This document shows, in pieces, positions 1-64,000 of a DNA stretch of 64,000 bases. This DNA is from Alistipes sp. (GTDB lineage Bacteria; Bacteroidota; Bacteroidia; Bacteroidales; Rikenellaceae): assembly GCA_017398045.1 (NCBI GenBank), contig JAFQHI010000004.1:25362-89361 (forward strand), in the 5' to 3' direction. Both the position numbers and the translations under genes were made by a program. Each line of letters starts with the position of its first letter. Position 1 is the first letter of the stretch. Below the pieces are notes generated by a model. It was not told the DNA's origin. It saw only the letters and a program-made list of their open reading frames with translations, and made no database searches.

Positions 1-1470
1 AAACCCTTCGACCCCGTAGAGCCGTTGCGCCAAAAGGGCCTTCAGTTGCGTTTCGAGCAACGGTTTCGACCGCTCGAAGTCCGACTCCACAAAGGCTATT
101 TTATGCTGCTCACCCTCCTTTATGAGTGCCTCCATCAAGGCTTCGGAGGGGGTAAAGGCGGCTAAAAAATCTGCCAATGCGGGGTAGGTGGCTTTCAACG
201 CATCACGCTCCGTATCGAGGTAATCGGTCACCGTCTGCTGCAACACACCGCGACGCACCAAATGGGCATAGTAGGTCGAATAGTGGGTCGTATCGCTCTC
301 CACCTTCACATCGGGACGAATACCGCCACCGCCATAAATCGTGCGACCCTTTTCGAGCGAACGATGGCGCGGGGTGGCATCGGTAATCGAATCGGCATAG
401 CCGCGCAGGTGGTCGAGGTAGTATTCCTGCCGTTTCCCGGCCTCATACGGTCGTTGAATGGCACGCCCCGAAGGGGTCAGATAGCGCGATGTAGTGATAC
501 GCATTGCCGAACCGTCACCCAGCGGTATTTGTCGCTGCACCAGCCCTTTACCGAAACTCGTGCGGCCGATAATCGTGGCGCGGTCCCAATCCTGCAACGC
601 TCCGGCAACAATCTCCGAAGCGGATGCCGAGATTTCGTCAATCAGGACAGCCACACGCCCCGTCAGCATTTCGCCATCGCGTCGAGCGTGGTAGTGTTGC
701 GTCGGTTCGATGCGTCCCTCGGTCGTCAGCAACAACGCCCCCTTTGGCAGGAAAAATTCGGCCAACGCAATCGCCTGGTCGAGCAATCCGCCACCGTTAC
801 CGCGCAAATCGAGTATCAATCTCCGCGGTCGGCCCAACCGCTCGTAAGCCTCCTTAAACTCCTCGTAGGTAGTGCGACCAAAACGATTCACCTTAACGTA
901 TCCAACGCGCGGAGTGGCCATATAGGCGGCATCCACGGTTGTCAGGGGAATTTTGTCGCGCGTCAGGGTGAAATGGAGCAGTTCGTTCACACCTCGGCGA
1001 TAGACGGTTAAATCGACCTTCGACCCCTGCTTGCCACGCAACAATTTCGGCACCTCGTTGAGTCTCAACCCGACGGCCGAGAGGGTATCAATTCGAACGA
1101 TGCGGTCACCGGGCAACATTCCGACCCCTTCGGCCGGACCACCCACCACGGTGCTGTTCACCGTAATCGTGTCGCGGTTGATTTGGTATTGGATGCCGAC
1201 ACCGCTGAATTCGCCCTCCATCTCCACTTCGACCTCCTCCATGGCCTCCTTCGGCAGGTAGGCCGAGTGGGGGTCGAGCGTCGAGAGCATCCCCGTCAAA
1301 GCACCATCGACCAACTGCTCCATGCGCAGCGTATCAAGGTAGTATCGCTCCGTCAAACGCACCGCACGCGCCAACTTTTGCAGTTGGCGCACCGTCTCGT
1401 CGTAGGATTGGGCAGCGAGCTGTGCCGCCCCGACTACCAAGAGCGCAAGGATGAGCAGAAGTCGTTTCAT
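1..1470 (-). CDS. S41-family C-terminal processing peptidase (partial at left edge)
   Basis: An exported serine protease of the CtpA/Prc type, which trims periplasmic or envelope proteins at their C-termini. It starts with a signal peptide (MKRLLLILALLVVGAAQLAAQ), followed by a PDZ-like segment and the S41 catalytic domain. The catalytic pair is visible as Ser283 in SASASE and Lys308 in SFGKG; their 25-residue spacing matches E. coli Prc. The frame is open through base 1, so the C-terminus lies outside the window after at least 490 codons. It starts 16 bp after hisS ends and is probably cotranscribed with it. Family confidence is high; the substrate is unknown. Confidence 0.93.
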   Translation of the reverse strand, partial: MKRLLLILALLVVGAAQLAAQSYDETVRQLQKLARAVRLTERYYLDTLRMEQLVDGALTGMLSTLDPHSAYLPKEAMEEVEVEMEGEFSGVGIQYQINRDTITVNSTVVGGPAEGVGMLPGDRIVRIDTLSAVGLRLNEVPKLLRGKQGSKVDLTVYRRGVNELLHFTLTRDKIPLTTVDAAYMATPRVGYVKVNRFGRTTYEEFKEAYERLGRPRRLILDLRGNGGGLLDQAIALAEFFLPKGALLLTTEGRIEPTQHYHARRDGEMLTGRVAVLIDEISASASEIVAGALQDWDRATIIGRTSFGKGLVQRQIPLGDGSAMRITTSRYLTPSGRAIQRPYEAGKRQEYYLDHLRGYADSITDATPRHRSLEKGRTIYGGGGIRPDVKVESDTTHYSTYYAHLVRRGVLQQTVTDYLDTERDALKATYPALADFLAAFTPSEALMEALIKEGEQHKIAFVESDFERSKPLLETQLKALLAQRLYGVEGF

Positions 1471-1486
1471 CGTACCCCGCAACGGT

Positions 1487-2830
1487 CTATTTCAGCACCT
1501 CGGCAAGCATTTCGAACGACACCTTCTGCTGCTCGCCCGAAACCATATTCTTCACCGTAGCCTCGCGGGCTGCCAACTCCTCCGAGCCGATGATGACCAC
1601 AAAAGGAATCTGACGACGGTTGGCATACTCCATCTGCTTCTTCATCTTCGCAGGCTCGGGATAAATCTCGGCCGGAATACCTTCCGAACGCAGTGTGCGC
1701 AACAGATTCAGCGATGCAGCCTGCTCCTCTTCGCCCAGGTTGAGGAAGATGGCGCGGGTCGAGGAGTTCAGTTCCTCGGGGAAGAGGTTCAGTCCCAGCA
1801 TCACGTCGTAGATGCGGTCGGCACCGAACGAAATTCCCACGCCCGACACGTTTTGCAGGCCAAAGATACCCGTCAGGTTGTCATAACGACCACCACCCGA
1901 GATAGAGCCAATCTGGAAATCGAGGGCTTTCACCTCGAAGATGGCACCCGTATAGTAGTTCAAGCCACGCGCCAACGAGAGGTCAAGCTCCACTTGCAGG
2001 TCGATACCGAGCGTATCGACATGATGGAAGATGGTCTCCATCTCGGCAACACCCTTCAGACCCGTCTCCGAAGCCGCCAACACCTCACGAAGGGTGGCCA
2101 TCTTCTCCTTGTTCGTACCACCAAGCTCGAGAATCGGTTGCAACTTCTCGATGGCCTCCTCCTCCAAGCCACGCTCGCGCAGTTCGGCTTTCACGTTATC
2201 CAGACCAATCTTGTCGAGCTTGTCGATTGCCACCGTGATATCCATCATCTTGTCGGCATGACCGATACACTCGGCAATGCCGTAGAGGATTTTGCGGTTG
2301 TTCATCTTCAGTGCAACGCGGATGCCGAGCGAACGGAATACGCGCTCGACAATCTCCACCAACTCCACCTCACAGAGGAGCGATTTGGTGCCGATGACAT
2401 CGACATCACACTGGTAGAACTCGCGGTAGCGACCCTTCTGCGGGCGGTCGGCACGCCATACGGGCTGCACCTGATAACGCTTGAAGGGGAAGGTCAGCTC
2501 GTTCTGATGCTGCACGACATAGCGGGCAAAGGGGACCGTAAGGTCGTAACGCAGACCCTTCTCCGAAATCTTCGAGGCTTGACGCACCTCCTCGTCCGAG
2601 AGGCCTGCGGCGTAGTCGCCCGAATTCAGAATCTTAAAGAGAAGTTTATCACCCTCCTCGCCATATTTACCCAGCAGGGTAGAGAGGTTCTCCATCGAGG
2701 GAGTCTCGAGCGGAGCAAAACCATAGAGGCGGAAGACCGACTTAACGGTATCGAAAATATAGTTACGACGCATCATCTCAACGGGCGAGAAGTCGCGTGT
2801 TCCCTTTGGAATCGAAGGTTTTTGAGCCAT
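1487..2830 (-). CDS. hisS: Histidyl-tRNA synthetase
   Basis: A class II aminoacyl-tRNA synthetase that charges tRNA-His in the cytoplasm. At 447 residues it has the usual length. The N-terminal KGTRDFSP motif, class II motif 2 region (near residues 118-144, [15 protein letters not shown]), HisRS motif [15 protein letters not shown] and GGGRYDNL are all present. The start is the first ATG after the AT-rich spacer. The S41 protease gene follows within 16 bp. No His-rich leader peptide or T-box-like structure was seen upstream. Confidence 0.97.
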
Positions 2831-2835
2831 AATGA

Positions 2836-3030
2836 CTAATTCAAAATTTAGAATTTAGAATGTAGAATGTAAAATTAGCATGTAGAGGGCGAGGGGCTAA
2901 AAGAGATGAAAGGAATTAAGGATATTAAAGACATTAAGGATAAACCCATCTTAAAATCTTTACTCTCTAATATTTATATTTCCTCTTTACTCTTTCCTCT
3001 TTCCTATTTCCTCTTTCCTCTTTATTTTAC
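2836..3030. repeat. Intergenic word-repeat tract (TTCAAAATTTAGAA and CTCTTTCCT words)
   Basis: The ettA-hisS spacer carries two degenerate repeat types. Bases 2836-2876 hold A/T words related to TTCAAAATTTAGAA. Bases 2960-3030 hold repeated CTCTTTCCT/TCCTCTTTCC pyrimidine words, and a short ATTAAAGACATTAAGGAT-like stretch lies between. The same words recur at other spacers in this window (4748, 7551, 18056, 43504). No gene is supported here; a short plus-strand frame through the tract is low-complexity and has no family features. Confidence 0.75.
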
Positions 3031-4700
3031 TCTACCAACTTCTTGTATTTTACTCTTTTGGGGGTCGTATCCTCGCCCTGGGCCTTCTTCCAGGCCTCAT
3101 ACTCGGAGTAGGTACCCTCGTAGAAGACTACGCGCGAATCGCCCTCGAACGAGAGGATGTGCGTAGCGATACGGTCGAGGAACCAACGGTCGTGCGAGAT
3201 GACCACGGCACAACCGGCGAAATGCTCCAGACCCTCCTCCAACGCACGCAGCGTATTAACATCGATATCGTTGGTCGGCTCATCCAAGAGAATCACGTTG
3301 CCCTCCTCCTTAAGCGCAAGGGCGAGGTGCAGACGATTTCTCTCACCACCCGACAACACACCGCACTTCTTCTCCTGGTCGGCACCCGAGAAGTTGAAGC
3401 GACCGACATAGGCGCGGGCATTGACCTGACGGTTGCCGAGCGTAATAAGGTCGGCACCCTGCGAAATCACCTCATAGACCGTCTTTTCGGGGTCAATCGA
3501 CTTGTGCTGCTGGTCCACATAGGCGAGCTTCACGGTAGGACCTACGCGGAACGAACCGCTCGTCGGCTCGTCAAGCCCCATAATCATACGGAAAAGGGTG
3601 GTCTTACCCGTACCGTTCGGGCCAATCACACCCACAATGCCGGCAGGGGGCAACGAGAAATTCAGCCCCTCGTACAGCACGCGGTCACCAAAGGCCTTCG
3701 TAACGTCGTGCGCCTCGATGACAATATCGCCCAGACGCGGACCATTCGGGATGTAAATCTCCAGACGCTCCTCCTTCTGCTTCGTATCCTCGTTGAGCAT
3801 CTTATCGTAGGCCGACAGACGCGCCTTCGACTTGGCATGACGACCGGCAGGCGACATACGCACCCACTCCAACTCGCGCTCGAGGGTCTTTCTGCGTTTC
3901 GACTCCTGCTTCTCCTCCATGGCCATACGGGCGGTCTTCTGCTCCAACCAACCCGAGTAGTTACCCTTCCAGGGAATACCCTCACCGCGGTCAAGCTCCA
4001 GAATCCAGCCGGCCACGTTATCGAGGAAGTAACGGTCGTGCGTTACGGCAATCACCGTACCCTTATACTGCTGGAGGTGCTGCTCCAACCAATCAATCGA
4101 CTCGGCATCGAGGTGGTTCGTCGGCTCGTCCAAGAGCAACACATCAGGCTGCTGCAACAACAGACGGCAGAGGGCTACACGACGACGCTCGCCACCCGAA
4201 AGCACCTTCACCGACTGCTCGCCATCGGGACAGCGCAGGGCATCCATGGCGCGATTCAGCACCTGGTCCAGCTCCCAGCCGTTCACATGGTCAATCTTCT
4301 CGTACAGCTCACCCTGACGCTCGATGAGGGCGTTCATCTCATCGTCCGACATCGGCTCGCAGAGCTTCATGTTAATCTCCTCGTACTCCTTCATCAGGGC
4401 TACGGTCTCGGCGCAACCCTCCTCGACCACCTCGCGAACGGTCTTCGTATCATCGAGCTTCGGCTCCTGCTCCAGGTAGCCCACCGAGTAGCCGGGCGAG
4501 AAGACCACCTCGCCTTCGAAGTTCTTGTCCAGACCTGCGATAATCTTCATCAGGGTCGATTTACCCGAACCGTTCATACCCACGATACCAATCTTGGCAC
4601 CATAGAAGAAAGAGAGGTAGATGTTGTTCAAAACACGCTTTTGATTGGTGAAGGTCTTCGAGACACCCACCATCGAAAAGATAATTTTTTCGTCTGCCAT
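3027..4700 (-). CDS. ettA: ABC-F ATPase, energy-dependent translational throttle EttA
   Basis: A soluble tandem ABC ATPase of the ABC-F class that binds the ribosomal E site and gates early elongation according to ATP/ADP level. At 557 residues it is close to E. coli EttA (555). Two nucleotide-binding domains are visible: Walker A GMNGSGKST (near 41-49) and GPNGTGKTT (near 356), with signatures LSGGERRRV and LSGGERNRL and the DEPTNHLD/DEPTND Walker B regions. There are no membrane segments. A TAnnTTTG promoter lies at 4735-4742. The alternative is a different ABC-F subgroup, but the end-to-end resemblance to EttA is strong. Confidence 0.93.
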   Translation of the reverse strand: MADEKIIFSMVGVSKTFTNQKRVLNNIYLSFFYGAKIGIVGMNGSGKSTLMKIIAGLDKNFEGEVVFSPGYSVGYLEQEPKLDDTKTVREVVEEGCAETVALMKEYEEINMKLCEPMSDDEMNALIERQGELYEKIDHVNGWELDQVLNRAMDALRCPDGEQSVKVLSGGERRRVALCRLLLQQPDVLLLDEPTNHLDAESIDWLEQHLQQYKGTVIAVTHDRYFLDNVAGWILELDRGEGIPWKGNYSGWLEQKTARMAMEEKQESKRRKTLERELEWVRMSPAGRHAKSKARLSAYDKMLNEDTKQKEERLEIYIPNGPRLGDIVIEAHDVTKAFGDRVLYEGLNFSLPPAGIVGVIGPNGTGKTTLFRMIMGLDEPTSGSFRVGPTVKLAYVDQQHKSIDPEKTVYEVISQGADLITLGNRQVNARAYVGRFNFSGADQEKKCGVLSGGERNRLHLALALKEEGNVILLDEPTNDIDVNTLRALEEGLEHFAGCAVVISHDRWFLDRIATHILSFEGDSRVVFYEGTYSEYEAWKKAQGEDTTPKRVKYKKLVE

Positions 4701-4734
4701 ATATGCTTATTTTTGTTTATTTCGCTTTATCTGG

Positions 4735-4742
4735 CAAAGATA
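4735..4742 (-). promoter_or_regulatory. Promoter -7 box for ettA
   Basis: TATCTTTG read on the minus strand, 35 bp before the ettA start, fits the Bacteroidota TAnnTTTG box. No well-spaced TTTG partner was found. Confidence 0.55.
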
Positions 4743-4840
4743 CTAAATTAAATTCAAAATTTAGAATCTATAATTCAAAATTACGCTTCGTATGATTGGT
4801 CGGTGCCGACACAGAAAAATCAAACTTTTTTGCCGATTTA

Positions 4841-4870
4841 TTTGCGGGGATGGGATTTTTTCTAACTTTG
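4841..4870 (+). promoter_or_regulatory. Promoter for the TonB-C-like gene
   Basis: TTTG at 4841-4844, 18 bp, then TAACTTTG at 4863-4870, which is a textbook Bacteroidota promoter 33 bp before the ATG at 4903. It is divergent from the ettA promoter. Confidence 0.75.
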
Positions 4871-4902
4871 TATCACGAACACACCTAAAACCCATAAATA
4901 AC

Positions 4903-5376
4903 ATGAAAAGAGTAGTATGTCTGTGTCTGCTGTTGGCGGTTTGTGCGATGGGCATCCAGGCTCAACCGACACGCGAGCATGAAAAGGAAAAGCGCGTGAT
5001 GCCCGTATGGCCGAAATGCGAGAACTATAAAGAGTCGGTCTCTTATTTTCGCGCATGGTTCAACAAGGAGTACGACCGTCAGCTCAACTCGTATCGCAAG
5101 GCGCATAAAGAGTTATACAAGCTCCAGCGTCATGATTTACAGGCTTGCACGATGCGCATTATCATCGACAAAACGGGCCACATGACCCTCGACTCCACCA
5201 AGCCGGAAACTATCTGCGAGATGCAACGCACCGTCATCGTCAACACGTTGCGCGAAGCCCCCGTGTGGCAACCGGCCACCATCGGCGACAGGGCAGTCAA
5301 TTTTCCCATCATCCTTCCGATTAGCCATTCGACCGAATACGAAAACAGCCACAAATACCCCGGGCGCACCGAGTAG
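4903..5376 (+). CDS. Exported TonB C-terminal-domain-like small protein
   Basis: A 157-residue exported protein of unknown role. The ATG at 4903 is chosen because it begins a clean signal peptide (MKRVVCLCLLLAVCAMGIQAQ) just after a good promoter; an upstream in-frame start would precede the promoter. The C-terminal half (MRIIIDKTGHM..., then TLREAPVWQPATIGDRAVNFPI) resembles the TonB/energy-transducer C-terminal fold (x-x-W-x-P-A-x-x-G-x-x-V). It has no membrane anchor or proline-rich linker, so it is unlikely to be a working TonB. It is monocistronic, between its own promoter and a shared terminator. Confidence 0.7.
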   Translation: MKRVVCLCLLLAVCAMGIQAQPTREHEKEKRVMPVWPKCENYKESVSYFRAWFNKEYDRQLNSYRKAHKELYKLQRHDLQACTMRIIIDKTGHMTLDSTKPETICEMQRTVIVNTLREAPVWQPATIGDRAVNFPIILPISHSTEYENSHKYPGRTE

Positions 5377-5423
5377 TCATGCGCAATAGGAAAGTGGTTA
5401 TTGAATGATAATTGGCAAGAAAA

Positions 5424-5457
5424 AAAGCGACCTTCATCAGGTCGCTTTTCTTTTTTT
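5424..5457. terminator. Bidirectional intrinsic terminator
   Basis: Stem AAAGCGACCT (5424-5433), loop TCATC, stem AGGTCGCTTT (5439-5448), with an A-run on the left and a T-run on the right. It serves the convergent TonB-C-like gene and rubrerythrin. Confidence 0.9.
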
Positions 5458-6034
5458 AGTAGTTCTGCCTCATCGGCTCGAAGTAGGCCTGCGGATGCAG
5501 GCAGGCGGGGCAAGCCTTCGGAGCATTCTCGGCCTCGATGATGAAACCGCAGTTGCGGCACTGCCACCAAATCTTACCGTCGCGGTGGAAGAAGTCGCCA
5601 TCCGTCAGGCGGCTCAGCAGCTTCAGGTAGCGACGCTCATGCTCGGCCTCGACCTTGGCAATGTTGCGGAATGCGGCAGCCACTGCGGGGAAACCCTCCT
5701 CGTCGGCCACGGCAGCAAAAGCGGGGTAGAGTACATCCCACTCCTCGTTCTCGCCCTGGGCAGCAGCCAGCAGGTTCTCCTGCGTCGTGCCAATCTTACC
5801 GGCGGGGTAGGTGGCCGTAATCTCCAAATCGCCACCCTCAAGGAACTTGAAGAAACGCTTTGCATGCTCCTTCTCCTGCTCGGCCGTCTCCATAAAGAGG
5901 CCTGCAATCTGCTCGTAGCCCTCCTTCTTGGCTACCGATGCGAAGAACGTATAGCGGGTGCGAGCCTGGCTCTCACCGGCAAATGCTTTGAGCAGATTCT
6001 GCTCGGTCTTGGTACCTTTCAAACTCTTTTCCAT
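5456..6034 (-). CDS. Rubrerythrin
   Basis: A 192-residue cytoplasmic non-haem diiron peroxidase that reduces hydrogen peroxide in anaerobes. The ferritin-like domain carries the E/ExxH ligands (AGESQARTRY, ETAEQEKEHAKRF, KVEAEHERRY). The C-terminal rubredoxin-like domain has two CxxC pairs (CRNCG, CPACL). The start at 6034 (MEKSLKGTKTEQNL) matches the family; a longer frame begins upstream of the promoter and is rejected. It is monocistronic with its own promoter. An oxidative-stress role is inferred from the family. Confidence 0.95.
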   Translation of the reverse strand: MEKSLKGTKTEQNLLKAFAGESQARTRYTFFASVAKKEGYEQIAGLFMETAEQEKEHAKRFFKFLEGGDLEITATYPAGKIGTTQENLLAAAQGENEEWDVLYPAFAAVADEEGFPAVAAAFRNIAKVEAEHERRYLKLLSRLTDGDFFHRDGKIWWQCRNCGFIIEAENAPKACPACLHPQAYFEPMRQNY

Positions 6035-6079
6035 GGTTATTGTCTGTGAATGTGTTTGTGTAAATTCAATTTGCGAGAG

Positions 6080-6110
6080 CAAAATTACACTTTTTTTCGA
6101 ATCCTGCAAA
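6080..6110 (-). promoter_or_regulatory. Promoter of rubrerythrin
   Basis: On the minus strand, TTTG (6107-6110), 19 bp, TAATTTTG (6080-6087), an ideal Bacteroidota promoter 45 bp before the start. Confidence 0.8.
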
Positions 6111-6151
6111 CGAAATCGAATCAAGAGTTTTTATACGACCATAAACAAGAC

Positions 6152-7213
6152 TTATAACCCTTTTTCGAGTAGCGTCTCCGTATCGGCAAAGAAGGTGCGG
6201 GCTGCCGGGTGGGTGGTCAAAGAATCGGCCGCATCGCGCGTCAGGATGCGATAACGATGTGCGCGGTCCACCCAGACAGGAATCGGCTCGTAAGCCATCG
6301 TAAGCGGCTCTTCACCCCGTTTTGAAAGCTCCACACGCACCAACAAGCCGCCATCGGTGTAGCGTTTCTGCTGATTCGAGAGGAGGTTACCGAGCGAATA
6401 GAGGACGAGGGTCCGACAAAGCGAATCCTGCTCGATGGGTTGCACCACGTGGGGATGTGAACCGATGATGAGTTGTACCCCCTCACGACGCAGAAAATCG
6501 GCCATAAGGCGTTGCTCCCGATTCGGTTTGCGCTCATACTCCACGCCCCAATGCGGCGCCACAGCCAGGCAGTCGGGCATCCACTCGCGGGCGCGACGCA
6601 AATCCTCCTTCATCTGCACCGTATCGAGCCGATTGACCACCGCAGGTTTCACAACGGGCATACCGTTGGTGCCGTAGGTGTAGTTGAGCAGCAAAATCCT
6701 TAATCCGTCAATCTCGAATCGGCAATGGGGCATGGCCTGCCGTTCGGCCGAGGAGCTGAAGACGCCCGTATGGGCAATGCCGCATCTATCCAACGCCTCG
6801 ATGGTTTCACGCGCACCACGCGCCCCAAAATCCATACAATGGTTATTGGCCAGCAAGGCGACATCAAAGCCCGCATCACGCATCGCATCGGCCACCGCAG
6901 CCGGAGAACGGAAGAGCGGATAACCCGTATAGGCACCCTTCGCGGCCAGCGTGGTTTCGAGATTTACAACCGCCAGGTCTGCCTCCTCGATGAGGGGTTT
7001 AATATAGGTAAACGAGGGGCTGAAGTCGTAACCATCCGAGGTGCGGGCAGCGGTTAGCTGGGGTGTATGCACCATCAAATCGCCTGCAAAGAGGAGCGTA
7101 GCACGACGTGTCGGCAGCTCACTCTCGGTCGGGTCGGCTACAGGCGTCGGTTGCGGTTGTCCGACACAGGCAACCAACAACATCGCAACACCATACATCC
7201 ACCCGCCACGCAT
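6152..7213 (-). CDS. CapA-family metallophosphatase-like lipoprotein
   Basis: A 353-residue protein of the CapA (PGA_cap) family, a calcineurin-like fold tied in Bacillus to poly-gamma-glutamate capsule but found widely without that polymer. The N-terminus is a lipoprotein signal (lipobox LLVAC, Cys16). Family landmarks are LLFAGDLMVH, VVNLETTLA, LANNHCMDFG, APHWGVEY and IIGSHPHVVQPIE, consistent with a metal-binding Asp/His set. It starts 6 bp after DUF4491 and likely shares its transcript. No cap synthesis genes are nearby, so a capsule role is not supported. Confidence 0.85.
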   Translation of the reverse strand: MRGGWMYGVAMLLVACVGQPQPTPVADPTESELPTRRATLLFAGDLMVHTPQLTAARTSDGYDFSPSFTYIKPLIEEADLAVVNLETTLAAKGAYTGYPLFRSPAAVADAMRDAGFDVALLANNHCMDFGARGARETIEALDRCGIAHTGVFSSSAERQAMPHCRFEIDGLRILLLNYTYGTNGMPVVKPAVVNRLDTVQMKEDLRRAREWMPDCLAVAPHWGVEYERKPNREQRLMADFLRREGVQLIIGSHPHVVQPIEQDSLCRTLVLYSLGNLLSNQQKRYTDGGLLVRVELSKRGEEPLTMAYEPIPVWVDRAHRYRILTRDAADSLTTHPAARTFFADTETLLEKGL

Positions 7214-7219
7214 GCGAAA

Positions 7220-7543
7220 TTACTTTTCTACGCGGTTGTACTTACGCTTCGGATTGGCCGGAAACCAACCCTTCTCGACGCGCCGACGCTGGTGAAACAA
7301 CTCGCCAATCGACCAGAACGACGAGGCTCCCCACACAGCCAGCAGGGTAGAATAGAAGAGGTGTGATATTAGCACAGAGCCGATAATCGAGGCCACACCC
7401 ATCAGGGCAAAGACCCACCAACATCCGACACCGAAATAGTATTCTCCCTTAATCACTAAGGGGTGGAAAAGGCCGATAATCAAGAATGTAGCTACGCCAA
7501 TCGTGAGGCCTAAAAGGTTGTATGTCTCCAAAAATTCCATCAT
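7220..7543 (-). CDS. DUF4491 small membrane protein
   Basis: A 107-residue protein with three predicted membrane segments (LIIGLFHPLVIKG, CWWVFALMGVASIIGSVLI, LLAVWGASSFWSIGELF) and a basic tail (GWFPANPKRKYNRVEK). The pattern GLTIGVATFLIIGLFHPLVIKGEYYFG matches the DUF4491 family of Bacteroidota, whose function is unknown. The start at 7543 (MMEFLE) is chosen because the upstream extension is translated low-complexity repeat. It is the first gene of a unit with the CapA-like gene. Confidence 0.82.
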   Translation of the reverse strand: MMEFLETYNLLGLTIGVATFLIIGLFHPLVIKGEYYFGVGCWWVFALMGVASIIGSVLISHLFYSTLLAVWGASSFWSIGELFHQRRRVEKGWFPANPKRKYNRVEK

Positions 7544-7550
7544 AGACAGC

Positions 7551-7680
7551 AAAGATAAAGAGGAAAGAGGAAAGAGCAAAATTTTTGAAGAGGAAAGAGG
7601 AGAGAGCGAAGAGGAAAGAGCAAAATTTTTGAAGAGAAAAGAGGAGAGAGCGAAGAGCAAAGAGGATTTTAGAGAACAAG
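7551..7680. repeat. Purine-rich repeat tract with a 44-bp tandem duplication
   Basis: GAGGAAAGAG words fill the region upstream of DUF4491. Two adjacent 44-bp copies (7567-7610 and 7611-7654) differ at a single base, and partial copies lie on both sides. The tract is strand-asymmetric (purine on the plus strand). Confidence 0.9.
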
Positions 7681-7694
7681 AGGGACCATAAAAG

Positions 7695-7732
7695 AGAGCG
7701 TCATCCTTTGCCTACGCTCGGGATGACGCTCT
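7695..7732. other. 12-bp perfect inverted repeat
   Basis: AGAGCGTCATCC (7695-7706) and GGATGACGCTCT (7721-7732) flank a 14-base loop. No T-run follows on either strand, so it is not a standard intrinsic terminator. It lies between the porin 3' end and the purine-rich tract. Confidence 0.6.
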
Positions 7733-7739
7733 TCGTTAA

Positions 7740-7797
7740 ACTCGTTAATTTCTTTAATCTCTTTATCTTTCCTCTTCGCTCTTTCCTCTTTCCACTT
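7740..7797. repeat. Short word-repeat tract
   Basis: Degenerate TTAATTTCTTTAATCTC and CTCTTTCCTCTTTCC words just after the porin stop codon, of the same type as at 2960 and 7551. Confidence 0.65.
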
Positions 7798-9113
7798 TAG
7801 AAGTGATAGCAGAGCTGTACATTGATGCGGTTGGCGTGGCCCTTCACATCATTCATATTCTTGCGCGAACCGTAGAGATACTCCGCACCAATCGTGCAAC
7901 GGGGCGTGAGGGCATAGAAGATATTGCCGAAGATATAGCGACCCTGGTGATACATATCGTTCAACGTGAAGCTGTCGTCATGGTCCACCTGCGCCATCGA
8001 GAAGCCGCCCGAGAGCCACATACGGGGCGAGAGGTTCATGCGGGCGGCAGCCTGCCAGCCCCACATCGTCAGAGCCGAAATCTCCTCGCCCGAGCTATCG
8101 GGGACAAGGTCCAGCCCCGAACCCGTCAAATCTTGGATATAGGGGGTGATGCCCTTACCATAGACACCGTTCATGTAGAGACGCAACCAATCCCAGACCT
8201 TAATCGTACCGCTAAACTGCACGCCCCAACCAAAGAGGCTCTTGTTATCCGCCACGACCGCATTGCGCACATACATATTGCGGAAGACGGCCGACGCACG
8301 CAGATGGCTCGAACGCTCCTCATCCCAGGCATACTGCACATAAATCGGGAAGTCGGGGATACGCTGACGCATCTTGAGGAATTTCTCGTTGTAGGTGGCC
8401 GATACGGAGGGCATCTCGGCCGCCGCTCCGAGCGTGAAGTGCTGACCGGGGAAGGTGTATTCGTAGCGAATCATCGTGGCGAAATTGAAATTGTAGGCAT
8501 TCGGGCCTTGGAAATCAATCGTCAGCGGGGCAGCTGAAAGGTCGCAGAAGGTGGTCACATCACGACCCAGCGTAAAGCCCAACATCGAGACATAGGCCGA
8601 ACGCACGCGGGGCGTATAACTATTCTCCGCGCCACCGCGGAAATCGGCATCAACATAAATCACCACGCGACCCAACGTGTTGGAGTTGGCCACACCTTTG
8701 AAATAAAGGCGCGAGGTGGAGGCATCCATCATCAGCTGCTGGCGATTGTTATAGTCGGCCGTCAGCGGGATGTCGTAGGGGATAAAGTCGAGGTTGTCCG
8801 AAATGCCGTCGAAGTCGTACGCGGCACGCAGGGCGATAAAGCCGCCCAAGGCCAACGAAAAGCGGTTGTCGCGCGTGGCAAAGACAAACATCGGACGCTC
8901 GGTCTGCTGGAAGCCGTGGCGATGGGTTTCGAGGTAGTCCTGCGTGGCATCGCTCATCAGTTCGAGTTTGTCGCACGCATCGTCCACGGTGACGCTCTCC
9001 TCGACACCAATCAAATAGACGGTGGGGTTATACTCCTCGGCAGGTTGCAGAGGCTGTGCCATTGCGGCCGAAGAGAGAACGAGGGCCGCCAATAAGAGTC
9101 GAATGTGTTTCAT
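7797..9113 (-). CDS. DcaP-like outer-membrane porin
   Basis: A 438-residue outer-membrane barrel protein. The start at 9113 begins a signal peptide (MKHIRLLLAALVLSSAAMAQ); a start 13 codons upstream would put extra residues before it. The body has alternating beta-strand patterns (SRLYFKGVANSNTLGRVVIYVDADF, RSAYVSMLGFTLGRD) typical of DcaP-type trimeric porins, and it ends in an aromatic residue (CYHF), as barrels recognised by BAM do. A segment before the barrel (VTVDDACDKLELM...) could be coiled or periplasmic. The substrate is unknown. It is monocistronic. Confidence 0.72.
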   Translation of the reverse strand: MKHIRLLLAALVLSSAAMAQPLQPAEEYNPTVYLIGVEESVTVDDACDKLELMSDATQDYLETHRHGFQQTERPMFVFATRDNRFSLALGGFIALRAAYDFDGISDNLDFIPYDIPLTADYNNRQQLMMDASTSRLYFKGVANSNTLGRVVIYVDADFRGGAENSYTPRVRSAYVSMLGFTLGRDVTTFCDLSAAPLTIDFQGPNAYNFNFATMIRYEYTFPGQHFTLGAAAEMPSVSATYNEKFLKMRQRIPDFPIYVQYAWDEERSSHLRASAVFRNMYVRNAVVADNKSLFGWGVQFSGTIKVWDWLRLYMNGVYGKGITPYIQDLTGSGLDLVPDSSGEEISALTMWGWQAAARMNLSPRMWLSGGFSMAQVDHDDSFTLNDMYHQGRYIFGNIFYALTPRCTIGAEYLYGSRKNMNDVKGHANRINVQLCYHF

Positions 9114-9244
9114 AAGCCGAATGTAATTTGGTTGAATGTTTTTCAATAGCAATGTCTTTTAGCCCGCAAGGGCCGTTTCGGCTGTGATTTTTGCAAGATA
9201 TGTGCCAAACACACCGTTTCGCCCCGCAAGCCGAGGGTGCGATT

Positions 9245-9274
9245 TTTGAAGAAGCGATTTTTTCCGTATCTTTG
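9245..9274 (+). promoter_or_regulatory. Promoter of the phosphoesterase, giving a near-leaderless mRNA
   Basis: TTTG (9245-9248), 18 bp, TATCTTTG (9267-9274). The ATG at 9280 starts only 5 bases after the -7 box, so the transcript must start at or within a few bases of the start codon. Confidence 0.75.
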
Positions 9275-9279
9275 TCGCT

Positions 9280-10437
9280 ATGGTACAAGTGCTTTTCATG
9301 CTCGTCGTCTTTGGCCTGCTCCTACGCGACTTTCGACTGTTGCGTCGGGAGCATCACGCTGCCCAACCATCGGGTAGAGGTCATCGGCTACGCCTGTGGA
9401 TAGCCATCGACCTGCTGCCCATAGTCCTGATGGTGGGCTACCTGATTGACAATCCGCCCGTAATAATCCGCACCTCGATGTGGATTACTTGGTTTTGGAT
9501 AGTGGTGTCGTCGGCACGTCTTGCGTATGGCTTTTTCGCCTATTTCGGTTGGCGCAAAACGGGTGTTATCGTGGCATCGATGGCCGTCGGAACACTCCTC
9601 TATGGCGTCATTTGGGGACGTTGCAACCTCCGCACCGAGCAGGTGGAGGTCTGCTCTTCGCGGCTTCCCGCATCCTTCGACGGGATGCGCATCGCCCTCT
9701 TTTCGGACCTTCATCTTGGGGCTTTGGTCGATACGGACCATGAGGTAGGCCAAGTTGTTGAGCGCATCAATGCGTTGCAACCCGACGTGGTCTTCTTCGG
9801 GGGCGATTTGGTCAATATTCGCCACTCGGAGCTGGACGAACGCGCCACGCGCCTGCTCGAGGGTATTCACGCTCCGGTCTATGCGGTCATCGGCAACCAC
9901 GATGTCGGCACCTATATCGGTGACTCTGTCGCACTTCCCTTCGAGGTGAGCTACCGTCGCCTCGTTGAGCAACAACGGGCAATGGGGTGGTGTGTATTGC
10001 AGGATACCACGCTCTATTTAAGGCGCGGAGCCGATTCGATTTCGCTCTCCGGTTTTGCCTACAACCCCGACTTTAAGGAGGAGCGTCACGACCGCGACCT
10101 GCCGATGTCGGGGGCCGATGAGGGCTATCGCAACGTACCGACAGACCTATATAATATTACGCTGATTCACGTGCCGCAACATTGGGAGGAGATTCTGCGT
10201 CGCGGCTATGGCGATTTGACCCTGGCGGGTCACACCCATTCGATGCAGTTTAAACTCCGCACGGGCAAAGGGCGTGGCATCTCGCCTGCACGCCTTATCT
10301 ATCCGCGCTGGAGCGGCCGTTACGACCACAACGGACGCACCCTCTATATCAACGACGGCATTGGCTATGTGGCCTATCCGATGCGCATTGGCGCACGACC
10401 CGAAGTGACACTCATAACCCTCAAACGATGCGAATAA
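9280..10437 (+). CDS. Membrane-anchored calcineurin-like metallophosphoesterase
   Basis: A 385-residue protein with four hydrophobic segments in the first ~125 residues, then a metallophosphoesterase domain. All metal-ligand motifs are visible: SDLHLG, GGDLVN, GNHD, LIHVPQHWEE and GHTHSMQF. This layout matches the YkuE/YaeI group, which includes lipid-phosphate hydrolases such as LpxG/LpxH-like UDP-diacylglucosamine hydrolases. The substrate cannot be read from the sequence. The downstream RibD-like gene overlaps it by 10 bp, so the two are translationally coupled. Confidence 0.87.
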   Translation: MVQVLFMLVVFGLLLRDFRLLRREHHAAQPSGRGHRLRLWIAIDLLPIVLMVGYLIDNPPVIIRTSMWITWFWIVVSSARLAYGFFAYFGWRKTGVIVASMAVGTLLYGVIWGRCNLRTEQVEVCSSRLPASFDGMRIALFSDLHLGALVDTDHEVGQVVERINALQPDVVFFGGDLVNIRHSELDERATRLLEGIHAPVYAVIGNHDVGTYIGDSVALPFEVSYRRLVEQQRAMGWCVLQDTTLYLRRGADSISLSGFAYNPDFKEERHDRDLPMSGADEGYRNVPTDLYNITLIHVPQHWEEILRRGYGDLTLAGHTHSMQFKLRTGKGRGISPARLIYPRWSGRYDHNGRTLYINDGIGYVAYPMRIGARPEVTLITLKRCE

Positions 10438-11453
10438 CCCTTTCATACGCAACCTCCAAGGACGGTTACCTCGATGATTGCTCGAAGTGCCGTTTAACGC
10501 TCTCCACCTCGGCCGATTGGGAGGCCGTCTATCGTCTGCGCAGTGAGCAGGATGCCATCTTAATCGGAGCCGAGACGCTCCGACGCGACAACCCCTCGCT
10601 CAAGCTCGTGCCGATGCGTGTGGTGATTTCTCGTTCGGGAAATCTCGACCCCGAAGCCCGCTTTTTCACCGTGGGCGAAGCACAGCGTGTGGTCTTCACC
10701 GAGCGGCCCAATCCGGCTCTGGAGCGCGTGGCGGAGGTGATTCTCTGCGAGGAGGGCATCACGGCGCGTCGCGTGGTGACCGAGTTGGAGCGTCGCGGTG
10801 TCAATCGCCTGATGGTGGAGGGGGGAGCCAAGACCCTGCAACTCTTTCTCGATGAGGGGTTGGCCGATGAGGTACGCGAGGCCGTCAATCCGACGATTAC
10901 GGTCGGCGAGGAGGGCTATGCACATTTTCAATTTACACCGCCCAACGATGCCGTGATTCGCCATGAGGAGTTGGAGGGGATGCAGGTAACGACCACTACG
11001 CTCCATCCCGACACGACAGAGGAGGATATGCGCGAATTAAAGGCGGCCATTGACGAGAGTCGGAAATGCACCCCCGATATGGGTTCTTATTGTGTCGGGG
11101 CGGTGGTGCTTACGGCCGACGGAAGCCGTTTTACGGGCTACACGCACGAAACATCGCCCACCCATCATGCCGAGCAGGAGGCCCTGAAAAAGGCCATTGA
11201 AGCGGGTGCCGTGTTGCGTGGAGCCACGATTTACGCCTCGATGGAGCCATGCTCCACGCGTAAAAGCGAACCCAAAAGTTGTACGCAACTGATTTTGGAG
11301 CATGGGCTGAAACGGGTTGTCTTTGCCTGCTACGAGCCGAGTAAATTTGTGCGGTGCGACGGTGCCTGCACACTCCGAGCAGCCGGTGTGGATGTCAGGG
11401 TCTATCCGGACCTTGCCGAGGAGGTGCTGAACATCAACGGACACCTCTTCTAA
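10428..11453 (+). CDS. RibD-like protein with reversed domain order (reductase then deaminase)
   Basis: A 341-residue protein. The first ~190 residues resemble the RibD C-terminal pyrimidine reductase/DHFR-like domain (TSKDGYLDD, LRSEQDAILIGAETLRRDNPSL, RLMVEGGAKTLQLFLDEG). The remainder is a zinc cytidine-deaminase-like domain with HAEQEA and EPCSTRKSEPKSC (His/Glu plus Cys-x9-Cys). Canonical RibD has deaminase first and reductase second, so this is the reverse fusion. Both active-site motif sets look intact. It overlaps the phosphoesterase gene by 10 bp. It may act in riboflavin synthesis or on a related aminopyrimidine or nucleotide; no rib genes are nearby. Confidence 0.8.
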   Translation: MRITLSYATSKDGYLDDCSKCRLTLSTSADWEAVYRLRSEQDAILIGAETLRRDNPSLKLVPMRVVISRSGNLDPEARFFTVGEAQRVVFTERPNPALERVAEVILCEEGITARRVVTELERRGVNRLMVEGGAKTLQLFLDEGLADEVREAVNPTITVGEEGYAHFQFTPPNDAVIRHEELEGMQVTTTTLHPDTTEEDMRELKAAIDESRKCTPDMGSYCVGAVVLTADGSRFTGYTHETSPTHHAEQEALKKAIEAGAVLRGATIYASMEPCSTRKSEPKSCTQLILEHGLKRVVFACYEPSKFVRCDGACTLRAAGVDVRVYPDLAEEVLNINGHLF

Positions 11454-11474
11454 AGAGGAAAGAAGCATAAAAGT

Positions 11475-11590
11475 CAGCTCCCTTTAGCTCCCTTTTTGCC
11501 TTTCTCGCCCTTAAGCACCCTTAAGCACCCTTAAGGCACCTTATCCCCCTCCCATCAGATTCCTTTAACAACCTTTAGCAACTCTCAACT
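11475..11590. repeat. CCTTTAGC/CCCTTAAGCACC word-repeat tract
   Basis: Degenerate words such as CCCTTTAGCTCC, CCCTTAAGCACC and CCTTTAGCAAC repeat about every 11-12 bases between the convergent RibD-like and outer-membrane barrel genes. Similar tracts occur at 34118, 43540, 46760, 48425 and 52240. Confidence 0.8.
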
Positions 11591-11624
11591 AAAAAAGCGA
11601 AGGGCAAGCAGCACGCTTGCCCTT
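11591..11624 (-). terminator. Intrinsic terminator of the outer-membrane barrel gene
   Basis: Stem AAGGGCAAGC/GCTTGCCCTT (11600-11609, 11615-11624) with a 5-base loop. On the minus strand it is followed by GCGAAGCGTT-free T-run (A-run at 11591-11596 on the plus strand). Confidence 0.8.
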
Positions 11625-11639
11625 CTGTTCGAGACCCTG

Positions 11640-14600
11640 TTAGCGAGGACCGAAGCCACCGCCACCTCCCGGAGGAGGCCCCATCATCCGGCGATGTGCG
11701 CGGAACTCTTGTTGTCCCGAAGTTTCATAATCCGACATATTGCGCGAACCCTTCTTGCCGAAGATGCGCAGGTTGTAGGTAAATTGCAGCATATAGTAGC
11801 GACCCATCGAAAGGTTGGTCGTATTCTGCGTATAACCCGAGCCGGTCGTGCGCGAGAAGGCGACGCTGTTCTGGTTCAGCAGGTCGTTCACGCCCACCAT
11901 AATCTCGCCACGCTTGTTCTTAAAGACCTTCTTACCCAGCCACAAGTTGCAGAACAGATAATCCTCGTTGTAGTCGTTCGTAATACCGAGGTACTGCGAA
12001 TAGGCGGCCGAAGCGGTAAAGGTCAAATCCCACGGCAAGACAAACTTCATCGAGGCATTGGCCGTGTGGCTGAAATACTTATTCTTTGCATTATCCGTAG
12101 CCAGCGAGTTCTTGGCTTCGTTGTAGTTGCCGTTCCACGAAAGGGTGAAATCGACCTTCTCGGAGATATTCGAACCCAACACGGCGCGGAAGAAGTAGCC
12201 CATATTCTCGGCATCATTTCTCTCGCCGCCCGTAATCGTGCCATCCGACGCCACCTGACCACCAATCATCGAGGGGGTCTTCGAGTAGTTCACACCACCC
12301 ATCATATTGAAGTTCGACTTCAGGAACGAAATCGGCAAACCATACATCAACATCGTATTGATGCTCCATTGGCCATCGAGGTTGACCGGCATCGAGTAGT
12401 AGTTGGGGGTATAGGTTATCGTCTCCCCCTCCGAGTCGCTCAACGTAATCGAGATCGGATTCTCACGCGTGGATTGCACGGTGTGTGTAGCCGCAAAATC
12501 CTGTGTCTTGTTCCACGAGAACATCCACATAAAGGTACGACCCTTCTCCAAACTCGAATGGGTGTAATGGAAATTGATATTATGGTTATAGGAGGGTTTC
12601 AAATAGGGATTACCGCGTGAAATGTTCTGGGCATCCGACACATCGAATACATTTTGCAGATTCTGAATCGACGGGGTATTGGTATTTGAACGCACGAACA
12701 GACGCAACGAGTTCTGCTGATTGGGCTGCAACTGACCCATCATAAAATAGGTAAAGTTGTCATAGTGGTGCTTGATAGGTTTCTGCTCGCCAACCACCTG
12801 ACCACTCAAAACCTGCCCCTCCAACTCCGACATTTGGTAATAGACGTTTGCAACGAACGTATTGCGATTCTTCGAGTAGCGGAAACCCGGGCCGATGCGA
12901 TGCTCCATATTCGTACTCTCGTAGTTGTTCGACAGCGAAGGATCGGGGATACGTCCATCGATCGACCAATCCTCACCGGTAACATAGGAGGCCTTATCTC
13001 GGCTTTCATCGTCATAATCGGCACGATATTGCAAGCTGACCTGTGCATACTTGGCCACCGGCTCGGTGTATGTAATCTCGCCTTGCAGGTCTAAGCTCTC
13101 CGACGGAGCAAGGTTACGCAGGTAGCGAAGTTCGGTATAGTTTGTGGGATCCCATCCCCAAATATCATCACCCTCGGGACGCTCCTCCTGCTTACCGAGC
13201 TGATTCGACCACGAGCTGGTCTTATTCGTTTGATCCGAATAGCGCACATTACCATTCACGGTCAGCGTACGCCCATCCTTGCCGAGCTTGGCACGATACA
13301 CAACACGCGTACCGAGATTATAGCCGTGGCGCAAGCCATCGCTGAAGTTATCCGTATAGCTATAACCGCTACCGCCTTCACTCGGTGCTCCAAACTGCCA
13401 ACCATAGGTATTCGAGAAGGGATCGTTCGACTGGAAGCTGAACGAAGGACGGATCATCAGGTTGTGATTCTCGCTAATCTTCCACTCAATGCGGGCATTG
13501 AAACGGTGGTTGTTCGAGAGGGTCTCCGACTCACCGCGCGTGAGCAACGTATCGGGCAGCATCGGTGCCTCGTACCACTTCTCGACCGTCGTGCGGTTGT
13601 GCGTATTGGTGTTATTGAAGAAGTAGCTGCCTTGGAACGACACCTGGTCGCGTTTGCCCCATTGGTCCGAGTAGTTCAGACCGATGGCATTGACCTTCGC
13701 CACACCGCTCTGCGGACGCATCATATAGGCACCCACACCGCCTCGACGATTGCCACCGCCACCACCTGCAACACCCAGAATATCCTCAAACGAGAAGTTC
13801 TGCTGATTGACGTTGTTAAACAGAGCCAACACCGACAAGCGGCTGCTGCCGTTGAAGATATTGACATTACCTCCGGCCAGATACTTAAAGCGGTCATCGG
13901 CACCATCCTCGGCATCGTAACCGACACCGGCATAGACCTTACCGAATTTACCCTGACGCATATTGCTGCGCGTAACGATATTCAGAGCCTTGAAGCCCTC
14001 GCCATCGTCCATGCCCGAGAACTCGGCAGCATCCGAAAGTTTGTTATAGATCTCGATGCGGTCCACCGTCTCGGCCGGCAGCGATTTGATGGCCGTGGTG
14101 ACATCCTCACCGAAGAACTCCTTGCCATCGACAAAGATTTTCTTCACCTCCTCGCCCTGGGTCTCGACCTTGCCGTCGGTCACCGTAATACCGGGCATCT
14201 TCTTCAACAGGCCCTCCACGTCGGCATCCTGCGTCACCTTGAAGGCCGAGGCATTATAACTGATGGTATCGCCCTTCGACGAGGCGCGAATCGCCTTCAC
14301 CTCTTTTACGACCGACTCAATCTCGACACCGGCTTTCAGCTCGATTTTTCCCAAATCGATCTTCGCCTTATCCACCTTCACTTCGGCTTCGTGGTTGTTG
14401 TAACCCATGAACGAAACGACGAGTTTATAGTTGCCATAGGGGAGTGCCTGCGTAGTGAATTTACCACCATAGCCCGTTGTCGTATGTTGTGCCTTATCGG
14501 GTTGTTCGACCGGAGCGGCCGAAACCACTGCTCCAATAACCGATTCTCCGGTTTCAGCATCGAATACCGTGGCCGAAATCGTACCGCGTTGAGCAAAGCC

Positions 14601-14648
14601 CAACGTAGCAATCAGCATCAGACAGCAAGTAAAAAAATACCTCTTCAT
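11640..14648 (-). CDS. TonB-receptor-like outer-membrane beta-barrel protein
   Basis: A 1002-residue outer-membrane protein. The start at 14648 begins a signal peptide (MKRYFFTCCLMLIATLGFAQ). Next come a carboxypeptidase-regulatory-like beta-sandwich (~20-105, TISATVFDAETGESVIGAVV), a plug-like domain (~135-230, LLKKMPGITVTDGKVETQGEEVKKIFVDGKEFF, LPAETVDRIEIYNKLSD) and a long barrel of the OMP_b-brl_3 type. It ends in an unusual Pro/Gly-rich tail (RMMGPPPGGGGGFGPR). No SusD partner is adjacent, so it is not a SusC. It is followed on its strand by its own terminator. Confidence 0.88.
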   Translation of the reverse strand: MKRYFFTCCLMLIATLGFAQRGTISATVFDAETGESVIGAVVSAAPVEQPDKAQHTTTGYGGKFTTQALPYGNYKLVVSFMGYNNHEAEVKVDKAKIDLGKIELKAGVEIESVVKEVKAIRASSKGDTISYNASAFKVTQDADVEGLLKKMPGITVTDGKVETQGEEVKKIFVDGKEFFGEDVTTAIKSLPAETVDRIEIYNKLSDAAEFSGMDDGEGFKALNIVTRSNMRQGKFGKVYAGVGYDAEDGADDRFKYLAGGNVNIFNGSSRLSVLALFNNVNQQNFSFEDILGVAGGGGGNRRGGVGAYMMRPQSGVAKVNAIGLNYSDQWGKRDQVSFQGSYFFNNTNTHNRTTVEKWYEAPMLPDTLLTRGESETLSNNHRFNARIEWKISENHNLMIRPSFSFQSNDPFSNTYGWQFGAPSEGGSGYSYTDNFSDGLRHGYNLGTRVVYRAKLGKDGRTLTVNGNVRYSDQTNKTSSWSNQLGKQEERPEGDDIWGWDPTNYTELRYLRNLAPSESLDLQGEITYTEPVAKYAQVSLQYRADYDDESRDKASYVTGEDWSIDGRIPDPSLSNNYESTNMEHRIGPGFRYSKNRNTFVANVYYQMSELEGQVLSGQVVGEQKPIKHHYDNFTYFMMGQLQPNQQNSLRLFVRSNTNTPSIQNLQNVFDVSDAQNISRGNPYLKPSYNHNINFHYTHSSLEKGRTFMWMFSWNKTQDFAATHTVQSTRENPISITLSDSEGETITYTPNYYSMPVNLDGQWSINTMLMYGLPISFLKSNFNMMGGVNYSKTPSMIGGQVASDGTITGGERNDAENMGYFFRAVLGSNISEKVDFTLSWNGNYNEAKNSLATDNAKNKYFSHTANASMKFVLPWDLTFTASAAYSQYLGITNDYNEDYLFCNLWLGKKVFKNKRGEIMVGVNDLLNQNSVAFSRTTGSGYTQNTTNLSMGRYYMLQFTYNLRIFGKKGSRNMSDYETSGQQEFRAHRRMMGPPPGGGGGFGPR

Positions 14649-14740
14649 GTTTATCTTCTTGTTTTGTTCGCGTAGCGAATTGTTCTGCGAAAATAACGAA
14701 ATTCGCGAAATTTTAGTATTTACGAGGGGTGAATCGCCCA

Positions 14741-14769
14741 AAAAAGGGTGTCAATCGACCGACACCCTT
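14741..14769 (-). terminator. Intrinsic terminator of the DUF4890-like gene
   Basis: Stem GGGTGTC/GACACCC (14746-14752, 14761-14767) with an 8-base loop. On the minus strand the run TTTTTT follows. Confidence 0.75.
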
Positions 14770-14785
14770 CTATTCCGAGGTTTAA

Positions 14786-15271
14786 TTACCACCGCTTACC
14801 ATCCTTTTTTCCTGCGTGGGGGCGATGACCACCCATTGCGCCGCCCTTTTTTGCCGAGGGACGCACCCCCTGATGATGCATTTGCGGACGATGCTTTTTC
14901 GCATAGCTCTGCTCCAACTGCTGCCATTTGGCGAACTGCATCGGTGAGAGAATCTTGCGATAGGCCTCGGTGCGCTCGCGGCGTGCCTTAAGCATCTCGC
15001 TCGGCATCGGCTCACGATGTCCCTCTACGGCCTGCATCCTGCCTCGCATGGCCATCATGCGTCTTAACTGCTTCAATTGCAGTTTATAGATTTTATCGGC
15101 CTGCTTTTTCGAGAGCGCAAGCTCCTTGCTTAAACGCATCGTCTGACGCTCGGCCATCTGCTCGGGAGTCATTCCTCTGCGCCACTCACCACGCTGTACG
15201 GGTTGTGCCATCGACTCGACACCCAACATCATCATCACGGCCACGAAGGCCATCCATACCATCTTTTTCAT
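14786..15271 (-). CDS. DUF4890/Spy-like periplasmic protein
   Basis: A 161-residue exported protein with a signal peptide (MKKMVWMAFVAVMMMLGVESMAQ) and a helical, very basic, Met/Gln/Arg-rich body. Motifs such as MTPEQMAERQTMRLSKELALSKKQADKIYKLQLKQ and ILSPMQFAKWQQLEQ resemble the paired LTxxQ helices of CpxP/Spy and the Bacteroidota DUF4890 family. The His/Lys/Gly-rich tail (HHQGVRPSAKKGG) may bind metal, which is a guess. A chaperone or stress-sensor role is only by analogy. It lies between the two-component system and the large barrel gene, all on the minus strand. Confidence 0.7.
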   Translation of the reverse strand: MKKMVWMAFVAVMMMLGVESMAQPVQRGEWRRGMTPEQMAERQTMRLSKELALSKKQADKIYKLQLKQLRRMMAMRGRMQAVEGHREPMPSEMLKARRERTEAYRKILSPMQFAKWQQLEQSYAKKHRPQMHHQGVRPSAKKGGAMGGHRPHAGKKDGKRW

Positions 15272-15376
15272 TGTTCCAAAGTGTTAAGTGAAACCTGCTT
15301 GTCACTAAACAAACGCGGTATGCACCCCCGATATTTCGAGAGAGCCGTCAAACGCCCGTTTCACAGGGTAAAGTGG

Positions 15377-16144
15377 CTATTCGGCCGCGCGAACCGACCG
15401 CAGCCAGGCCTTAAATTCGGGAACACGCGCCTTCGAAATGATGATTCGTTCGGGTGTTGGGACGGTCAGCGACAACGACAAACGGCTGCCGAACCAAACC
15501 GTAATCTCATGCACGGCGCGACGCGAAATGATGAACTGACGATTGGCACGGAAGAAATCCGTAGCGGGCAGTTGCGATTGCAGTGTCTCGAGCGTGCGGT
15601 CGATGGGGTAGCTCTCGCCCTGAAAATCGTAGGCGGCCACCCGCTCGTTGGCCGTGTAGCAGAAGGCTATCTGGTCGCGGTGCAGGGGGATGATTTTATC
15701 GCGCTGATGAATCAGGAAGGTCTCATCGTACTCCTTCACCGCCTGCTTGATGCGAGGGGTATAGGCCGCACGCTCCGTGCCGGTCATCCGCTCCAGCTTT
15801 TCGAGCGCACGACGCACACTCTCGGCCGAAAGGGGCTTAAGCAGATAGTCGATGCTGCACAGGCGGAAGGCATCCAGGGCATATTGGTCATAGGCCGTAG
15901 TGAAGATGACCGGAGCCGTAATCTCCACGCGGTCCAGAATACGGAACGAGACACCATCGGCCAGGTGGATATCCATAAAGACAAGGTCGGGCTGCGGGTT
16001 GCTTTGCAGGTATTCGGCACTCTCCTCGATACTCTCCAAAACCTGAATCACCCGAATCGAGGGGGCTACCTCATGCAGAATCGATTGCAGGTTCTGTGCA
16101 GCAGCCGTTTCGTCTTCGATAATGAGAACTTTCATCGTATCCAT
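15377..16144 (-). CDS. LytTR-family response regulator
   Basis: A 255-residue regulator. The receiver domain (1-~120) has the acidic pair EDE (10-12), phospho-acceptor Asp58 (LVFMDIHLADG), FTTAYDQYALDAF and the KP motif (YLLKPLSAE). The LytTR DNA-binding domain (~150-255) has FLIHQRDKIIPLHRDQIAFCYT and FFRANRQFIISRRAV. Either ATG at 16144 or 16135 (MKVLIIEDE) could be used; the second fits the family better. It lies 14-23 bp after the kinase gene and forms a pair with it. Target genes are unknown. Confidence 0.92.
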   Translation of the reverse strand: MDTMKVLIIEDETAAAQNLQSILHEVAPSIRVIQVLESIEESAEYLQSNPQPDLVFMDIHLADGVSFRILDRVEITAPVIFTTAYDQYALDAFRLCSIDYLLKPLSAESVRRALEKLERMTGTERAAYTPRIKQAVKEYDETFLIHQRDKIIPLHRDQIAFCYTANERVAAYDFQGESYPIDRTLETLQSQLPATDFFRANRQFIISRRAVHEITVWFGSRLSLSLTVPTPERIIISKARVPEFKAWLRSVRAAE

Positions 16145-16157
16145 ACTTTATACAATA

Positions 16158-17465
16158 TTATTCGTGGGTGGGAGCTTGCAGGGGCATACGTACCACAAAG
16201 GTACGCTCGTCGTTCAGCACTTCGATTTCGTGGCCGGTGATGAGTCGCCAACGATTGCGCAGATTCTCCAGACCGATACCGGTCGAGGGTTCCGATTCGA
16301 GCTTCGGGCTGATGGGGTTGGAGATTTCAAGCCACCCGTCGGCCGTCGTGCGAATGGTGACGTGGAGCGGTTTTGATTTGGTAATCGTATTGTGTTTCAC
16401 CGTATTACCAATCAACGGCTGCAACGAAAGTGCCGGCAGCGACCAATTCAGGAAACGCTCCTCAATCTGGAAATCGAAGAAGAGCTTATCGGCATAGCGG
16501 ATGCTGTATTGGTAGGAGTAGGCCTCGGCAAACTTCAACTCTTCGGCCAGCGGAATAAGCGTATTCTGGCCGTTTTGGATGATGTAGCGGAAGGTGTAGG
16601 AGAGCTGCTCGATGTAGCGCAGGGCCGTATCCGACTGCTTATCGCGCACCAGCATCGAGAGCGAGTTGAGCGAATTGAAGAAGAAGTGGGGCGAAATCTG
16701 GCCCATCAACATATTGTATTTCGAGGTCAGCGACTCGTTTTTGAGCTGTTCGAGCTGCATCTCGACATCCTGCTGGCGCGAGACAAGCAGGCGCACCCAA
16801 GCATAGAGAATCGAGACGAACGAGGCCATCGAACACTTTAGAATCAGCTGTGCATCAATCTTATCCTGGCGCATAAAATTGAGCTTGATGACCCCTTCGT
16901 GCCAATCGGTATAGGGGGCCAGCAGATACATCACAACCACAATAACGGCACACAACGCACAGGCCAACATCACACTCCGCGTACCGAAACGACTCCGACG
17001 GATGGTGCGCTGAACGGCCGTCATCAGCAGGAACGAGAGCAGGATGTAGAACAACATCTGCGAGGCAATCTCGATATTGCGGGAGGGGTAGTTGAAGTAT
17101 TTGTTGTAGTCGAACGCCATCCCGTTGAGCATATAGATGCGGTTCAGGCGATAGTGGCCGCCCTCACGACGCGGTGCATTGACATCGACCTCCATGCGGT
17201 CGCCATGCTGAAGATGGAACCAGCGAATACGCTCCTGGGGGACATAGACCGAGTCACGGTCCTGATAGACCAGGTAGCCGTGGCCATCGGGCGAGAGGGA
17301 GAGTTCAGCCACACCCGGATACTCGATGTTGCGCCCAGGGATGCGCGGACGCCACTCATTGTGCTGGTCGCCAAAGAGGAGCATCAGGTAGGAAAAATTG
17401 ACCACAAGGGAGATGGCGACCGCCACCATGAGGTTTATCCACAGGTCGGTCCGGGTTCGTTTCAT
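16158..17465 (-). CDS. LytS-type sensor histidine kinase
   Basis: A 435-residue membrane kinase. A first membrane segment (~11-31) is followed by an extracytoplasmic stretch (~32-133) and three further hydrophobic segments (~134-152, ~165-183, ~207-227), then the HisKA-like LytS domain with His260 in QISPHFFFNSLN and the ATPase domain (GIGLENLRNRWRL). The N-box reads LQPLIGNTVKHN, where family members usually have VENA/IKH, so a normally acidic residue is Gly here. The LytTR regulator follows directly. The stimulus is unknown. Confidence 0.9.
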   Translation of the reverse strand: MKRTRTDLWINLMVAVAISLVVNFSYLMLLFGDQHNEWRPRIPGRNIEYPGVAELSLSPDGHGYLVYQDRDSVYVPQERIRWFHLQHGDRMEVDVNAPRREGGHYRLNRIYMLNGMAFDYNKYFNYPSRNIEIASQMLFYILLSFLLMTAVQRTIRRSRFGTRSVMLACALCAVIVVVMYLLAPYTDWHEGVIKLNFMRQDKIDAQLILKCSMASFVSILYAWVRLLVSRQQDVEMQLEQLKNESLTSKYNMLMGQISPHFFFNSLNSLSMLVRDKQSDTALRYIEQLSYTFRYIIQNGQNTLIPLAEELKFAEAYSYQYSIRYADKLFFDFQIEERFLNWSLPALSLQPLIGNTVKHNTITKSKPLHVTIRTTADGWLEISNPISPKLESEPSTGIGLENLRNRWRLITGHEIEVLNDERTFVVRMPLQAPTHE

Positions 17466-17515
17466 ATCAGGCAGTAAGTTAAGTAACAGTGTTTAAGAGG
17501 CTTCGTTTCAGCGAT

Positions 17516-18049
17516 TTATTCTTCCTCGGAGTACCACGAAGCATAAAGCATATAATCACGCGCCGTGCGCTTGACGATTTGCTCGCTCTGCTCCTTGGAT
17601 ATCTCCTTCACCTTCTTGGCCGGCACACCGGCATAAATCGAGTTCGGCTCCAGCTCGGCATTCGACAACACAAGCGCATTGGCTGCAATGATACAGCCCG
17701 AAGGAACGTGGGCATTATCCAACACCGTGGCACCCATGCCAATCAGTACGCCATCGTCGATTCTCGCGCCATGAATCGTTGCGTTGTGGCCAATCGAGAC
17801 ATCGCTGCCGATGATGGTTTGGGAGGGTTTGGGCGATTTGTCATAGAGGGTGTGCAACACCGCGCCATCCTGGATGTTGGTACGGTCGCCGATAACGATT
17901 TTGTTCACATCGCCACGCAACACCGCGCCATACCAAATCGAGCAGTCGCGCCCAACGGTTACATCGCCCAACAATACGGCCGTCTCGGCCAAAAAGGTAT
18001 TTTCACCCACCTGCGGTTCGTGACCGCGCACTTTACGAATAATAGCCAT
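17516..18049 (-). CDS. Gamma-class carbonic anhydrase / hexapeptide acyltransferase-like protein
   Basis: A 177-residue left-handed beta-helix protein of the YrdA/PaaY/CaiE family. Hexapeptide repeats run through residues ~12-140, and metal-binding positions are visible (RGDVNKI, DGAVLHTL, SIGHNATIHGA), consistent with three His ligands. Many family members are gamma-carbonic anhydrases, others thioesterase-like; activity cannot be assigned from sequence. A word-repeat spacer separates it from mazG upstream. Confidence 0.87.
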   Translation of the reverse strand: MAIIRKVRGHEPQVGENTFLAETAVLLGDVTVGRDCSIWYGAVLRGDVNKIVIGDRTNIQDGAVLHTLYDKSPKPSQTIIGSDVSIGHNATIHGARIDDGVLIGMGATVLDNAHVPSGCIIAANALVLSNAELEPNSIYAGVPAKKVKEISKEQSEQIVKRTARDYMLYASWYSEEE

Positions 18050-18055
18050 GATTTT

Positions 18056-18182
18056 TTTAAGTGGAAAGAGGTAAGAGCAAAGAGGAAAGAATCTTAAAAT
18101 TCCCTTAACGCCCTTCTCGCCCTTTATGCCTTTGAATTTTGAATTTTGAATTTTGAATTCTAAATTCTAAATTTTGAATTTC
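18056..18182. repeat. Mixed word-repeat spacer
   Basis: Three word types lie in order: AGAGGAAAGA (18060-18090), CCCTTAACGCCCTTCTCGCCC-type (18091-18126) and tandem GAATTTTGAATTTTGAATTCTAAA (18126-18182). No terminator hairpin or gene is apparent. Confidence 0.75.
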
Positions 18183-18187
18183 TACAA

Positions 18188-18967
18188 TTACTCCGATTTT
18201 TTCGCCTCCTGCCAAATGGCCTCCATCTCGTCGAGCGAGAGTTCGCGAAGCGATTTTCCACGTTTTTCGGCCGTCTCTTCAATCGTCGTAAAACGGTGCA
18301 GGAATTTCTTATTGGTTCGCTCCAGAGCCGATTCGGGGTCCACGCCATAAAGCCGGCAGGCGTTAATCAGCGCGAAGAACAGGTCGCCAAACTCGGCTTC
18401 GAGGTTGGCCTGATTACCGGCCTTCATCTCCGTCTCCACCTCGGCAACCTCCTCGCGTACCTTGTCCCAGACATCCTCCTTTTTCTCCCAATCGAAGCCC
18501 GCTCCGGCAGCCTTCTCGCCCATGCGGTAGGCCTTCACCATGGCCGGCAAGGAGGTCGGCACTCCGCCCAGCGTACCGCTCTTGCGATGCTTCTTTTTCA
18601 GTTTCAGGGCCTCCCAATTGGCCTTCACCTCTTCGGGCGTGTTGGCGTGGATATCGCCGTAGATATGCGGATGGCGATAAATCAGCTTGTCGCACAACGC
18701 ATTGGCCACATCGGCATAGTCGAAAGCTCCCTCCTCGTCGCCCAACTTCGAGTAAAAGACAACGTGCAACAGCAAATCGCCCAGCTCCTCCTTGATACCC
18801 TCCAGATTGTGGTCCGTAATGGCATCGGCCAGCTCGTAGGTCTCCTCGATGGTGTTGTTGCGCAACGTATCAAAGGTCTGCTTTCGGTCCCAGGGACACT
18901 CTCTACGCAAGGTATCCATCACCTCCAAAAGGCGGGCCGTAGCCTCCAATTTCTTCTCCATGGACAT
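18188..18967 (-). CDS. mazG: MazG nucleoside triphosphate pyrophosphohydrolase
   Basis: A 259-residue cytoplasmic enzyme that hydrolyses (d)NTPs to NMPs and PPi. Two MazG folds are present: LRRECPWDRKQTFDTLRNNTIEETYELADAI (~15-47) and WDKVREEVAEVETEMKAGNQANLEAEFGDLFFALINACR (~170-210), each with the Mg-binding ExxE...E(F/L)GDLL set. Length matches E. coli MazG (263). It starts at 18967 or the nearby ATG at 18961. It has its own promoter. Confidence 0.95.
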   Translation of the reverse strand: MSMEKKLEATARLLEVMDTLRRECPWDRKQTFDTLRNNTIEETYELADAITDHNLEGIKEELGDLLLHVVFYSKLGDEEGAFDYADVANALCDKLIYRHPHIYGDIHANTPEEVKANWEALKLKKKHRKSGTLGGVPTSLPAMVKAYRMGEKAAGAGFDWEKKEDVWDKVREEVAEVETEMKAGNQANLEAEFGDLFFALINACRLYGVDPESALERTNKKFLHRFTTIEETAEKRGKSLRELSLDEMEAIWQEAKKSE

Positions 18968-19011
18968 CGTTATTTTTTTATCTTTTAGTTTGCTTTTCAG
19001 GGTTTATCAAG

Positions 19012-19042
19012 CAAAGTTACATTTTTAGCAGAACTTTTCCAA
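19012..19042 (-). promoter_or_regulatory. Promoter of mazG
   Basis: On the minus strand, TTG (19040-19042), 20 bp, TAACTTTG (19012-19019), about 45 bp before the start. Confidence 0.65.
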
Positions 19043-19126
19043 TTTTGCACCCCTTTTTTCGGCGAGGTTTCGGTGAGTGGCCAAAAGCAGGGGGTGAAAC
19101 GCCTCAAAGCCTCACGCCCGCACAAA

Positions 19127-19157
19127 AAAAAGCGATTCCCCAAAATGAGGGAATCGC
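19127..19157 (-). terminator. Intrinsic terminator of pheT
   Basis: Stem GCGATTCCC/GGGAATCGC (19132-19140, 19149-19157) with an 8-base loop; on the minus strand it ends in a T-run. Confidence 0.85.
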
Positions 19158-19185
19158 CTTTACATATTATATAATAGATGCGGAC

Positions 19186-21651
19186 CTACGAGCGAACCAC
19201 GGCTCCGCACTTCTGCTCGAATTGGCGTTGCAGGTTCGACATCACGCGCTCGATGGTCTTTTCATCCAACGTGCGGCTCTTATCCTCCAGCAGGAAGCTC
19301 AACGCATACGATTTCTTACCTGCGGGCAGTTTGTCACCCTCGTAAATATCGAACAGTGCGACACGCTTCAGGAGTTTGCGCTCGCTCTGGAGAGCCACCT
19401 CGCGGAGTTGCGCAAAGCTTACCGAGCGGTCAACAAGCAGGGCCAAATCGCGCTTCACCTCGGGGAACTTCGAAAGCTCCTCGGCCTGGATACGATGCTT
19501 CTTCGTACTCTTGACCAAGAGGTCGAAATTCAGCTCCATGTAGTAAACCTCCTGCTTCACGTCGAGCTTCTTTCTGAGTTTTGCACTCACTACACCGATT
19601 TCGAGCAGGCGTTTCCCGTTCATCTGCACCTCGACAGCCTCACCGTAGAGGTCGCTCTTGAGCGGCTCACACTTCAGGGAGTAGATATCCTGACCGAAAC
19701 GCTTCAGCAATTTCTCGGCCATGGCACGCAGGGTGAAGAACGAGGCCTTCATCGGCTTCGTGTCCCACGACTGCGGCACGGCTACACCCGTCACGGCCAT
19801 CGCCAGGCGATACTCCTCGCTGTAGGCCGCCAAGGGATTCTCCTCGGTCGAACGCTCGGCATTGTAGAAATAGCAGTTACCGAACTCGTAGAGTTTCAAA
19901 TCGCCGTGCTTGTGGTTGATGTTCAGGGCCATCGCCTCCAGCATATTGAAGAGCAGCGTCTGACGCATCACATTCAAATCGGCACTCAGCGGATTCATGA
20001 TTTTTACGCAGTTTTCCGCCTTGTAGCTCTCCAGACCCTCGTAGTAGGCCGCCTTGGTGAGCGAGTTGGACATAATCTCCGTATAGCCGTTCGCGGTCAG
20101 GTAGTCGGCCGCCATGTTCATCAACTTCGTGCGGTCGGGACGCGGTGCATACGAAAGGGTCGAGCGTACCTGCTGCGGAATCTCGATGTTGTTGTAACCA
20201 TAGATGCGCAGGACATCCTCCACGAGGTCGGCCTCACGCTGTACATCGACGCGGTAGGGCGGTACGGCCACAGTCAAAACACCGTTCTCCTCCTTCAGAA
20301 TCTTCACCTCGAGAGCCTCCAAAATCGTGCGCACGGTTGCCTCGGGAATCTCCTTGCCGGCCAACATCGTCAGACGACGAAGCGAGAAGTCGAATACAAA
20401 ATCCTCGGCCGGTGCATCGCACACATCGACCACCTCGGAGGAGATTTTACCACCGGCCAGCTCCTTCATCAACAGGGCGGCACGCTTCAGGGCGAAGAGC
20501 TGCATACGGGGGTCCACGCCACGCTCAAAGCGGAACGAAGAGTCGGTATTCAGGCCGAAACGCTTGGCCGTCTTACGCACCCAGACGGGGTTGAAATAGG
20601 CACTCTCCAAGAAGACATTGACCGTCTCGTCGCTCACGCCCGAATCCAGACCGCCAAAGACGCCACCGATGCACATCGGACGCTCGGCGGAGCAAATCAT
20701 CAAATCCTTCTCGGTGAGCTTGCGCTCCACGCCATCGAGCGTCACGAAGGACGTACCCTCCGCGCAGGTGCGGACAACCACCTCATTTCCCTCAATCTTA
20801 TCGGCATCGAAGGCGTGCAGGGGCTGACCCAGCTCGAAGAGGACAAAATTCGTGATATCGACCAGGTTGTTCTTCGGGTTGATGCCGGCTGCACGCAGGG
20901 CATTCTGCATCCACTCGGGCGAGGGGGCAATTTTGCAACCCGTCACCGTGACGCCCGTATAGCGCGGTGCAGCCTCCTTGTTCTCAACCGTCACCTTGAT
21001 TTCGAGGTCGTGGTTATCGACCTTGAACTCCTCGACCGAAGGCCATACCAGTTCGGCCGGCATATTGTTGGCCTTGAGGTAGGCGTAGAGGTCACGCGCC
21101 ACACCGATATGCGATGCGGCATCCACGCGGTTGGGCGTCAGACCTACGACAATCAGGTAATCGTCCTCGATGTGCAGATACTCCTTGGCCGTCGTGCCGA
21201 CTACGGCATCGGCCGGAAGCTCCATGATGCCGTCGTGCGACGAGCCGATACCCAGCTCATCCTCGGCACACAACATACCGAGCGACTCGACACCGCGAAT
21301 CTTCGAGCGTTTGATTTTGAACTCCTCGTCGCCACCGTTGGGGTAGAGTACCGTACCCACCGTAGCGCAGAGGACCTTCAGCCCCTGACGGCAGTTCGGC
21401 GCACCGCAGACAATGCCCAGCGGAGCCTCACCGCCCACATCGACGGTCGTGATGTGGAGGTGGTCCGAATCGGGATGCTCGACGCAGGTCAGCACCTCAC
21501 CGACTACGACACCTTGCAGACCGCCCTTGATGGTTTCGATTTTCTCGAAGCCCTCGACCTCCAGGCCGATATCGGTCAAAATTTTAGCAATCTCCTCGGC
21601 CGAAAGGTCGGTCTTGAGATAGCGTTTGAGCCAATTGTAGGAAATATTCAT
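19186..21651 (-). CDS. pheT: Phenylalanyl-tRNA synthetase beta subunit
   Basis: An 821-residue beta chain of the (alpha-beta)2 enzyme. It begins MNISYNWLKRYL; the N-terminal tRNA-binding EMAP-like domain is at ~40-150 (VVGEVLTCVEHPDSDHLHITTVDVGG), followed by B3/B4 and B5 editing/structural domains and a C-terminal anticodon-binding (FDX-ACB) domain (FPEVKRDLALLVDRSVSFAQLRE). Length is typical. The upstream in-frame extension is Phe-rich but overlaps the likely promoter and is not used. pheS is not adjacent. A terminator follows closely. Confidence 0.96.
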   Translation of the reverse strand: MNISYNWLKRYLKTDLSAEEIAKILTDIGLEVEGFEKIETIKGGLQGVVVGEVLTCVEHPDSDHLHITTVDVGGEAPLGIVCGAPNCRQGLKVLCATVGTVLYPNGGDEEFKIKRSKIRGVESLGMLCAEDELGIGSSHDGIMELPADAVVGTTAKEYLHIEDDYLIVVGLTPNRVDAASHIGVARDLYAYLKANNMPAELVWPSVEEFKVDNHDLEIKVTVENKEAAPRYTGVTVTGCKIAPSPEWMQNALRAAGINPKNNLVDITNFVLFELGQPLHAFDADKIEGNEVVVRTCAEGTSFVTLDGVERKLTEKDLMICSAERPMCIGGVFGGLDSGVSDETVNVFLESAYFNPVWVRKTAKRFGLNTDSSFRFERGVDPRMQLFALKRAALLMKELAGGKISSEVVDVCDAPAEDFVFDFSLRRLTMLAGKEIPEATVRTILEALEVKILKEENGVLTVAVPPYRVDVQREADLVEDVLRIYGYNNIEIPQQVRSTLSYAPRPDRTKLMNMAADYLTANGYTEIMSNSLTKAAYYEGLESYKAENCVKIMNPLSADLNVMRQTLLFNMLEAMALNINHKHGDLKLYEFGNCYFYNAERSTEENPLAAYSEEYRLAMAVTGVAVPQSWDTKPMKASFFTLRAMAEKLLKRFGQDIYSLKCEPLKSDLYGEAVEVQMNGKRLLEIGVVSAKLRKKLDVKQEVYYMELNFDLLVKSTKKHRIQAEELSKFPEVKRDLALLVDRSVSFAQLREVALQSERKLLKRVALFDIYEGDKLPAGKKSYALSFLLEDKSRTLDEKTIERVMSNLQRQFEQKCGAVVRS

Positions 21652-21750
21652 ATCGTTCTGTTTTTGTATTTGCGTTGAAAAAGCGCGTAAAGATACAAAA
21701 AAGAATCGAGAAAACAGCACGCAAAGTTAAAACTTTGCATCCCGACAAAA

Positions 21751-21787
21751 AAATGAGGGCGTCGGCCACAAAACCGACACCCTCATA
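21751..21787 (-). terminator. Intrinsic terminator of trpB2
   Basis: Arms TGAGGGCGTCGG (21756-21767) and CCGACACCCTCA (21776-21787), pairing except for one C-A mismatch, loop of 8. On the minus strand a T-run follows. Just beyond lies the palindrome GCAAAGTT-AA-AACTTTGC (21723-21740). Confidence 0.8.
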
Positions 21788-21809
21788 GCGTCTTAAACGG
21801 GCGAAAAGC

Positions 21810-23171
21810 CTACATAATCGGCTCCAACATCTGCACCGTGCGCATAATCTCCTCATCGGAGGGGACATAATCCTGCAAATGACCGCCCAGATACTGCTCG
21901 TAGGCGTAGAGGTCGATGGTTCCGTGGCCCGACAGGTTGAAGAGAATCGTCCGCTCGCGTCCCTCGATTTTGGCACGCAACGCCTCTCGAATGGCCACCG
22001 CAATGGCGTGGGTCGATTCTGGGGCGGGGATGATGCCCTCGGTTTGGGCAAACAGCACACCGGCACGCATCGTCTCGGTCTGTGCAACCGACTGTGCCTC
22101 AATCGAACCCTCGTGCAAGAGCTGGCTGATGATGGCACCTGCACCGTGGTAACGCAAACCACCTGCATGGATGGCCGAAGGCTGGAATTCGTGGCCGAGC
22201 GTGTACATCGGAATCAGGGGCGTATAACCCGAGAAGTCGCCAATATCGTATTGGAAGACACCGCGCGTCAGTTTCGGACAACTTTCCGGCTCGACCGCAA
22301 CGATGCGGGTCTTTTTACCCTCGCAGAAATTACCGCGCAGGAAGGGGAAGGCGATGCCGCCAAAGTTGCTACCGCCACCGATGCAACCAATCACCACATC
22401 GGCCTCGGCATCAGCCATCTGCATCTGCAACAACGCCTCCTCACCGGTGATGGTCTGGTGCAGCAGCACGTGGTTCATCACACTACCCAGACAGTAGCGC
22501 GTTCCGGTGGGGTCCTCCAAGGCACGCTCGACGGCCTCCGAAATGGCCAGACCAAGGCTTCCGGGCGTATGGGGGTCGGCCATGCGGGCGGCTCGTCCCG
22601 AGGGGGTCAGCGTGGTAGGCGAGGCGTAGCACTCCGCACCCCACGTATTCATCATCAGGCGACGATAGGGCTTTTGGTCGTAGCTCACGCGCACCATAAA
22701 GACCTCGACATCGAGGCCGAAATGGTTACCGGCAAACGAAAGGGCCGAACCCCATTGACCGGCTCCGGTCTCGGTCGTCAGGCGACGAATACCCTGCTTA
22801 TAGTTGTAGTAGGCCTGCGGCACGGCACTGTTCGGTTTGTGCGACCCGACGGGCGAAACGCCCTCGTTCTTAAAGAAGATTTTGGCCGGCGTATCGAGTG
22901 CCTTCTCCAGCCCCACGGCACGTACCAAGGGGGCGGGACGCCAGATGCGGTAAATCTCCTGCACCTCCTCCGGAATCTCGATATAACGCTCCGTAGAAAG
23001 CTCCTGACGCGCCAACTCATCGGCCAGAATCACGCGCAGGTCATCTTCCGTGATTGGTTGGCGCGTTTTGGGGTTGAGGTAGGGGCGCGGACGGGTGGGC
23101 ATATCGGCCACCAGGTTATACCACGCTGTCGGCATCTGGTTTTCGGGCAGGATAAATTTCTTGGTCTTCAT
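21810..23171 (-). CDS. trpB2: Tryptophan synthase beta chain, TrpB2 type
   Basis: A 453-residue PLP enzyme that condenses indole and L-serine into L-tryptophan. The start at 23171 (MKTKKFILPENQMPTAWYN) fits TrpB2 proteins, which have a longer N-terminus than TrpB1. The Schiff-base Lys112 lies in GSHKPNSA, and the phosphate-binding loop GCIGGGSNFGG is present. No trpA or other trp genes flank it and a terminator follows, so it stands alone. Stand-alone TrpB2 is usually taken as an indole-salvage enzyme. Its 200-base leader carries a full Trp attenuator (23217-23340), so it is evidently regulated by Trp supply. Confidence 0.94.
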   Translation of the reverse strand: MKTKKFILPENQMPTAWYNLVADMPTRPRPYLNPKTRQPITEDDLRVILADELARQELSTERYIEIPEEVQEIYRIWRPAPLVRAVGLEKALDTPAKIFFKNEGVSPVGSHKPNSAVPQAYYNYKQGIRRLTTETGAGQWGSALSFAGNHFGLDVEVFMVRVSYDQKPYRRLMMNTWGAECYASPTTLTPSGRAARMADPHTPGSLGLAISEAVERALEDPTGTRYCLGSVMNHVLLHQTITGEEALLQMQMADAEADVVIGCIGGGSNFGGIAFPFLRGNFCEGKKTRIVAVEPESCPKLTRGVFQYDIGDFSGYTPLIPMYTLGHEFQPSAIHAGGLRYHGAGAIISQLLHEGSIEAQSVAQTETMRAGVLFAQTEGIIPAPESTHAIAVAIREALRAKIEGRERTILFNLSGHGTIDLYAYEQYLGGHLQDYVPSDEEIMRTVQMLEPIM

Positions 23172-23216
23172 CACACAAAGTTTTTTAGGGGGGATGTTTC
23201 GGTTTGTTTGCTCTTC

Positions 23217-23256
23217 AAAAAAAAAGAACCGTTGCCTACTTTTCGTAAACAACGGT
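23217..23256 (-). terminator. Attenuator terminator in the trpB2 leader
   Basis: On the minus strand, ACCGTTG (23250-23256) and CAACGGT (23228-23234) form a 7-bp stem, extended by TAC/GTA across a 2x2 internal loop with a GAAAA loop, followed by TTCTTTTTTTTTG. It lies 46-85 bp before the trpB2 ATG, inside its own 5' leader. The 11 bases CGTTGTTTACG (23244-23254) can instead pair with CGTGAACAATG (23297-23307), giving a mutually exclusive antiterminator. Confidence 0.88.
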
Positions 23257-23295
23257 GCTTGTATCGGGTCGGTTTCATACACGGCTCAATGGCCC

Positions 23296-23340
23296 TCATT
23301 GTTCACGAGAGAGAAGCGGACGCCACCACCAAGCCTGCAT
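23296..23340 (-). CDS. trp leader peptide with three tandem Trp codons
   Basis: A 14-codon reading frame, MQAWWWRPLLSREQ-stop, ATG at 23340, TGG TGG TGG at 23331-23323 and TGA at 23298-23296. It lies about 40 bp after the trpB2 promoter and 40 bp before the intrinsic terminator. The antiterminator segment (23297-23307) overlaps the last codons and stop codon. A ribosome stalled on the Trp codons would leave that segment free; a ribosome at the stop codon would cover it and let the terminator form. This is the geometry of classical ribosome-mediated Trp attenuation. Trp is a rare residue, so three in a row at this spot is very unlikely by chance. Confidence 0.9.
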   Translation of the reverse strand: MQAWWWRPLLSREQ

Positions 23341-23379
23341 AAAACTGTTCGAAGTCATCTTGCGTTTTCTTTGTTATTG

Positions 23380-23411
23380 CAAATATAGCACATCGCGGGC
23401 TAATCTGCAAG
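23380..23411 (-). promoter_or_regulatory. Promoter of the trpB2 attenuator-trpB2 transcript
   Basis: On the minus strand, CTTG (23408-23411), 20 bp, TATATTTG (23380-23387). It starts about 40 bases before the leader peptide ATG and gives a leader of about 200 bases. Confidence 0.75.
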
Positions 23412-23440
23412 AAAAATCTGCTCTAATTTTACGATAGAGC
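23411..23440 (-). terminator. Probable terminator of the upstream lipoprotein gene
   Basis: Stem GCTCTA/TAGAGC (23420-23425, 23435-23440) with a 9-base loop, then a short T-run (GATTTTTC) on the minus strand. It abuts the trpB2 promoter. Confidence 0.55.
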
Positions 23441-23454
23441 CGCCCTGCAACGCT

Positions 23455-24036
23455 TTAATCGTTATCCTCGACATCGTAGCCGCCATTCGGGTCGCGCTTG
23501 ACGACATAGGCAAAGGTGCGGTTCCACAGAGCCAGCTCCGCCTTCAGTGCAGCCTCGAAGGTCTCGGGCGACGAGCTGTCGTAGGGTAGGGTTACGCTGT
23601 GACGCTCCACATCGGGCGTCTCCATCCAATGCACCTTGCCGTCCGACTGGTACTCCTTAAACTCCTCCATGCGGGTCACCTGCAACGTGTAGCTCGCCTT
23701 ATCGTAATTGACATCGGCCTTGGGGGTCACACTGACCTGAATCGAGAAATCGGCCGGCAGGGTGGTCGCACTCATCTGCTTCACCCACTTGGTAGTGGTG
23801 AGCGTTTCGGTCACGGGGGCCACCACACCCTCGGCATTCGCCTCCTCGTAGCTGAAGCTGATGTCGGCCACCTTCAAAACATCGTCGCTCACCTCATAGG
23901 TAAAGGTCAGCTCCATCTTTTCGAAGTCATACTGCTTGCCCGCGTCGTCGGACGAATCACACGCCACGACCACGACCGTAGCCACAAGCATCACCACGCA
24001 GGCCAAAAAGGCACTTTTCCATACATTTCTTTTCAT
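23455..24036 (-). CDS. Hypothetical lipoprotein
   Basis: A 193-residue protein with a lipoprotein signal: basic start, long hydrophobic run and Cys26 in VVVVACDSSDD. The acidic SSDD after the Cys resembles the Bacteroidota lipoprotein export signal, so it may be surface-exposed. The rest is beta-rich (MELTFTYEVSDDVLKVADISFSY) with no recognised catalytic motif. The start at 24036 is chosen because the signal peptide begins there. It is divergent from the NigD-like lipoprotein gene; the shared intergenic region is 194 bp. Confidence 0.72.
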   Translation of the reverse strand: MKRNVWKSAFLACVVMLVATVVVVACDSSDDAGKQYDFEKMELTFTYEVSDDVLKVADISFSYEEANAEGVVAPVTETLTTTKWVKQMSATTLPADFSIQVSVTPKADVNYDKASYTLQVTRMEEFKEYQSDGKVHWMETPDVERHSVTLPYDSSSPETFEAALKAELALWNRTFAYVVKRDPNGGYDVEDND

Positions 24037-24159
24037 ACGCTGTAACAAATTAAGTATTGCAACCACTCGTTGTGCAAATATCGGGCAAAAGCAACCTCCG
24101 CGGATATGTTAATTCTACATTAAATCGGTCAAGACGGCACATAATCCCAAAACTTTCGC

Positions 24160-24167
24160 TATCTTTG
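24160..24167 (+). promoter_or_regulatory. Promoter -7 box of the NigD-like gene
   Basis: TATCTTTG, 64 bp before the ATG at 24231; no clear TTTG partner. Confidence 0.6.
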
Positions 24168-24230
24168 CACGCGAAAACGGGGCATACATCCGTTTATTGG
24201 GAGAAAACAATTAAAAACAATAGAAACGCT

Positions 24231-24941
24231 ATGAAGAAATTTGCATTTTTGATGATGGGTCTCATCGCAGCATTTACGATGACGGCCTGCATTGATTCGG
24301 ATTCGGACTCGGATATGTACGAGGCTGCCGACTTCGGTAATGTCACGGGTCTTGCACCGCTGACCATTTCGACGGACACCTTCGGCACGCTCTACGTAGC
24401 CGATACGGATGCCGCTATTGCCGATTACAAGGACTACGAGTACGGCGACCGTCTGCTGCTCTATTTCAAGCAGCTCGTTGCAGCCGAGACGGGTCAGAAG
24501 ACCAACCAGATTAAGCTCTACGGCTTCATCAAGTTCGATGGTGGCGAGACCGCTACGCTCACCGAGGGTGAGGTGAACAACTACGGCGAACTCGATATCG
24601 ACATCTCGCGCAGTGGTACGTACTACGACCTGGTACACCTGACCAAGTCGGTACTCGATTTGCAGGTAATGATTAAGGGTACGAAGATTGAAGGCCACGA
24701 GGTAACGCTCGTGCTGGACGAGACGGACCCCACTACCGAGGATGGCTACCTGAAGTTGCAGCTCTGCCACTCGGCTCCCGAGTCGGAGTCGTCGGCCACG
24801 AAGTACGGCTATATGTACTACACCTTCGATATGGTTGAGTTCATGCCCTACATGGATGGCACGAAGGGTGTACAGTTTACGGCCGTGGGTCTGAATTCGA
24901 AGGACCCCGTCGAGCATAAGTTCGAGTGGCCCAAGATATAG
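24231..24941 (+). CDS. NigD-like lipoprotein
   Basis: A 236-residue lipoprotein: MKKFAFLMMGLIAAFTMTAC, Cys20, then IDSDSDSDMYEAADFG, an acidic run typical of surface-export signals. Its two-part beta-rich layout (an OB-like N-terminal part ending near RLLLYF, then a beta-sandwich with GHEVTLVLDETDPTTEDGYLKLQLCHSAPE) resembles Bacteroides NigD-like proteins. The start at 24231 is set by the signal peptide and the promoter. Function is unknown; NigD itself is immunity-like by old annotation only. A strong terminator follows. Confidence 0.7.
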   Translation: MKKFAFLMMGLIAAFTMTACIDSDSDSDMYEAADFGNVTGLAPLTISTDTFGTLYVADTDAAIADYKDYEYGDRLLLYFKQLVAAETGQKTNQIKLYGFIKFDGGETATLTEGEVNNYGELDIDISRSGTYYDLVHLTKSVLDLQVMIKGTKIEGHEVTLVLDETDPTTEDGYLKLQLCHSAPESESSATKYGYMYYTFDMVEFMPYMDGTKGVQFTAVGLNSKDPVEHKFEWPKI

Positions 24942-24972
24942 GGTCCCGAGCCTTGCAATCAACCAATCAAGA

Positions 24973-25008
24973 GAGGGTGTTCAACAAGTTTGGACACCCT
25001 CATTTTTT
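24973..25008 (+). terminator. Intrinsic terminator of the NigD-like gene
   Basis: Stem GAGGGTGT/ACACCCTC (24973-24980, 24994-25001), 13-base loop, then ATTTTTT. Confidence 0.85.
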
Positions 25009-25116
25009 CCCGAGTCGGTCCCACAAGAGCCATTTTGAAGCCCCTCGCAACGCGAAAAGCGGGGTCGGTCGGGGCATTTTTTAAGCCGTGGCAGGGCGTT
25101 TTCGGAAAATAAATCG

Positions 25117-25124
25117 TATCTTTG
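25117..25124 (+). promoter_or_regulatory. Promoter -7 box of the serine hydrolase gene
   Basis: TATCTTTG, 20 bases before the ATG at 25145, giving a very short leader. No good TTTG partner. Confidence 0.6.
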
Positions 25125-25144
25125 TGCCTAAACCCTGACTACCG

Positions 25145-26458
25145 ATGCAACGCTATAAACTTTTCATTGTTCTTGCAATGCTTATCGCCGGCCTGACGCT
25201 TACGATTCGCTCCTGCCAACCCGCCTCCACCGGCCATATTTTGACCGAAGAGGAGGAGATTCTCTACCGCCTGAACGACTCGATTCGTAACGCCTTCTGC
25301 GACTTCAAGGAGACCGAGCGCATGGAACGCTACATCCGCAACTGGATGGCCCGCTACAACATTCGCGGTGCGCAACTCGCCATCATGAACAACGAACGGC
25401 TCATTTACGCCAAGGGGTTCGGTTGGGCCGACCAGCAGGACAGCGTGGCACTCGAAGCGGGCGATATTCTGCGCATCGCCTCGGCCTCGAAACTCATCAC
25501 CGCCATCGGCATCATGAAGCTCTGCGAGGAGGGAAAACTCACGACCGACAGCCCCGTATTCGGTCCTCAAGGCATCCTAAACGATTCGATTTTCCTCGCC
25601 TATAAGGATAAACGTGTCCCGAAAATCACCGTACATCACCTCCTGAACCACACTTCGGGTTTCAGCCGTCGCATGGGCGACGCGATGTTTCGCTCGGCCG
25701 ACCTGATTCGCTGGACGGGGCGCAACCGCAAACTCACGGAAGATGAGGTGATTGCCTTCCAATTGGGGTTGCGTTTGAGGGATAATCCGGGCGGTTCGGC
25801 GCAATACTCGAATGTGGGTTATCTGGTGCTTTCGCGCGTGATTGAAGAGGCCTCGGGGATGACCTACGAGGATTATATCCGCAAACACGTGCTGGAGCCT
25901 GCGGGGTGCTACGATATGCAGATTGCCCGCAATTTCCACCACGAAAAACACCCCCGCGAGACAACCTATTACGGCCACGCACCCGAAGATTTAATCGAAT
26001 CGTATGACGGTTCGGGGTTGATGCGTCCGCGCGAGTATGGCGGCCACAACATCGAGGGGTTGCAGGGGGCAGGTGCGTGGGTATGCTCGGCCGCCGAGCT
26101 GTTGCGCCTGGTGGCCTCGATTGATGGTCGGGAGGGCGTACCCGATATTTTGACCAAGGAGAGCATCCAAAAGATGACCACCACCCTCCGCAAGGGCGAC
26201 TTTCCCTACGGCTGGGCGCGTATGCAGGCCAAGGGTGGGGTATTGACCCGCACAGGTACCATGTCCGGCACGTCGGCCTACATCAAAAGCCGCCCGGGAG
26301 GAATTAGTTACGTACTGATTACCAACACATCGAGCTACCGCGGAGCTTCGTTTACGAACCGCATCGGACAGATGGTCGATAACGCCCTGACCCGCGTCAA
26401 AGAGTGGCCCAAAACGGTCGATTTGTTCAACGAAACACCGAAGAATGTGGCGAATTAA
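25145..26458 (+). CDS. Serine hydrolase of the class C beta-lactamase fold
   Basis: A 437-residue exported protein. A hydrophobic N-terminus (residues 5-20) ends in TIRSCQPAS, so Cys24 may be lipidated although the lipobox is atypical. The beta-lactamase/D-Ala-D-Ala carboxypeptidase-like domain has SxxK as Ser113-Ala-Ser-Lys116, YxN as Tyr221-Ser-Asn223, and a third box RTG (TRTGTMSGT) in place of KTG. The EstB/PBP4*-type family covers esterases and peptidases; a lactamase role is not implied. It stands alone between its promoter and a shared terminator. Confidence 0.85.
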   Translation: MQRYKLFIVLAMLIAGLTLTIRSCQPASTGHILTEEEEILYRLNDSIRNAFCDFKETERMERYIRNWMARYNIRGAQLAIMNNERLIYAKGFGWADQQDSVALEAGDILRIASASKLITAIGIMKLCEEGKLTTDSPVFGPQGILNDSIFLAYKDKRVPKITVHHLLNHTSGFSRRMGDAMFRSADLIRWTGRNRKLTEDEVIAFQLGLRLRDNPGGSAQYSNVGYLVLSRVIEEASGMTYEDYIRKHVLEPAGCYDMQIARNFHHEKHPRETTYYGHAPEDLIESYDGSGLMRPREYGGHNIEGLQGAGAWVCSAAELLRLVASIDGREGVPDILTKESIQKMTTTLRKGDFPYGWARMQAKGGVLTRTGTMSGTSAYIKSRPGGISYVLITNTSSYRGASFTNRIGQMVDNALTRVKEWPKTVDLFNETPKNVAN

Positions 26459-26608
26459 AAGTTGAAAGTTGAGAGTTGAAAGTTAAAAGTTAGCTCTACA
26501 AAAAGGGAGATAGCCAACGGTTCAGGCTATCTCCCATAATTTTTGTTGAGCGGATGAAAGCACAAAAAAAACTTTCAACTCTCAACTTTCAACTCTCAAC
26601 TTTCAACT
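26457..26608. repeat. Inverted AGTTGAAAGTTGAGAG word tracts flanking a terminator
   Basis: A tract of AGTTGAAAGTTGAGAG words (26457-26492) and its reverse complement ACTTTCAACTCTCAAC (26571-26608) face each other across the terminator between two convergent genes. Each tract therefore has the same orientation relative to the gene it follows. Confidence 0.85.
26505..26542. terminator. Shared intrinsic terminator
   Basis: 11-bp stem GGGAGATAGCC/GGCTATCTCCC (26505-26515, 26525-26535), loop of 9, A-run before and AATTTTTG after. Serves the serine hydrolase gene and, in reverse, the DMT transporter gene. Confidence 0.85.
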
Positions 26609-27507
26609 CATCTCGAGCCTATCCACAGGAAGAGCATACCGACCAGAATCAGGGCCAAATCCAACGCCTTGGCTTTCAGGTTGCGCTCGTGGAAGAGCAT
26701 CGCACCGCAGAGGAACGAGACGATGACCGAGCCGCGACGAATCATCGAGACGACCGAAATCATCGAATCGGCCTCGCTCAAGGCGTAGAAATAGGCAAAG
26801 TCGGCCGCCGAAAGGAAAATGGAGATAAGCGGAATGGCCCACGACCAATGAAACGGAGTCGTCGTCTTGCGTTTCGGCCACCACAAAAGGGCTACAATCA
26901 CCGTCATGATGAGCAGCTGATAGAGGTTGTACCAGCTCTGCACAAAGACCGGCTCCAATCGCCCCATGATGAACTTATCATACAGTCCGCTCAACGCCCC
27001 CGTCAAGGCCGAGAGGGCGACAAAGAGAATCCAAATATTGTGCGTAAAATTAACCCCTTCGCGCTTGGAGGAGCGGCTCAAAAGGAACAACGAAAAGAGA
27101 GCGAGCAGCACACCGACCCACTGATAGAGGTTCAATCGTTCGCCAAAAAAGAGGAAGGCTCCGACCAGCACCATCACGGGGCGCGTGGCGTTAATCGGCC
27201 CCACGATTGTCAGCGGAAGATGCTTAATACCGAAGTATCCGAAAATCCACGATGTGAGGACAATAACCGCCTTCAACGCAACCAATGCGTGAGCTTTCAT
27301 ATCCCCATTCGGAGCGTGAAAAATCGTCCCTTCGAACCACCCTGCATCGAAGGCCGAGGAGAGTATCATCGGCACGAGAATCAGCGTCGAGAAGAGGGTA
27401 TTCAAAAGCAACACCGGCAACACGGCGTTACCGGTGAGTGATTGCTTTTTGGCCGCATCATACAGACCCAGCAGCGCGGCCGAGAGAAATGCTAACGAGA
27501 GCCACAT
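26608..27507 (-). CDS. DMT/EamA-family membrane transporter
   Basis: A 299-residue inner-membrane protein with about ten predicted membrane helices in two EamA-like halves; the repeat is visible as GPINATRPVMVLVGAFLFFGERLNLYQWVGVLLAL and SMIRRGSVIVSFLCGAMLFHERNLKAKALDLALILVG. Family members export or import metabolites. The substrate is unknown, but it starts 6 bp after lysA ends on the same strand, so a link to lysine or diaminopimelate is possible though unproven. Confidence 0.88.
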   Translation of the reverse strand: MWLSLAFLSAALLGLYDAAKKQSLTGNAVLPVLLLNTLFSTLILVPMILSSAFDAGWFEGTIFHAPNGDMKAHALVALKAVIVLTSWIFGYFGIKHLPLTIVGPINATRPVMVLVGAFLFFGERLNLYQWVGVLLALFSLFLLSRSSKREGVNFTHNIWILFVALSALTGALSGLYDKFIMGRLEPVFVQSWYNLYQLLIMTVIVALLWWPKRKTTTPFHWSWAIPLISIFLSAADFAYFYALSEADSMISVVSMIRRGSVIVSFLCGAMLFHERNLKAKALDLALILVGMLFLWIGSR

Positions 27508-27513
27508 AATGGA

Positions 27514-28671
27514 TTAAAGTTCGTCGCTATATACAGCCCCCGGCAGGTCGTGCAGGTTGTAGCGCGAGGCCATCGACATACCGTAAGCACCGGCCGATTT
27601 CAACGCGAGCAAATCGCCACGTTTCGTGCGCTTCAGGCTCACATTCTCCTGGAACACGTCGGTCGATTCGCAGGCCGTACCCACGACCGTATATTTGGTC
27701 ATGATATCCGATTCGGAGGTGATGTTCTCGATGTTGTGGTACGACCCATAGAGGGCGGGGCGAATCAGCTCGGTCATCGAGGCATCGACAATCACCAGAC
27801 GACGACCCGTAGCGGTCGTTTTGTTGAACAGAACCGAGGTAATCAACTCGCCACACTCGGCCACAATGGCGCGCCCAAACTCGAAATGAACCTCGCGGTC
27901 GCCCACCGAAAGGTGGTTGTGGATAATGGCAAAGAGCGAGGCGAAGTTCGGAATCGGCTCATTCTCCGGCACATCGTAATTCACACCCAGGCCACCGCCC
28001 ACATCCACGAAGCGGAACGAGAAGCCCAGACGCTCCATATTTTCGACAATCACATTGACCTTGTTGCACATATTCTCAAAGACGTGCAACTCACGAATCT
28101 GCGAACCGATGTGGAGGTGGATACCAATCAGTTTGAGGTTTTGCAACTTCTTCAACTCCTCGGCATGCTCCAGAATCTCCTCATACGAGATACCGAACTT
28201 ACTGTCGGCCTGACCCGTGTCGATGCAATGGTTCGTTTTGGGGTCGATATCGGGATTGACACGCAGGGCAACCTCCGTCACCTTGCCCATTTCACCCGAA
28301 AGGCGGTCCAAGAGGAAAAGCTCCTCGAGCGACTCGACATTGATGGCCAAAATCTCCTGCTCGATGGCATACTTCAGCTCCTTATCCTTTTTGCCGACAC
28401 CGGCATAGACAATCTTTTTAGGGTCAAAGCCCGCCTCGATGGCCTTCTTCAGCTCGTTGCCCGAAGCGCAGTCGATACCGAGTCCAAACTCGCGGATGGT
28501 GGCTAAAATACGGTCGTCGTAGTTGGCCTTAATGGCGTAGTGGAGGTGGTAGCCGTAGCGTTTCGATTCGTAAACAACACTTTCGAGCGTTTGGCGCAAA
28601 AGGGCCATATCGTAGAGGTAGAAGGGCGTTTCATAAGCGCGGAGCTTGGCCGCAACCTGTCTTGACAGCAT
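27514..28671 (-). CDS. lysA: Diaminopimelate decarboxylase
   Basis: A PLP enzyme of the alanine-racemase fold that converts meso-diaminopimelate to L-lysine, the last step of lysine synthesis. Of 385 residues, Lys48 (HYAIKAN) is the Schiff-base lysine. Other family motifs are HIGSQI, DVGGGLGVNYD, EFGRAIVAECG and GTACESTDVF (the Cys of the active site). The start at 28671 is the first ATG after the promoter and matches family length. dapA at 54603 belongs to the same pathway but is far away. The DMT gene follows within 6 bp. Confidence 0.95.
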   Translation of the reverse strand: MLSRQVAAKLRAYETPFYLYDMALLRQTLESVVYESKRYGYHLHYAIKANYDDRILATIREFGLGIDCASGNELKKAIEAGFDPKKIVYAGVGKKDKELKYAIEQEILAINVESLEELFLLDRLSGEMGKVTEVALRVNPDIDPKTNHCIDTGQADSKFGISYEEILEHAEELKKLQNLKLIGIHLHIGSQIRELHVFENMCNKVNVIVENMERLGFSFRFVDVGGGLGVNYDVPENEPIPNFASLFAIIHNHLSVGDREVHFEFGRAIVAECGELITSVLFNKTTATGRRLVIVDASMTELIRPALYGSYHNIENITSESDIMTKYTVVGTACESTDVFQENVSLKRTKRGDLLALKSAGAYGMSMASRYNLHDLPGAVYSDEL

Positions 28672-28703
28672 ACTGAATGTGGTATTAAAGTGTAAGTTGG
28701 CGG

Positions 28704-28735
28704 CAAATATAACGCTTTTTCCTTGTCCGCGCAAA
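28704..28735 (-). promoter_or_regulatory. Promoter of lysA
   Basis: On the minus strand, TTTG (28732-28735), 20 bp, TATATTTG (28704-28711), 33 bp before the start. Confidence 0.8.
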
Positions 28736-28744
28736 CCGGAAGAG

Positions 28745-28775
28745 TTCGGTATTTCATTTTTTTTGCGTATATTTG
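28745..28775 (+). promoter_or_regulatory. Promoter of lepA
   Basis: TTCG (28745-28748, a weak TTTG), 19 bp, TATATTTG (28768-28775); the ATG is 24 bases on. It is divergent from the lysA promoter. Confidence 0.65.
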
Positions 28776-28799
28776 CGCGGATATACGAATAGGAAAGGA

Positions 28800-30590
28800 A
28801 TGAAAAACATTCGCAATTTTTGCATCATAGCCCATATCGACCACGGAAAGAGTACGTTGGCCGACCGACTTTTGGAGTTCACCAACACGCTGGGACAGCG
28901 CGAAATGCAGTCGCAGGTGCTGGACGACATGGAGTTGGAGCGTGAAAAGGGCATCACGATTAAGAGCCACGCCATCCAGATGGAGTACAAGGCCAAGGAT
29001 GGCGAAACCTATACGCTGAATCTGATTGACACCCCGGGACACGTCGATTTTTCGTACGAGGTCTCGCGTGCCATCGCTTCGTGCGAGGGCGCACTGCTGA
29101 TTGTCGATGCCACGCAGGGTATTCAGGCGCAGACCATCTCGAACCTCTATCTCGCGGTAGGCAACGACCTGGAGATTGTCCCCGTGCTGAACAAGATTGA
29201 CATGGATTCGGCCATGATTGACGAGGTGAAAGACCAGGTAATCGACCTCATCGGTTGCAAGGAGGAGGATATCCTGCTCGCCTCGGGCAAGACGGGTCAG
29301 GGTGTGGAGGATATTCTGGAGGCCATCGTAGCGCGGATTCCCGCCCCCAAAGGCGACCCCGAGGCTCCGTTGCAGGCCCTGATTTTCGACTCGGTGTTCA
29401 ACCCCTTCCGCGGCATTATTGCCTACTACCGCGTCTTCAACGGCTCGATTAAGAAGGGACAGCAGGTCAAATTCTTCAACACCGGCTCGGAGTACGATGC
29501 CGACGAGGTGGGCGTGCTGAAGCTGAAGATGGTACCCCGCCAGGAGGTCAAGACGGGCGATGTAGGCTACATCTGCTCGGGCATCAAGACCTCGGCCGAC
29601 GTGAAGGTGGGCGATACGATTACGGCCGTTGCCAACCCCTGCACGGAGGGCATTGCCGGTTTCGAGGATGTCAAGCCGATGGTCTTTGCCGGTGTCTATC
29701 CCGTCGAGGCCGACCGCTACGAAGATTTGCGTGCTTCGCTCGAAAAGTTACAGCTGAACGATGCTTCGCTCACCTTCGAGCCGGAGTCGTCGCTCGCCCT
29801 CGGATTCGGTTTCCGTTGCGGATTCTTGGGGCTGCTGCACATGGAGATTATCCAGGAGCGTCTCTACCGCGAGTTTGATATGGACGTCATCACGACCGTC
29901 CCCAACGTATCGTACCGCATCACGACCACCGATGGACAGGAGCTGGAGGTACACAACCCCTCCGGTTTGCCCGAAGTGACCAAGATTGCCAAAATCGAGG
30001 AGCCGTATATCGAGGCACAAATCATCACCAAGGCCGACTTCCTGGGCAACGTGATTAAACTCTGCATCGACAAGCGTGGCACGCTGAAGAACCAGACCTA
30101 TCTGACGACCGACCGCGTGGAGGTCAATTTCGATATGCCCCTTTCGGAGATTGTCTTCGACTTCTACGACAAGCTGAAGTCGATTTCGAAGGGTTACGCC
30201 TCGTTTGACTACCACCGCACGGGTTTCCAGCCCAGCAAGCTCGTCAAGCTCGACATTCTCTTAAATGGCGAGCAGGTCGATGCGCTCTCGTCGCTTATCT
30301 ATGCCGACCACGCCTACGATTTCGGTCGTAAGATGTGCGAGAAGCTCAAGGAGCTGATTCCGCGTCAGCAGTTCGATATCGCCATTCAGGCGGCCATCGG
30401 TGCGAAGATTATCGCCCGCGAGACGGTGAAGGCCGTGCGTAAGGATGTGACGGCCAAGTGCTACGGTGGTGATATTTCGCGTAAGCGCAAGCTCTTGGAG
30501 AAGCAGAAGAAGGGCAAGAAGCGTATGCGCCAGATTGGTAACGTGGAGGTGCCGCAGTCGGCCTTCCTTGCCGTACTTAAAATGGACTAA
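28800..30590 (+). CDS. lepA: Elongation factor 4
   Basis: A 596-residue ribosome-binding GTPase. Domain G has AHIDHGKST (11-19), DTPGH and NKIDM, then EF-Tu-like domain 2 and domains III/V like EF-G. The family C-terminal domain ([33 protein letters not shown]) is intact. The start at 28800 ([19 protein letters not shown]) is standard; a start 27 bases earlier would add residues absent from the family. It lies 28 bp before the acyl-CoA ligase gene on the same strand. Confidence 0.97.
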
Positions 30591-30618
30591 TAGTAACTCC
30601 CAAAATAAACAAGAAGTT

Positions 30619-32529
30619 ATGAAGAAAACACTTATCGACCTCTTTGAGGAATCGGTTGCCAAGTATGGTAACAACACCTTCCTCCTGGAGAAAAAGACCA
30701 CAAAGTTTGAACCGACGACCTATGCCGAGGCTCACGAGCAGGCATTGGCCATCGGTGGCGGTTTGATGGCCATGGGCATTGAGCCGAAAGAGCGCATCTC
30801 GATTCTTTCGGAGGGCTGCAACGACTGGATTGTCTCGGAGCTGGGTCTGCTCTATGCCGCCTGCATCAGTGTCCCCCTTTCGATTAAGCTGGAGGAGGCC
30901 AACGACCTCTATTTCCGCCTGTGGCACGCCGAGGTTTCGACCATCTTCGTATCGCCGACGCAGATTCACAAGATTCGCGCTATCCGCAGCCGTCTGCCGC
31001 TGCTGAAGAACGTGATTATCATGGGTTCGAAGGCCAAGGCCGAAGAGGAGGGCGAGATTTTGCTCTCGGAGTTAATGGAGAAGGGCCGCGAGTGGCTCAA
31101 GACGGGCAAGGAGAAGCTCATCGCCCTCAGCCAGTCGATTCAGAACGACGACTATGCGACGATTACCTACACCTCGGGGACGACGGCCGACCCGAAGGGT
31201 GTGGTCCTCACGCACCGCAACTACACCTCGAATGTGGAGCAGGCTCTGACCCGCATCACGATTCCCGAGGGTTGGCGCACGCTGATTATCCTCCCGCTCG
31301 ACCACTGCTTTGCCCACGTAGCCGGCTTCTATATCATGATTGCCCGTGGTGCTGCCGTGGCTACGACGCAGGTAGGTGCTACGCCGATGGAGACGCTGCG
31401 TAACGTACCGCTCAACATCCGCGAGGTGAAGCCGCACTTCCTGCTTTCAGTACCGGCTCTGGCCAAGAACTTCCGCAAGAACATCGAGTCGTCGATTCGT
31501 GCCAAGGGTCCCACGACCGAGAAGCTCTTCAACCTGGCTCTCAAGACGGCCTACTGCTACAACCAGGATGCCTTCACGAAGGGCAAGGGTTGGCGTTTCA
31601 TCCTCAAGCCTGCCGTGTGGTTCTTCGACAAGATTCTCTTCTCGAAGGTACGCGAGGCCTTTGGTGGCGAGTTGCGTTTCTTCGTAGGTGGTGGCGCACT
31701 GCTCGATTCGGAGTTGCAGCGTTTCTTCTACGCCATCGGTATTCCGATGTTCCAGGGCTATGGTCTGTCGGAGGCTACGCCGATTATCTCGGCTAACTCA
31801 CCGTGGCCCAAGTCGTGCCGCTTCGGTTCGTCGGGTAAGGTGCTGAAGGGCATCGACCTCAAGATTAAGGATGCCGACGGCAACGACCTGCCCGTAGGCG
31901 AGAAGGGCGAGATTGTCATCTACGGCGAGAACGTGATGGCCGGCTACTGGAAGAATCCCGATTCGACGGCCGACACCGTGCGTGACGGCTGGCTCTACAC
32001 GGGCGACATGGGTTACATGGGTAAGGATGGTTTCCTCTATGTATTGGGTCGTTTCAAGAGCCTGCTGATTTCGAGCGACGGCGAGAAGTACAGCCCCGAA
32101 GGTATGGAGGAGGCGATTGTCGATAAGTCGCCCCTGATTGACCAGATTATCCTCTACAACAACCAATGCCCCTATACGACGGCTGTCGTAGTGCCGAACA
32201 AGGATGCCCTGAAGCGTGAGCTGAAGGAGGTACCTGCCGAGGAACAGGCCGAGGCTGCTGCCAAGCTCATCGGTGGTGAGATTGACAAGTACCGCAAGGG
32301 TGGCATCTATGGCGACGAGTTCCCGCATCGCTGGTTGCCGGGTGCGTTGGCCATTGTGGATGAGGCCTTCACCGAGAAGAATGGTCTGGTGAACTCGACC
32401 ATGAAGATTGTCCGCAACAAGGTGGAGAGCTACTTCAAGGCCCGCATCGACGACCTCTACACGGCCGAGGGCAAGAAACTCACGAGCGCAGCCAACATCA
32501 CTTCGATTAAGAAGTTGCTGGGTCTGTAA
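30619..32529 (+). CDS. AMP-dependent long-chain acyl-CoA synthetase
   Basis: A 636-residue adenylate-forming enzyme that activates fatty acids with ATP and CoA. Family motifs are ITYTSGTTADPKGVVLTH (P-loop-like A3), GYGLSEATPIIS (A5), DGWLYTGDMGYMGKDGFLYVLGRFKSLLISSDGEKYSP (A7/A8) and the C-terminal lysine region (NSTMKIVRN). The start at 30619 (MKKTLIDLF) is chosen because the upstream extension overlaps lepA. It shares strand and a 28-bp gap with lepA and is followed by a strong terminator. Confidence 0.93.
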   Translation: MKKTLIDLFEESVAKYGNNTFLLEKKTTKFEPTTYAEAHEQALAIGGGLMAMGIEPKERISILSEGCNDWIVSELGLLYAACISVPLSIKLEEANDLYFRLWHAEVSTIFVSPTQIHKIRAIRSRLPLLKNVIIMGSKAKAEEEGEILLSELMEKGREWLKTGKEKLIALSQSIQNDDYATITYTSGTTADPKGVVLTHRNYTSNVEQALTRITIPEGWRTLIILPLDHCFAHVAGFYIMIARGAAVATTQVGATPMETLRNVPLNIREVKPHFLLSVPALAKNFRKNIESSIRAKGPTTEKLFNLALKTAYCYNQDAFTKGKGWRFILKPAVWFFDKILFSKVREAFGGELRFFVGGGALLDSELQRFFYAIGIPMFQGYGLSEATPIISANSPWPKSCRFGSSGKVLKGIDLKIKDADGNDLPVGEKGEIVIYGENVMAGYWKNPDSTADTVRDGWLYTGDMGYMGKDGFLYVLGRFKSLLISSDGEKYSPEGMEEAIVDKSPLIDQIILYNNQCPYTTAVVVPNKDALKRELKEVPAEEQAEAAAKLIGGEIDKYRKGGIYGDEFPHRWLPGALAIVDEAFTEKNGLVNSTMKIVRNKVESYFKARIDDLYTAEGKKLTSAANITSIKKLLGL

Positions 32530-32554
32530 CGAGCCTCACCTCATAAGACGAAGC

Positions 32555-32590
32555 GAGGGTGATTCCTTAATGGAGTCACCCTCTTTGTTT
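32555..32590. terminator. Shared intrinsic terminator
   Basis: 12-bp stem GAGGGTGATTCC/GGAGTCACCCTC (32555-32566, 32572-32583) with one G-T pair, loop TTAAT, then TTTGTTT. It lies between convergent acyl-CoA synthetase and GH43 genes. Confidence 0.85.
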
Positions 32591-34115
32591 ACGCATCAAA
32601 TCGCTCGTAGGTAAACGAATCGACATCGACCCAACCGCCTGCCGACTCGGTCGCATAGTTGAATATCGCAAAGCGGTTACCCATGAAGTGGACGAGGTTG
32701 TAAATCATCCGAAACTCTCCACCGAGGGGTTGCCAGCTTTCGCCATCGCAACTGAAGAGGAAACGCGCCTTGTCGGTCACAAAGTCGCACTCGGCACGTA
32801 GCCAGACACAATCCGCGTGCAGCGTCACGGCATCCACCACCTCCCCACGGTCGGTCATCGAGAGGGTAGTTGCAGTCTCCTCGCGGCGAATGGTCAGCGT
32901 ACCCGGCTCGGAGCAATAGATGGCAAGTCCTGCACAATCACCCTGCCGCATGGCCGAAATATCGAGTTTGACCGTACCGCGTGAGCGAGGGCCTTCGGTG
33001 CGTTGGGAGAGGGTATTGCGTGCTTCGAAAATCGATGCTACGACCTTTCCGGTCTTTAGGCGCATAAATCCGGGACGCTCTGTGAGCGACCAAAGGCGAT
33101 TATCGGGATTGTGATTCCACTGCCACGTCAGGCCCAGGGTCGGACTGCTGAAATCGTCGCTCACGACCATGGCACCCTTCGGTGCTACACCCTGCACGGG
33201 AACGGCCATCGTGTGGGGTACTTTGCCCTCCGCATCGCCCAGCATCGGCCAACCATCGACCCAACGACACGGCACCAGGACCGGCACGCGTCCCACCGCT
33301 TCGTGGTCCTGGAAGAGCATGGCATACCAATCGCCCGCCTCGGTGTCAATCAGGCAACCTTGGGCAACACCGTGATGCTCAAAACCGAGGTCATCGGACA
33401 AGACCACCTGCATCTCGTAAGGCCCTTCGAGTTGTTTCGAGCGGAAGCAGAGTTGGGTGCGGATGCCCCCTTTCGGCCACCAAATCAGCATCATATAATA
33501 GGTATCTCCGAATTTGTAGAGGTGCGTCCCCTCCAACAAGCCGGCGGGCTGGCGGTCGATAACCAGGGCATTTACGCCATCCGTCTTAAGCCCCGAAAAG
33601 TCCTCTTTCAGCTCCACGATACGAATCTGCCCTGCGCCATAGGCGATATAGATATGCCCCTCGTCGAAAAGCAGCGAGGCATCGTGCAGGTACTCCTCCA
33701 ACACGCATCGTTGCTCCCACTTTGTGTGCGGGTCGCGGGTCGTATAAATATAGGTGCGGTTGCCCGTCCCGAAGAGGACATAGAAGACCCCTTCATGGTA
33801 GCGAATCGAGGAGGCCCATTGGCCCTTGCCGTAGATGTGACCACCCTCCAAATCATTCATGGGGCTTTCATCGAGACGGTCGAAGAGGTAGCTCACTGTC
33901 TCCCAATGCACAAGGTCTTTCGAGTGCATGATGGGCGCACCGGGCGAGAGGTGCATCGTGGTGCTGACCATGTAGTAATCGCCTCCGACACGCACAATAT
34001 CGACATCGGGTACATCGGCAAAAATCACGGGATTTTGGAAGGTCGCAACCTCCTGCTGCTTGGGCGCACAGCCCCAAAGAAGGAGAGCAAGAAAAAGGGT
34101 TAGAAGTTGTTTCAT
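32589..34115 (-). CDS. Glycoside hydrolase family 43 lipoprotein
   Basis: A 508-residue lipoprotein (signal peptide with LLLWGC, Cys16). Residues ~25-330 form a five-bladed GH43 domain with catalytic Asp in ADVPDVDIV, pKa-modulating Asp in HDASLLFDEG and acid Glu in GLLEGTHLYKFG, so it should be active on arabinose- or xylose-containing glycans. Residues ~345-508 form the beta-sandwich C-terminal module (GH43_C2-like) common in beta-xylosidases. It is not next to the SusC/D pair; a tRNA and a nitroreductase intervene. Exact linkage specificity cannot be read. Confidence 0.9.
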   Translation of the reverse strand: MKQLLTLFLALLLWGCAPKQQEVATFQNPVIFADVPDVDIVRVGGDYYMVSTTMHLSPGAPIMHSKDLVHWETVSYLFDRLDESPMNDLEGGHIYGKGQWASSIRYHEGVFYVLFGTGNRTYIYTTRDPHTKWEQRCVLEEYLHDASLLFDEGHIYIAYGAGQIRIVELKEDFSGLKTDGVNALVIDRQPAGLLEGTHLYKFGDTYYMMLIWWPKGGIRTQLCFRSKQLEGPYEMQVVLSDDLGFEHHGVAQGCLIDTEAGDWYAMLFQDHEAVGRVPVLVPCRWVDGWPMLGDAEGKVPHTMAVPVQGVAPKGAMVVSDDFSSPTLGLTWQWNHNPDNRLWSLTERPGFMRLKTGKVVASIFEARNTLSQRTEGPRSRGTVKLDISAMRQGDCAGLAIYCSEPGTLTIRREETATTLSMTDRGEVVDAVTLHADCVWLRAECDFVTDKARFLFSCDGESWQPLGGEFRMIYNLVHFMGNRFAIFNYATESAGGWVDVDSFTYERFDA

Positions 34116-34117
34116 AG

Positions 34118-34222
34118 GATGGTTAAAGGGAATTAAAGGGTACTAAAGGCGAAAAGGGCGGTCAAGGCTTTCCTTAAGATACTTTAAGCCCCCTTAAGCA
34201 ACCTTCAGGCACCTTAATCGCC
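34118..34222. repeat. GGTTAAAGGG.../CCTTAAGCAACC word-repeat tract
   Basis: A purine-rich half (AAAGGGAATTAAAGGGTACTA) is followed by a pyrimidine-rich half (CCTTAAGCAACCTTCAGG), making an imperfect inverted repeat upstream of GH43. Same family as 11475 and 52240. Confidence 0.75.
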
Positions 34223-34228
34223 AACACA

Positions 34229-34272
34229 AAAAGACAAAAGAACCGAAATTATTCTCGGTTCTTTTGTCTTTT
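34229..34272 (-). terminator. Strong terminator after tRNA-Gly
   Basis: An 18-bp perfect stem (34229-34246 with 34255-34272), loop of 8, built of AAAAGACAAAAGAACCGA and its complement, so T-rich on both exits. It lies directly 3' of the tRNA on the minus strand. Confidence 0.85.
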
Positions 34273-34276
34273 CGCG

Positions 34277-34349
34277 AGCGGTAGACGGGATTCGAACCCG
34301 CGACCCTCAGCTTGGGAAGCTGATGCTCTACCAACTGAGCTACTACCGC
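34277..34349 (-). tRNA. tRNA-Gly(CCC)
   Basis: A 73-base cloverleaf on the minus strand: acceptor GCGGTAG/CTACCGC, D-arm GCTC/GAGC, anticodon stem TCAGC/GCTGA with loop TTCCCAA (anticodon CCC) and T-arm GCGGG-TTCGAAT-CCCGT. CCA is not encoded. Confidence 0.95.
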
Positions 34350-34359
34350 GTTGGTGTGA

Positions 34360-34390
34360 CAAAGATAAGCCGAGAAAATGAATTTTGCAA
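34360..34390 (-). promoter_or_regulatory. Promoter of tRNA-Gly
   Basis: On the minus strand, TTG (34388-34390), 20 bp, TATCTTTG (34360-34367), 10 bases before the tRNA 5' end. Confidence 0.7.
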
Positions 34391-34392
34391 CC

Positions 34393-35028
34393 CTATTTCA
34401 AGATTAAATCTTCGAGGCACACTTTCGGGACGTAATGCACACCCTTTTCGTCTCGATAGTAGGCGCGAGGCTCATCAGCCCGAATATCGACCAGCTCAAT
34501 CTGCTCGATACCCTTGCCGATGGCAATGACCAGAATCGGAGCCGACTCCAGCCCCAAAGCCTGTCGCACGGCCTCCTTATCAAACGCGCCAATCATGATG
34601 CCGTTCAGACCGATTTCGGCCGCCTGCAACAGCATACTCTGGGCAGCAATGCCGAGGTCAATCCAGACGTAATGGTCCGGCTCTACGGCCGAGCAGACCA
34701 CAATGAAGGCCTCGGGCTGTGTCCCGGGATAGGGCAGGTGAAGGTGGGGTAGCGCACCCCCTAAACGAATGTGGGGCAAGACCTTATGCGCTTCATCGCG
34801 CAACACGGGGCGAAAACGCAGGGCTTGCAGATTGCGTGCCGAGGGGACAAGGCGGCACACCTCAATCAGGCGGCGCAGCTGGTCCTCGCGCACCTCGAAC
34901 GTAGGGTCGTAACCGCGATGGCTGCGGTTTTTGCGCAGGAGTTTCAAGAGCGTCGTGCGGCTCTTTGCGGGGGCTGCACTACGGGCTTTGTAATCCTCCA
35001 TCTTCTTCTCCAAATAGTTATCGGCCAT
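34393..35028 (-). CDS. Nitroreductase-family flavoprotein
   Basis: A 211-residue flavin reductase-like protein. The N-terminal FMN-binding signature NRSHRGYDPTFEVREDQL (R-x-S-x-R) and CRLVPSARNLQALRFRPV are present, as is the mid-domain GIAAQSMLLQAAEIGLNGIMIGAFDKEAVRQALGL. Such proteins reduce nitro compounds or quinones or serve as flavin reductases; the substrate is unknown. The start at 35028 (MADNYLEKKMEDYK) follows a TATCTTTG box; the longer frame contains the promoter. Confidence 0.88.
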   Translation of the reverse strand: MADNYLEKKMEDYKARSAAPAKSRTTLLKLLRKNRSHRGYDPTFEVREDQLRRLIEVCRLVPSARNLQALRFRPVLRDEAHKVLPHIRLGGALPHLHLPYPGTQPEAFIVVCSAVEPDHYVWIDLGIAAQSMLLQAAEIGLNGIMIGAFDKEAVRQALGLESAPILVIAIGKGIEQIELVDIRADEPRAYYRDEKGVHYVPKVCLEDLILK

Positions 35029-35048
35029 AGTCGAAAATTTGTTTTCTA

Positions 35049-35056
35049 CAAAGATA
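35049..35056 (-). promoter_or_regulatory. Promoter -7 box of the nitroreductase gene
   Basis: TATCTTTG on the minus strand, 20 bases before the start; no clear TTTG partner. Confidence 0.55.
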
Positions 35057-35090
35057 CACTTTTTGTCGATAATCGGCCACCTTGCGCCAC

Positions 35091-35124
35091 AAAAAAAGCA
35101 ACCTCCCCGCGTGGGAGAGGTTGC
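35091..35124 (-). terminator. Intrinsic terminator of the SusCD operon
   Basis: Stem GCAACCTC/GAGGTTGC (35098-35105, 35117-35124) with a C/G-rich inner part; on the minus strand TTTTTTTG follows. It lies 34 bp after the susD stop. Confidence 0.8.
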
Positions 35125-35157
35125 CATCTTGTGTTGTGACCCGAAGGTCGCAAGCGA

Positions 35158-36927
35158 CTAATAACCCGGGTTCTGGTCCTCCTCGGTCATCGCGGCGTTA
35201 GCATCGATAGCAGCCTGCGGGATAGGCCACAGGAGCTTCTCGCCAATGATCGAAGCAGCGTTGCCCTTCAGGTGCTCGTTGTAGAGGTTGTTGTACTCTA
35301 CGAGCTTCTGCGTGCGGCGCAAATCCATGCGACGCTGGCCGTTACCGAACATCTCACGAGCCGACTCCTCCAGAATCTTGTCAATCGTTACCGTCGTCTC
35401 CTTGGCCAGACCGGCACGCACGCGCGTAGCGTTCAGGCGGTCCAGAGCCTTCGCACTGTCACCGGCCTTGAGGTAAGCCTCGGCAGCCACGAAGAAAATC
35501 TCGGGCAGCGTGATGAGGTGCACGTCACGGAACGACTTGCTGTAATAGTTCGGGTTGGTGCAGTCATCAAACTTGCGGCAGGGCTGCGTCGACCAGGTCT
35601 TGGCCAGGGCATCCGTCGTATCGAACTTACGCGTACCCTCCTTATCGGGATCGTACTCATCGTGGTAAACGCCCCACGGCTCCATTACCCACGTCTTCTC
35701 CTGCTGAGGAATAATGAAGGTATTCTTGCGGTTCTCGGGATCCTGGGCACGCCAAGCCTTGATATCCTCCAGCGTATCCCACCAAGCGGGGTAGTAAACA
35801 GCTACGATCTTACCCATAGCCGAGTTGCCATTGGCATACCAGCCAAAGTAATCACCGATTGCGGCACCCGTCTTGTCGTTCTTGAACAACGTCGTCGAAA
35901 CCTGCGAGAAGTCCTCCTTCACGAGCAGCTCACGCATGAAGGTAGCGTCGTAGCGCTTATCCTCCTTCGTGAAGAGCTTGAGCATACGCAGCGTCGGCAG
36001 ACCGGCCGAACGACCCTGCTTCATACCCTCCTCGACACCACCGTAGTAGTTCGAGAAGTAGGCCTGGTAGTTGTTGTTGAAACCATCGGGGTCGTGCGAA
36101 GCGTCCGTGAACTCGATATCGAAGATGAACTCCTCGTTATCGTCACCCGAACGGTCGGCAGCCCACAGGTCTGCGAACTCGGTCTTGAGCTGGCGGCCGG
36201 CGATCACCTGATCAGCCAACTTGGCAGCCTCACCGAAGTACGACGTGTTGTTCAAGTCCCATGCAGCCGACAGATAGGTCTTGGCCAAGAGAGCCTTCGC
36301 AGCCTCGATCGAAGCCTCGCCACCACCGGCCGTAGCGGTCTGAGCCTTGAGGTTGTTGTTCGAAATAATCTCGGTCAGCTCGCCGATAATGTGCTCATAC
36401 ACCTCCTGTGCCGTAGCGCGGGGATAACCCGACACCGCCGATGCAGCGAACTCGGTTACCAGCGGTACACCACCAAAGTTGTTTACCAGCAGATAGTAGT
36501 AGTAGGCAGCCACGAAGCGAGCCTCGTCAATAGCCTTGGCCTTTACCTCCTCCGAAACGAGCGCAGAGGCAGCGTAATGCTTCACGGCGTAGCACGAGCG
36601 AATGGCATCGTAACTCTCGAGGTAGAAGTTCTTAACCGTACCGTTCTCGGGCGTGAGGTTCGACCAACGGTGTAGAGCCTCGTTGATGTTACCACGGCCA
36701 TCACCGTACATATCCGTTCCCGCAATAAAGTAGTTATCCTCGTCACCCGAGTCGTAGATGGACAGCAGCTGGCTGTAAGCATCGTTGACGAGCGACTGGA
36801 AACCGGCAGCCGTCTTGAAATAGTCGGCATCGGTCACGTTGCTCTTATTGTCGGCCGTCAGGAAGTCGTCGCATGCGGTGAGCGACAACGTAGCCATCAG
36901 AACGACCAGATATACTAATTTTTTCAT
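35158..36927 (-). CDS. SusD/RagB-family surface glycan- or nutrient-binding lipoprotein
   Basis: A 589-residue lipoprotein with signal MKKLVYLVVLMATLSLTAC and Cys19-DDFL, the usual SusD start. TPR-like helices form most of the protein (ARFVAAYYYYLLVNNFGGVPLVTEF, FGNGQRRMDLRRTQKLVEYN, EKLLWPIPQAAIDAN). It caps the SusC channel at the cell surface and binds the substrate. The start at 36927 is chosen for the signal peptide, 3 codons inside a longer frame. It begins 20 bp after susC. No hydrolase or sigma/anti-sigma pair is adjacent, so the nutrient is unknown. Confidence 0.95.
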   Translation of the reverse strand: MKKLVYLVVLMATLSLTACDDFLTADNKSNVTDADYFKTAAGFQSLVNDAYSQLLSIYDSGDEDNYFIAGTDMYGDGRGNINEALHRWSNLTPENGTVKNFYLESYDAIRSCYAVKHYAASALVSEEVKAKAIDEARFVAAYYYYLLVNNFGGVPLVTEFAASAVSGYPRATAQEVYEHIIGELTEIISNNNLKAQTATAGGGEASIEAAKALLAKTYLSAAWDLNNTSYFGEAAKLADQVIAGRQLKTEFADLWAADRSGDDNEEFIFDIEFTDASHDPDGFNNNYQAYFSNYYGGVEEGMKQGRSAGLPTLRMLKLFTKEDKRYDATFMRELLVKEDFSQVSTTLFKNDKTGAAIGDYFGWYANGNSAMGKIVAVYYPAWWDTLEDIKAWRAQDPENRKNTFIIPQQEKTWVMEPWGVYHDEYDPDKEGTRKFDTTDALAKTWSTQPCRKFDDCTNPNYYSKSFRDVHLITLPEIFFVAAEAYLKAGDSAKALDRLNATRVRAGLAKETTVTIDKILEESAREMFGNGQRRMDLRRTQKLVEYNNLYNEHLKGNAASIIGEKLLWPIPQAAIDANAAMTEEDQNPGY

Positions 36928-36947
36928 ATTTCTCAACTATTTTAGGA

Positions 36948-39900
36948 TTAGAACTTCAGGTTGGCACCGAACTGATAGGTTACCGAAGCGGGACCACCGT
37001 TCACAAGACCGGCGCTTGCCCACTCAGGATCGAAGCCCTCGTAATCGGTCCAGCAGAACGGATTCAGTACGTTCACGTAGAGGCGCAAGCTCTTTACGTG
37101 AATCTTCTTCATCCAAGCCTTCGGGAAGGTGTAACCCAAGCAGATGTTCTTCACCTTCACGAACGACGTGTCGTGGTACTGGTAACCCTCCTGCTTGGCG
37201 CTACCCTTCGACGAGAACCAACCACCAGCCGTCTTGTCGGCATTGGTCGGGTAGGGGTACTTACCCGGCTTCGACTCGGTCAGCTGAATGATATCGCCGT
37301 TGTCATCCAATACATAGGCACCTGCGGGGATGTAGTAGTCGAAGTTGAACTTCTGACGACCGCGGTCGTTGTAGTCCATATACTGCTCGTGGAAGTACGA
37401 ACGGCTCCACTGACCCTGCTTCGTGTAAATCGTGAACGAGAAGTCAAAGCCCTTGAAGGCCATCGACGACAAGAGGCTACCCATCCACTTCGGGTCGGTG
37501 CAACCGAAAATCTGCTTGTCGTCGTCCGAAATCTTACCGTCGTTGTTCCAGTCGTGAACACCCATCTCGCCTTCCATCCAGCCGTACTTGTCATAGACCT
37601 CCTGGAGGGTGTAGTTAATCGGGCCGTCCTTCGTAATCATCGTTACGCCCTTGTCCGAAATCACGTCGGTGTGCTTGTAGTCGCGCAGCACGTTGATACG
37701 CTCGCCGATGAACCAGTTCTTACCGTAGTCGTCACCGTTCGGCAGCTCCTTAATCTTGCTCCAGTTGCGCGAGTAGTTCACGTTCACATCCCAGGTGAAG
37801 TTCTTCGAACGAATCACACCAAACTTGAAGCCCAGCTCGATACCGGCATTGCGAATCGAACCGATGTTGGTCGTGATGCTCGTCTCACCCGTCTCAACAG
37901 GAACCGTCGAGTTCATAATCTGGCCATCCGAAAGACGCGAATAGACGTCAGCCGTCAAACCGAGGCGACCGTTGAAGGCCGAGAAATCGACACCGGCGTC
38001 GAACTCCTTAACCTCCTCCCAAACCAGACCTGCATCAATCAGGCCGTTGGGGTAGTAACCCTGAACCTCCGAGCCACCGATAATTACATACGAGGGACCC
38101 GAAGCGGTCGAAGCCGTCACATAGTCACCTACGTTGTTGTTACCCGTCACACCGTACGATACGCGGAGCTTCAGGTTATCGAGCCACGAGGCGTTCTTCA
38201 TCCAATTCTCCTCCGACATACGCCATGCCAAAGCGGCCGAGGGGAAGTAACCCCAGCGGTTGTCCTTTGCAAAGCGCGACGAACCATCGGCACGGAAGGT
38301 AACCGTAGCCATGTACTTACCCTTGTACGAGTAGTTGGCACGAGCAGCGAACGATACGAGCGACGACTCGGTATAGCCCGAATCGATAGCCATACCCTCC
38401 GAACCGGCCTTACCCAGTGCATGGTAGGACAGCTTGTCGTCCGAAATGTTGCGACCCGACATCTCGTAGGTCTCCTTGTTCGAAGCATACATCGAGAAGA
38501 GACCCATTGCATTGAGCGAGTGGTCACCCCAGGTCTTCGCGTAGTCAATCTGGTTATCCCACGTCCAATCCAGACGGTCGGTATTGACCACCGAAGCCGA
38601 GTTGTACTTCTTGTTCTGGAAGTAGGCCGAACCCTTCGGGAACTCCTCCGTTACACCCGTACCGAAGAAGACACCCTGACGACCATGATAGTAGTTGGGC
38701 GAGAAGGTGGTCGTGAACTTCAGACCATCGTAGAGGTTCAGACGAACATAGAAGTTACCAAATACATGGAACTTGCGCGTCTCGTTCACGTAGGCGTTCG
38801 GCAGCTGGAAGTCAATCAGCGGGTTGGGCGTCGAGGTGAACGAGATACCGCTCACACCGGGCTTACCGGGGATTGCATACAGCTCGCCATTGTCGTCCCA
38901 GGGCGAAAGCACGGGAGCAAACCAGAAGGCATTGTTGTAGGGCGAGTAGCTGTTCGAGCCATCGGTCGTAAAGTCGTCCTGGAGCGTGTAGGCGAAGTTG
39001 GCCGACATACCCAGCTCAACGACCTTCGAGAGCTTCGAATCGAAGGCACCCTTGAGGTTCAGACGCTGATAGTCGTTCTTCACGAAGACGTTCTCCTCGC
39101 TCTGGTAACCCACACCAAAGCGATAGGCGGTCGTCTCCGACGAACCCTCCAACGAGAGGAAGTGGTTCTGCTGCGTAGCAGTACGCAACACCTCGTCGGC
39201 CCAATCGTAGGTCTTGTTCTCCATGTAACGCTGGAAGATGAGCGACTGCTTGTAGTCCGTACCGCTGGCAACGGGGAATACCGACGTGGGGTTCGACAGC
39301 ACGTAGATCGGATGACCTGCACCATCGCCCGGGTTCGACTTGTCGGCATACTCCATGTAGCGGGCGAAGCGGTAGTTCATGAACTGCTTCGTATCCATGA
39401 AGTCGGGCATACGGGCCACATCGCGTACACCATAGTAACCGTCATACGAAACGGTCATCTGGCGAGCCTTCGTAGCACCCTTCGAGCCTTTGGTGGTAAT
39501 CATAATCACACCGCCCGAAGCACGCGAACCGTAGATGGCCGTCGAAGAGGCATCCTTCAGCACATCGACACGCTCGATATCCTCGGGGTTGAGGAAATCC
39601 ATCGAGCCGGATACGATACCGTCAATCACGTAGAGCGGGTCGTTCGACTTGGTAATCGACGACTGACCACGAATCTGCATCGAGAAGCTACCACCGGCAC
39701 GCGAGTTCGACTGGGTGATATTCACACCCGGCACCGAACCCTGGAGGGCCTCCTCAAGGCGTACCGTACCGCGGGCAGCGATATCCTCGGCAGCCACCGA
39801 GCCGACCGAACCGGTCAGGTCACTCTTCTTCATCACACCGTAACCAACCACCACGACATCTTCGATACCGGTGGCATCCTCCTCCAGCGTCACCTCAATC

Positions 39901-40175
39901 GAGGTTTTGCCGGCTACGGCTACGCGTGCCGTCTTCATGCCGATATACGACACGACCAGCACATTGTTTTTCGCATCGGGCAGGTTCAGCGTAAACGAAC
40001 CATCGACACCGGTGCTTGCACCAAGGGTTGTTCCATCCACGACGACGGCGGCACCGATAACCGGTTCACCCGTTGCATCTTTCACGACACCCTGCACGGT
40101 TTGAGCCTCGGCAGCAAAGGCCAGGCCCAGTCCCAACACGAAGGTTAGGACAAACTTGCGCATCAAGTTTTTCAT
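36948..40175 (-). CDS. SusC/RagA-family TonB-dependent outer-membrane transporter
   Basis: A 1075-residue outer-membrane importer. Signal peptide (1-~24, LGLAFAAEAQ), carboxypeptidase-D-regulatory domain (~25-105, VQGVVKDATGEPVIGAAVVVDG), TonB box region (VEDVVVVGYG-like, IEDVVVVGYGVMKKSDLTGSV), plug (LEEALQGSVPGVNITQ, DPLYVIDGI, IERVDVLKDASSTAIYGSRASGGVIMITTK) and a C-terminal barrel ending ...GANLKF. It pairs with SusD to import an oligosaccharide or peptide using TonB energy. A weak hairpin with a T-run lies in its 5' leader (40230-40248). Confidence 0.97.
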   Translation of the reverse strand: MKNLMRKFVLTFVLGLGLAFAAEAQTVQGVVKDATGEPVIGAAVVVDGTTLGASTGVDGSFTLNLPDAKNNVLVVSYIGMKTARVAVAGKTSIEVTLEEDATGIEDVVVVGYGVMKKSDLTGSVGSVAAEDIAARGTVRLEEALQGSVPGVNITQSNSRAGGSFSMQIRGQSSITKSNDPLYVIDGIVSGSMDFLNPEDIERVDVLKDASSTAIYGSRASGGVIMITTKGSKGATKARQMTVSYDGYYGVRDVARMPDFMDTKQFMNYRFARYMEYADKSNPGDGAGHPIYVLSNPTSVFPVASGTDYKQSLIFQRYMENKTYDWADEVLRTATQQNHFLSLEGSSETTAYRFGVGYQSEENVFVKNDYQRLNLKGAFDSKLSKVVELGMSANFAYTLQDDFTTDGSNSYSPYNNAFWFAPVLSPWDDNGELYAIPGKPGVSGISFTSTPNPLIDFQLPNAYVNETRKFHVFGNFYVRLNLYDGLKFTTTFSPNYYHGRQGVFFGTGVTEEFPKGSAYFQNKKYNSASVVNTDRLDWTWDNQIDYAKTWGDHSLNAMGLFSMYASNKETYEMSGRNISDDKLSYHALGKAGSEGMAIDSGYTESSLVSFAARANYSYKGKYMATVTFRADGSSRFAKDNRWGYFPSAALAWRMSEENWMKNASWLDNLKLRVSYGVTGNNNVGDYVTASTASGPSYVIIGGSEVQGYYPNGLIDAGLVWEEVKEFDAGVDFSAFNGRLGLTADVYSRLSDGQIMNSTVPVETGETSITTNIGSIRNAGIELGFKFGVIRSKNFTWDVNVNYSRNWSKIKELPNGDDYGKNWFIGERINVLRDYKHTDVISDKGVTMITKDGPINYTLQEVYDKYGWMEGEMGVHDWNNDGKISDDDKQIFGCTDPKWMGSLLSSMAFKGFDFSFTIYTKQGQWSRSYFHEQYMDYNDRGRQKFNFDYYIPAGAYVLDDNGDIIQLTESKPGKYPYPTNADKTAGGWFSSKGSAKQEGYQYHDTSFVKVKNICLGYTFPKAWMKKIHVKSLRLYVNVLNPFCWTDYEGFDPEWASAGLVNGGPASVTYQFGANLKF

Positions 40176-40260
40176 TGTAAAAGAATTTAGTTAATAATAA
40201 GTGGGTTTGTTTTCTGCTGTTTTAAGGCGAAAAAAATCGCTTGCGCGACCTTTCGTAGAA

Positions 40261-40268
40261 CAAAAATA
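40261..40268 (-). promoter_or_regulatory. Promoter -7 box of susC
   Basis: TATTTTTG on the minus strand, 86 bases before the susC start; the upstream box is unclear. Confidence 0.5.
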
Positions 40269-40477
40269 ACACATTTTCGTCAATCCGCAAGCAAAAACAT
40301 AAATTTATATGTTTTGTTTATATGTTTTGGCATCGATAGCTGGACGGGCAAGGGCGGGCCGACTTCGTACTTAAATCGGGCAACGGGAGAAATGCGTTGA
40401 TTTCTGACAAAATGTGTAACTTTCTGCCAAAACCGTCCTCAAAGGCGCAAATACCGAACATTAGGTATTGGCAAATG

Positions 40478-40508
40478 TTGGCATATCGACAACTTTTTTG
40501 TACATTTG
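40478..40508 (+). promoter_or_regulatory. Promoter of pflB
   Basis: TTG (40478-40480), 20 bp, TACATTTG (40501-40508), 26 bases before the ATG at 40535. Its upstream box lies inside a repeated TTGGCA word. Confidence 0.75.
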
Positions 40509-40534
40509 CACCAACACATGAAGTTAGGTTAATT

Positions 40535-42763
40535 ATGGACTACAATACACAATTCAACGCGGGCGCATGGTGCGACGAAATCAACGTATCGAACTTCGTA
40601 CAGTGCAACATCACGCCCTACTACGGGGACGCTTCGTTCCTCGCGAAACCAACTGAAAGAACCCTCAAAGTATGGAATAAATGCCTCGAGGCACTCGAGG
40701 AGGAGCGCGCACGAGGCGGTGTACGCGCCTTGGACAACAAAACCGTTTCGACCATCACCTCGCACCAGGCGGGTTATATCGACCGCGAAAACGAGCTGAT
40801 TGTAGGTCTTCAGACCGACGAACTGCTGAAGCGTGCCATCAAGCCCTTTGGCGGCATCAATGTCGTTTCGCGTGCCTGCCGTGAGCAGGGCGTGGAGGTG
40901 GACGAGAAGGTGAAGGATATCTTTACCCACTACCGCAAGACCCACAACGACGGCGTATTTGATGTCTATACCGAAGAGATTCGCACGTTCCGTTCGCTCG
41001 GCTTCCTGACCGGTCTTCCGGACAACTACGCCCGTGGCCGCATCATCGGCGACTATCGTCGTCTGGCCCTCTACGGTGTGGACCGCCTGATTGAGGCCAA
41101 GAAGGAGGATTTGAAGCGTCTCGTTTCGCCGATGACCGATGCAACGATTCGCCTTCGAGAGGAGATTGCCGAGCAAATCAAGGCCCTGAACGATATGCGC
41201 ACGATGGGCGAGTACTACGGTCTCGATTTGAGCCGTCCCGCCACCTCGGCACAAGAGGCCGTGCAGTGGGTCTATATGGCCTATCTGGCTGCCGTGAAGG
41301 AGCAGGACGGTGCCGCCATGTCGCTCGGAAATGTCTCCTCGTTCCTCGATATCTACATCCAATACGACCTCGATAAGGGGCTTATCGACGAGCAATTCGC
41401 CCAGGAGCTGATTGACCAATTCGTCATCAAGCTGCGCATGGTACGCCACCTGCGTATGCAGTCCTACAACGATATCTTTGCCGGTGACCCGACCTGGATT
41501 ACCGAGGCCATCGGTGGTCGCTTCAACGACGGTCGCACGAAGGTCACGAAGACCTCGTTCCGTTTCCTGCAGACGCTCTACAACCTCGGTCCTTCGCCCG
41601 AGCCGAATATGACCGTGCTGTGGAGTCCCGAGCTGCCCGAGGGGTTCAAGGAGTTCTGCGCCAAGGTTTCGATTGACACCTCGTCGATTCAGTACGAGAA
41701 CGACACGCTGATGCGTGAGGTGCGTTTCTCGGACGACTACGGTATTGCCTGCTGCGTGTCGTATCAGGCTATCGGTCAGCAGATTCAGTTCTTCGGTGCG
41801 CGTTGCAACCTGGCCAAGGCCCTGCTGTTGGCCATCAACGGCGGTCGCTGCGAGAACACCGGTACGCTCATCGTCAAGGGCATCCCGACCCTCATGGGCG
41901 ACCTGCTGAACTACGAGGAGGTACTCTCCAACTATAAAAAGGTATTGACCGAGGTGGCCCGTGTCTATAACGACGCAATGAACATCATCCACTTCATGCA
42001 CGACAAATACTACTACGAGAAGGCGCAGATGGCCCTTATCGACACGAATCCCCGCATCAACCTCGCCTATGGCGTAGCGGGTCTGTCGATTGCCCTCGAC
42101 TCACTCTCGGCCATCAAATACGGCAAGGTAAGCGTTAAGCGCAACGAGTTGGGTCTCACCGAGTCGTTCGAAATCGAGAAGGAGTTCCCCTGCTTCGGTA
42201 ACAACGACGACCGCGTGGACCAGCTGGGTGTTGATTTGATTTACTTCTTCAACGAGGAGCTGAAGAAACACCCCGTCTATAAGAATGCACGTCCGACCTT
42301 GTCGGTGCTGACCATCACTTCGAACGTGATGTATGGCAAGAAGACGGGTGCTACGCCCGATGGTCGCGCCAAGGGCGTTGCCTTTGCCCCGGGTGCCAAC
42401 CCGATGCACGGACGCGACAAGAACGGTGCCGTGGCCTCGCTTTCGTCGGTGGCCAAGCTCCGCTACCGCGACTCGCAGGACGGTATCAGCAACACCTTCT
42501 CGATTGTGCCGAAGTCGCTCGGCGTAGATGACGAGACGCGCGTCGAGAACCTCGTAACGCTCATCGACGGCTACTTCACGAAGGGTGCGCACCACCTCAA
42601 TGTCAATGTGTTGAACCGCGAAATGCTGCTCGATGCCATGGAGCATCCCGAGAAGTACCCGCAACTTACGATTCGCGTCTCGGGCTATGCCGTGAACTTC
42701 ACGAAGCTCAGCCGCGAGCATCAGCTGGAGGTCATCTCGCGCAGTTTCCACGAGCGTATGTAA
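40535..42763 (+). CDS. pflB: Pyruvate formate-lyase
   Basis: A 742-residue glycyl-radical enzyme: pyruvate + CoA to acetyl-CoA + formate, central to strictly anaerobic fermentation. The catalytic cysteine pair is Cys406-Cys407 ([10 protein letters not shown]) and the radical glycine is Gly717 in RVSGYAVNF. The substrate-site GNDDRVDQL and [17 protein letters not shown] motifs are present. The start at 40535 ([12 protein letters not shown]) follows the promoter; a longer frame overlaps it and is rejected. The activase gene is 15 bp downstream. Confidence 0.97.
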
Positions 42764-42778
42764 TAACAGCCCGCAGTG

Positions 42779-43507
42779 ATGATTCGCCTCCACTCCTACG
42801 AATCGCTCGGCACCTACGACGGTCCCGGACTTCGCCTGGTGGTCTTCCTCCAGGGGTGCAATTTCCGCTGTCGCTACTGCGCCAACCCCGACACGATCGA
42901 CCCGCATGGTGCGTGTCGGGAGGTCACGGCAGAGGAGATTTTCGAGATGGCCGTCAGCCAAAAGCCCTTCTTCGGCAAACGGGGTGGGGTGACCTTCAGT
43001 GGGGGAGAGCCGACGATGCAGGCGCGGGAGTTGATTCCCCTCTGCCGACGACTCAAGGAGGCGGGCATCCACATCTGCCTCGATACGAACGGTTCGATTC
43101 ACACGCCCGAAGTGGAGGAGTTGTGGGGTTTGGTAAATCTTGTATTACTTGATGTAAAGCAGGTAAACTGCCAACGCCACAAGGATTTGACACAACACGG
43201 AAATGAGCAGACCCTCCGCACGGCAGCGTGGCTCGAGGCGCACGAAAAGCCCTTCTGGTTGCGCTACGTATTGGTACCCGGCATCAGCGACCAGGAGGAG
43301 GATATCCGCGCCTTGGGCGAAAAGCTGGGAGGTTATCGGATGATTCAGCGGGTCGAGATTTTACCCTACCACACGCTCGGTGTCCACAAGTGGGCGGCAA
43401 TGGGGTGGCACTACACGCTCGAAGGGGTCAAAGAGAACACCCCCGACGAGTTGGACCGCGCCCGCAGGCTCTTTGAGGAGTACTTCGAAGAGGTTTATGT
43501 GAATTGA
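42779..43507 (+). CDS. pflA: Pyruvate formate-lyase-activating enzyme
   Basis: A 242-residue radical-SAM enzyme that installs the glycyl radical in PflB. The Fe4S4 motif CNFRCRYC places Cys27, Cys31 and Cys34, and GGEP (FSGGEPTMQ) and RYVLVPGISDQEEDI are typical. GTG at 42776 and ATG at 42779 are adjacent in frame; ATG is preferred. It lies just after pflB and is surely coexpressed with it. Confidence 0.96.
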   Translation: MIRLHSYESLGTYDGPGLRLVVFLQGCNFRCRYCANPDTIDPHGACREVTAEEIFEMAVSQKPFFGKRGGVTFSGGEPTMQARELIPLCRRLKEAGIHICLDTNGSIHTPEVEELWGLVNLVLLDVKQVNCQRHKDLTQHGNEQTLRTAAWLEAHEKPFWLRYVLVPGISDQEEDIRALGEKLGGYRMIQRVEILPYHTLGVHKWAAMGWHYTLEGVKENTPDELDRARRLFEEYFEEVYVN

Positions 43508-43651
43508 AAATTCAAAATTTAGAATTCAAAATTTAGAATTAGGGTGATTAAGGGTGGCTAAGGGTTATTAACGCGCCCCTTTAGCAACCTTTCATCCACG
43601 ACGGTCAATAGCTCCACCACCGTCAGCTACCTTCCCACCGTTAGTTACTTT

Positions 43652-43705
43652 AGTTACACAGTTACAAGGGGTGCATCCTGTAACCGTGTAACTTTTTAAC
43701 TTTTT
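43652..43705 (+). terminator. Probable terminator after pflA
   Basis: A 15-bp stem with one mismatch, AGTTACACAGTTACA/TGTAACCGTGTAACT (43652-43666, 43679-43693), loop of 12, then TTTTTAACTTTTT. It lies 145 bp after the pflA stop. Confidence 0.6.
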
Positions 43706-43773
43706 ACTGCCCCTTCACACCCCTCACTTCAAATAATTTTGAATGCTAAATTCTAAATTCTGAATTATATTTG

Positions 43774-43796
43774 TATCTTTGTTTGATTTATCAAAC
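43774..43796 (+). promoter_or_regulatory. PL10 promoter -7 box followed by a palindrome
   Basis: TATCTTTG (43774-43781), then GTTTGA-ttta-TCAAAC (43781-43796) at the expected transcript start, 12-27 bases before the ATG. The palindrome may be an operator or a 5'-end hairpin. Confidence 0.6.
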
Positions 43797-43807
43797 ACTT
43801 TCCTCCT

Positions 43808-44908
43808 ATGAAACAACTTCTGACAGCCGCACTGCTACTCTTCACGACGGCCACCTTTGCCCAGCAGGCCCCCTCGATTGACCTTTTGGGCGACTGCATC
43901 CACCATTGGTATTTGGAGCATGAGCAAGGCTCCTGCCCCCGATACGACGAGAGCGACTACCGCTCGATTGCCGACAACATCCTCGCCTACCAAAACAAGG
44001 ATGGCGGCTGGCCGAAGAACATCGATTGGCTCGGCATCATGGATGCGGACTCGGTCATCCAATCGCTCACGCCCCGCTACCGCGAATCGACCTTCGACAA
44101 CCGCAACATTTACCCGCAGGTGGAGTACCTCGCCGAGGTCTATCTCCTCACGGGCGAAAGACGCTACATGAAGGCGGCCAAGCGCGGTGTGGAGTATATA
44201 CTGAAGAACCAATATCCCAACGGCAGTTGGATTGGCTGGCACGACGAGGCGATTTGCTATAACGACGACATCATCACCGGCATTCTCAATACATGGCAGG
44301 ATGTGATGCACGACCGACCCTGCTATGGCTGGATGGATAAAAAGACGCGCGAAAGAATTGCCACCTCGTTCGACAAGGGGTTGCAACTGATTCTCGCAAC
44401 GCAGTATGTCCAAAACGGCATTAAGACCGTCTGGGCGCAACAATACGACCAGCAGACGCTCCGTCCTGTCAAGGCCCGCACCTACGAACTTCCGGCTCTT
44501 TCGGGGCAGGAGAGTGCCGATGTGTTGCTCTTCCTCATGTCGCTCGAGAACCCTTCGGAGGAGGTGATTGAGGCGGTGAAGTGTGGCGTTGCGTGGTACG
44601 AAAAGACCAAGATTTTGGGCAAGAAGATTGTCGATATCCCGATGCCCGAAGGCAACCCCGAGGACCCGAAAATCAAGGCCGACCGTCGTCTGGTCGATGA
44701 CCCGAAGGCCAAGCCCCTCTGGGCGCGTTTCTATGAGCTGGAGGACAACACCATCTTCCTCTGCAACCGCGACGGGGTGAAGGTCTATTCGCTCGACAAG
44801 GTGTGGCCCGAACGCAGAGTGGGCTACAGCTGGTACGGCACGTGGGGTGGCAAGGTATTGAGTACCTACCCGAAGTGGCTTAAACGCATCGAAAAAGAGA
44901 ATAAATAG
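43808..44908 (+). CDS. Pectate lyase, PL10 type
   Basis: A 366-residue secreted enzyme with signal peptide MKQLLTAALLLFTTATFAQ. It has the alpha-toroid PL10 motifs NKDGGWPKNIDW, STFDNRNIYPQVEYLAEVY, KAAKRGVEYILKNQYPNGSWIG and LWARFYELEDNTIFLCNRDGVKVY. PL10 enzymes cut polygalacturonate by beta-elimination with calcium. With GH43 and the beta-helix protein it suggests use of pectin, though these genes are not clustered. The thioesterase gene follows 19 bp later on the same strand. Confidence 0.9.
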   Translation: MKQLLTAALLLFTTATFAQQAPSIDLLGDCIHHWYLEHEQGSCPRYDESDYRSIADNILAYQNKDGGWPKNIDWLGIMDADSVIQSLTPRYRESTFDNRNIYPQVEYLAEVYLLTGERRYMKAAKRGVEYILKNQYPNGSWIGWHDEAICYNDDIITGILNTWQDVMHDRPCYGWMDKKTRERIATSFDKGLQLILATQYVQNGIKTVWAQQYDQQTLRPVKARTYELPALSGQESADVLLFLMSLENPSEEVIEAVKCGVAWYEKTKILGKKIVDIPMPEGNPEDPKIKADRRLVDDPKAKPLWARFYELEDNTIFLCNRDGVKVYSLDKVWPERRVGYSWYGTWGGKVLSTYPKWLKRIEKENK

Positions 44909-44927
44909 CTAAAAGCATAGCATAGAT

Positions 44928-45428
44928 ATGATGAAGAAAATCCGCAACCCCTGGATACCCCTGCTCGACGAAGGGTACAACTGCTTTGCCTGCGCTCCGA
45001 CCAACCCCAAAGGGTTGAAGATGGAGTTTTGGGAGGATGGCGACGAGTTGGTTTCGCTGTGGCGACCCACGCCCGACTACGAAGGATGGCTCGGCACCCT
45101 GCACGGGGGTATTCAATCGACCCTCATCGACGAAATAGGTGGCTGGTGGATTGGCCGCAAAAAGCAACTCTCGGCCATGACCACCAAACTCAATGTCAAG
45201 TTCATGAAGCCCGTCAGCTCGAAGCCCGAGGACGAAATTGAACTTCGCTGTCGCTTGAAGGAGGAGAAACGGACCTTCGTCACCATGCAGGTCACCCTCT
45301 CGCAACATGGCGAGGTACGTACCGAGGGCGAATTGACCTACTATTGCTTCTCGCGTGCAATGTCGGATGGTGCTTTTAAGTTCCAGCCCTTCCTTTTGGA
45401 GGAGGAGTGCAACGATTCGGAGGCGTAA
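44928..45428 (+). CDS. PaaI-like hotdog-fold thioesterase
   Basis: A 166-residue cytoplasmic acyl-CoA thioesterase-like protein. The start MMKKIRNPWIPLLDEGYNCFACAPTNPKGLKMEF carries the CFACxPxNPxGL segment seen in this subgroup. The central helix LHGGIQSTLIDEIGGWW holds the catalytic-region HGG(I)xxxxxDE pattern. The natural acyl-CoA is unknown. It is 19 bp after the pectate lyase, but that adjacency has no clear meaning. Confidence 0.85.
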   Translation: MMKKIRNPWIPLLDEGYNCFACAPTNPKGLKMEFWEDGDELVSLWRPTPDYEGWLGTLHGGIQSTLIDEIGGWWIGRKKQLSAMTTKLNVKFMKPVSSKPEDEIELRCRLKEEKRTFVTMQVTLSQHGEVRTEGELTYYCFSRAMSDGAFKFQPFLLEEECNDSEA

Positions 45429-45430
45429 AA

Positions 45431-45462
45431 TTTGGCGGTGGTAGCCCGTTTTGCTACCTTTG
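45431..45462 (+). promoter_or_regulatory. Promoter of the BaiN-like gene
   Basis: TTTG (45431-45434), 20 bp, TACCTTTG (45455-45462), packed into the 42-bp gap after the thioesterase stop. The ATG is only 8 bases after the -7 box, so the mRNA is leaderless or nearly so. Confidence 0.8.
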
Positions 45463-45470
45463 CAACCACT

Positions 45471-46760
45471 ATGGAAGAACTGAACCAAACACAAGAAATC
45501 CTCGAGCGCGAGCCGTATGATGTGATTGTCATCGGTGCAGGTGCGGCAGGTATGATGGCCGCAGGTACGGCTGCCAAAGCAGGCAAGCGGGTACTGCTCC
45601 TGGAAAAGATGGAGAAATCGGGGCGCAAGGTGCGCATCTCGGGCAAGGGACGTTGCAACGTGACGAATGCCCGTCCGGCAGAGGAGTTTTTGAACCACGT
45701 GCGCGTGAACCGCGAGTTCCTCACGCAGGCCTTCTCGGAGTTCAACAACCGCGCTACGATTCGCTTCTTCGAGCGTCAGGGCGTGAAGCTCGACATCGAG
45801 CGTGGCGAGCGTGTCTTTCCGCGTAGCGGCAAGGCGTGGGATATCGCCAACGCCCTGCTCGAATACTGCGTCGATAACGGCGTGAAGATTCTCTACGAGA
45901 CGCGCGTCACGGAGATTCTGACCCTCGGAGGTCGCATCTATGGCGTGCGCTACCGCAATAAGCGCGGCTTTGAGCGCAAGGAGGAGTGCCGCAAGGTGAT
46001 TCTTACGACCGGTGGCGTCTCCTATCCGGCTACGGGTTCGACGGGTGACGGCTACAACTTTGCGGCCGATTTGGGCCATACGATTGAGCCGTTGCGTCCC
46101 TCATTGACCCCCTTGAAAACGACCCATCCGCAGATGAAATACCTCCACGGCCTGCTGCTGCGCAACGTGCAGGCGACGCTCTTTGTGGATGGTGAACCGG
46201 TGTGCGAGGAGTTTGGCGAAATCGGCTTCTCGGAGCGTGGTATCGAGGGTGCTGTAGCCCTGCGTATGAGCCGCGATGCGGTGGATGCCCTCATTGACGG
46301 CAAGTCGGTAAAGCTGACCTTGGACCTCAAGTCGGCCCTCGACGAGGAGACCCTCCGCGCACGCATTGCCCGCGAAAGGGCAGAGATGGCCCCCACGGAG
46401 TTCTTCTCGGAGCTGCTGCGACGCCTGGTGCCGAAGCCCCTGGTCTTCCCCCTCTCGCGCGAGCTGGATATCCACTCGAAGCAGTACCTGTCGAAGCTCA
46501 CGGACGAGGAGGTGACGCGCCTGATTAAGACGCTTAAGAAGCTCACGTTCCCCATTTCGGACTACGCTCCCTTTGAGTATGCCGTGACGACGGCAGGAGG
46601 TGTGCGCTGCTCGGAGGTGAACCCCTACACGATGGAGTCGCTCCTCGTAAAGGGTCTCTACATGGCAGGCGAAGTGCTTGATTTGGATGCCAATACGGGT
46701 GGCTACAACCTCCAAATTGCCTTCTCGACCGGCCGTCTGGCAGGACTGTTGAAAGAGTAA
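45471..46760 (+). CDS. BaiN/HI0933-like flavoprotein
   Basis: A 429-residue FAD-dependent oxidoreductase. The Rossmann dinucleotide site is DVIVIGAGAAGMMAAGTAAKAGKRVLLLEK; family motifs GRKVRISGKGRCNVTNA, FPRSGKAWDI, TGGVSYPATGSTGDGY and the C-terminal ITTAGGVRCSEVNPYTMESLLVKGLYMAGEVLDLDANTGGYNLQIAFSTG are intact. The HI0933 family includes BaiN, a reductase in bile-acid 7-dehydroxylation, but most members have no known role and no bai genes are nearby. The start at 45471 is fixed by the promoter. Confidence 0.9.
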   Translation: MEELNQTQEILEREPYDVIVIGAGAAGMMAAGTAAKAGKRVLLLEKMEKSGRKVRISGKGRCNVTNARPAEEFLNHVRVNREFLTQAFSEFNNRATIRFFERQGVKLDIERGERVFPRSGKAWDIANALLEYCVDNGVKILYETRVTEILTLGGRIYGVRYRNKRGFERKEECRKVILTTGGVSYPATGSTGDGYNFAADLGHTIEPLRPSLTPLKTTHPQMKYLHGLLLRNVQATLFVDGEPVCEEFGEIGFSERGIEGAVALRMSRDAVDALIDGKSVKLTLDLKSALDEETLRARIARERAEMAPTEFFSELLRRLVPKPLVFPLSRELDIHSKQYLSKLTDEEVTRLIKTLKKLTFPISDYAPFEYAVTTAGGVRCSEVNPYTMESLLVKGLYMAGEVLDLDANTGGYNLQIAFSTGRLAGLLKE

Positions 46761-46832
46761 AGAGAGTAAAGATACTTTTACGCCTTTCTCGCCTTTTACG
46801 CCTTTAGCACCCTTTAGTAACCCTTAAAAGCC
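46760..46832. repeat. CCTTTAGCACCCTTTAG word-repeat tract
   Basis: TTTACGCCTTTCTCGCC, TTTACGCCTTTAGCACC and CCTTTAGTAACC words between the BaiN-like gene and the next gene. Confidence 0.7.
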
Positions 46833-46837
46833 GACCA

Positions 46838-47350
46838 TTGAAACTCCGCAACCTCAAACGTCGCCTGTATGGGCTTACGACGCTCCCTGAAAGGGTGTCG
46901 CGGGTGCGCTATTTCCGTGGTCACGGGGTTCATTCGCCCTTTGTCTATCAGTTGGTGCGCCAAGCCTTTATGCGGCGTGAGGTGGTGACCCGCGAACCGG
47001 TACTCTATGAGGCGTTGCGCGAGCGGGGCTTTCCGTTAAAGCGGGCCGTGCAGTTGCAGAACCTCTACACCCATTGTCGCTATCACTCCTTCTCGATTGA
47101 TGCGCTGGACAACCCCTGCGACCTCTGCGTGGTGAGCGAAAAGAGCAACGAAGAGACAACCCGTGAGCTGGTCGAACGGGCGGCTCGTCGCCATACGACC
47201 GTCGTACTACTCTCGCCCTACGAGGGGCGCAATCGGGCAGTCATGTGCCGCGAAATAGTTGAGAACCACGGCTGTACGTCGGTCGATAAGCGGGCTTTTC
47301 TGGTGCTTTTCAGCGACCCTAAATTGCCAAAACAACACTACCGCATATGA
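46838..47350 (+). CDS. Shortened methyltransferase-like protein, TTG start
   Basis: A 170-residue protein that begins at TTG (46838); no ATG is available upstream before an in-frame TAG at 46805. Its N-terminal YFRGHGVHSPFVYQLVRQAF matches the start of Bacteroidota class I methyltransferase-like proteins (HSPFVY). Its C-terminus (AFLVLFSDPKLPKQHYRI) resembles their end. The SAM-binding core expected in between is missing, so it is probably not an active methyltransferase. Function is unknown. It overlaps pduO by 4 bp (ATGA), so the two are cotranslated. Confidence 0.65.
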   Translation: MKLRNLKRRLYGLTTLPERVSRVRYFRGHGVHSPFVYQLVRQAFMRREVVTREPVLYEALRERGFPLKRAVQLQNLYTHCRYHSFSIDALDNPCDLCVVSEKSNEETTRELVERAARRHTTVVLLSPYEGRNRAVMCREIVENHGCTSVDKRAFLVLFSDPKLPKQHYRI

Positions 47351-47904
47351 AAATCTACACGAAACAAGGTGATAGCGGCCTCACGTCGCTCATCGGAGGG
47401 GAGCGGGTCTTTAAGACCGATTCGCGTGTCGAGGCCTACGGCACGGTGGACGAGTTGTCGGCCTTCGTGGCGATGCTCGCAGACCTGCTCAACGCCGAGG
47501 AGGGGATGGCTACGTACATCACCGAGCTGCACCGCATCCTGACCGACGCCATGACGGTCGAGGCCCTGCTGGCCGTAGGCGAGGGGGGCGAAGGCAAGGT
47601 GGGGGCGTTGCCCGCCACAGCCGTAACGATGCTTGAGCAGGCCATTGACCGAATGCAGGCCGAGGTGCCGCCCATCACGAAGTTCACCCTTCCTGGGGGA
47701 CATCCCGTGCTGTCGATGTGCCACATCTGCCGTACCGTGAGCCGTCGTGCCGAGCGTGCCGCGTTGCGTGCCGACCGCGACCACGAGGCGGGCGTTCCCG
47801 TCGAGGTGAAACAGTGGCTCAACCGCCTCTCGGACTACTTCTACCTCTTGGGGCGCAGACTGACCCTCGCACTCGACGTGGAGGAGGTGGAGTGGATTCC
47901 GTAG
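47347..47904 (+). CDS. Cob(I)alamin adenosyltransferase, PduO type
   Basis: A 185-residue cytoplasmic enzyme that makes adenosylcobalamin from ATP and cob(I)alamin. PduO motifs are MKIYTKQGDSGLTSLIGGERVFKTD (ATP-binding N-terminus), VEAYGTVDELSAFV, and LSMCHICRTVSRRAERAALR with the Arg cluster; WLNRLSDYFYLLGRRL closes the family. It overlaps the upstream gene by 4 bp. Cobalamin-dependent enzymes are not in this window. Confidence 0.93.
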   Translation: MKIYTKQGDSGLTSLIGGERVFKTDSRVEAYGTVDELSAFVAMLADLLNAEEGMATYITELHRILTDAMTVEALLAVGEGGEGKVGALPATAVTMLEQAIDRMQAEVPPITKFTLPGGHPVLSMCHICRTVSRRAERAALRADRDHEAGVPVEVKQWLNRLSDYFYLLGRRLTLALDVEEVEWIP

Positions 47905-47924
47905 CAGGGGAGCCGGCCAAGCAT

Positions 47925-47968
47925 GAAAAAAGGTTGCTCAACATGAAAGTTGAACAACCTTTTTTTGT
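47925..47968. terminator. Intrinsic terminator
   Basis: Stem AAAAAAGGTTG...CAACCTTTTTTT with an inner TCAAC-atgaaa-GTTGA hairpin (47926-47966). It follows pduO and, in reverse, the DUF2795 gene. Confidence 0.85.
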
Positions 47969-48039
47969 AGCGATGGAATAACAAGCGGATTTTCGGGGCG
48001 CGCTGAACGCCAAAATCGCCTTGTCACGTAACCTTTCTC

Positions 48040-48261
48040 CTAATACTCCTCCTCGTTGAAGAAGAAATCGTCCTTCGAGGGATAGTCGGGCCAGATGTCC
48101 TCAATCGACTCGTAGATATCACCCTCGTCCTCAATCTCTTGCAGATTCTCCAACACCTCCAGCGGTGCGCCGCTGCGTACAGCGTAGTCAATCAGCTCCT
48201 CTTTCGTTGCCGGCCAGGGGGCGTCTTCCAATTTGGAAGCAAGTTCCAGTGTCCAATACAT
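48040..48261 (-). CDS. DUF2795-like small acidic protein
   Basis: A 73-residue protein, MYWTLELASKLEDAPWPATKEELIDYAVRSGAPLEVLENLQEIEDEGDIYESIEDIWPDYPSKDDFFFNEEEY in outline: a helical start, the APLEVLENLQ segment and a very acidic C-terminus. This small family is very strongly conserved across Bacteroidota, and its function is unknown. It has its own promoter at 48338. Confidence 0.85.
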   Translation of the reverse strand: MYWTLELASKLEDAPWPATKEELIDYAVRSGAPLEVLENLQEIEDEGDIYESIEDIWPDYPSKDDFFFNEEEY

Positions 48262-48337
48262 TGTGTTGTTGGTTTAAGTGCTTTATAATCAGTTATTTAT
48301 TTTCGTAATAAATCACCATCCCCGCATTTCGGGTTTG

Positions 48338-48345
48338 CAAAAGTA
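48338..48345 (-). promoter_or_regulatory. Promoter -7 box of the DUF2795 gene
   Basis: TACTTTTG on the minus strand, 77 bases before the start; CAAA on the plus strand at 48368-48371 could be its TTTG partner (22-bp gap). Confidence 0.55.
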
Positions 48346-48424
48346 TAAAAAAAATGGGAATTCCAAGCAAAAAGCATTAAAAATCACCATTTTTCGTACC
48401 TTTTAGCAACCTGACTTCGGCAGA

Positions 48425-48514
48425 GGGAAAGAGGAGTTAATGGCGAAAAGGGCGAGAAGAGCATTTACCTTAAGGAACTTTAAGCAACCTTAAGTCACCT
48501 TTAGCAACCTTTAT
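48425..48514. repeat. AAGGGCGAGAAG/CCTTAAGCAACC word-repeat tract
   Basis: A purine half (GGAGTTAATGGCGAAAAGGG) followed by CCTTAAGG, CTTTAAGCAACC and CTTAAGTCACC words. It lies between the DUF2795 gene and the PorT terminator. Confidence 0.75.
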
Positions 48515-48552
48515 AAAAAAAAGCCCCAGCACGATGCTGGGGCTTTTTTTTT
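48515..48552. terminator. Strong intrinsic terminator of the PorT-like gene
   Basis: 17-bp stem AAAAAAAAGCCCCAGCA/TGCTGGGGCTTTTTTTT with a 3-base loop CGA (48515-48551), ending on the PorT stop codon. Confidence 0.92.
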
Positions 48553-49132
48553 AGAAGTTGTAACCCACCGAGAGGAAGAAGGTGCGGTGTTTCATCTTGC
48601 CCACCTTGCCGGCATCGAAGAGGCTGTAGTCATAGCCTGCCGAGAGGAGGAACTGACGCCATTCGCCTGTAAACGAGGCGCGGACACCGAAGTCGGAACG
48701 CTCCAGATACTTATCGCCGAAGGTGTCGAACTTCTCGCCTTCGAACTTCACGTTACCGCCCACACCGAGGCCGTAATAGAAACCGGCCGAGGGGTAGAGC
48801 GTAAACTCCTTGCCTGCCACAAACTTATAGTTCACCAAGAGGGGAACCTCGAGGTAGTAGGCGTTGCACTTATTCGCACCATCGACCTTGTAGCCCTTCT
48901 GCGAAAGGTAGAGACCCGTCTCGAGATAGATGGGAGCCTTCTTGGTCAAAAGACGCTGATAGACACCACCCACGTGGAAACCGCCATTGGCATCGTAGGT
49001 CACGCCGTCGGTCTTCATCTTCGAGATGTTCAAACCGGCACGCACGCCAATCGACTGCTCGTAGAATTTCTGTTGCGCCATAGCACCCGTCGCCAGCATC
49101 AGGGCAAGGAGTGCGAAAATCACCTTTTTCAT
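48551..49132 (-). CDS. PorT-family outer-membrane beta-barrel protein
   Basis: A 193-residue outer-membrane protein: signal MKKVIFALLALMLATGAMAQ, then eight or so amphipathic strands (IGVRAGLNISKMKTDG, IYLETGLYLSQKGYKV, YYLEVPLLVNYKFV, LYPSAGFYYGLGVGGNVKF) and a C-terminal aromatic (VGYNF). The pattern matches the PorT/OMP_b-brl_2 family. Porphyromonas PorT is in type IX secretion, but most family members have no known role. No gliding or T9SS genes are adjacent. Confidence 0.85.
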   Translation of the reverse strand: MKKVIFALLALMLATGAMAQQKFYEQSIGVRAGLNISKMKTDGVTYDANGGFHVGGVYQRLLTKKAPIYLETGLYLSQKGYKVDGANKCNAYYLEVPLLVNYKFVAGKEFTLYPSAGFYYGLGVGGNVKFEGEKFDTFGDKYLERSDFGVRASFTGEWRQFLLSAGYDYSLFDAGKVGKMKHRTFFLSVGYNF

Positions 49133-49205
49133 CTGCTTATCTTTTTTTTAGTTCTATACTTTTCGAATCTTCGGGGAGCATCGGTCGCCCCAAACTTTAC
49201 CCTAC

Positions 49206-49213
49206 AAATATAA
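49206..49213 (-). promoter_or_regulatory. Promoter -7 box of the PorT-like gene
   Basis: TATATTTG on the minus strand, 74 bases before the start; upstream box unclear. Confidence 0.5.
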
Positions 49214-49256
49214 CAAGATATTTCCACTTTTCGTATCCCGACCTTACAAAATGACG

Positions 49257-49293
49257 AAAAAAACACCGAAACGGAGGTCGAATCGGTGTTTTG
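49257..49293 (-). terminator. Intrinsic terminator of the beta-helix gene
   Basis: Stem AAAACACCGA/TCGGTGTTTT (49261-49270, 49284-49293), then T-run on the minus strand. Confidence 0.8.
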
Positions 49294-49304
49294 CAGGGCG
49301 GGGA

Positions 49305-51830
49305 TTACTCCCAATCGAGCTTCAGATGGTGGAGCAGCACGGCACTCTCACCACACGAACCGGTGTATTGCAGGGCAAAACCACCGTGGCCGTTCGTTGC
49401 AACCTCGGCCTCCAGCTCAACGCTTTGGGGCAGGTGCTTCGTCTCCTCGGGTAGCGGGGTAGTGGTCGAAGCCGTAGCGCGAAGCGTGGTCCCCTTCAGC
49501 TCGACGACGAGCGTGCAGTCGGTGCGGAAGCAGGGCGACGATACCGGCTCGGTGAGGGGCGTGATGGTGCCGTTTTCGTACTTCACGAGGAGGAAATCCA
49601 CGGCATTGCTGTACTTCGTGGTACGAATCAGGCGCAGGCCGTAGCCCGTGAGGGTGCGGGTGTCGAACTTCAGGCACACATCCATATACTGACCCGTTGC
49701 CGAACCAAAGCCCTGACCGGCCGTCTTGGCTGCATCGCAATTCAGCTCGACGCGCATATTATTATAGGTACCTTTGAGCGGCGTGTACATCAGTCGCGCA
49801 CCCTTCTGCACCTGGAACAGACCCTCGCCCACGGCACCGTTGATGCTCGCACCATAGACCCAGGCCGGACGCTCCGCGCGGGGCTTCCAACTGTAGGCCT
49901 CCGTATCGCTCGGCTTGAAGCTATCGACCGTCCAGAAACCCTCCTTCACAAGGGGCTGATTCACAGCGGGGAACTGCTCAAAGTCGGTCTCAAACGTACT
50001 ATTGCGCACCACATCCGAGCGCGTGAGTCTGCGCTTCGACACAACGCGCACCTCCTCGCCTTTGACCGAGCGGACGTGCTTCGGTGCAACACCTGCCACG
50101 AGGTAGTAACCCGCATAGTCGGCACGCAACGCAATCTCCTTCAGGGGGTTATTGTGGCGCGTCACGGCCACCGCTACGGCATCGCTGCCTTCGCGCTTCG
50201 AGGCCACATACCACGTCACTTCGGAGTGGTCCTTGCGTCCACCGAGGTCGAGGTGATAATGCACGTGTGCCATGCCATAGCCGTAGTGCATCTCGGGAGC
50301 CTCCTCCAGCTCGGGAGCCTCCTTCAGGTCGGGCTTCACGGTCAGTTCCACGGCCGCCTCATGGCCCTCGTCGGTCGAAGCCAGAAGCATAAAGCGCACA
50401 GCCTCGTCATCATCGTTTAAGGGAGTGACTACCAATTCGTTACCAACCGTGGTGGAGAGCTTGACGTACTTTTCGTAGCCCCCTTCGACGCGCCAACGAA
50501 TCGGACGGTTGTTGAGCGGGAAATTGACATGCCGATTCAGCGAAGCCTTCACCGTCAACGCCTCACCGCCCGTAGTCAGCTCGGCCACACGGGGTTCAAC
50601 CTGCAAGCCGGTGGCTATCGCGCCATAGTCGTAATCATCGCGTTTAGAGAGCTTTTCGACACGCTCACGCACCCCTTGGGGGTCCCAATCGTCGTCACCG
50701 CGCAGGAGGTTGTAGGTGTTGTAGAATACGCCCTCTTCGTCCTCCAAGCGGTAGGCCTTCAGCACCTTTTCGCGCTCCATGGTCACCGTGTTGTAGGGTT
50801 TGTCGGCACCGATAAGAATCGGCTGACCGTTGGCCGTCACGTTGTATTGGTAGCCACGCAGCCAATCGGCAGGCGTGTGGGTCCAACCGGCATAGAGGTG
50901 GCCTGCGCTGTGGTAGCGGCAATCGACCACCGAGAGGGGATTCTGCGCCTTGCAGAAGTATTGGCGCGGCACCTCATGCTCGACATAGAAGTCGCAATCG
51001 AGGAAAATAGCACCGCCACGGTCGGAGTTGTAGAAGGGCTTCTGACCGTAGAAACCAAGCGTACAGCCCACATAAAGGCCCGTCGAGGTGAGGGCATCGT
51101 CAGTCGATTCCATGTGGCAGTTCTCGAACAGGATGCGCTTTGCACCTGCCAGGGGACACATATTGAGTCGGCTCAAGAAGTGGACATTACGCGCCACGAT
51201 GCGATCGCCATGGCAGTAGGCCACGTGTGCCTGCGTGATGGCCGAGTTGCGCTTCTTGCGTCCCAATTCGGGTTTGAGGGGGTATTCGAGGTCGATGTTG
51301 CAGAAGTTGCCCATCGTGAGGTTCTCGAAACGCATACCGTCGCCCGTGAGGTCGAACATCGTGAAGTTACCCACAGCACCCTGCGTCTGACCGCGTGCCG
51401 AAGCCAGCACCACCGCACGGGGGTTGGGGTTCAGACCCTCCAGCTCGAGGTAGGGGCAGTTGATGACCATACCGAAGGGATACTCGCCCTTCGAACCGCG
51501 GATGTAGTCATCGTCGGGGTCATCGACCCAATAGACCCACGGGGCGATATAAACCCGCATGGGGTTGTCGGCCGTACCTTCGAGGAGGGCTTTGGCCGCC
51601 TTCTGGAAGGTGTTATAGACATGGGGGAGCGCAGCCGCCTCCTCATCCGAGAGCGAACCATCGAGGTAGATGGCGTGGTCGGAGAGGGTGATGGTACGTC
51701 CCGCGTAGTGAATCGTCCCCTCTTTGAGCAGAATGGGATGGTCGGCATCGAGGGAGCGTTGCTCGCGTGGCTGTGCCTGTGCGGTCAGGAGCAACGACAC
51801 AGCCATGAGTAGGGCGAAAAAGTGTTTCAT
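49305..51830 (-). CDS. Large exported right-handed beta-helix protein (pectinesterase-like fold)
   Basis: An 841-residue secreted protein with signal MKHFFALLMAVSLLLTAQAQ. Residues ~60-330 show beta-helix features: MRVYIAPWVYWVDDPDDDYI, YLELEGLNPNPRAVVLAS, MRFENLTMGNFCNIDLEY, RIVARNVHFLSRLNM, RILFENCHMESTDDALTS. This resembles pectinesterase/pectate-lyase-type helices, but a catalytic set is not clear. Beta-sandwich segments follow, and the last ~220 residues look like a carbohydrate-binding-like module (FGSATGQYMDVCLKFDTRTLTGYGLRLIRTTKYSN). The role is probably polysaccharide breakdown. The start at 51830 is set by the signal peptide. Confidence 0.65.
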   Translation of the reverse strand: MKHFFALLMAVSLLLTAQAQPREQRSLDADHPILLKEGTIHYAGRTITLSDHAIYLDGSLSDEEAAALPHVYNTFQKAAKALLEGTADNPMRVYIAPWVYWVDDPDDDYIRGSKGEYPFGMVINCPYLELEGLNPNPRAVVLASARGQTQGAVGNFTMFDLTGDGMRFENLTMGNFCNIDLEYPLKPELGRKKRNSAITQAHVAYCHGDRIVARNVHFLSRLNMCPLAGAKRILFENCHMESTDDALTSTGLYVGCTLGFYGQKPFYNSDRGGAIFLDCDFYVEHEVPRQYFCKAQNPLSVVDCRYHSAGHLYAGWTHTPADWLRGYQYNVTANGQPILIGADKPYNTVTMEREKVLKAYRLEDEEGVFYNTYNLLRGDDDWDPQGVRERVEKLSKRDDYDYGAIATGLQVEPRVAELTTGGEALTVKASLNRHVNFPLNNRPIRWRVEGGYEKYVKLSTTVGNELVVTPLNDDDEAVRFMLLASTDEGHEAAVELTVKPDLKEAPELEEAPEMHYGYGMAHVHYHLDLGGRKDHSEVTWYVASKREGSDAVAVAVTRHNNPLKEIALRADYAGYYLVAGVAPKHVRSVKGEEVRVVSKRRLTRSDVVRNSTFETDFEQFPAVNQPLVKEGFWTVDSFKPSDTEAYSWKPRAERPAWVYGASINGAVGEGLFQVQKGARLMYTPLKGTYNNMRVELNCDAAKTAGQGFGSATGQYMDVCLKFDTRTLTGYGLRLIRTTKYSNAVDFLLVKYENGTITPLTEPVSSPCFRTDCTLVVELKGTTLRATASTTTPLPEETKHLPQSVELEAEVATNGHGGFALQYTGSCGESAVLLHHLKLDWE

Positions 51831-51859
51831 GGAAATAAAGTTTGGTTGGTTAGTTTTCA

Positions 51860-51867
51860 CAAATATA
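51860..51867 (-). promoter_or_regulatory. Promoter -7 box of the beta-helix gene
   Basis: TATATTTG on the minus strand, 30 bases before the start; no clear TTTG partner. Confidence 0.55.
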
Positions 51868-51888
51868 CGAAAAAAGTTTGGGAATAAT

Positions 51889-51919
51889 TTTGCATTTTCG
51901 ATTTTTAGCGTTACTTTTG
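51889..51919 (+). promoter_or_regulatory. Promoter of tRNA-Pro
   Basis: TTTG (51889-51892), 19 bp, TACTTTTG (51912-51919), 28 bases before the tRNA 5' end. Confidence 0.75.
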
Positions 51920-51947
51920 TGCGCTCTTACGAATGAAAGAGTTTGTT

Positions 51948-52022
51948 CGGGGTGTAGCGCAGTCCGGTTAGCGCGCCAGCTTCGGGAGTTGGAGGTCGCT
52001 GGTTCGAATCCAGTCTCCCCGA
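51948..52022 (+). tRNA. tRNA-Pro(CGG)
   Basis: A 75-base cloverleaf: acceptor CGGGGTG/CTCCCCG (one T-T mismatch), D-arm GCGC/GCGC, anticodon stem CCAGC/GTTGG with loop TTCGGGA (anticodon CGG) and T-arm GCTGG-TTCGAAT-CCAGT. The discriminator is A52022; CCA is not encoded. Confidence 0.93.
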
Positions 52023-52152
52023 CAAAGCAACGACAAGGCCACAACGCAAGTTGTGGCTTTTGTTGTTTATAGGGCTGGCGCAAGGCTCGCTTGCAGACAG
52101 CACCTATTAAACAACAAAGAAGCAGCTTTCAGCTGCCTTGTCGTTGCTTTGT
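52022..52152 (+). other. Four-way-junction structured element beginning at the tRNA-Pro 3' end
   Basis: An 18-bp perfect inverted repeat (52022-52039, 52135-52152) closes the element. Inside are an 8-bp hairpin GCCACAAC-gcaa-GTTGTGGC (52038-52057), a long arm (52058-52118) of about 15 bp with two single-base bulges capped by GCTG/CAGC and GCAAG/CTTGC, and a 6-bp hairpin GCAGCT-ttc-AGCTGC (52122-52136). When the two base pairs shared by arms are split, only about three junction bases are unpaired. No coding sequence is supported. It could be a small RNA, a processed tRNA trailer or a mobile-element remnant. Confidence 0.7.
52038..52061 (+). terminator. Probable terminator after tRNA-Pro
   Basis: 8-bp stem GCCACAAC/GTTGTGGC with GCAA loop, then TTTTGTTGTTT. 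It is also the 5' arm of the four-way junction, so the two structures compete or nest. Confidence 0.6.
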
Positions 52153-52230
52153 ACCCTTGCAAAGGGGTCCACCTGGAAAGGCGTCGCGGAGCAGGCTCTG
52201 CCTGCGGAGCAGCCAATCCAGGCTCCCACG
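52153..52230 (+). other. Second hairpin module downstream of tRNA-Pro
   Basis: CCCTT-gca-AAGGG (52154-52166), then CCTGGA (52172-52177) paired with TCCAGG (52217-52222) around GCAGGC-tct-GCCTGC (52191-52205). GC-rich, non-coding. It directly follows the four-way junction. Confidence 0.55.
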
Positions 52231-52239
52231 ATGGGGGAA

Positions 52240-52337
52240 GGGCGTGAAAGGCGAAAAGGGCGATAAAGGCAACTAAAGGTAATTAAGGGAAACCTTTAGC
52301 AACCTTTAGTAACCTTTAGCAACCTTTAACCCCCCTC
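52240..52337. repeat. GGCGAAAAGGGCG/CCTTTAGCAACC word-repeat tract
   Basis: A purine half (AAAGGCGAAAAGGGCGATAA) followed by three close copies of CCTTTAGCAACC/CCTTTAGTAACC (52290-52330). The two halves are complementary in type, so the tract is an imperfect inverted repeat. Confidence 0.8.
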
Positions 52338-52340
52338 ATA

Positions 52341-52381
52341 AAAAAAAACCGCGACCCCACTTGGATGGTCACGGCTTTTTC
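52341..52381 (-). terminator. Probable intrinsic terminator
   Basis: AACCGCGACC and GGTCACGGCTT flank a 10-base loop, with A/T-runs outside (A9 and T5). It lies 213 bp beyond the C11 peptidase stop on the minus strand. The rest of 52382-52593 holds one small GGGGC-atttgc-GCCCC hairpin (~52416-52431) and A/T words (52505-52592); no gene is seen. Confidence 0.6.
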
Positions 52382-52593
52382 ACACACAAACAATAACAAT
52401 TAACGGCTTTCGTTGTGGGGCATTTGCGCCCCGTTCATTTCATTGACAAAGGTCGTTAAAAATCTCTCGGCCGTCAATCCCTAATTGTTGGTATTTTAGC
52501 GCATTCAGCTCATTTTGAATTTCAAATTAACCCTGCTACGCAGGCTTTTCCTCCTCGCGGCTCTTAATTCTTAATTTTTAATTCTTAATTTGC

Positions 52594-53829
52594 CTAATGT
52601 GTCGCTTTCCACCAGGCGGTACCCTCACGCGCACTTTGCACCACGGACGACAGGCTGGGGTCGGAGGTAGTGATGCCCGAGAAGGTGTTAATCTCCGTCT
52701 CACCGCTCGACATCGAGTAGAAGGTGGGGGTATGGCGACGGTAGGCCGCAGGTACCGCACGCTCGAGTTGCGCCTCAAATTCGGCCTTCAGCCCCTCGTC
52801 CGTGCAGTAGCGGGCCACGTAGTCGCCCAGGTCGTAGAAACGGCAGGGGTTGTAGCCATCCAACACCTGCACCTCTTGCAGAGCCGCCTCCGAGATGGGT
52901 ACGCTCGCTGCGTTGATGCGCTTCATCACCTCGGCCAAGGCCTCCAACTCACGACAGAGGGTCACAGCCACCGTACCGCAAGGGTAGGAGGGACGCTCCA
53001 TATAATATTGGTAGAAGGATTCGCAGATGCCCTCGTAATCGACATCACCCAAAAGCAACGCCCCGATTTCGGTGTAGGGGAAGCCCTCGGCCATAATCTC
53101 GCTCGTCGAGCCAATCAGGTGGTCGGCCACATCACGCAGTTCGTAGGCCACCTCCACCGAGGACATATAGCAGTCGTCGAAGAGGATGTAATCGAGCTTC
53201 ATGCCTGCGCGACGAATCGCCTCGGCAAGGGTCGGAATCTCGGTCTGGAAGGCGACATCCTGCCCACCGAACCAGCGGGTCTGCTCCGCACCCTCATACT
53301 CCCAATACTCACGCTCCGCGCCCTCACGGCTCAACGTCGCAGTCGCCGCCGTGGCGGGAATCCAGCCCATACCGTGGCAACCAATCGTCATCGCGTAGCG
53401 CGGGGCAGGGGCAAGACGCTGCACCTCGTTCAGCAGGGCTGCGATGGACTCCGCGCGGGTCATATCGGGCGCATCCGTCTGGCTATATACCACCCGCTCG
53501 ACGTGTCCGCCACCGCCCTTCAGCTCAAAGAGTTGGCCCTCAAGCACCCGCTTTTTCGAGCCGTCGATACTTGTGCGCTCCACGCGCTCCACCAGGTAGA
53601 CCAAGACCCGACAACCCGACGGAAGTCCGTAGCGTACCACCTCCTCCATATCGGAGATATTCTCCCTGAAGTGTGCCAATAGGCCATCCGAGCCGTCGGC
53701 ATTGCCCGACCAGGGGAAGTACATCAACAGGGTCTGCACGGGAGCCACCGGCTCTTCGTAGTGGTTCTTATCATCACAGCCGACGAGCCACAAGAGGGTA
53801 ACGGCCAAGAGAAAAAGTCGTTTCATCAT
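52594..53829 (-). CDS. Clostripain-family (C11) cysteine peptidase lipoprotein
   Basis: A 411-residue lipoprotein (MMKRLFLLAVTLLWLVGC, Cys18-DDKNHYEE, with an acidic export-like signal). The caspase-like C11 fold has catalytic His in AMTIGCHGMGW and Cys in ILFDDCYMSSVE. C11 peptidases cleave after Arg or Lys, often after self-processing. It is likely on the cell surface and may cut host or dietary proteins; that is inference. Starting at 53829 gives an ATGA overlap with the DUF4919 stop codon, so it is cotranslated as the last gene of the ligA-dapA unit. Confidence 0.9.
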   Translation of the reverse strand: MMKRLFLLAVTLLWLVGCDDKNHYEEPVAPVQTLLMYFPWSGNADGSDGLLAHFRENISDMEEVVRYGLPSGCRVLVYLVERVERTSIDGSKKRVLEGQLFELKGGGGHVERVVYSQTDAPDMTRAESIAALLNEVQRLAPAPRYAMTIGCHGMGWIPATAATATLSREGAEREYWEYEGAEQTRWFGGQDVAFQTEIPTLAEAIRRAGMKLDYILFDDCYMSSVEVAYELRDVADHLIGSTSEIMAEGFPYTEIGALLLGDVDYEGICESFYQYYMERPSYPCGTVAVTLCRELEALAEVMKRINAASVPISEAALQEVQVLDGYNPCRFYDLGDYVARYCTDEGLKAEFEAQLERAVPAAYRRHTPTFYSMSSGETEINTFSGITTSDPSLSSVVQSAREGTAWWKATH

Positions 53830-54566
53830 TTGTATTCGCGGGGTTTGAGGTTGTTGAACTGCCACGTGCGCTCACGCTTGTAGGTGTAGCCTTCGGGCTT
53901 ATTGCGGTAGATGCGCTCAAAGTTGAAGTAAAGTCCCTTACGTTTCTTACCTCCAATCACTTGCGTGGAGAGTAACGGCACGAACTCCACCGTGCGGCTG
54001 ACGACTCTCGCATCGCCTGCGGCAAGGCCCTCGGCCGCCATAACATCGAGCGCGTGGTCGAACATGAGGATATGGCGGGGCGACTTGATGGTCAGCCCGT
54101 CACCCGACGAAACGATGGTCCGCATCACACCATTTAAGTGCTTGGCCCAGCGTTGCGCCTCGGCATCGTTGCCCAACATCTGATGCACGAAGGTCAGCAC
54201 GTTGAGAATCTGCGGGCTGAAGGGGTCACGCATCCGCGCGGCATTGGCACGCGAGAGGAGTTGTTCCAACCGCTCGCGCTCCACCTTGTCGGGGTCCATG
54301 CCCTGCATCAGGGAGAGCATCTCCTCCTTGTCGGGGTTCGTCTCGAGGGGCTTGTAGGCATCCTGATAGGCGAAACCGTAGTAGAGGTAGTGGTAGTCCT
54401 CGTCCGTCAAATCGAGTGCGCCATTCGTGTATCGCATCATGAGTTTGAGGTAGTAGTAGGGGGACCGCTGGTCGGTGATGCGGTCGATAATATCCTGCTC
54501 GACAGGGGTTTTCGCATCCGCCACCAAGGGCAGTAGCGCAACCAAAAGCAACAAAATTCGTTTCAT
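53826..54566 (-). CDS. DUF4919 exported protein
   Basis: A 246-residue exported protein with signal MKRILLLLVALLPLVADA, a helical N-terminal half with RSPYYYLKLMMRYTNGALDLTDEDYHYLYYGFAYQDAYKPLE, and a C-terminal part ending QVIGGKKRKGLYFNFERIYRNKPEGYTYK. These match the DUF4919 family of Bacteroidota, of unknown function. The start at 54566 is set by the signal peptide. It sits 36 bp after dapA and overlaps the C11 peptidase gene by 4 bp. Confidence 0.8.
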   Translation of the reverse strand: MKRILLLLVALLPLVADAKTPVEQDIIDRITDQRSPYYYLKLMMRYTNGALDLTDEDYHYLYYGFAYQDAYKPLETNPDKEEMLSLMQGMDPDKVERERLEQLLSRANAARMRDPFSPQILNVLTFVHQMLGNDAEAQRWAKHLNGVMRTIVSSGDGLTIKSPRHILMFDHALDVMAAEGLAAGDARVVSRTVEFVPLLSTQVIGGKKRKGLYFNFERIYRNKPEGYTYKRERTWQFNNLKPREYK

Positions 54567-54602
54567 GGGTATTCGTTTATCTACATCGAGCAAACGCCCT
54601 TT

Positions 54603-55499
54603 TTAGTGCAAATCGTATTTCTCGATGAGCATTTTGAAGCGTTCACGCAGTTGAGCGGTTCCGGGGACAAGCGGCAGACGCATCGTGGAGCCAATCTTGC
54701 CCATCACCGACAAGGCACACTTCGCACCTACGGGGTTACCCTCGGCAAAGAGAGCCTCCACGGCATCGTCCATATCGGCCTCGCGCCATGCTGCACGCGC
54801 CTCATCATACTTTCCCTCCTTTGCCTTGTTGATGCAGGCCATGAAGAGCTGCGGAAAGACGTTGGCTGCCACCGAAATCACACCGTCGCCACCACGCTCC
54901 ATCAGTTCAATGGCAATGCCGTCGTCGCCCGCCAGAACGAGGAAGCCCTCGGGACGGTTGTCGATGATTTGCTGCATCTGCTCCAGATTGCCCGAAGCCT
55001 CCTTGATGCCGATGATGTTCGGTATCTCACGCGCCAGACGGAGCGTCGTCTCGGCCGTCATGTTCACCCCCGTGCGTCCGGGAATGTTGTAGAGAATCAC
55101 GGGCAGGGGAGAGTGTTCCGCCACGGTCTTAAAGTGCTGGTAAAGGCCCTCCTGCGAAGGCTTGTTGTAGTAGGGCGTAACGCTTAAAATCGCATCAGCA
55201 CCTCGGAGGTCGAACTCGCGCAGCTGGTCCAACACCTCGCTTGTCGAGTTACCGCCGCAACCCATCACGAGTGGCACACGGCCGTTGATGCGTTGTGCCG
55301 TGTACATGGCAATCACCGCACGTTCGGGGTTGTAGAGCATCGGCGTTTCGGCCGTCGTGCCGAGGGCCACGATGTAGTCCACGCCCCCCTCAATCACATA
55401 ATCGACCATATTGCCCAGTGCCTGGTAATCGACCTGACCCGTCGGCGTAAAGGGCGTAATCATCGCAACACCTACGCCCGAAAGTTTATCCTTTAGCAT
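54603..55499 (-). CDS. dapA: 4-Hydroxy-tetrahydrodipicolinate synthase
   Basis: A 298-residue aldolase-type TIM barrel that condenses pyruvate with aspartate semialdehyde, the first committed step to diaminopimelate and lysine. Lys166 in GIKEASGN forms the Schiff base and Tyr137 in ILYNIPGR is the proton relay; GTTAET holds the Thr pair. Length is typical. It lies 13 bp after ligA on the same strand. lysA at 27514 completes the same pathway elsewhere. Confidence 0.97.
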   Translation of the reverse strand: MLKDKLSGVGVAMITPFTPTGQVDYQALGNMVDYVIEGGVDYIVALGTTAETPMLYNPERAVIAMYTAQRINGRVPLVMGCGGNSTSEVLDQLREFDLRGADAILSVTPYYNKPSQEGLYQHFKTVAEHSPLPVILYNIPGRTGVNMTAETTLRLAREIPNIIGIKEASGNLEQMQQIIDNRPEGFLVLAGDDGIAIELMERGGDGVISVAANVFPQLFMACINKAKEGKYDEARAAWREADMDDAVEALFAEGNPVGAKCALSVMGKIGSTMRLPLVPGTAQLRERFKMLIEKYDLH

Positions 55500-55512
55500 A
55501 GCTTTCCTTTTA

Positions 55513-57603
55513 TTAAAATAGTGTACCCTGTACGGGCTTCTCTTCGTTCATTTGTTCGGGTTGTTGGGCAACAGGTTCCTGCTCTTCGGCCCTTTCTTCG
55601 GCCTTTGCAGCCGTTTCCGAGGAGGCAATCATCGCCATCAACTCCTGCTCGGAGATGATGGCAACGCCCAATTTTTCGGCCTTCTTGCGCTTCTCGGGAC
55701 CCATCTTATCGCCTGCCACGAGGTAATCCACGTTGCCCGACACGGCCGAGAGGTTCTTGCCGCCATGGGCCTCGATAAGGGCCTTCAGCTCGTCGCGGCT
55801 TATCGAGAACTTGCCCGACACCACCACGCTCTTGCCTTGCAGGGCATCCGATGCCAGCTCCCGCTCCTCGGCCACAAATTGCAACCCCGCCACACGCAGT
55901 CGCTCGATGAGGGTACGGTTCTCCTCGCGGGCAAAATAGTCGAGAATCGAATCGGCAATCTTTTCGCCCACCTCCTCCACTTCGAGCAGTTCCTCACGCG
56001 AAGCCGCCATCAGAGCATCCAGCGAGCGGAAATGGTCAGCCAACTGCCGAGCTGTCGTCTCACCCACGAAGCGAATACCCAAGCCGAACAACACCCGTTG
56101 GAACGGCACCTGACGCGAAAGACGAATCGAGCGGATGATATTCTCGGCCGATTTTTCGCCCAGACGGGGCAGGGGAGCGAGTTGCACCGCCTGCAAATCA
56201 TACAGGTCGGCCACGTTGCGTAGCAGTCCGTTTGCCTCGAGCAGCTCGACCGTCTCGTCGCCCAGCCCCTCGATATCCATCGCCTTGCGACGAATGAAGT
56301 GGAGCATACGACCCACAATCTGCACCCGACAACCGCTCTCGTTCGGGCAGTAGTGCTTTGCCTCGCCCGCGTAGCGCACCAGAGGCGTTCCACATTCGGG
56401 GCATACCTCTATATAATGGAACGATTCGCTGTCGGCCTTGCGCTCCTTCAGCTCCACGCCCGTAATCTTCGGAATAATCTCACCGCCCTTCTCGACATAG
56501 ACCATATCCCCCTCACGGATATCCATCAGGGCAATCTGCTCGGCATTGTGCAGCGTGGCGCGCTTGACGGTCGTTCCGGCCAACTGCACCGGATCGAGGT
56601 TCGCCACCGGTGTAATGGCACCCGTGCGACCCACCTGGAAGGTGATTTCATTGAGGCGCGTGAGTGCCTGCTCGGCCTTAAACTTATAGGCCACGGCCCA
56701 CTTCGGAGCCTTCGACGTGAAGCCCAGGCGACGCCTTACGGCCGCCTTATTGACCTTGATTACCACGCCATCGGTCGGAAAGGGGAGTGTTTTGCGCCGT
56801 TCGTCCCACTCGGTAATATAGGCCGTTATCTCCTCCCACGAGCGACACAGACGGGCATCCTCCGAGACCTTGAAGCCCCACTTTCGGGCCGCCTGCAACG
56901 CCTCCCAATGGTCCATTTCCTGCAACTCGTCACCGGCCAATTGGTAGAGCGTACAATCCAGCCCACGACGTGCCACCACCGACGAAGCCTGCTGTTTGAG
57001 CGTGCCGGCTGCCGCATTGCGCGGATTGGCAAAGGGCTGTTCGCCCGCCTCCTCACGCTCACTGTTGAGCTTATCGAACGAGGCGTAGGGCATCAGCACC
57101 TCACCCCGAATCTCGAACATCGCAGGCCACCCCTCGCCCTGTAAGCGCAGCGGCACGGTGCGAATCGTGCGGACGTTAGCCGTGACATCGTCGCCCTGCT
57201 CTCCATCGCCGCGTGTAACGGCTCTTTCCAACTGTCCGTCACGATAGCCGAGCGAGATGGCCGTGCCATCAAACTTCAGTTCGCAGACATACTCCACCCG
57301 TCCCTCTTCGCGTTCGATGCGGTCGATAAACTCCTTCAGCTCCTCGAGCGAATAGGTGTTGCCCAGCGAAAGCATCGGGAAACGGTGCTTCACGGTGCGA
57401 AACTCACTCGTGAGGTCACTGCCCACACGGTGCGTCGGGGAGTTCGGGTCGTCCCATTCGGGATGCGCCCGCTCCAAATCCTGCAACTCGCGCAACAGGC
57501 CGTCGAACTCGAAATCCGAGATTTCGGGGCTATTCTCCACATAATAGAGGTAGTTATGGCGTTCCAGTGCCTTGCGAAGCTGTTCGATGCGTTCTTTTAC
57601 CAT
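55513..57603 (-). CDS. ligA: NAD-dependent DNA ligase
   Basis: A 696-residue ligase for replication and repair. Adenylation-domain Lys110 lies in CELKFDGTA (KxDG); the OB-fold, the four-Cys zinc finger (CPECGTPLVRYAGEAKHYCPNESGC), the helix-hairpin-helix region and a C-terminal BRCT domain (~600-670, LQGKSVVVSGKFSISRDELKALIEAHGGKN) follow. A Glu/Gln-rich tail of about 40 residues extends past BRCT. The start at 57603 (MVKERIEQLRKAL) matches the family. It heads the ligA-dapA-DUF4919-C11 unit. Confidence 0.97.
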   Translation of the reverse strand: MVKERIEQLRKALERHNYLYYVENSPEISDFEFDGLLRELQDLERAHPEWDDPNSPTHRVGSDLTSEFRTVKHRFPMLSLGNTYSLEELKEFIDRIEREEGRVEYVCELKFDGTAISLGYRDGQLERAVTRGDGEQGDDVTANVRTIRTVPLRLQGEGWPAMFEIRGEVLMPYASFDKLNSEREEAGEQPFANPRNAAAGTLKQQASSVVARRGLDCTLYQLAGDELQEMDHWEALQAARKWGFKVSEDARLCRSWEEITAYITEWDERRKTLPFPTDGVVIKVNKAAVRRRLGFTSKAPKWAVAYKFKAEQALTRLNEITFQVGRTGAITPVANLDPVQLAGTTVKRATLHNAEQIALMDIREGDMVYVEKGGEIIPKITGVELKERKADSESFHYIEVCPECGTPLVRYAGEAKHYCPNESGCRVQIVGRMLHFIRRKAMDIEGLGDETVELLEANGLLRNVADLYDLQAVQLAPLPRLGEKSAENIIRSIRLSRQVPFQRVLFGLGIRFVGETTARQLADHFRSLDALMAASREELLEVEEVGEKIADSILDYFAREENRTLIERLRVAGLQFVAEERELASDALQGKSVVVSGKFSISRDELKALIEAHGGKNLSAVSGNVDYLVAGDKMGPEKRKKAEKLGVAIISEQELMAMIASSETAAKAEERAEEQEPVAQQPEQMNEEKPVQGTLF

Positions 57604-57713
57604 AGGTAAGGCGATTTTCAGGGTAAAGGTACGCAATTTGTTTGAAACGCCCACCGAAAACAAAAAAAATGCAAAAAAAATTTACAGATGTATGGCAATA
57701 TGCTTTTTTTGCG

Positions 57714-57721
57714 TATAATTG
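57714..57721 (+). promoter_or_regulatory. Possible promoter -7 box
   Basis: TATAATTG, one base from TAnnTTTG, 28 bases before the ATG at 57750. The rest of 57604-57713 is an A-rich divergent spacer. Confidence 0.4.
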
Positions 57722-57749
57722 CAGAAAATTTTAGACACAATATTCCATC

Positions 57750-58082
57750 ATGGCAAAACAGAATACCGCAAAGAAGCATCTTGTAACGAGCTTCCACAAC
57801 CTGACCTCCGAACTTCAGGAGGCCGTCAAGGCCCTCTATCCGCTTGGCTTCACCGAGGCGATGATGCGCATCGACAAGCCCAACGGTGACTTCTTCTATG
57901 CCGTTCCGTTCGACACGGAGGAGGTGGCCTACCTCGTAAAGATTGACGTGAAGATTGACGACAAGGCCCACGAGGAGGACGACAAGGATTACTACGACGA
58001 CGATTTGAAGGGCGCCGACGAGTTGCAGGACGACGAGAGCGGGATGGAAAACTCGTCGAACGACGACGATATCGACATCTAA
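57750..58082 (+). CDS. Conserved small protein with an acidic tail
   Basis: A 110-residue soluble protein. The first ~70 residues are folded-looking (HLVTSFHNLTSELQEAVKALYPLGFTEAMMRIDKPNGDFFYAVPFDTEEVAYLVKIDVKID). The last 40 are almost all Asp, Glu and Asn (EEDDKDYYDDDLKGADE...NDDDIDI). Similar small proteins occur in Bacteroidota, sometimes with unsupported replication-related names. The function is unknown. It is 33 bp before the EF-hand/LRR gene. Confidence 0.75.
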   Translation: MAKQNTAKKHLVTSFHNLTSELQEAVKALYPLGFTEAMMRIDKPNGDFFYAVPFDTEEVAYLVKIDVKIDDKAHEEDDKDYYDDDLKGADELQDDESGMENSSNDDDIDI

Positions 58083-58115
58083 TCTCCCCCAAGGGAGCCA
58101 AACCGCTTTCAGACC

Positions 58116-58730
58116 ATGCGCCACCGCTCACTCTGGGGTCTCACGCTCCTTGCCATGTGTTGTTCGTGTGGCATGGCCGAGCGCGACAACGAGGACCGCA
58201 AGAACTACGACTACCTCACCTTTTACAACGAGGCCTTCGAGCAGTATTGCCTCGAGGAGTTCGACACGAACCACGATAACCGCCTCTCGCGCTACGAGGC
58301 CGAGAGTGTGCGCCACATCAACTGCCCGTCACGAGGTATTACGTCGCTCGACAATCTCGACGCCTTCATTCGCTTGGAGTCGCTCGATTGTTCAAACAAC
58401 CACATCGACGCCATCGATGCAGAGAAGAACCTCGAATTAAGGATTATCCGTTGTGGCGAAAACCGCCTCACGGAGCTGAAGGTCGGCCACCTGCGCCGCC
58501 TTACGGAGTTGGCCTGTCACGCAAACCGACTCCCTGCGCTCGACTTGAGCTACAACTCATCGTTGCAATGGCTCGATTGTCGGGAGAACAGCCTCCGCCT
58601 GCTCGACCTTTCGCCTTGTAGTGTCACGCTGCGTGCCGACACTCGGTCGAACCCCTCGCTCACGACCCTCTATTACCGAGCCGGTCAGCAAATCAATTAC
58701 GATGCCCCCACGGTGGCCGTAGAGCGATAA
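58116..58730 (+). CDS. EF-hand plus leucine-rich-repeat lipoprotein
   Basis: A 204-residue protein with a lipoprotein signal (LLAMCCSC, Cys18, then GMAERDNED). An EF-hand-like loop DTNHDNRLSRYEA (about 50-62) is followed by four to five degenerate leucine-rich repeats (ITSLDNLDAFIRLESLDCSNNHIDAIDAEKNLELRIIRCGENRLTELKVGHLRRLTELACHANRLPALDLSYNSSLQWLDC). LRR lipoproteins usually bind proteins or surfaces. No partner is visible; the small acidic gene lies just upstream. Confidence 0.78.
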   Translation: MRHRSLWGLTLLAMCCSCGMAERDNEDRKNYDYLTFYNEAFEQYCLEEFDTNHDNRLSRYEAESVRHINCPSRGITSLDNLDAFIRLESLDCSNNHIDAIDAEKNLELRIIRCGENRLTELKVGHLRRLTELACHANRLPALDLSYNSSLQWLDCRENSLRLLDLSPCSVTLRADTRSNPSLTTLYYRAGQQINYDAPTVAVER

Positions 58731-58757
58731 AAGGCGGGGAATGTTTATAACTTGGTG

Positions 58758-58883
58758 AAAAAGTCCGTGCAAAGCCTCGGCTTTGTGAAAATATTTTTGT
58801 AATTTTGGCTGCAAAATCTTTTTTGCAGCCTTTTTTACGTAGCGAACAAAATTAGTATAAACCAATATAGGACTTTTTAACAG
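58758..58883 (+). promoter_or_regulatory. Candidate structured leader/terminator region upstream of purA
   Basis: Elements in order: AAAAAGTCC (58758-58766), hairpin CAAAGC-ctcg-GCTTTG (58770-58785), terminator hairpin GGCTGCAAAA-tctt-TTTTGCAGCC with TTTTTT (58807-58836) and GGACTTTTT (58870-58878) just before the purA ATG. The first and last are perfect 9-base complements and could close the two hairpins into a three-way element. Confidence 0.4.
58807..58836 (+). terminator. Intrinsic terminator before purA
   Basis: 10-bp perfect stem, 4-base loop and T6. Simplest reading: it ends the small-protein/LRR transcript, 77 bp after its stop codon. Confidence 0.85.
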
Positions 58884-60149
58884 ATGAAAAAAGTAGATGT
58901 AATCCTCGGCCTGCAATGGGGCGACGAAGGCAAAGGCAAGGTGGTCGATGTCCTGACCCCGAACTACGAGGTGGTAGCCCGTTTCCAGGGTGGTCCGAAT
59001 GCCGGCCACACGTTGGAGTTTAACGGTGAGAAGTATGTCCTTCGCTCGATTCCTTCGGGTATCTTCCAGGGCGGCAAGGCCAACATCATCGGTGGCGGTG
59101 TGGTACTCGATGCCATCCTCTTCCGCAAGGAGGCCGAAGAGCTTGCCACGAGCGGTCACGACCTGAAGAAACAGCTTTCGATTTCGAAGAAGGCACACCT
59201 GATTCTCCCCACGCACCGCATCCTGGATGCCGCCTACGAAGCCGCCAAGGGCAGCGCAAAAATTGGCACCACGGGCAAGGGTATCGGCCCGACCTATACG
59301 GACAAAATCAGCCGTAACGGTATGCGCGTTGGCGACCTCTTAAGCCCCGACTTCAAGGCCATTTACGAGAAGGCCAAGGCGCGTCACGAGCAGATTCTCA
59401 AGAGCCTCAATTACGAGTACGACATCACCGCATTGGAGCAGGAGTGGTTCGAGGCCGTGGAATACCTCAAGGAGTTCCCCATCATCGATGGCGAGTGGAT
59501 GGTCAACAACGCCCTGAAGGCCGACAAGAGCGTCCTGGCCGAGGGTGCGCAAGGCACGTTGCTCGACGTTGATTTCGGTTCGTACCCCTTCGTCACCTCC
59601 TCGAATACGGTCTGCGCAGGTGCCTGCACGGGTCTGGGTGTTGCTCCGAATCGCATTGGTGAGGTATTCGGCATCTTCAAGGCCTACTGCACGCGCGTAG
59701 GTAGCGGTCCCTTCCCCACGGAGCTGTTCGACGAGACGGGTGCCACGTTGCGCCGTATCGGCCACGAGTTTGGTGCCGTGACGGGACGTGAGCGTCGTTG
59801 CGGCTGGCTGGACCTCGTAGCCCTGAAATATTCGATTATGATTAACGGTGTCACGCAGCTTATCATGATGAAGTCGGACGTGATGAACGACTTCGAGACG
59901 ATTCGCGTGGCCACAGCCTACAAGGTAAACGGCACGACAACCGAGGAGTTCCCCTTCTCGATTGAGGAGGGCGTAGAGCCGGTCTATACCGACTTCGAGG
60001 GTTGGCAGTGCGACCTGCGTCAATGCCGTTCGTTTGACGAGTTCCCCGCCGCCTTCAAGCGTTACGTGGAGTTCATCGAGCGCGAAACGGGTGTCCCCGT
60101 AAAGGTGATTTCCGTAGGACCCGACCGTGACGAGACGGTGATTCGATAA
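58884..60149 (+). CDS. purA: Adenylosuccinate synthetase
   Basis: A 421-residue GTP-dependent enzyme joining IMP and aspartate, the first step from IMP to AMP. The P-loop QWGDEGKGK with Asp14, His42 in GGPNAGHT, GTTGKGIGPTYTDK, GAQGTLLDVDFGSYPFVTSS and the GTP-site VTGRERRCGWLDLVALKYS region are present. Length is typical. It lies just after a structured intergenic region and 22 bp before etfB on the same strand. Confidence 0.97.
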   Translation: MKKVDVILGLQWGDEGKGKVVDVLTPNYEVVARFQGGPNAGHTLEFNGEKYVLRSIPSGIFQGGKANIIGGGVVLDAILFRKEAEELATSGHDLKKQLSISKKAHLILPTHRILDAAYEAAKGSAKIGTTGKGIGPTYTDKISRNGMRVGDLLSPDFKAIYEKAKARHEQILKSLNYEYDITALEQEWFEAVEYLKEFPIIDGEWMVNNALKADKSVLAEGAQGTLLDVDFGSYPFVTSSNTVCAGACTGLGVAPNRIGEVFGIFKAYCTRVGSGPFPTELFDETGATLRRIGHEFGAVTGRERRCGWLDLVALKYSIMINGVTQLIMMKSDVMNDFETIRVATAYKVNGTTTEEFPFSIEEGVEPVYTDFEGWQCDLRQCRSFDEFPAAFKRYVEFIERETGVPVKVISVGPDRDETVIR

Positions 60150-60170
60150 GTAAGAACGAAAACAGACTAT

Positions 60171-61046
60171 ATGAATGCTTTGAACATTGTCGTGCTGGCC
60201 AAACAGGTGCCGGACACACGACAGGTCGGCAAAGATGCAATGACGGCAGAGGGTACGGTGAATCGTGCCGCTCTGCCGGCTATTTTTAACCCCGAGGATT
60301 TGCACGCCCTGGAGCTTGCGCTCAACCTCAAGGAGCGCGTTCCGGGAACCACTGTCCGACTCCTCACGATGGGTCCGCAACGTGCAGCCGACATCATCCG
60401 CGAGGCGATGTACCGCGGTGCCGATGGGGGATACCTGCTCTCCGGACGCGAATTTGCCGGTTCGGATACGCTGGCTACCTCCTACGCCTTGTCGTGCGCC
60501 CTCAAGCAGCTCAACCCCGACCTCATCGTAGCAGGTCGTCAGGCTATCGACGGTGATACGGCCCAGGTGGGTCCGCAGGTGGCCGAGAAGCTGCACCTAC
60601 CGCAGGTGACCTGTGCCGAAGAGGTGGTCGCAATCGGTGATAACTCGCTGACCATCCGTCGTCGCATCGATTCGGGTGTCGAGGTCGTCGAAATGCCGCT
60701 TCCGGCCCTTTTGACGGTCAATGGTTCTGCCCCTGCGTGCCGTCCGCGCCACGCCAAACGACTCATGCACTATAAGTCGGCCCGCACCGCTTCGGAGCTT
60801 ACTACCGAGCCGAACCCGTTGGTAGTCGAAAGGGTAGCAACACACCCCGACCTTCGGATTGTCGAGTGGTCGGCATCCGACATCAATCCCGACCCTGCAC
60901 AACTCGGTCTGCAAGGCTCACCGACGAAGGTCAAGCGCATCGAGAATGTGGTATTCCAGGCCAAGGAGGCCAAGCAACTCACCGCCTCGGACGAGGAGCT
61001 GGAGCAGTTGATTCAGGAGCTGATTGCCGCCCACACGATTGGTTAA
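60171..61046 (+). CDS. etfB: Electron transfer flavoprotein beta subunit
   Basis: A 291-residue beta subunit that binds AMP (or, in bifurcating types, a second FAD). The start MNALNIVVLAKQVPDTRQVG, the LTMGPQRAADIIREAMYRGADGGYLLS region and the signature-like GPQVAEKLHLPQVTCAEEV are typical. It is followed by etfA 17 bp later and an acyl-CoA dehydrogenase, an operon that passes electrons between acyl-CoA and a quinone or other carrier. Whether it bifurcates cannot be settled by eye. Confidence 0.94.
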   Translation: MNALNIVVLAKQVPDTRQVGKDAMTAEGTVNRAALPAIFNPEDLHALELALNLKERVPGTTVRLLTMGPQRAADIIREAMYRGADGGYLLSGREFAGSDTLATSYALSCALKQLNPDLIVAGRQAIDGDTAQVGPQVAEKLHLPQVTCAEEVVAIGDNSLTIRRRIDSGVEVVEMPLPALLTVNGSAPACRPRHAKRLMHYKSARTASELTTEPNPLVVERVATHPDLRIVEWSASDINPDPAQLGLQGSPTKVKRIENVVFQAKEAKQLTASDEELEQLIQELIAAHTIG

Positions 61047-61063
61047 ACGCAAGAAAATCAACC

Positions 61064-62083
61064 ATGAACAACCTTTTTGTATATATCGAAACCGAAGGTG
61101 GAAAGATTGCCGACGTGAGCTTGGAGCTGATGACCAAGGGGCGTGAATTGGCCGCCCGACTTGGCGTTAAGACCGAAGCCGTCGTCATCGGCCACCACAC
61201 CGAGGGTGTCGAGCAGGAGTTGGCACGTTATGGAGCCGACACGGTTTGGGTAGCCGACGATACGGTGTTTGCCCCCTTCCGCACGCTGCCGCATACGGCC
61301 GTGCTGACCCACCTGATTCGCCAGGAGCAACCCGAGATTGTCCTCTTTGGTGCTACGGCCATTGGCCGCGACTTCGCACCGCGCGTCTCTTCGGCCCTGC
61401 ACAGCGGTCTGACGGCCGACTGCACCCAGCTCGAAATCGGTGACCACACCGACCCCAAGACCGGACGCGCGTATCACGACCTGCTGTACCAGATTCGCCC
61501 CGCCTTTGGCGGTAATATCATCGCCACGATTATCAACCCCGACCACCGTCCCCAGATGGCCACGGTGCGCGAAGGGGTGATGCGCAAGGAGGAGGCCCAA
61601 GCCCCGCACGCAGGCATACGACGCGCGATTGATTGGCAGGCAGCCTTGCAGGATAGCGACCTAGCCGTCAAAATCATCCACCGCGAAATTGCCGAGCGTA
61701 AAATCGACATCAAAGGTGCCTCAATTATCGTAGCCGGTGGCTACGGCATGGGGTCGAAGGAGAACTTCCGCCTGGTTCACGAATTGGCCGAGGTGCTGGG
61801 TGGCGAGGTAGGAGCTTCGCGTGCTGCGGTCGATGCCGGCTTCACGGAGCATGAACGCCAAATCGGACAGACGGGTGTCACCGTGCGCCCGAAACTCTAT
61901 ATCGCCTGCGGTATCTCGGGGCAGATTCAACACACGGCCGGTATGGAGCAATCGGCCATGGTTATCTCGATTAACACCGACCCGAATGCCCCCATCACGC
62001 GATTGGCCGATTATGCCATCACGGGTGACGTTGCGGAGGTGATTCCGAAGCTGATAAAGTACTACAAGCAAAACTCGAAGTAA
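61064..62083 (+). CDS. etfA: Electron transfer flavoprotein alpha subunit
   Basis: A 339-residue FAD-binding alpha subunit. The start at 61064 (MNNLFVYIETEGGKIADVSLELMTKG) is 17 bp after etfB; a longer frame would run inside etfB. FAD-site motifs are IIVAGGYGMGSKENFRLVHELAEVLGGEVGASRAAVDAGF, VTVRPKLYIACGISGQIQHTAGM and VISINTDPNAPITRLADYAITGD. Its stop overlaps the next start by 1 bp (TAATG). Confidence 0.95.
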   Translation: MNNLFVYIETEGGKIADVSLELMTKGRELAARLGVKTEAVVIGHHTEGVEQELARYGADTVWVADDTVFAPFRTLPHTAVLTHLIRQEQPEIVLFGATAIGRDFAPRVSSALHSGLTADCTQLEIGDHTDPKTGRAYHDLLYQIRPAFGGNIIATIINPDHRPQMATVREGVMRKEEAQAPHAGIRRAIDWQAALQDSDLAVKIIHREIAERKIDIKGASIIVAGGYGMGSKENFRLVHELAEVLGGEVGASRAAVDAGFTEHERQIGQTGVTVRPKLYIACGISGQIQHTAGMEQSAMVISINTDPNAPITRLADYAITGDVAEVIPKLIKYYKQNSK

Positions 62084-63801
62084 TGGCCAATTTCTATTTA
62101 GATAACAAGGATTTACAACTGCAATTCGACCATCCGTTGATGGAACGAATCGTCGCCTTGCGCGAGCGCAACTTTGCCGAGAAGGAGGCCTACAATTACG
62201 CCCCGCAATCGCTGGAAGACGCCCTCGACTCGTACCGTCGTGTCATGGAGTTGGCAGGTGAGATTTGTGGCGAGGTGATTGCCCCGAATGCCGAGGGGGT
62301 GGACCATGAAGGCCCGCACCACAAGGGCGACCGCGTGGAGTATGCCTCGGGAACAAAGGAGAACCTGCGTGCGATGCAGGCCTCGGGCCTGGATGGTATG
62401 TCGTTGCCGCGTCGCTATGGCGGTTTGAACCTCCCGCTCACGGCCTCGATTATGACCAACGAGATGATTGCCCGTGGCGATGCCGGCTTCCAGAATGTCT
62501 GGGGGTTGCAGGATTGTGCCGAGACGCTCAACGAGTTTGGTTCGGATGAGCAGAAGGAGCAGTACCTAAAACGCACGGTCGAGGGGGCTACCTGGTCGAT
62601 GGCCCTCACCGAGCCGGATGCCGGTTCGGATTTGGGTGCCGTGATGTTGAAGGCAAGCTGGTCGGAGGAGCGACAAACGTGGTTACTCAATGGCGTTAAG
62701 CGATTCATTACCAACGGTGATGGTGACCTCTCGCTGGTCTTGGCCCGCACCGAAGCGGGTACGACCGACGCACGCGGACTTTCAATGTTCGTCTATGACA
62801 AAAAGAACGGAGGGGTCAAGGTACGTCGCATCGAGAACAAGCTGGGTATCAAGGGTTCGCCCACTTGCGAGTTGGTCTATACGGACGCTCCGGCCGAGTT
62901 GGTCGGTGACCGTCGCATGGGCCTTATCAAATACGTCATGTCGCTTATGAATGCCGCCCGTCTGGGTATTGGTGCGCAATCGGTCGGCACGTGCGAAGCA
63001 GCCTACCGCGAAGCCCTGAAATATGCACAGGAGCGCAGCCAATTCGGCAAGCCGATTATCCGTTTCACGGCCGTCAGCGAGCTGTTGAAGGTGATGAAGG
63101 CCAAGACGCAGGGTGTGCGCACGTTGCTCTACGAGACGGCTCGTTTTGTCGAGATTTACAAGCAGTTGGAGGCTCTTTCGAAGGAGCGACGACTGGAGGG
63201 CGAGGAGCGTCAGGAGATGAAATTCTACAGCCGTCTGGCCGATGGTTTCACCCCGATGGTCAAACTCTTTTCGTCGGAATATGCCAACCAAAACGGCTAC
63301 GATGCCATCCAGATTCATGGCGGTTCGGGCTTCATGAAGGACTATCCCGTGGAGCGCATCTACCGCGATGCCCGCATCATGTCGATTTACGAAGGTACGT
63401 CGCAGTTGCAGGTGGTAGCCGCCATCAATTCGGTCACCAAGGGAACCTACACCGAGCAGTTGGCCCGCTATGCAGAATACCCCTTCAGCGAGACGATGCA
63501 ACCCATTGCCGAGCGGCTGAAGCAACTCACGGCCGACTATACGGCCATGGTGGAGCGCGTAGAGGCCCTCGAAAAGGAGGCAACCGGCTTTAAGGAGCTG
63601 CACGCCCGTCGCTTGGTGGAGACGGTCGGCCACCTGATGATTAGCTACCTCTTGGCGCGTGAAGCCACGCGCTACGAGGAGCAGTACGCCGAGTCGGCCA
63701 AGGTCTATTTCCGCCTTGCAGAGGGTAAAATCATGGAGGCCTACACCGTAGTTATGCACTCCACAGCCGACGATGTAGCCCTCTACCGCGCGGAGGAGTA
63801 A
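62083..63801 (+). CDS. Acyl-CoA dehydrogenase
   Basis: A 572-residue flavoenzyme, longer than the 380-residue short-chain type, with a C-terminal helical extension like FadE12/PhACAD-type proteins. Family motifs are WSMALTEPDAGSDLGAV (FAD/substrate), GVKRFITNGDGD, FGKPIIRFTAVSELL and IQIHGGSGFMKDYPVERIYRDARIMSIYEGTSQLQ. It overlaps etfA by 1 bp and forms an etfB-etfA-acd operon. The likely role is oxidation or reduction of acyl/enoyl-CoA with Etf as partner; the acyl chain is unknown. Confidence 0.94.
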   Translation: MANFYLDNKDLQLQFDHPLMERIVALRERNFAEKEAYNYAPQSLEDALDSYRRVMELAGEICGEVIAPNAEGVDHEGPHHKGDRVEYASGTKENLRAMQASGLDGMSLPRRYGGLNLPLTASIMTNEMIARGDAGFQNVWGLQDCAETLNEFGSDEQKEQYLKRTVEGATWSMALTEPDAGSDLGAVMLKASWSEERQTWLLNGVKRFITNGDGDLSLVLARTEAGTTDARGLSMFVYDKKNGGVKVRRIENKLGIKGSPTCELVYTDAPAELVGDRRMGLIKYVMSLMNAARLGIGAQSVGTCEAAYREALKYAQERSQFGKPIIRFTAVSELLKVMKAKTQGVRTLLYETARFVEIYKQLEALSKERRLEGEERQEMKFYSRLADGFTPMVKLFSSEYANQNGYDAIQIHGGSGFMKDYPVERIYRDARIMSIYEGTSQLQVVAAINSVTKGTYTEQLARYAEYPFSETMQPIAERLKQLTADYTAMVERVEALEKEATGFKELHARRLVETVGHLMISYLLAREATRYEEQYAESAKVYFRLAEGKIMEAYTVVMHSTADDVALYRAEE

Positions 63802-63823
63802 CGCCACACGCGCTATCTACAAT

Positions 63824-63860
63824 AAGACCGCCACCCGAAAGGGTAGCGGTCTTTATTTTA
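63824..63860 (+). terminator. Intrinsic terminator of the Etf operon
   Basis: Stem AAGACCGC(C)ACCC/GGGT(A)GCGGTCTT with a GAAA loop (63824-63853), then TTATTTTA. Confidence 0.85.
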
Positions 63861-63903
63861 GGTAATGTTGCCAAAAAGGGCTGCTGGTTAGCTTAAAAAT
63901 CGC

Positions 63904-63941
63904 GCAGGAGGAATGGTCATAATTCCTCCTGCTTTTGTTTT
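63904..63941 (+). terminator. Second strong terminator-like hairpin
   Basis: 11-bp stem GCAGGAGGAAT/ATTCCTCCTGC (63904-63914, 63922-63932), loop of 7, then TTTTGTTTT. It lies 100 bp after the acyl-CoA dehydrogenase; 63942-64000 shows no gene. Confidence 0.75.
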
Positions 63942-64000
63942 AGTTTATCTTTATTGGATTGGAAGAAAAGATACCATTTGATAAAGTTGATAAAGTGTTC

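What the first reader, a model, noticed from the sequence alone, without database searches (positions are those of the whole stretch)
23217..23411. Complete Trp attenuator with a WWW leader peptide controlling a solitary trpB2
Seen directly on the minus strand: promoter (23380-23411), a 14-codon leader MQAWWWRPLLSREQ (23340-23296), a segment CGTGAACAATG (23297-23307) that can pair over 11 positions (two G-U) with CGTTGTTTACG (23244-23254), and a terminator ACCGTTG/CAACGGT plus U-tract (23256-23217) whose 5' arm is that same CGTTG segment. The two pairings exclude each other, and the stop codon lies on the antiterminator arm. Known: this is the logic of ribosome-mediated trp attenuation in enteric bacteria. 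Inference: low charged Trp tRNA stalls the ribosome on WWW and switches trpB2 on, so indole salvage follows Trp supply. I do not know of such a leader described for trpB2 in Bacteroidales.
Basis: partly seen in the sequence, partly recalled or inferred. Interest (0 to 1): 0.92.

Follow-up and report, generated by a model that had tools for sequence, protein, structure and literature searches.

The report
Tryptophan-sensing RNA switch before trpB2
A short RNA leader with three tryptophan codons appears to switch on a lone tryptophan-making gene only when tryptophan runs low, in gut bacteria that seem to lack the rest of the tryptophan pathway; the mechanism is the classical one, but its use on this orphan gene helps say what the gene is for.

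Summary
The minus strand holds a promoter-like motif, a short ORF with WWW, an antiterminator segment, a terminator, then trpB2. It is the window's only short WWW ORF with a terminator; 20 simulated windows gave none. A tandem-Trp leader precedes trpB2 in 62 of 65 same-genus loci fetched; two others are cut by contig ends, one truly lacks it. On 61 aligned leaders the exclusive 2:3 and 3:4 helices are kept by compensatory changes, and a third, outer stem is specific to each leader. Simulated stalling on Trp codons frees the antiterminator in 61 of 61. So: ribosome-mediated Trp attenuation, well supported, untested at the bench. Corrections: the leader probably starts at 23358 (20 codons); the terminator has 12 pairs. 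The mechanism is not special to trpB2: tandem-Trp leaders precede 22 of 29 Bacteroidales trpB1 loci tested. Newer is the target: a standalone trpB2 in a genus where trpA (over cut-off) and trpC occur in 1 of 180 genomes. Like leaders precede trpB2 in Butyricimonas and, with another layout, Syntrophaceae. This favours Trp making from outside indole as orphan TrpB2's role.

The parts
23380..23411 (-). promoter-like CTTG-N20-TATATTTG (TAnnTTTG type)
   Evidence: sequence; TAnnTTTG within 15-130 bases before the Trp codons in 60 of 61 aligned leaders, 57 of them at 43-58 bases; mean 3.8 in mononucleotide shuffles
   Evidence: an ATG-to-stop ORF over the Trp codons in the Trp frame in 61 of 61 leaders, in the other two frames in 5 and 9
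23323..23331 (-). three tandem Trp codons TGGTGGTGG
   Evidence: TGGTGG invariant in 61 of 61 aligned leaders; 2, 3 or 4 tandem Trp codons in 15, 41 and 5 of 61
23326..23345 (-). segment 1: 5' arm of the outer stem, reaching into the first Trp codons
   Evidence: fold; region 5' of the Trp codons with region after segment 2: own pairing mean -12.8 kcal/mol, 0 of 2000 partner permutations as low
23297..23307 (-). segment 2: antiterminator 5' arm CGTGAACAATG, overlaps the stop codon TGA 23298-23296; in the free RNA it lies in its own small hairpin 23311-23293
23272..23292 (-). segment 1': 3' arm of the outer stem
23244..23254 (-). segment 3 as antiterminator 3' arm CGTTGTTTACG
   Evidence: 2:3 core of 8 pairs formed in 60 of 60 distinct sequences; 46 double-change cells against 11.7 shuffled, 0 of 500
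23228..23256 (-). terminator stem-loop ACCGTTGTTTAC-GAAAA-GTAGGCAACGGT (3:4, 12 pairs)
   Evidence: 104 double-change cells against 32.7 shuffled, 0 of 500
23217..23227 (-). U-tract of the terminator
21810..23171 (-). trpB2, TrpB-like PLP enzyme, 453 aa, the regulated gene
   Evidence: NF009057 692 bits and TIGR01415 582 bits over cut-off, TIGR00263 trpB 132 bits under its 392 cut-off; PDB best 6hul_B, 4qys_B, 6hte_B
21747..21785 (-). terminator-like inverted repeat after trpB2 (TGAGGGTGTCGG / CCGACGCCCTCA, then T7): trpB2 looks monocistronic
   Evidence: read by eye, not scored by a tool

Best explanation
A classical ribosome-mediated transcription attenuator that senses charged tRNA-Trp and controls a standalone trpB2. 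Transcription starts near 23373 (inferred). A ribosome translates the WWW leader. If charged tRNA-Trp is scarce it stalls on the Trp codons and opens the outer 1:1' stem; segment 2 (CGTGAACAATG), just beyond its footprint, pairs with segment 3 before segment 4 is made, the terminator cannot form, and trpB2 is transcribed. If Trp is plentiful the ribosome reaches the stop codon, here covering segment 2, or leaves so that 1:1' re-forms; segment 3 pairs with 4 and transcription stops at 23227-23217. TrpB2 then makes Trp from serine and outside indole, since no trpA or trpC was found in the genome. Shown by sequence, comparison and computation: the anatomy, its conservation, the covariation, the computed switch, and the missing trpA and trpC (in a 91.5% complete assembly). 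Inferred: that transcription and translation are coupled as in E. coli, the direction of the response, and the indole reaction.
For: Tandem-Trp leader in 62 of 65 fetched same-genus trpB2 loci; of the rest 2 are cut by contig ends and 1 is a real absence. A covariance model finds 64 strong sites (E 2e-17 or better) in 180 genus genomes: the model's own 61 training leaders plus 3 at contig edges (G132, G179, G162) that also run into trpB2; one site in the own genome. 2:3 helix: 91.2% of cells paired, slid versions 31-55%, 0 of 500 shuffles reach the covariation score; 3:4: 94.2% against 32-52%, 0 of 500. Outer stem: 0 of 2000 partner permutations as stable. With a ribosome's A site on the first or last Trp codon P(2:3) is at least 0.8 in 61 of 61 (also at 0, 1 and 2 codons before the last Trp); it falls to a mean of 0.22 at 3 codons past the last Trp. 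Trp reading frame open from an ATG in 61 of 61, other frames 5 and 9. trpA over cut-off in 1 of 180 genomes and trpC in 1 of 180, the same genome, G011; both controls 14 of 14. In that genome a second, weaker model hit (7e-8) lies before a trp operon.
Against: No expression data. In 11 of 61 leaders the RNA without a ribosome already prefers the antiterminator (P at least 0.6), so an OFF state by 1:2 pairing is not secured everywhere. In 26 of 61 the stop codon is past segment 2, so a terminating ribosome does not cover it; the 'stop' state hides all RNA behind the ribosome by construction and is no evidence for those. Ribosomes 4-6 codons before the last Trp also give mean P(2:3) 0.91-0.60, so the computed switch is sharp only on the downstream side. 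The outer three pairs of 2:3 are unpaired in 25, 17 and 16 sequences, and one of the five measures, the number of pair types, is not unusual (149 of 500 shuffles for 2:3, 50 of 500 for 3:4). Shuffles and permutations do not correct for relatedness. One same-genus genome (G033) has trpB2 without a leader; G064 has a WWW leader but a different terminator and was left out of the alignment. The own assembly is 91.5% complete, so a missing trpA or trpC in it alone would be weak; the genus-wide pattern carries the point, though only 70 of the 180 genomes are at least 90% complete and at most 5% contaminated.
Confidence: 0.92

Rival explanations
1. TnaC-like control: free Trp in the ribosome stalls the nascent leader peptide, so that Trp turns trpB2 on.
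For: A Trp-rich leader peptide upstream, and the own genome also encodes a tryptophanase.
Against: TnaC depends on single critical residues rather than runs of 2-4 Trp (recalled); here the peptide outside the Trp run differs in length and sequence between leaders, the terminator is of the intrinsic type, and the Trp codons sit where a stall frees segment 2. Induction of a Trp-making enzyme by Trp makes little sense.
Confidence: 0.03
2. The hairpin is only the terminator of the upstream co-directional gene (23455-24066) and the WWW ORF is accidental.
For: The hairpin lies between two co-directional genes.
Against: A promoter motif stands 43-58 bases before the Trp codons in 57 of 61 leaders; the leader goes with trpB2 in the genus and beyond; two exclusive helices covary and an outer stem is leader-specific; simulated windows give none.
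Confidence: 0.02
3. The attenuator is real but TrpB2 serves another reaction (for example serine deamination), with Trp supply acting as a general starvation signal.
For: A serine deaminase role was once proposed for TrpB2; the same paper cites poor activity of TrpB2_o proteins in tests (PMC1854888, passages).
Against: The sensor reads Trp codons, recurs before trpB2 in distant groups with a different RNA layout, and the same kind of leader stands before trpB1.
Confidence: 0.12

Closest known systems
E. coli trp attenuator (trpL; recalled)
   Same: Short leader ORF with tandem Trp codons, mutually exclusive pairings, intrinsic terminator; WWR also occurs in TrpL (recalled).
   Different: No Rfam match in the window at gathering score other than two tRNAs; controls one orphan gene, not a biosynthetic operon; the protecting stem is long and outer; in 26 of 61 relatives the stop codon lies past segment 2.
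Candidate attenuators before trpB1EDGC and trpB2A in Corynebacterium diphtheriae (PMC1262725, passage)
   Same: Leader-peptide attenuator upstream of a gene called trpB2.
   Different: There trpB2 stands with trpA; whether that gene belongs to the TrpB2 family was not tested here.
Tandem-Trp leaders before trpB1 in Bacteroidales (seen here)
   Same: WW/WWW leader and terminator, same order; G011 has both kinds.
   Different: Other stem sequences; in G011 the likely antiterminator pairs with the loop and 3' arm of the terminator (read by eye).
Leader-peptide attenuation upstream of amino-acid operons in Flavobacterium psychrophilum (PMC9723704, passage)
   Same: Same phylum, same mechanism class, from transcriptome data.
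   Different: The passage names no trpB2; the terms tryptophan and trp do not occur in the main text held.

Membership tests
Ribosome-mediated (leader-peptide) transcription attenuator | Short leader ORF rich in codons of the regulated amino acid | tested here: met
   WWW in window; WW or more in 62 of 65 fetched same-genus loci
Ribosome-mediated (leader-peptide) transcription attenuator | Intrinsic terminator before the structural gene | tested here: met
   a hairpin plus T-run found in 62 of 62 leaders by a permissive script, 61 of them with the shared core
Ribosome-mediated (leader-peptide) transcription attenuator | Mutually exclusive antiterminator and terminator, both conserved | tested here: met
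Ribosome-mediated (leader-peptide) transcription attenuator | Stall at the regulatory codons frees the antiterminator | tested here: met
   computed only: 61 of 61
Ribosome-mediated (leader-peptide) transcription attenuator | OFF state: free or terminated leader RNA does not form the antiterminator | tested here: inconclusive
   free RNA P(2:3) under 0.2 in 44 of 61 (0.0 here), at least 0.6 in 11 of 61
Ribosome-mediated (leader-peptide) transcription attenuator | Readthrough rises when charged tRNA-Trp falls | not testable with these tools
   needs RNA or reporter work
Rfam RNA families | Match at the gathering score in the leader | tested here: not met
   only 2 tRNAs match in the window
TrpB2 (TIGR01415 / NF009057) | Score above the curated cut-off | tested here: met
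   582 and 692 bits; TIGR00263 (TrpB1) cut-off not reached
TrpB2_o, trpB2 outside operons (PMC1854888) | Gene lies outside any trp operon | tested here: met
   no trpA or trpC found in the own genome; neighbours
TrpB2_o, trpB2 outside operons (PMC1854888) | Falls in the TrpB2_o clade of a TrpB tree | not tested
   no tree was made

The most novel reading that the evidence does not exclude
Trp-codon attenuation is a recurrent, in part independently evolved, regulator of orphan trpB2. It shows that standalone TrpB2 in these bacteria is an indole-to-Trp salvage enzyme, so that gut Alistipes without the Trp pathway, some of which also carry tryptophanase, switch between releasing indole when Trp is rich and taking it back when Trp is short.
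Probability: 0.55. Interest if true: 0.72.

Novelty: new member of a known kind. Interest (0 to 1): 0.56.

Why it matters
What trpB2 genes outside trp operons do has been an open question (PMC1854888, passages: for P. horikoshii the gene's other selective function 'has not been identified yet'). A sensor that reads Trp codons, placed before trpB2 in a genus that seems to lack the rest of the pathway, is evidence from regulation that the enzyme makes Trp for the cell. It makes indole salvage in gut Bacteroidales directly testable, and the covariance model gives a way to annotate such leaders, which Rfam did not flag in this window.

Tried and rejected
Rfam scan of the window: nothing but two tRNAs. 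Sigma-70 promoter scan: none found. TnaC-like sensing and plain terminator of the upstream gene: rejected as under rivals. Search for other genes under this leader in the genus: 78 of 180 genomes have a model hit at E up to 0.01. Apart from the 64 strong sites, only the G011 hit was read. Most other weak hits cover the terminator part or the opposite strand of a known site; a few are listed as spanning the model (G050:C240, G058:C2, G118:C8, and G064's own leader; E 1.6e-4 to 0.007) and were not read, so further targets are not excluded. A look upstream of the own tnaA (about 220 bases, by eye) showed no clear WWW-type leader; inconclusive. Weak trpA-like hits in G009 and G045 (under cut-off) were not examined. 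No tree was made, so independent origin of the Syntrophaceae leaders is inference.

Prior art was searched; for the larger result sets only the 20 listed papers were seen. I saw no paper on a trpB2 leader in Bacteroidales; the library holds open-licence papers only. Two likely relevant papers (a comparative attenuation survey of 2004; a review on trp operon regulation of 2008) are not held. From memory, the 2004 abstract mentions candidate attenuators in Bacteroidetes/Chlorobi.

Full report
OBSERVATION. The minus strand carries, in order, a TAnnTTTG-type promoter-like motif (23411-23380), a short ORF with three tandem Trp codons, segment CGTGAACAATG (23307-23297), segment CGTTGTTTACG (23254-23244), a 12-pair terminator (23256-23228), a U-tract, and trpB2 from 23171. 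The ORF has a second in-frame ATG at 23358; this leader and its seven nearest relatives keep it in 8 of 8, and keep the ATG at 23340 in 6 of 8, so the 20-codon form is the likelier leader. In the 64 kb window this is the only short WWW ORF with a terminator; 20 simulated windows gave none.

CONSERVATION. TrpB2 at E up to 1e-60 is found in 67 of 180 same-genus genomes. Loci were fetched for 65 of the 67; G041 and G179, cut at contig ends, were not taken then. A short ORF with tandem Trp precedes trpB2 in 62 of 65; L010 and L031 are cut by contig ends; L045 (G033) lacks it, its trpB2 following a gene that by eye looks like peptide deformylase. A hairpin with T-run follows in 62 of 62 by a permissive script; L064 is divergent and was left out of the alignment, leaving 61 leaders, 60 distinct. 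TGGTGG is invariant in the 61.

COVARIATION. Antiterminator helix 2:3: 91.2% of cells paired; the central 8 pairs form in 60 of 60; the outer three fail in 25, 17 and 16 sequences; 46 cells with changes on both sides against 11.7 in shuffles, 0 of 500 reaching it; slides fall to 31-55%. Terminator 3:4: 94.2%, 104 double-change cells against 32.7, 0 of 500; slides 32-52%. The number of pair types is not unusual in either (149 and 50 of 500 shuffles reach it). One position shows the switch neatly: in 30 of 60 terminators it is G-C, in 30 A-U, while its partner in segment 2 is always U, forming U-G or U-A. The region 5' of the Trp codons pairs with the region after segment 2 in each leader's own way (mean -12.8 kcal/mol; crossed partners -10.1; 0 of 2000 permutations as low). 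Relatedness is not corrected for in the shuffles and permutations.

THE SWITCH, COMPUTED. With RNA up to segment 3 and a ribosome hiding everything to 15 bases past the first base of its A-site codon, the antiterminator forms with probability at least 0.8 in 61 of 61 when the A site is on the first or last Trp codon. Without a ribosome it is under 0.2 in 44 of 61 (0.0 for this leader), but at least 0.6 in 11 of 61, which does not fit a tight OFF state in those. Moving the ribosome codon by codon, the mean is 0.99 one codon past the last Trp, 0.84 at two, 0.22 at three and 0.0 beyond; upstream it declines slowly, to 0.60 at six codons before. In 35 of 61 leaders the stop codon is on or next to segment 2; in 26 of 61 it is further downstream, where termination must rely on re-formed protecting pairs; a YRTTG copy of the segment 3 core lies between the Trp codons and segment 2 in 41 of 61. 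The Trp frame has an ATG-to-stop ORF in 61 of 61, the other two frames in 5 and 9.

SPECIFICITY. A covariance model from the 61 leaders gives 64 strong sites (E 2e-17 or better) in 180 genus genomes: the 61 training leaders and 3 more at contig edges (G132, G179, G162) that run into trpB2. The own genome has one hit. The next hit, G011 (7e-8), lies before a trp operon: trpB1 first, trpC and trpA by search, trpE, trpG, trpD and trpF-like frames by eye. G011 is the only genome of 180 with trpA over cut-off or with trpC (among 70 genomes at least 90% complete and at most 5% contaminated, 1). So the genus seems almost wholly without the pathway and trpB2 stands alone. The protein is TrpB2 by family and by nearest solved structures.

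WIDER SPREAD. In a sample of the order, TrpB2 is in 147 of 393 genomes, the own one included. Upstream regions of 80 of the 146 others, about one per genus, show a WW ORF in 27, with a terminator in 23 (two of these weak or distant: L150, L184); the reverse strand of the same regions gives a WW ORF in 2 of 80. Among 80 named relatives, 77 are testable: 50 have a WW ORF, 49 also a terminator. The 29 include 6 of 6 Butyricimonas, Sanguibacteroides and Odoribacter records (the first two with a like segment 2 / segment 3 pair, Odoribacter with a shorter match, by eye), and 13 of 18 records titled Syntrophaceae, Smithella, Syntrophobacterales or Deltaproteobacteria, with mostly WWWQ leaders and another RNA layout, which suggests independent origin (inference). 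The 14 records of Cytophagales, Myxococcota, Anaerolineae, Leptospiraceae, Bryobacterales and unplaced Bacteroidetes or bacteria show none. trpB1: of 30 loci fetched (the 30 best matches to the G011 protein among hits in 92 of 198 genomes), 29 are testable, 22 have a WW leader, 21 with a terminator of score 10 or more.

PHYSIOLOGY. The own genome encodes a tryptophanase (NF053783, 905 bits, cut-off 750). Genes matching TIGR02617 at E up to 0.001 are in 130 of 180 genus genomes, none over that model's cut-off, and the weaker group among them may be other beta-eliminating lyases; overlap with trpB2 was not counted. TrpB2 plus tryptophanase without trpA or trpC fits an organism that can make and reuse indole; that is inference. 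Indole-to-Trp conversion in Thermococcus kodakarensis, which has TrpB1 and TrpB2, is cited in PMC11085991 (passages).

KNOWN OR NEW. The mechanism is the classical one. Leader-peptide attenuation is in print for a flavobacterium's amino-acid operons (PMC9723704, passage); long 5' UTRs of B. thetaiotaomicron were noted to hold sORFs reminiscent of leader peptides (PMC7366714, passage); a candidate attenuator before a trpB2A operon was given for C. diphtheriae (PMC1262725, passage). In 2010 authors knew of no leader-peptide system shown outside Proteobacteria and Actinobacteria before their Firmicutes case, ermC excepted (PMC2965389, passage). I saw none for solitary trpB2 in Bacteroidales in the searches listed under Tried and rejected. 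Verdict: a real, conserved attenuator; new member of a known kind, with a target that bears on the function of orphan TrpB2.

Noticed in passing
L097 (G011:C6:27440-27589 and downstream): The one same-genus genome with trpA and trpC has a second WWW leader before its trp operon (MNPIMKSFSINNAWWWRLQFSVVSDLPRVVVER), so it seems to carry two Trp attenuators.
   Followed up: partly
L266-L295: Of 29 testable Bacteroidales trpB1 loci, 22 have WW/WWW leaders and 21 of these a terminator.
   Followed up: partly
L245-L265: Syntrophaceae / Smithella trpB2 leaders often share a WWWQ...CP peptide and a CCATGGG-based terminator with an apparently extra hairpin, a different layout from that of Alistipes (13 of 18 records of these groups have WW).
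   Followed up: partly
L009-L030: Leaders whose stop codon lies 25-34 bases past the start of the segment 2 core, so the terminating ribosome cannot sit on it; a variant of the textbook layout.
   Followed up: partly
L296 (G000:C15:413137-414486): Own genome encodes tryptophanase TnaA besides trpB2, while trpA and trpC were not found.
   Followed up: partly
L101 / L045 (G033): A trpB2 without leader, apparently placed behind a peptide-deformylase-like gene (by eye): perhaps a natural loss of the attenuator.
   Followed up: partly
L064 (G064): WWW leader kept before trpB2 but with a different terminator and no clear antiterminator core of the common type.
   Followed up: no
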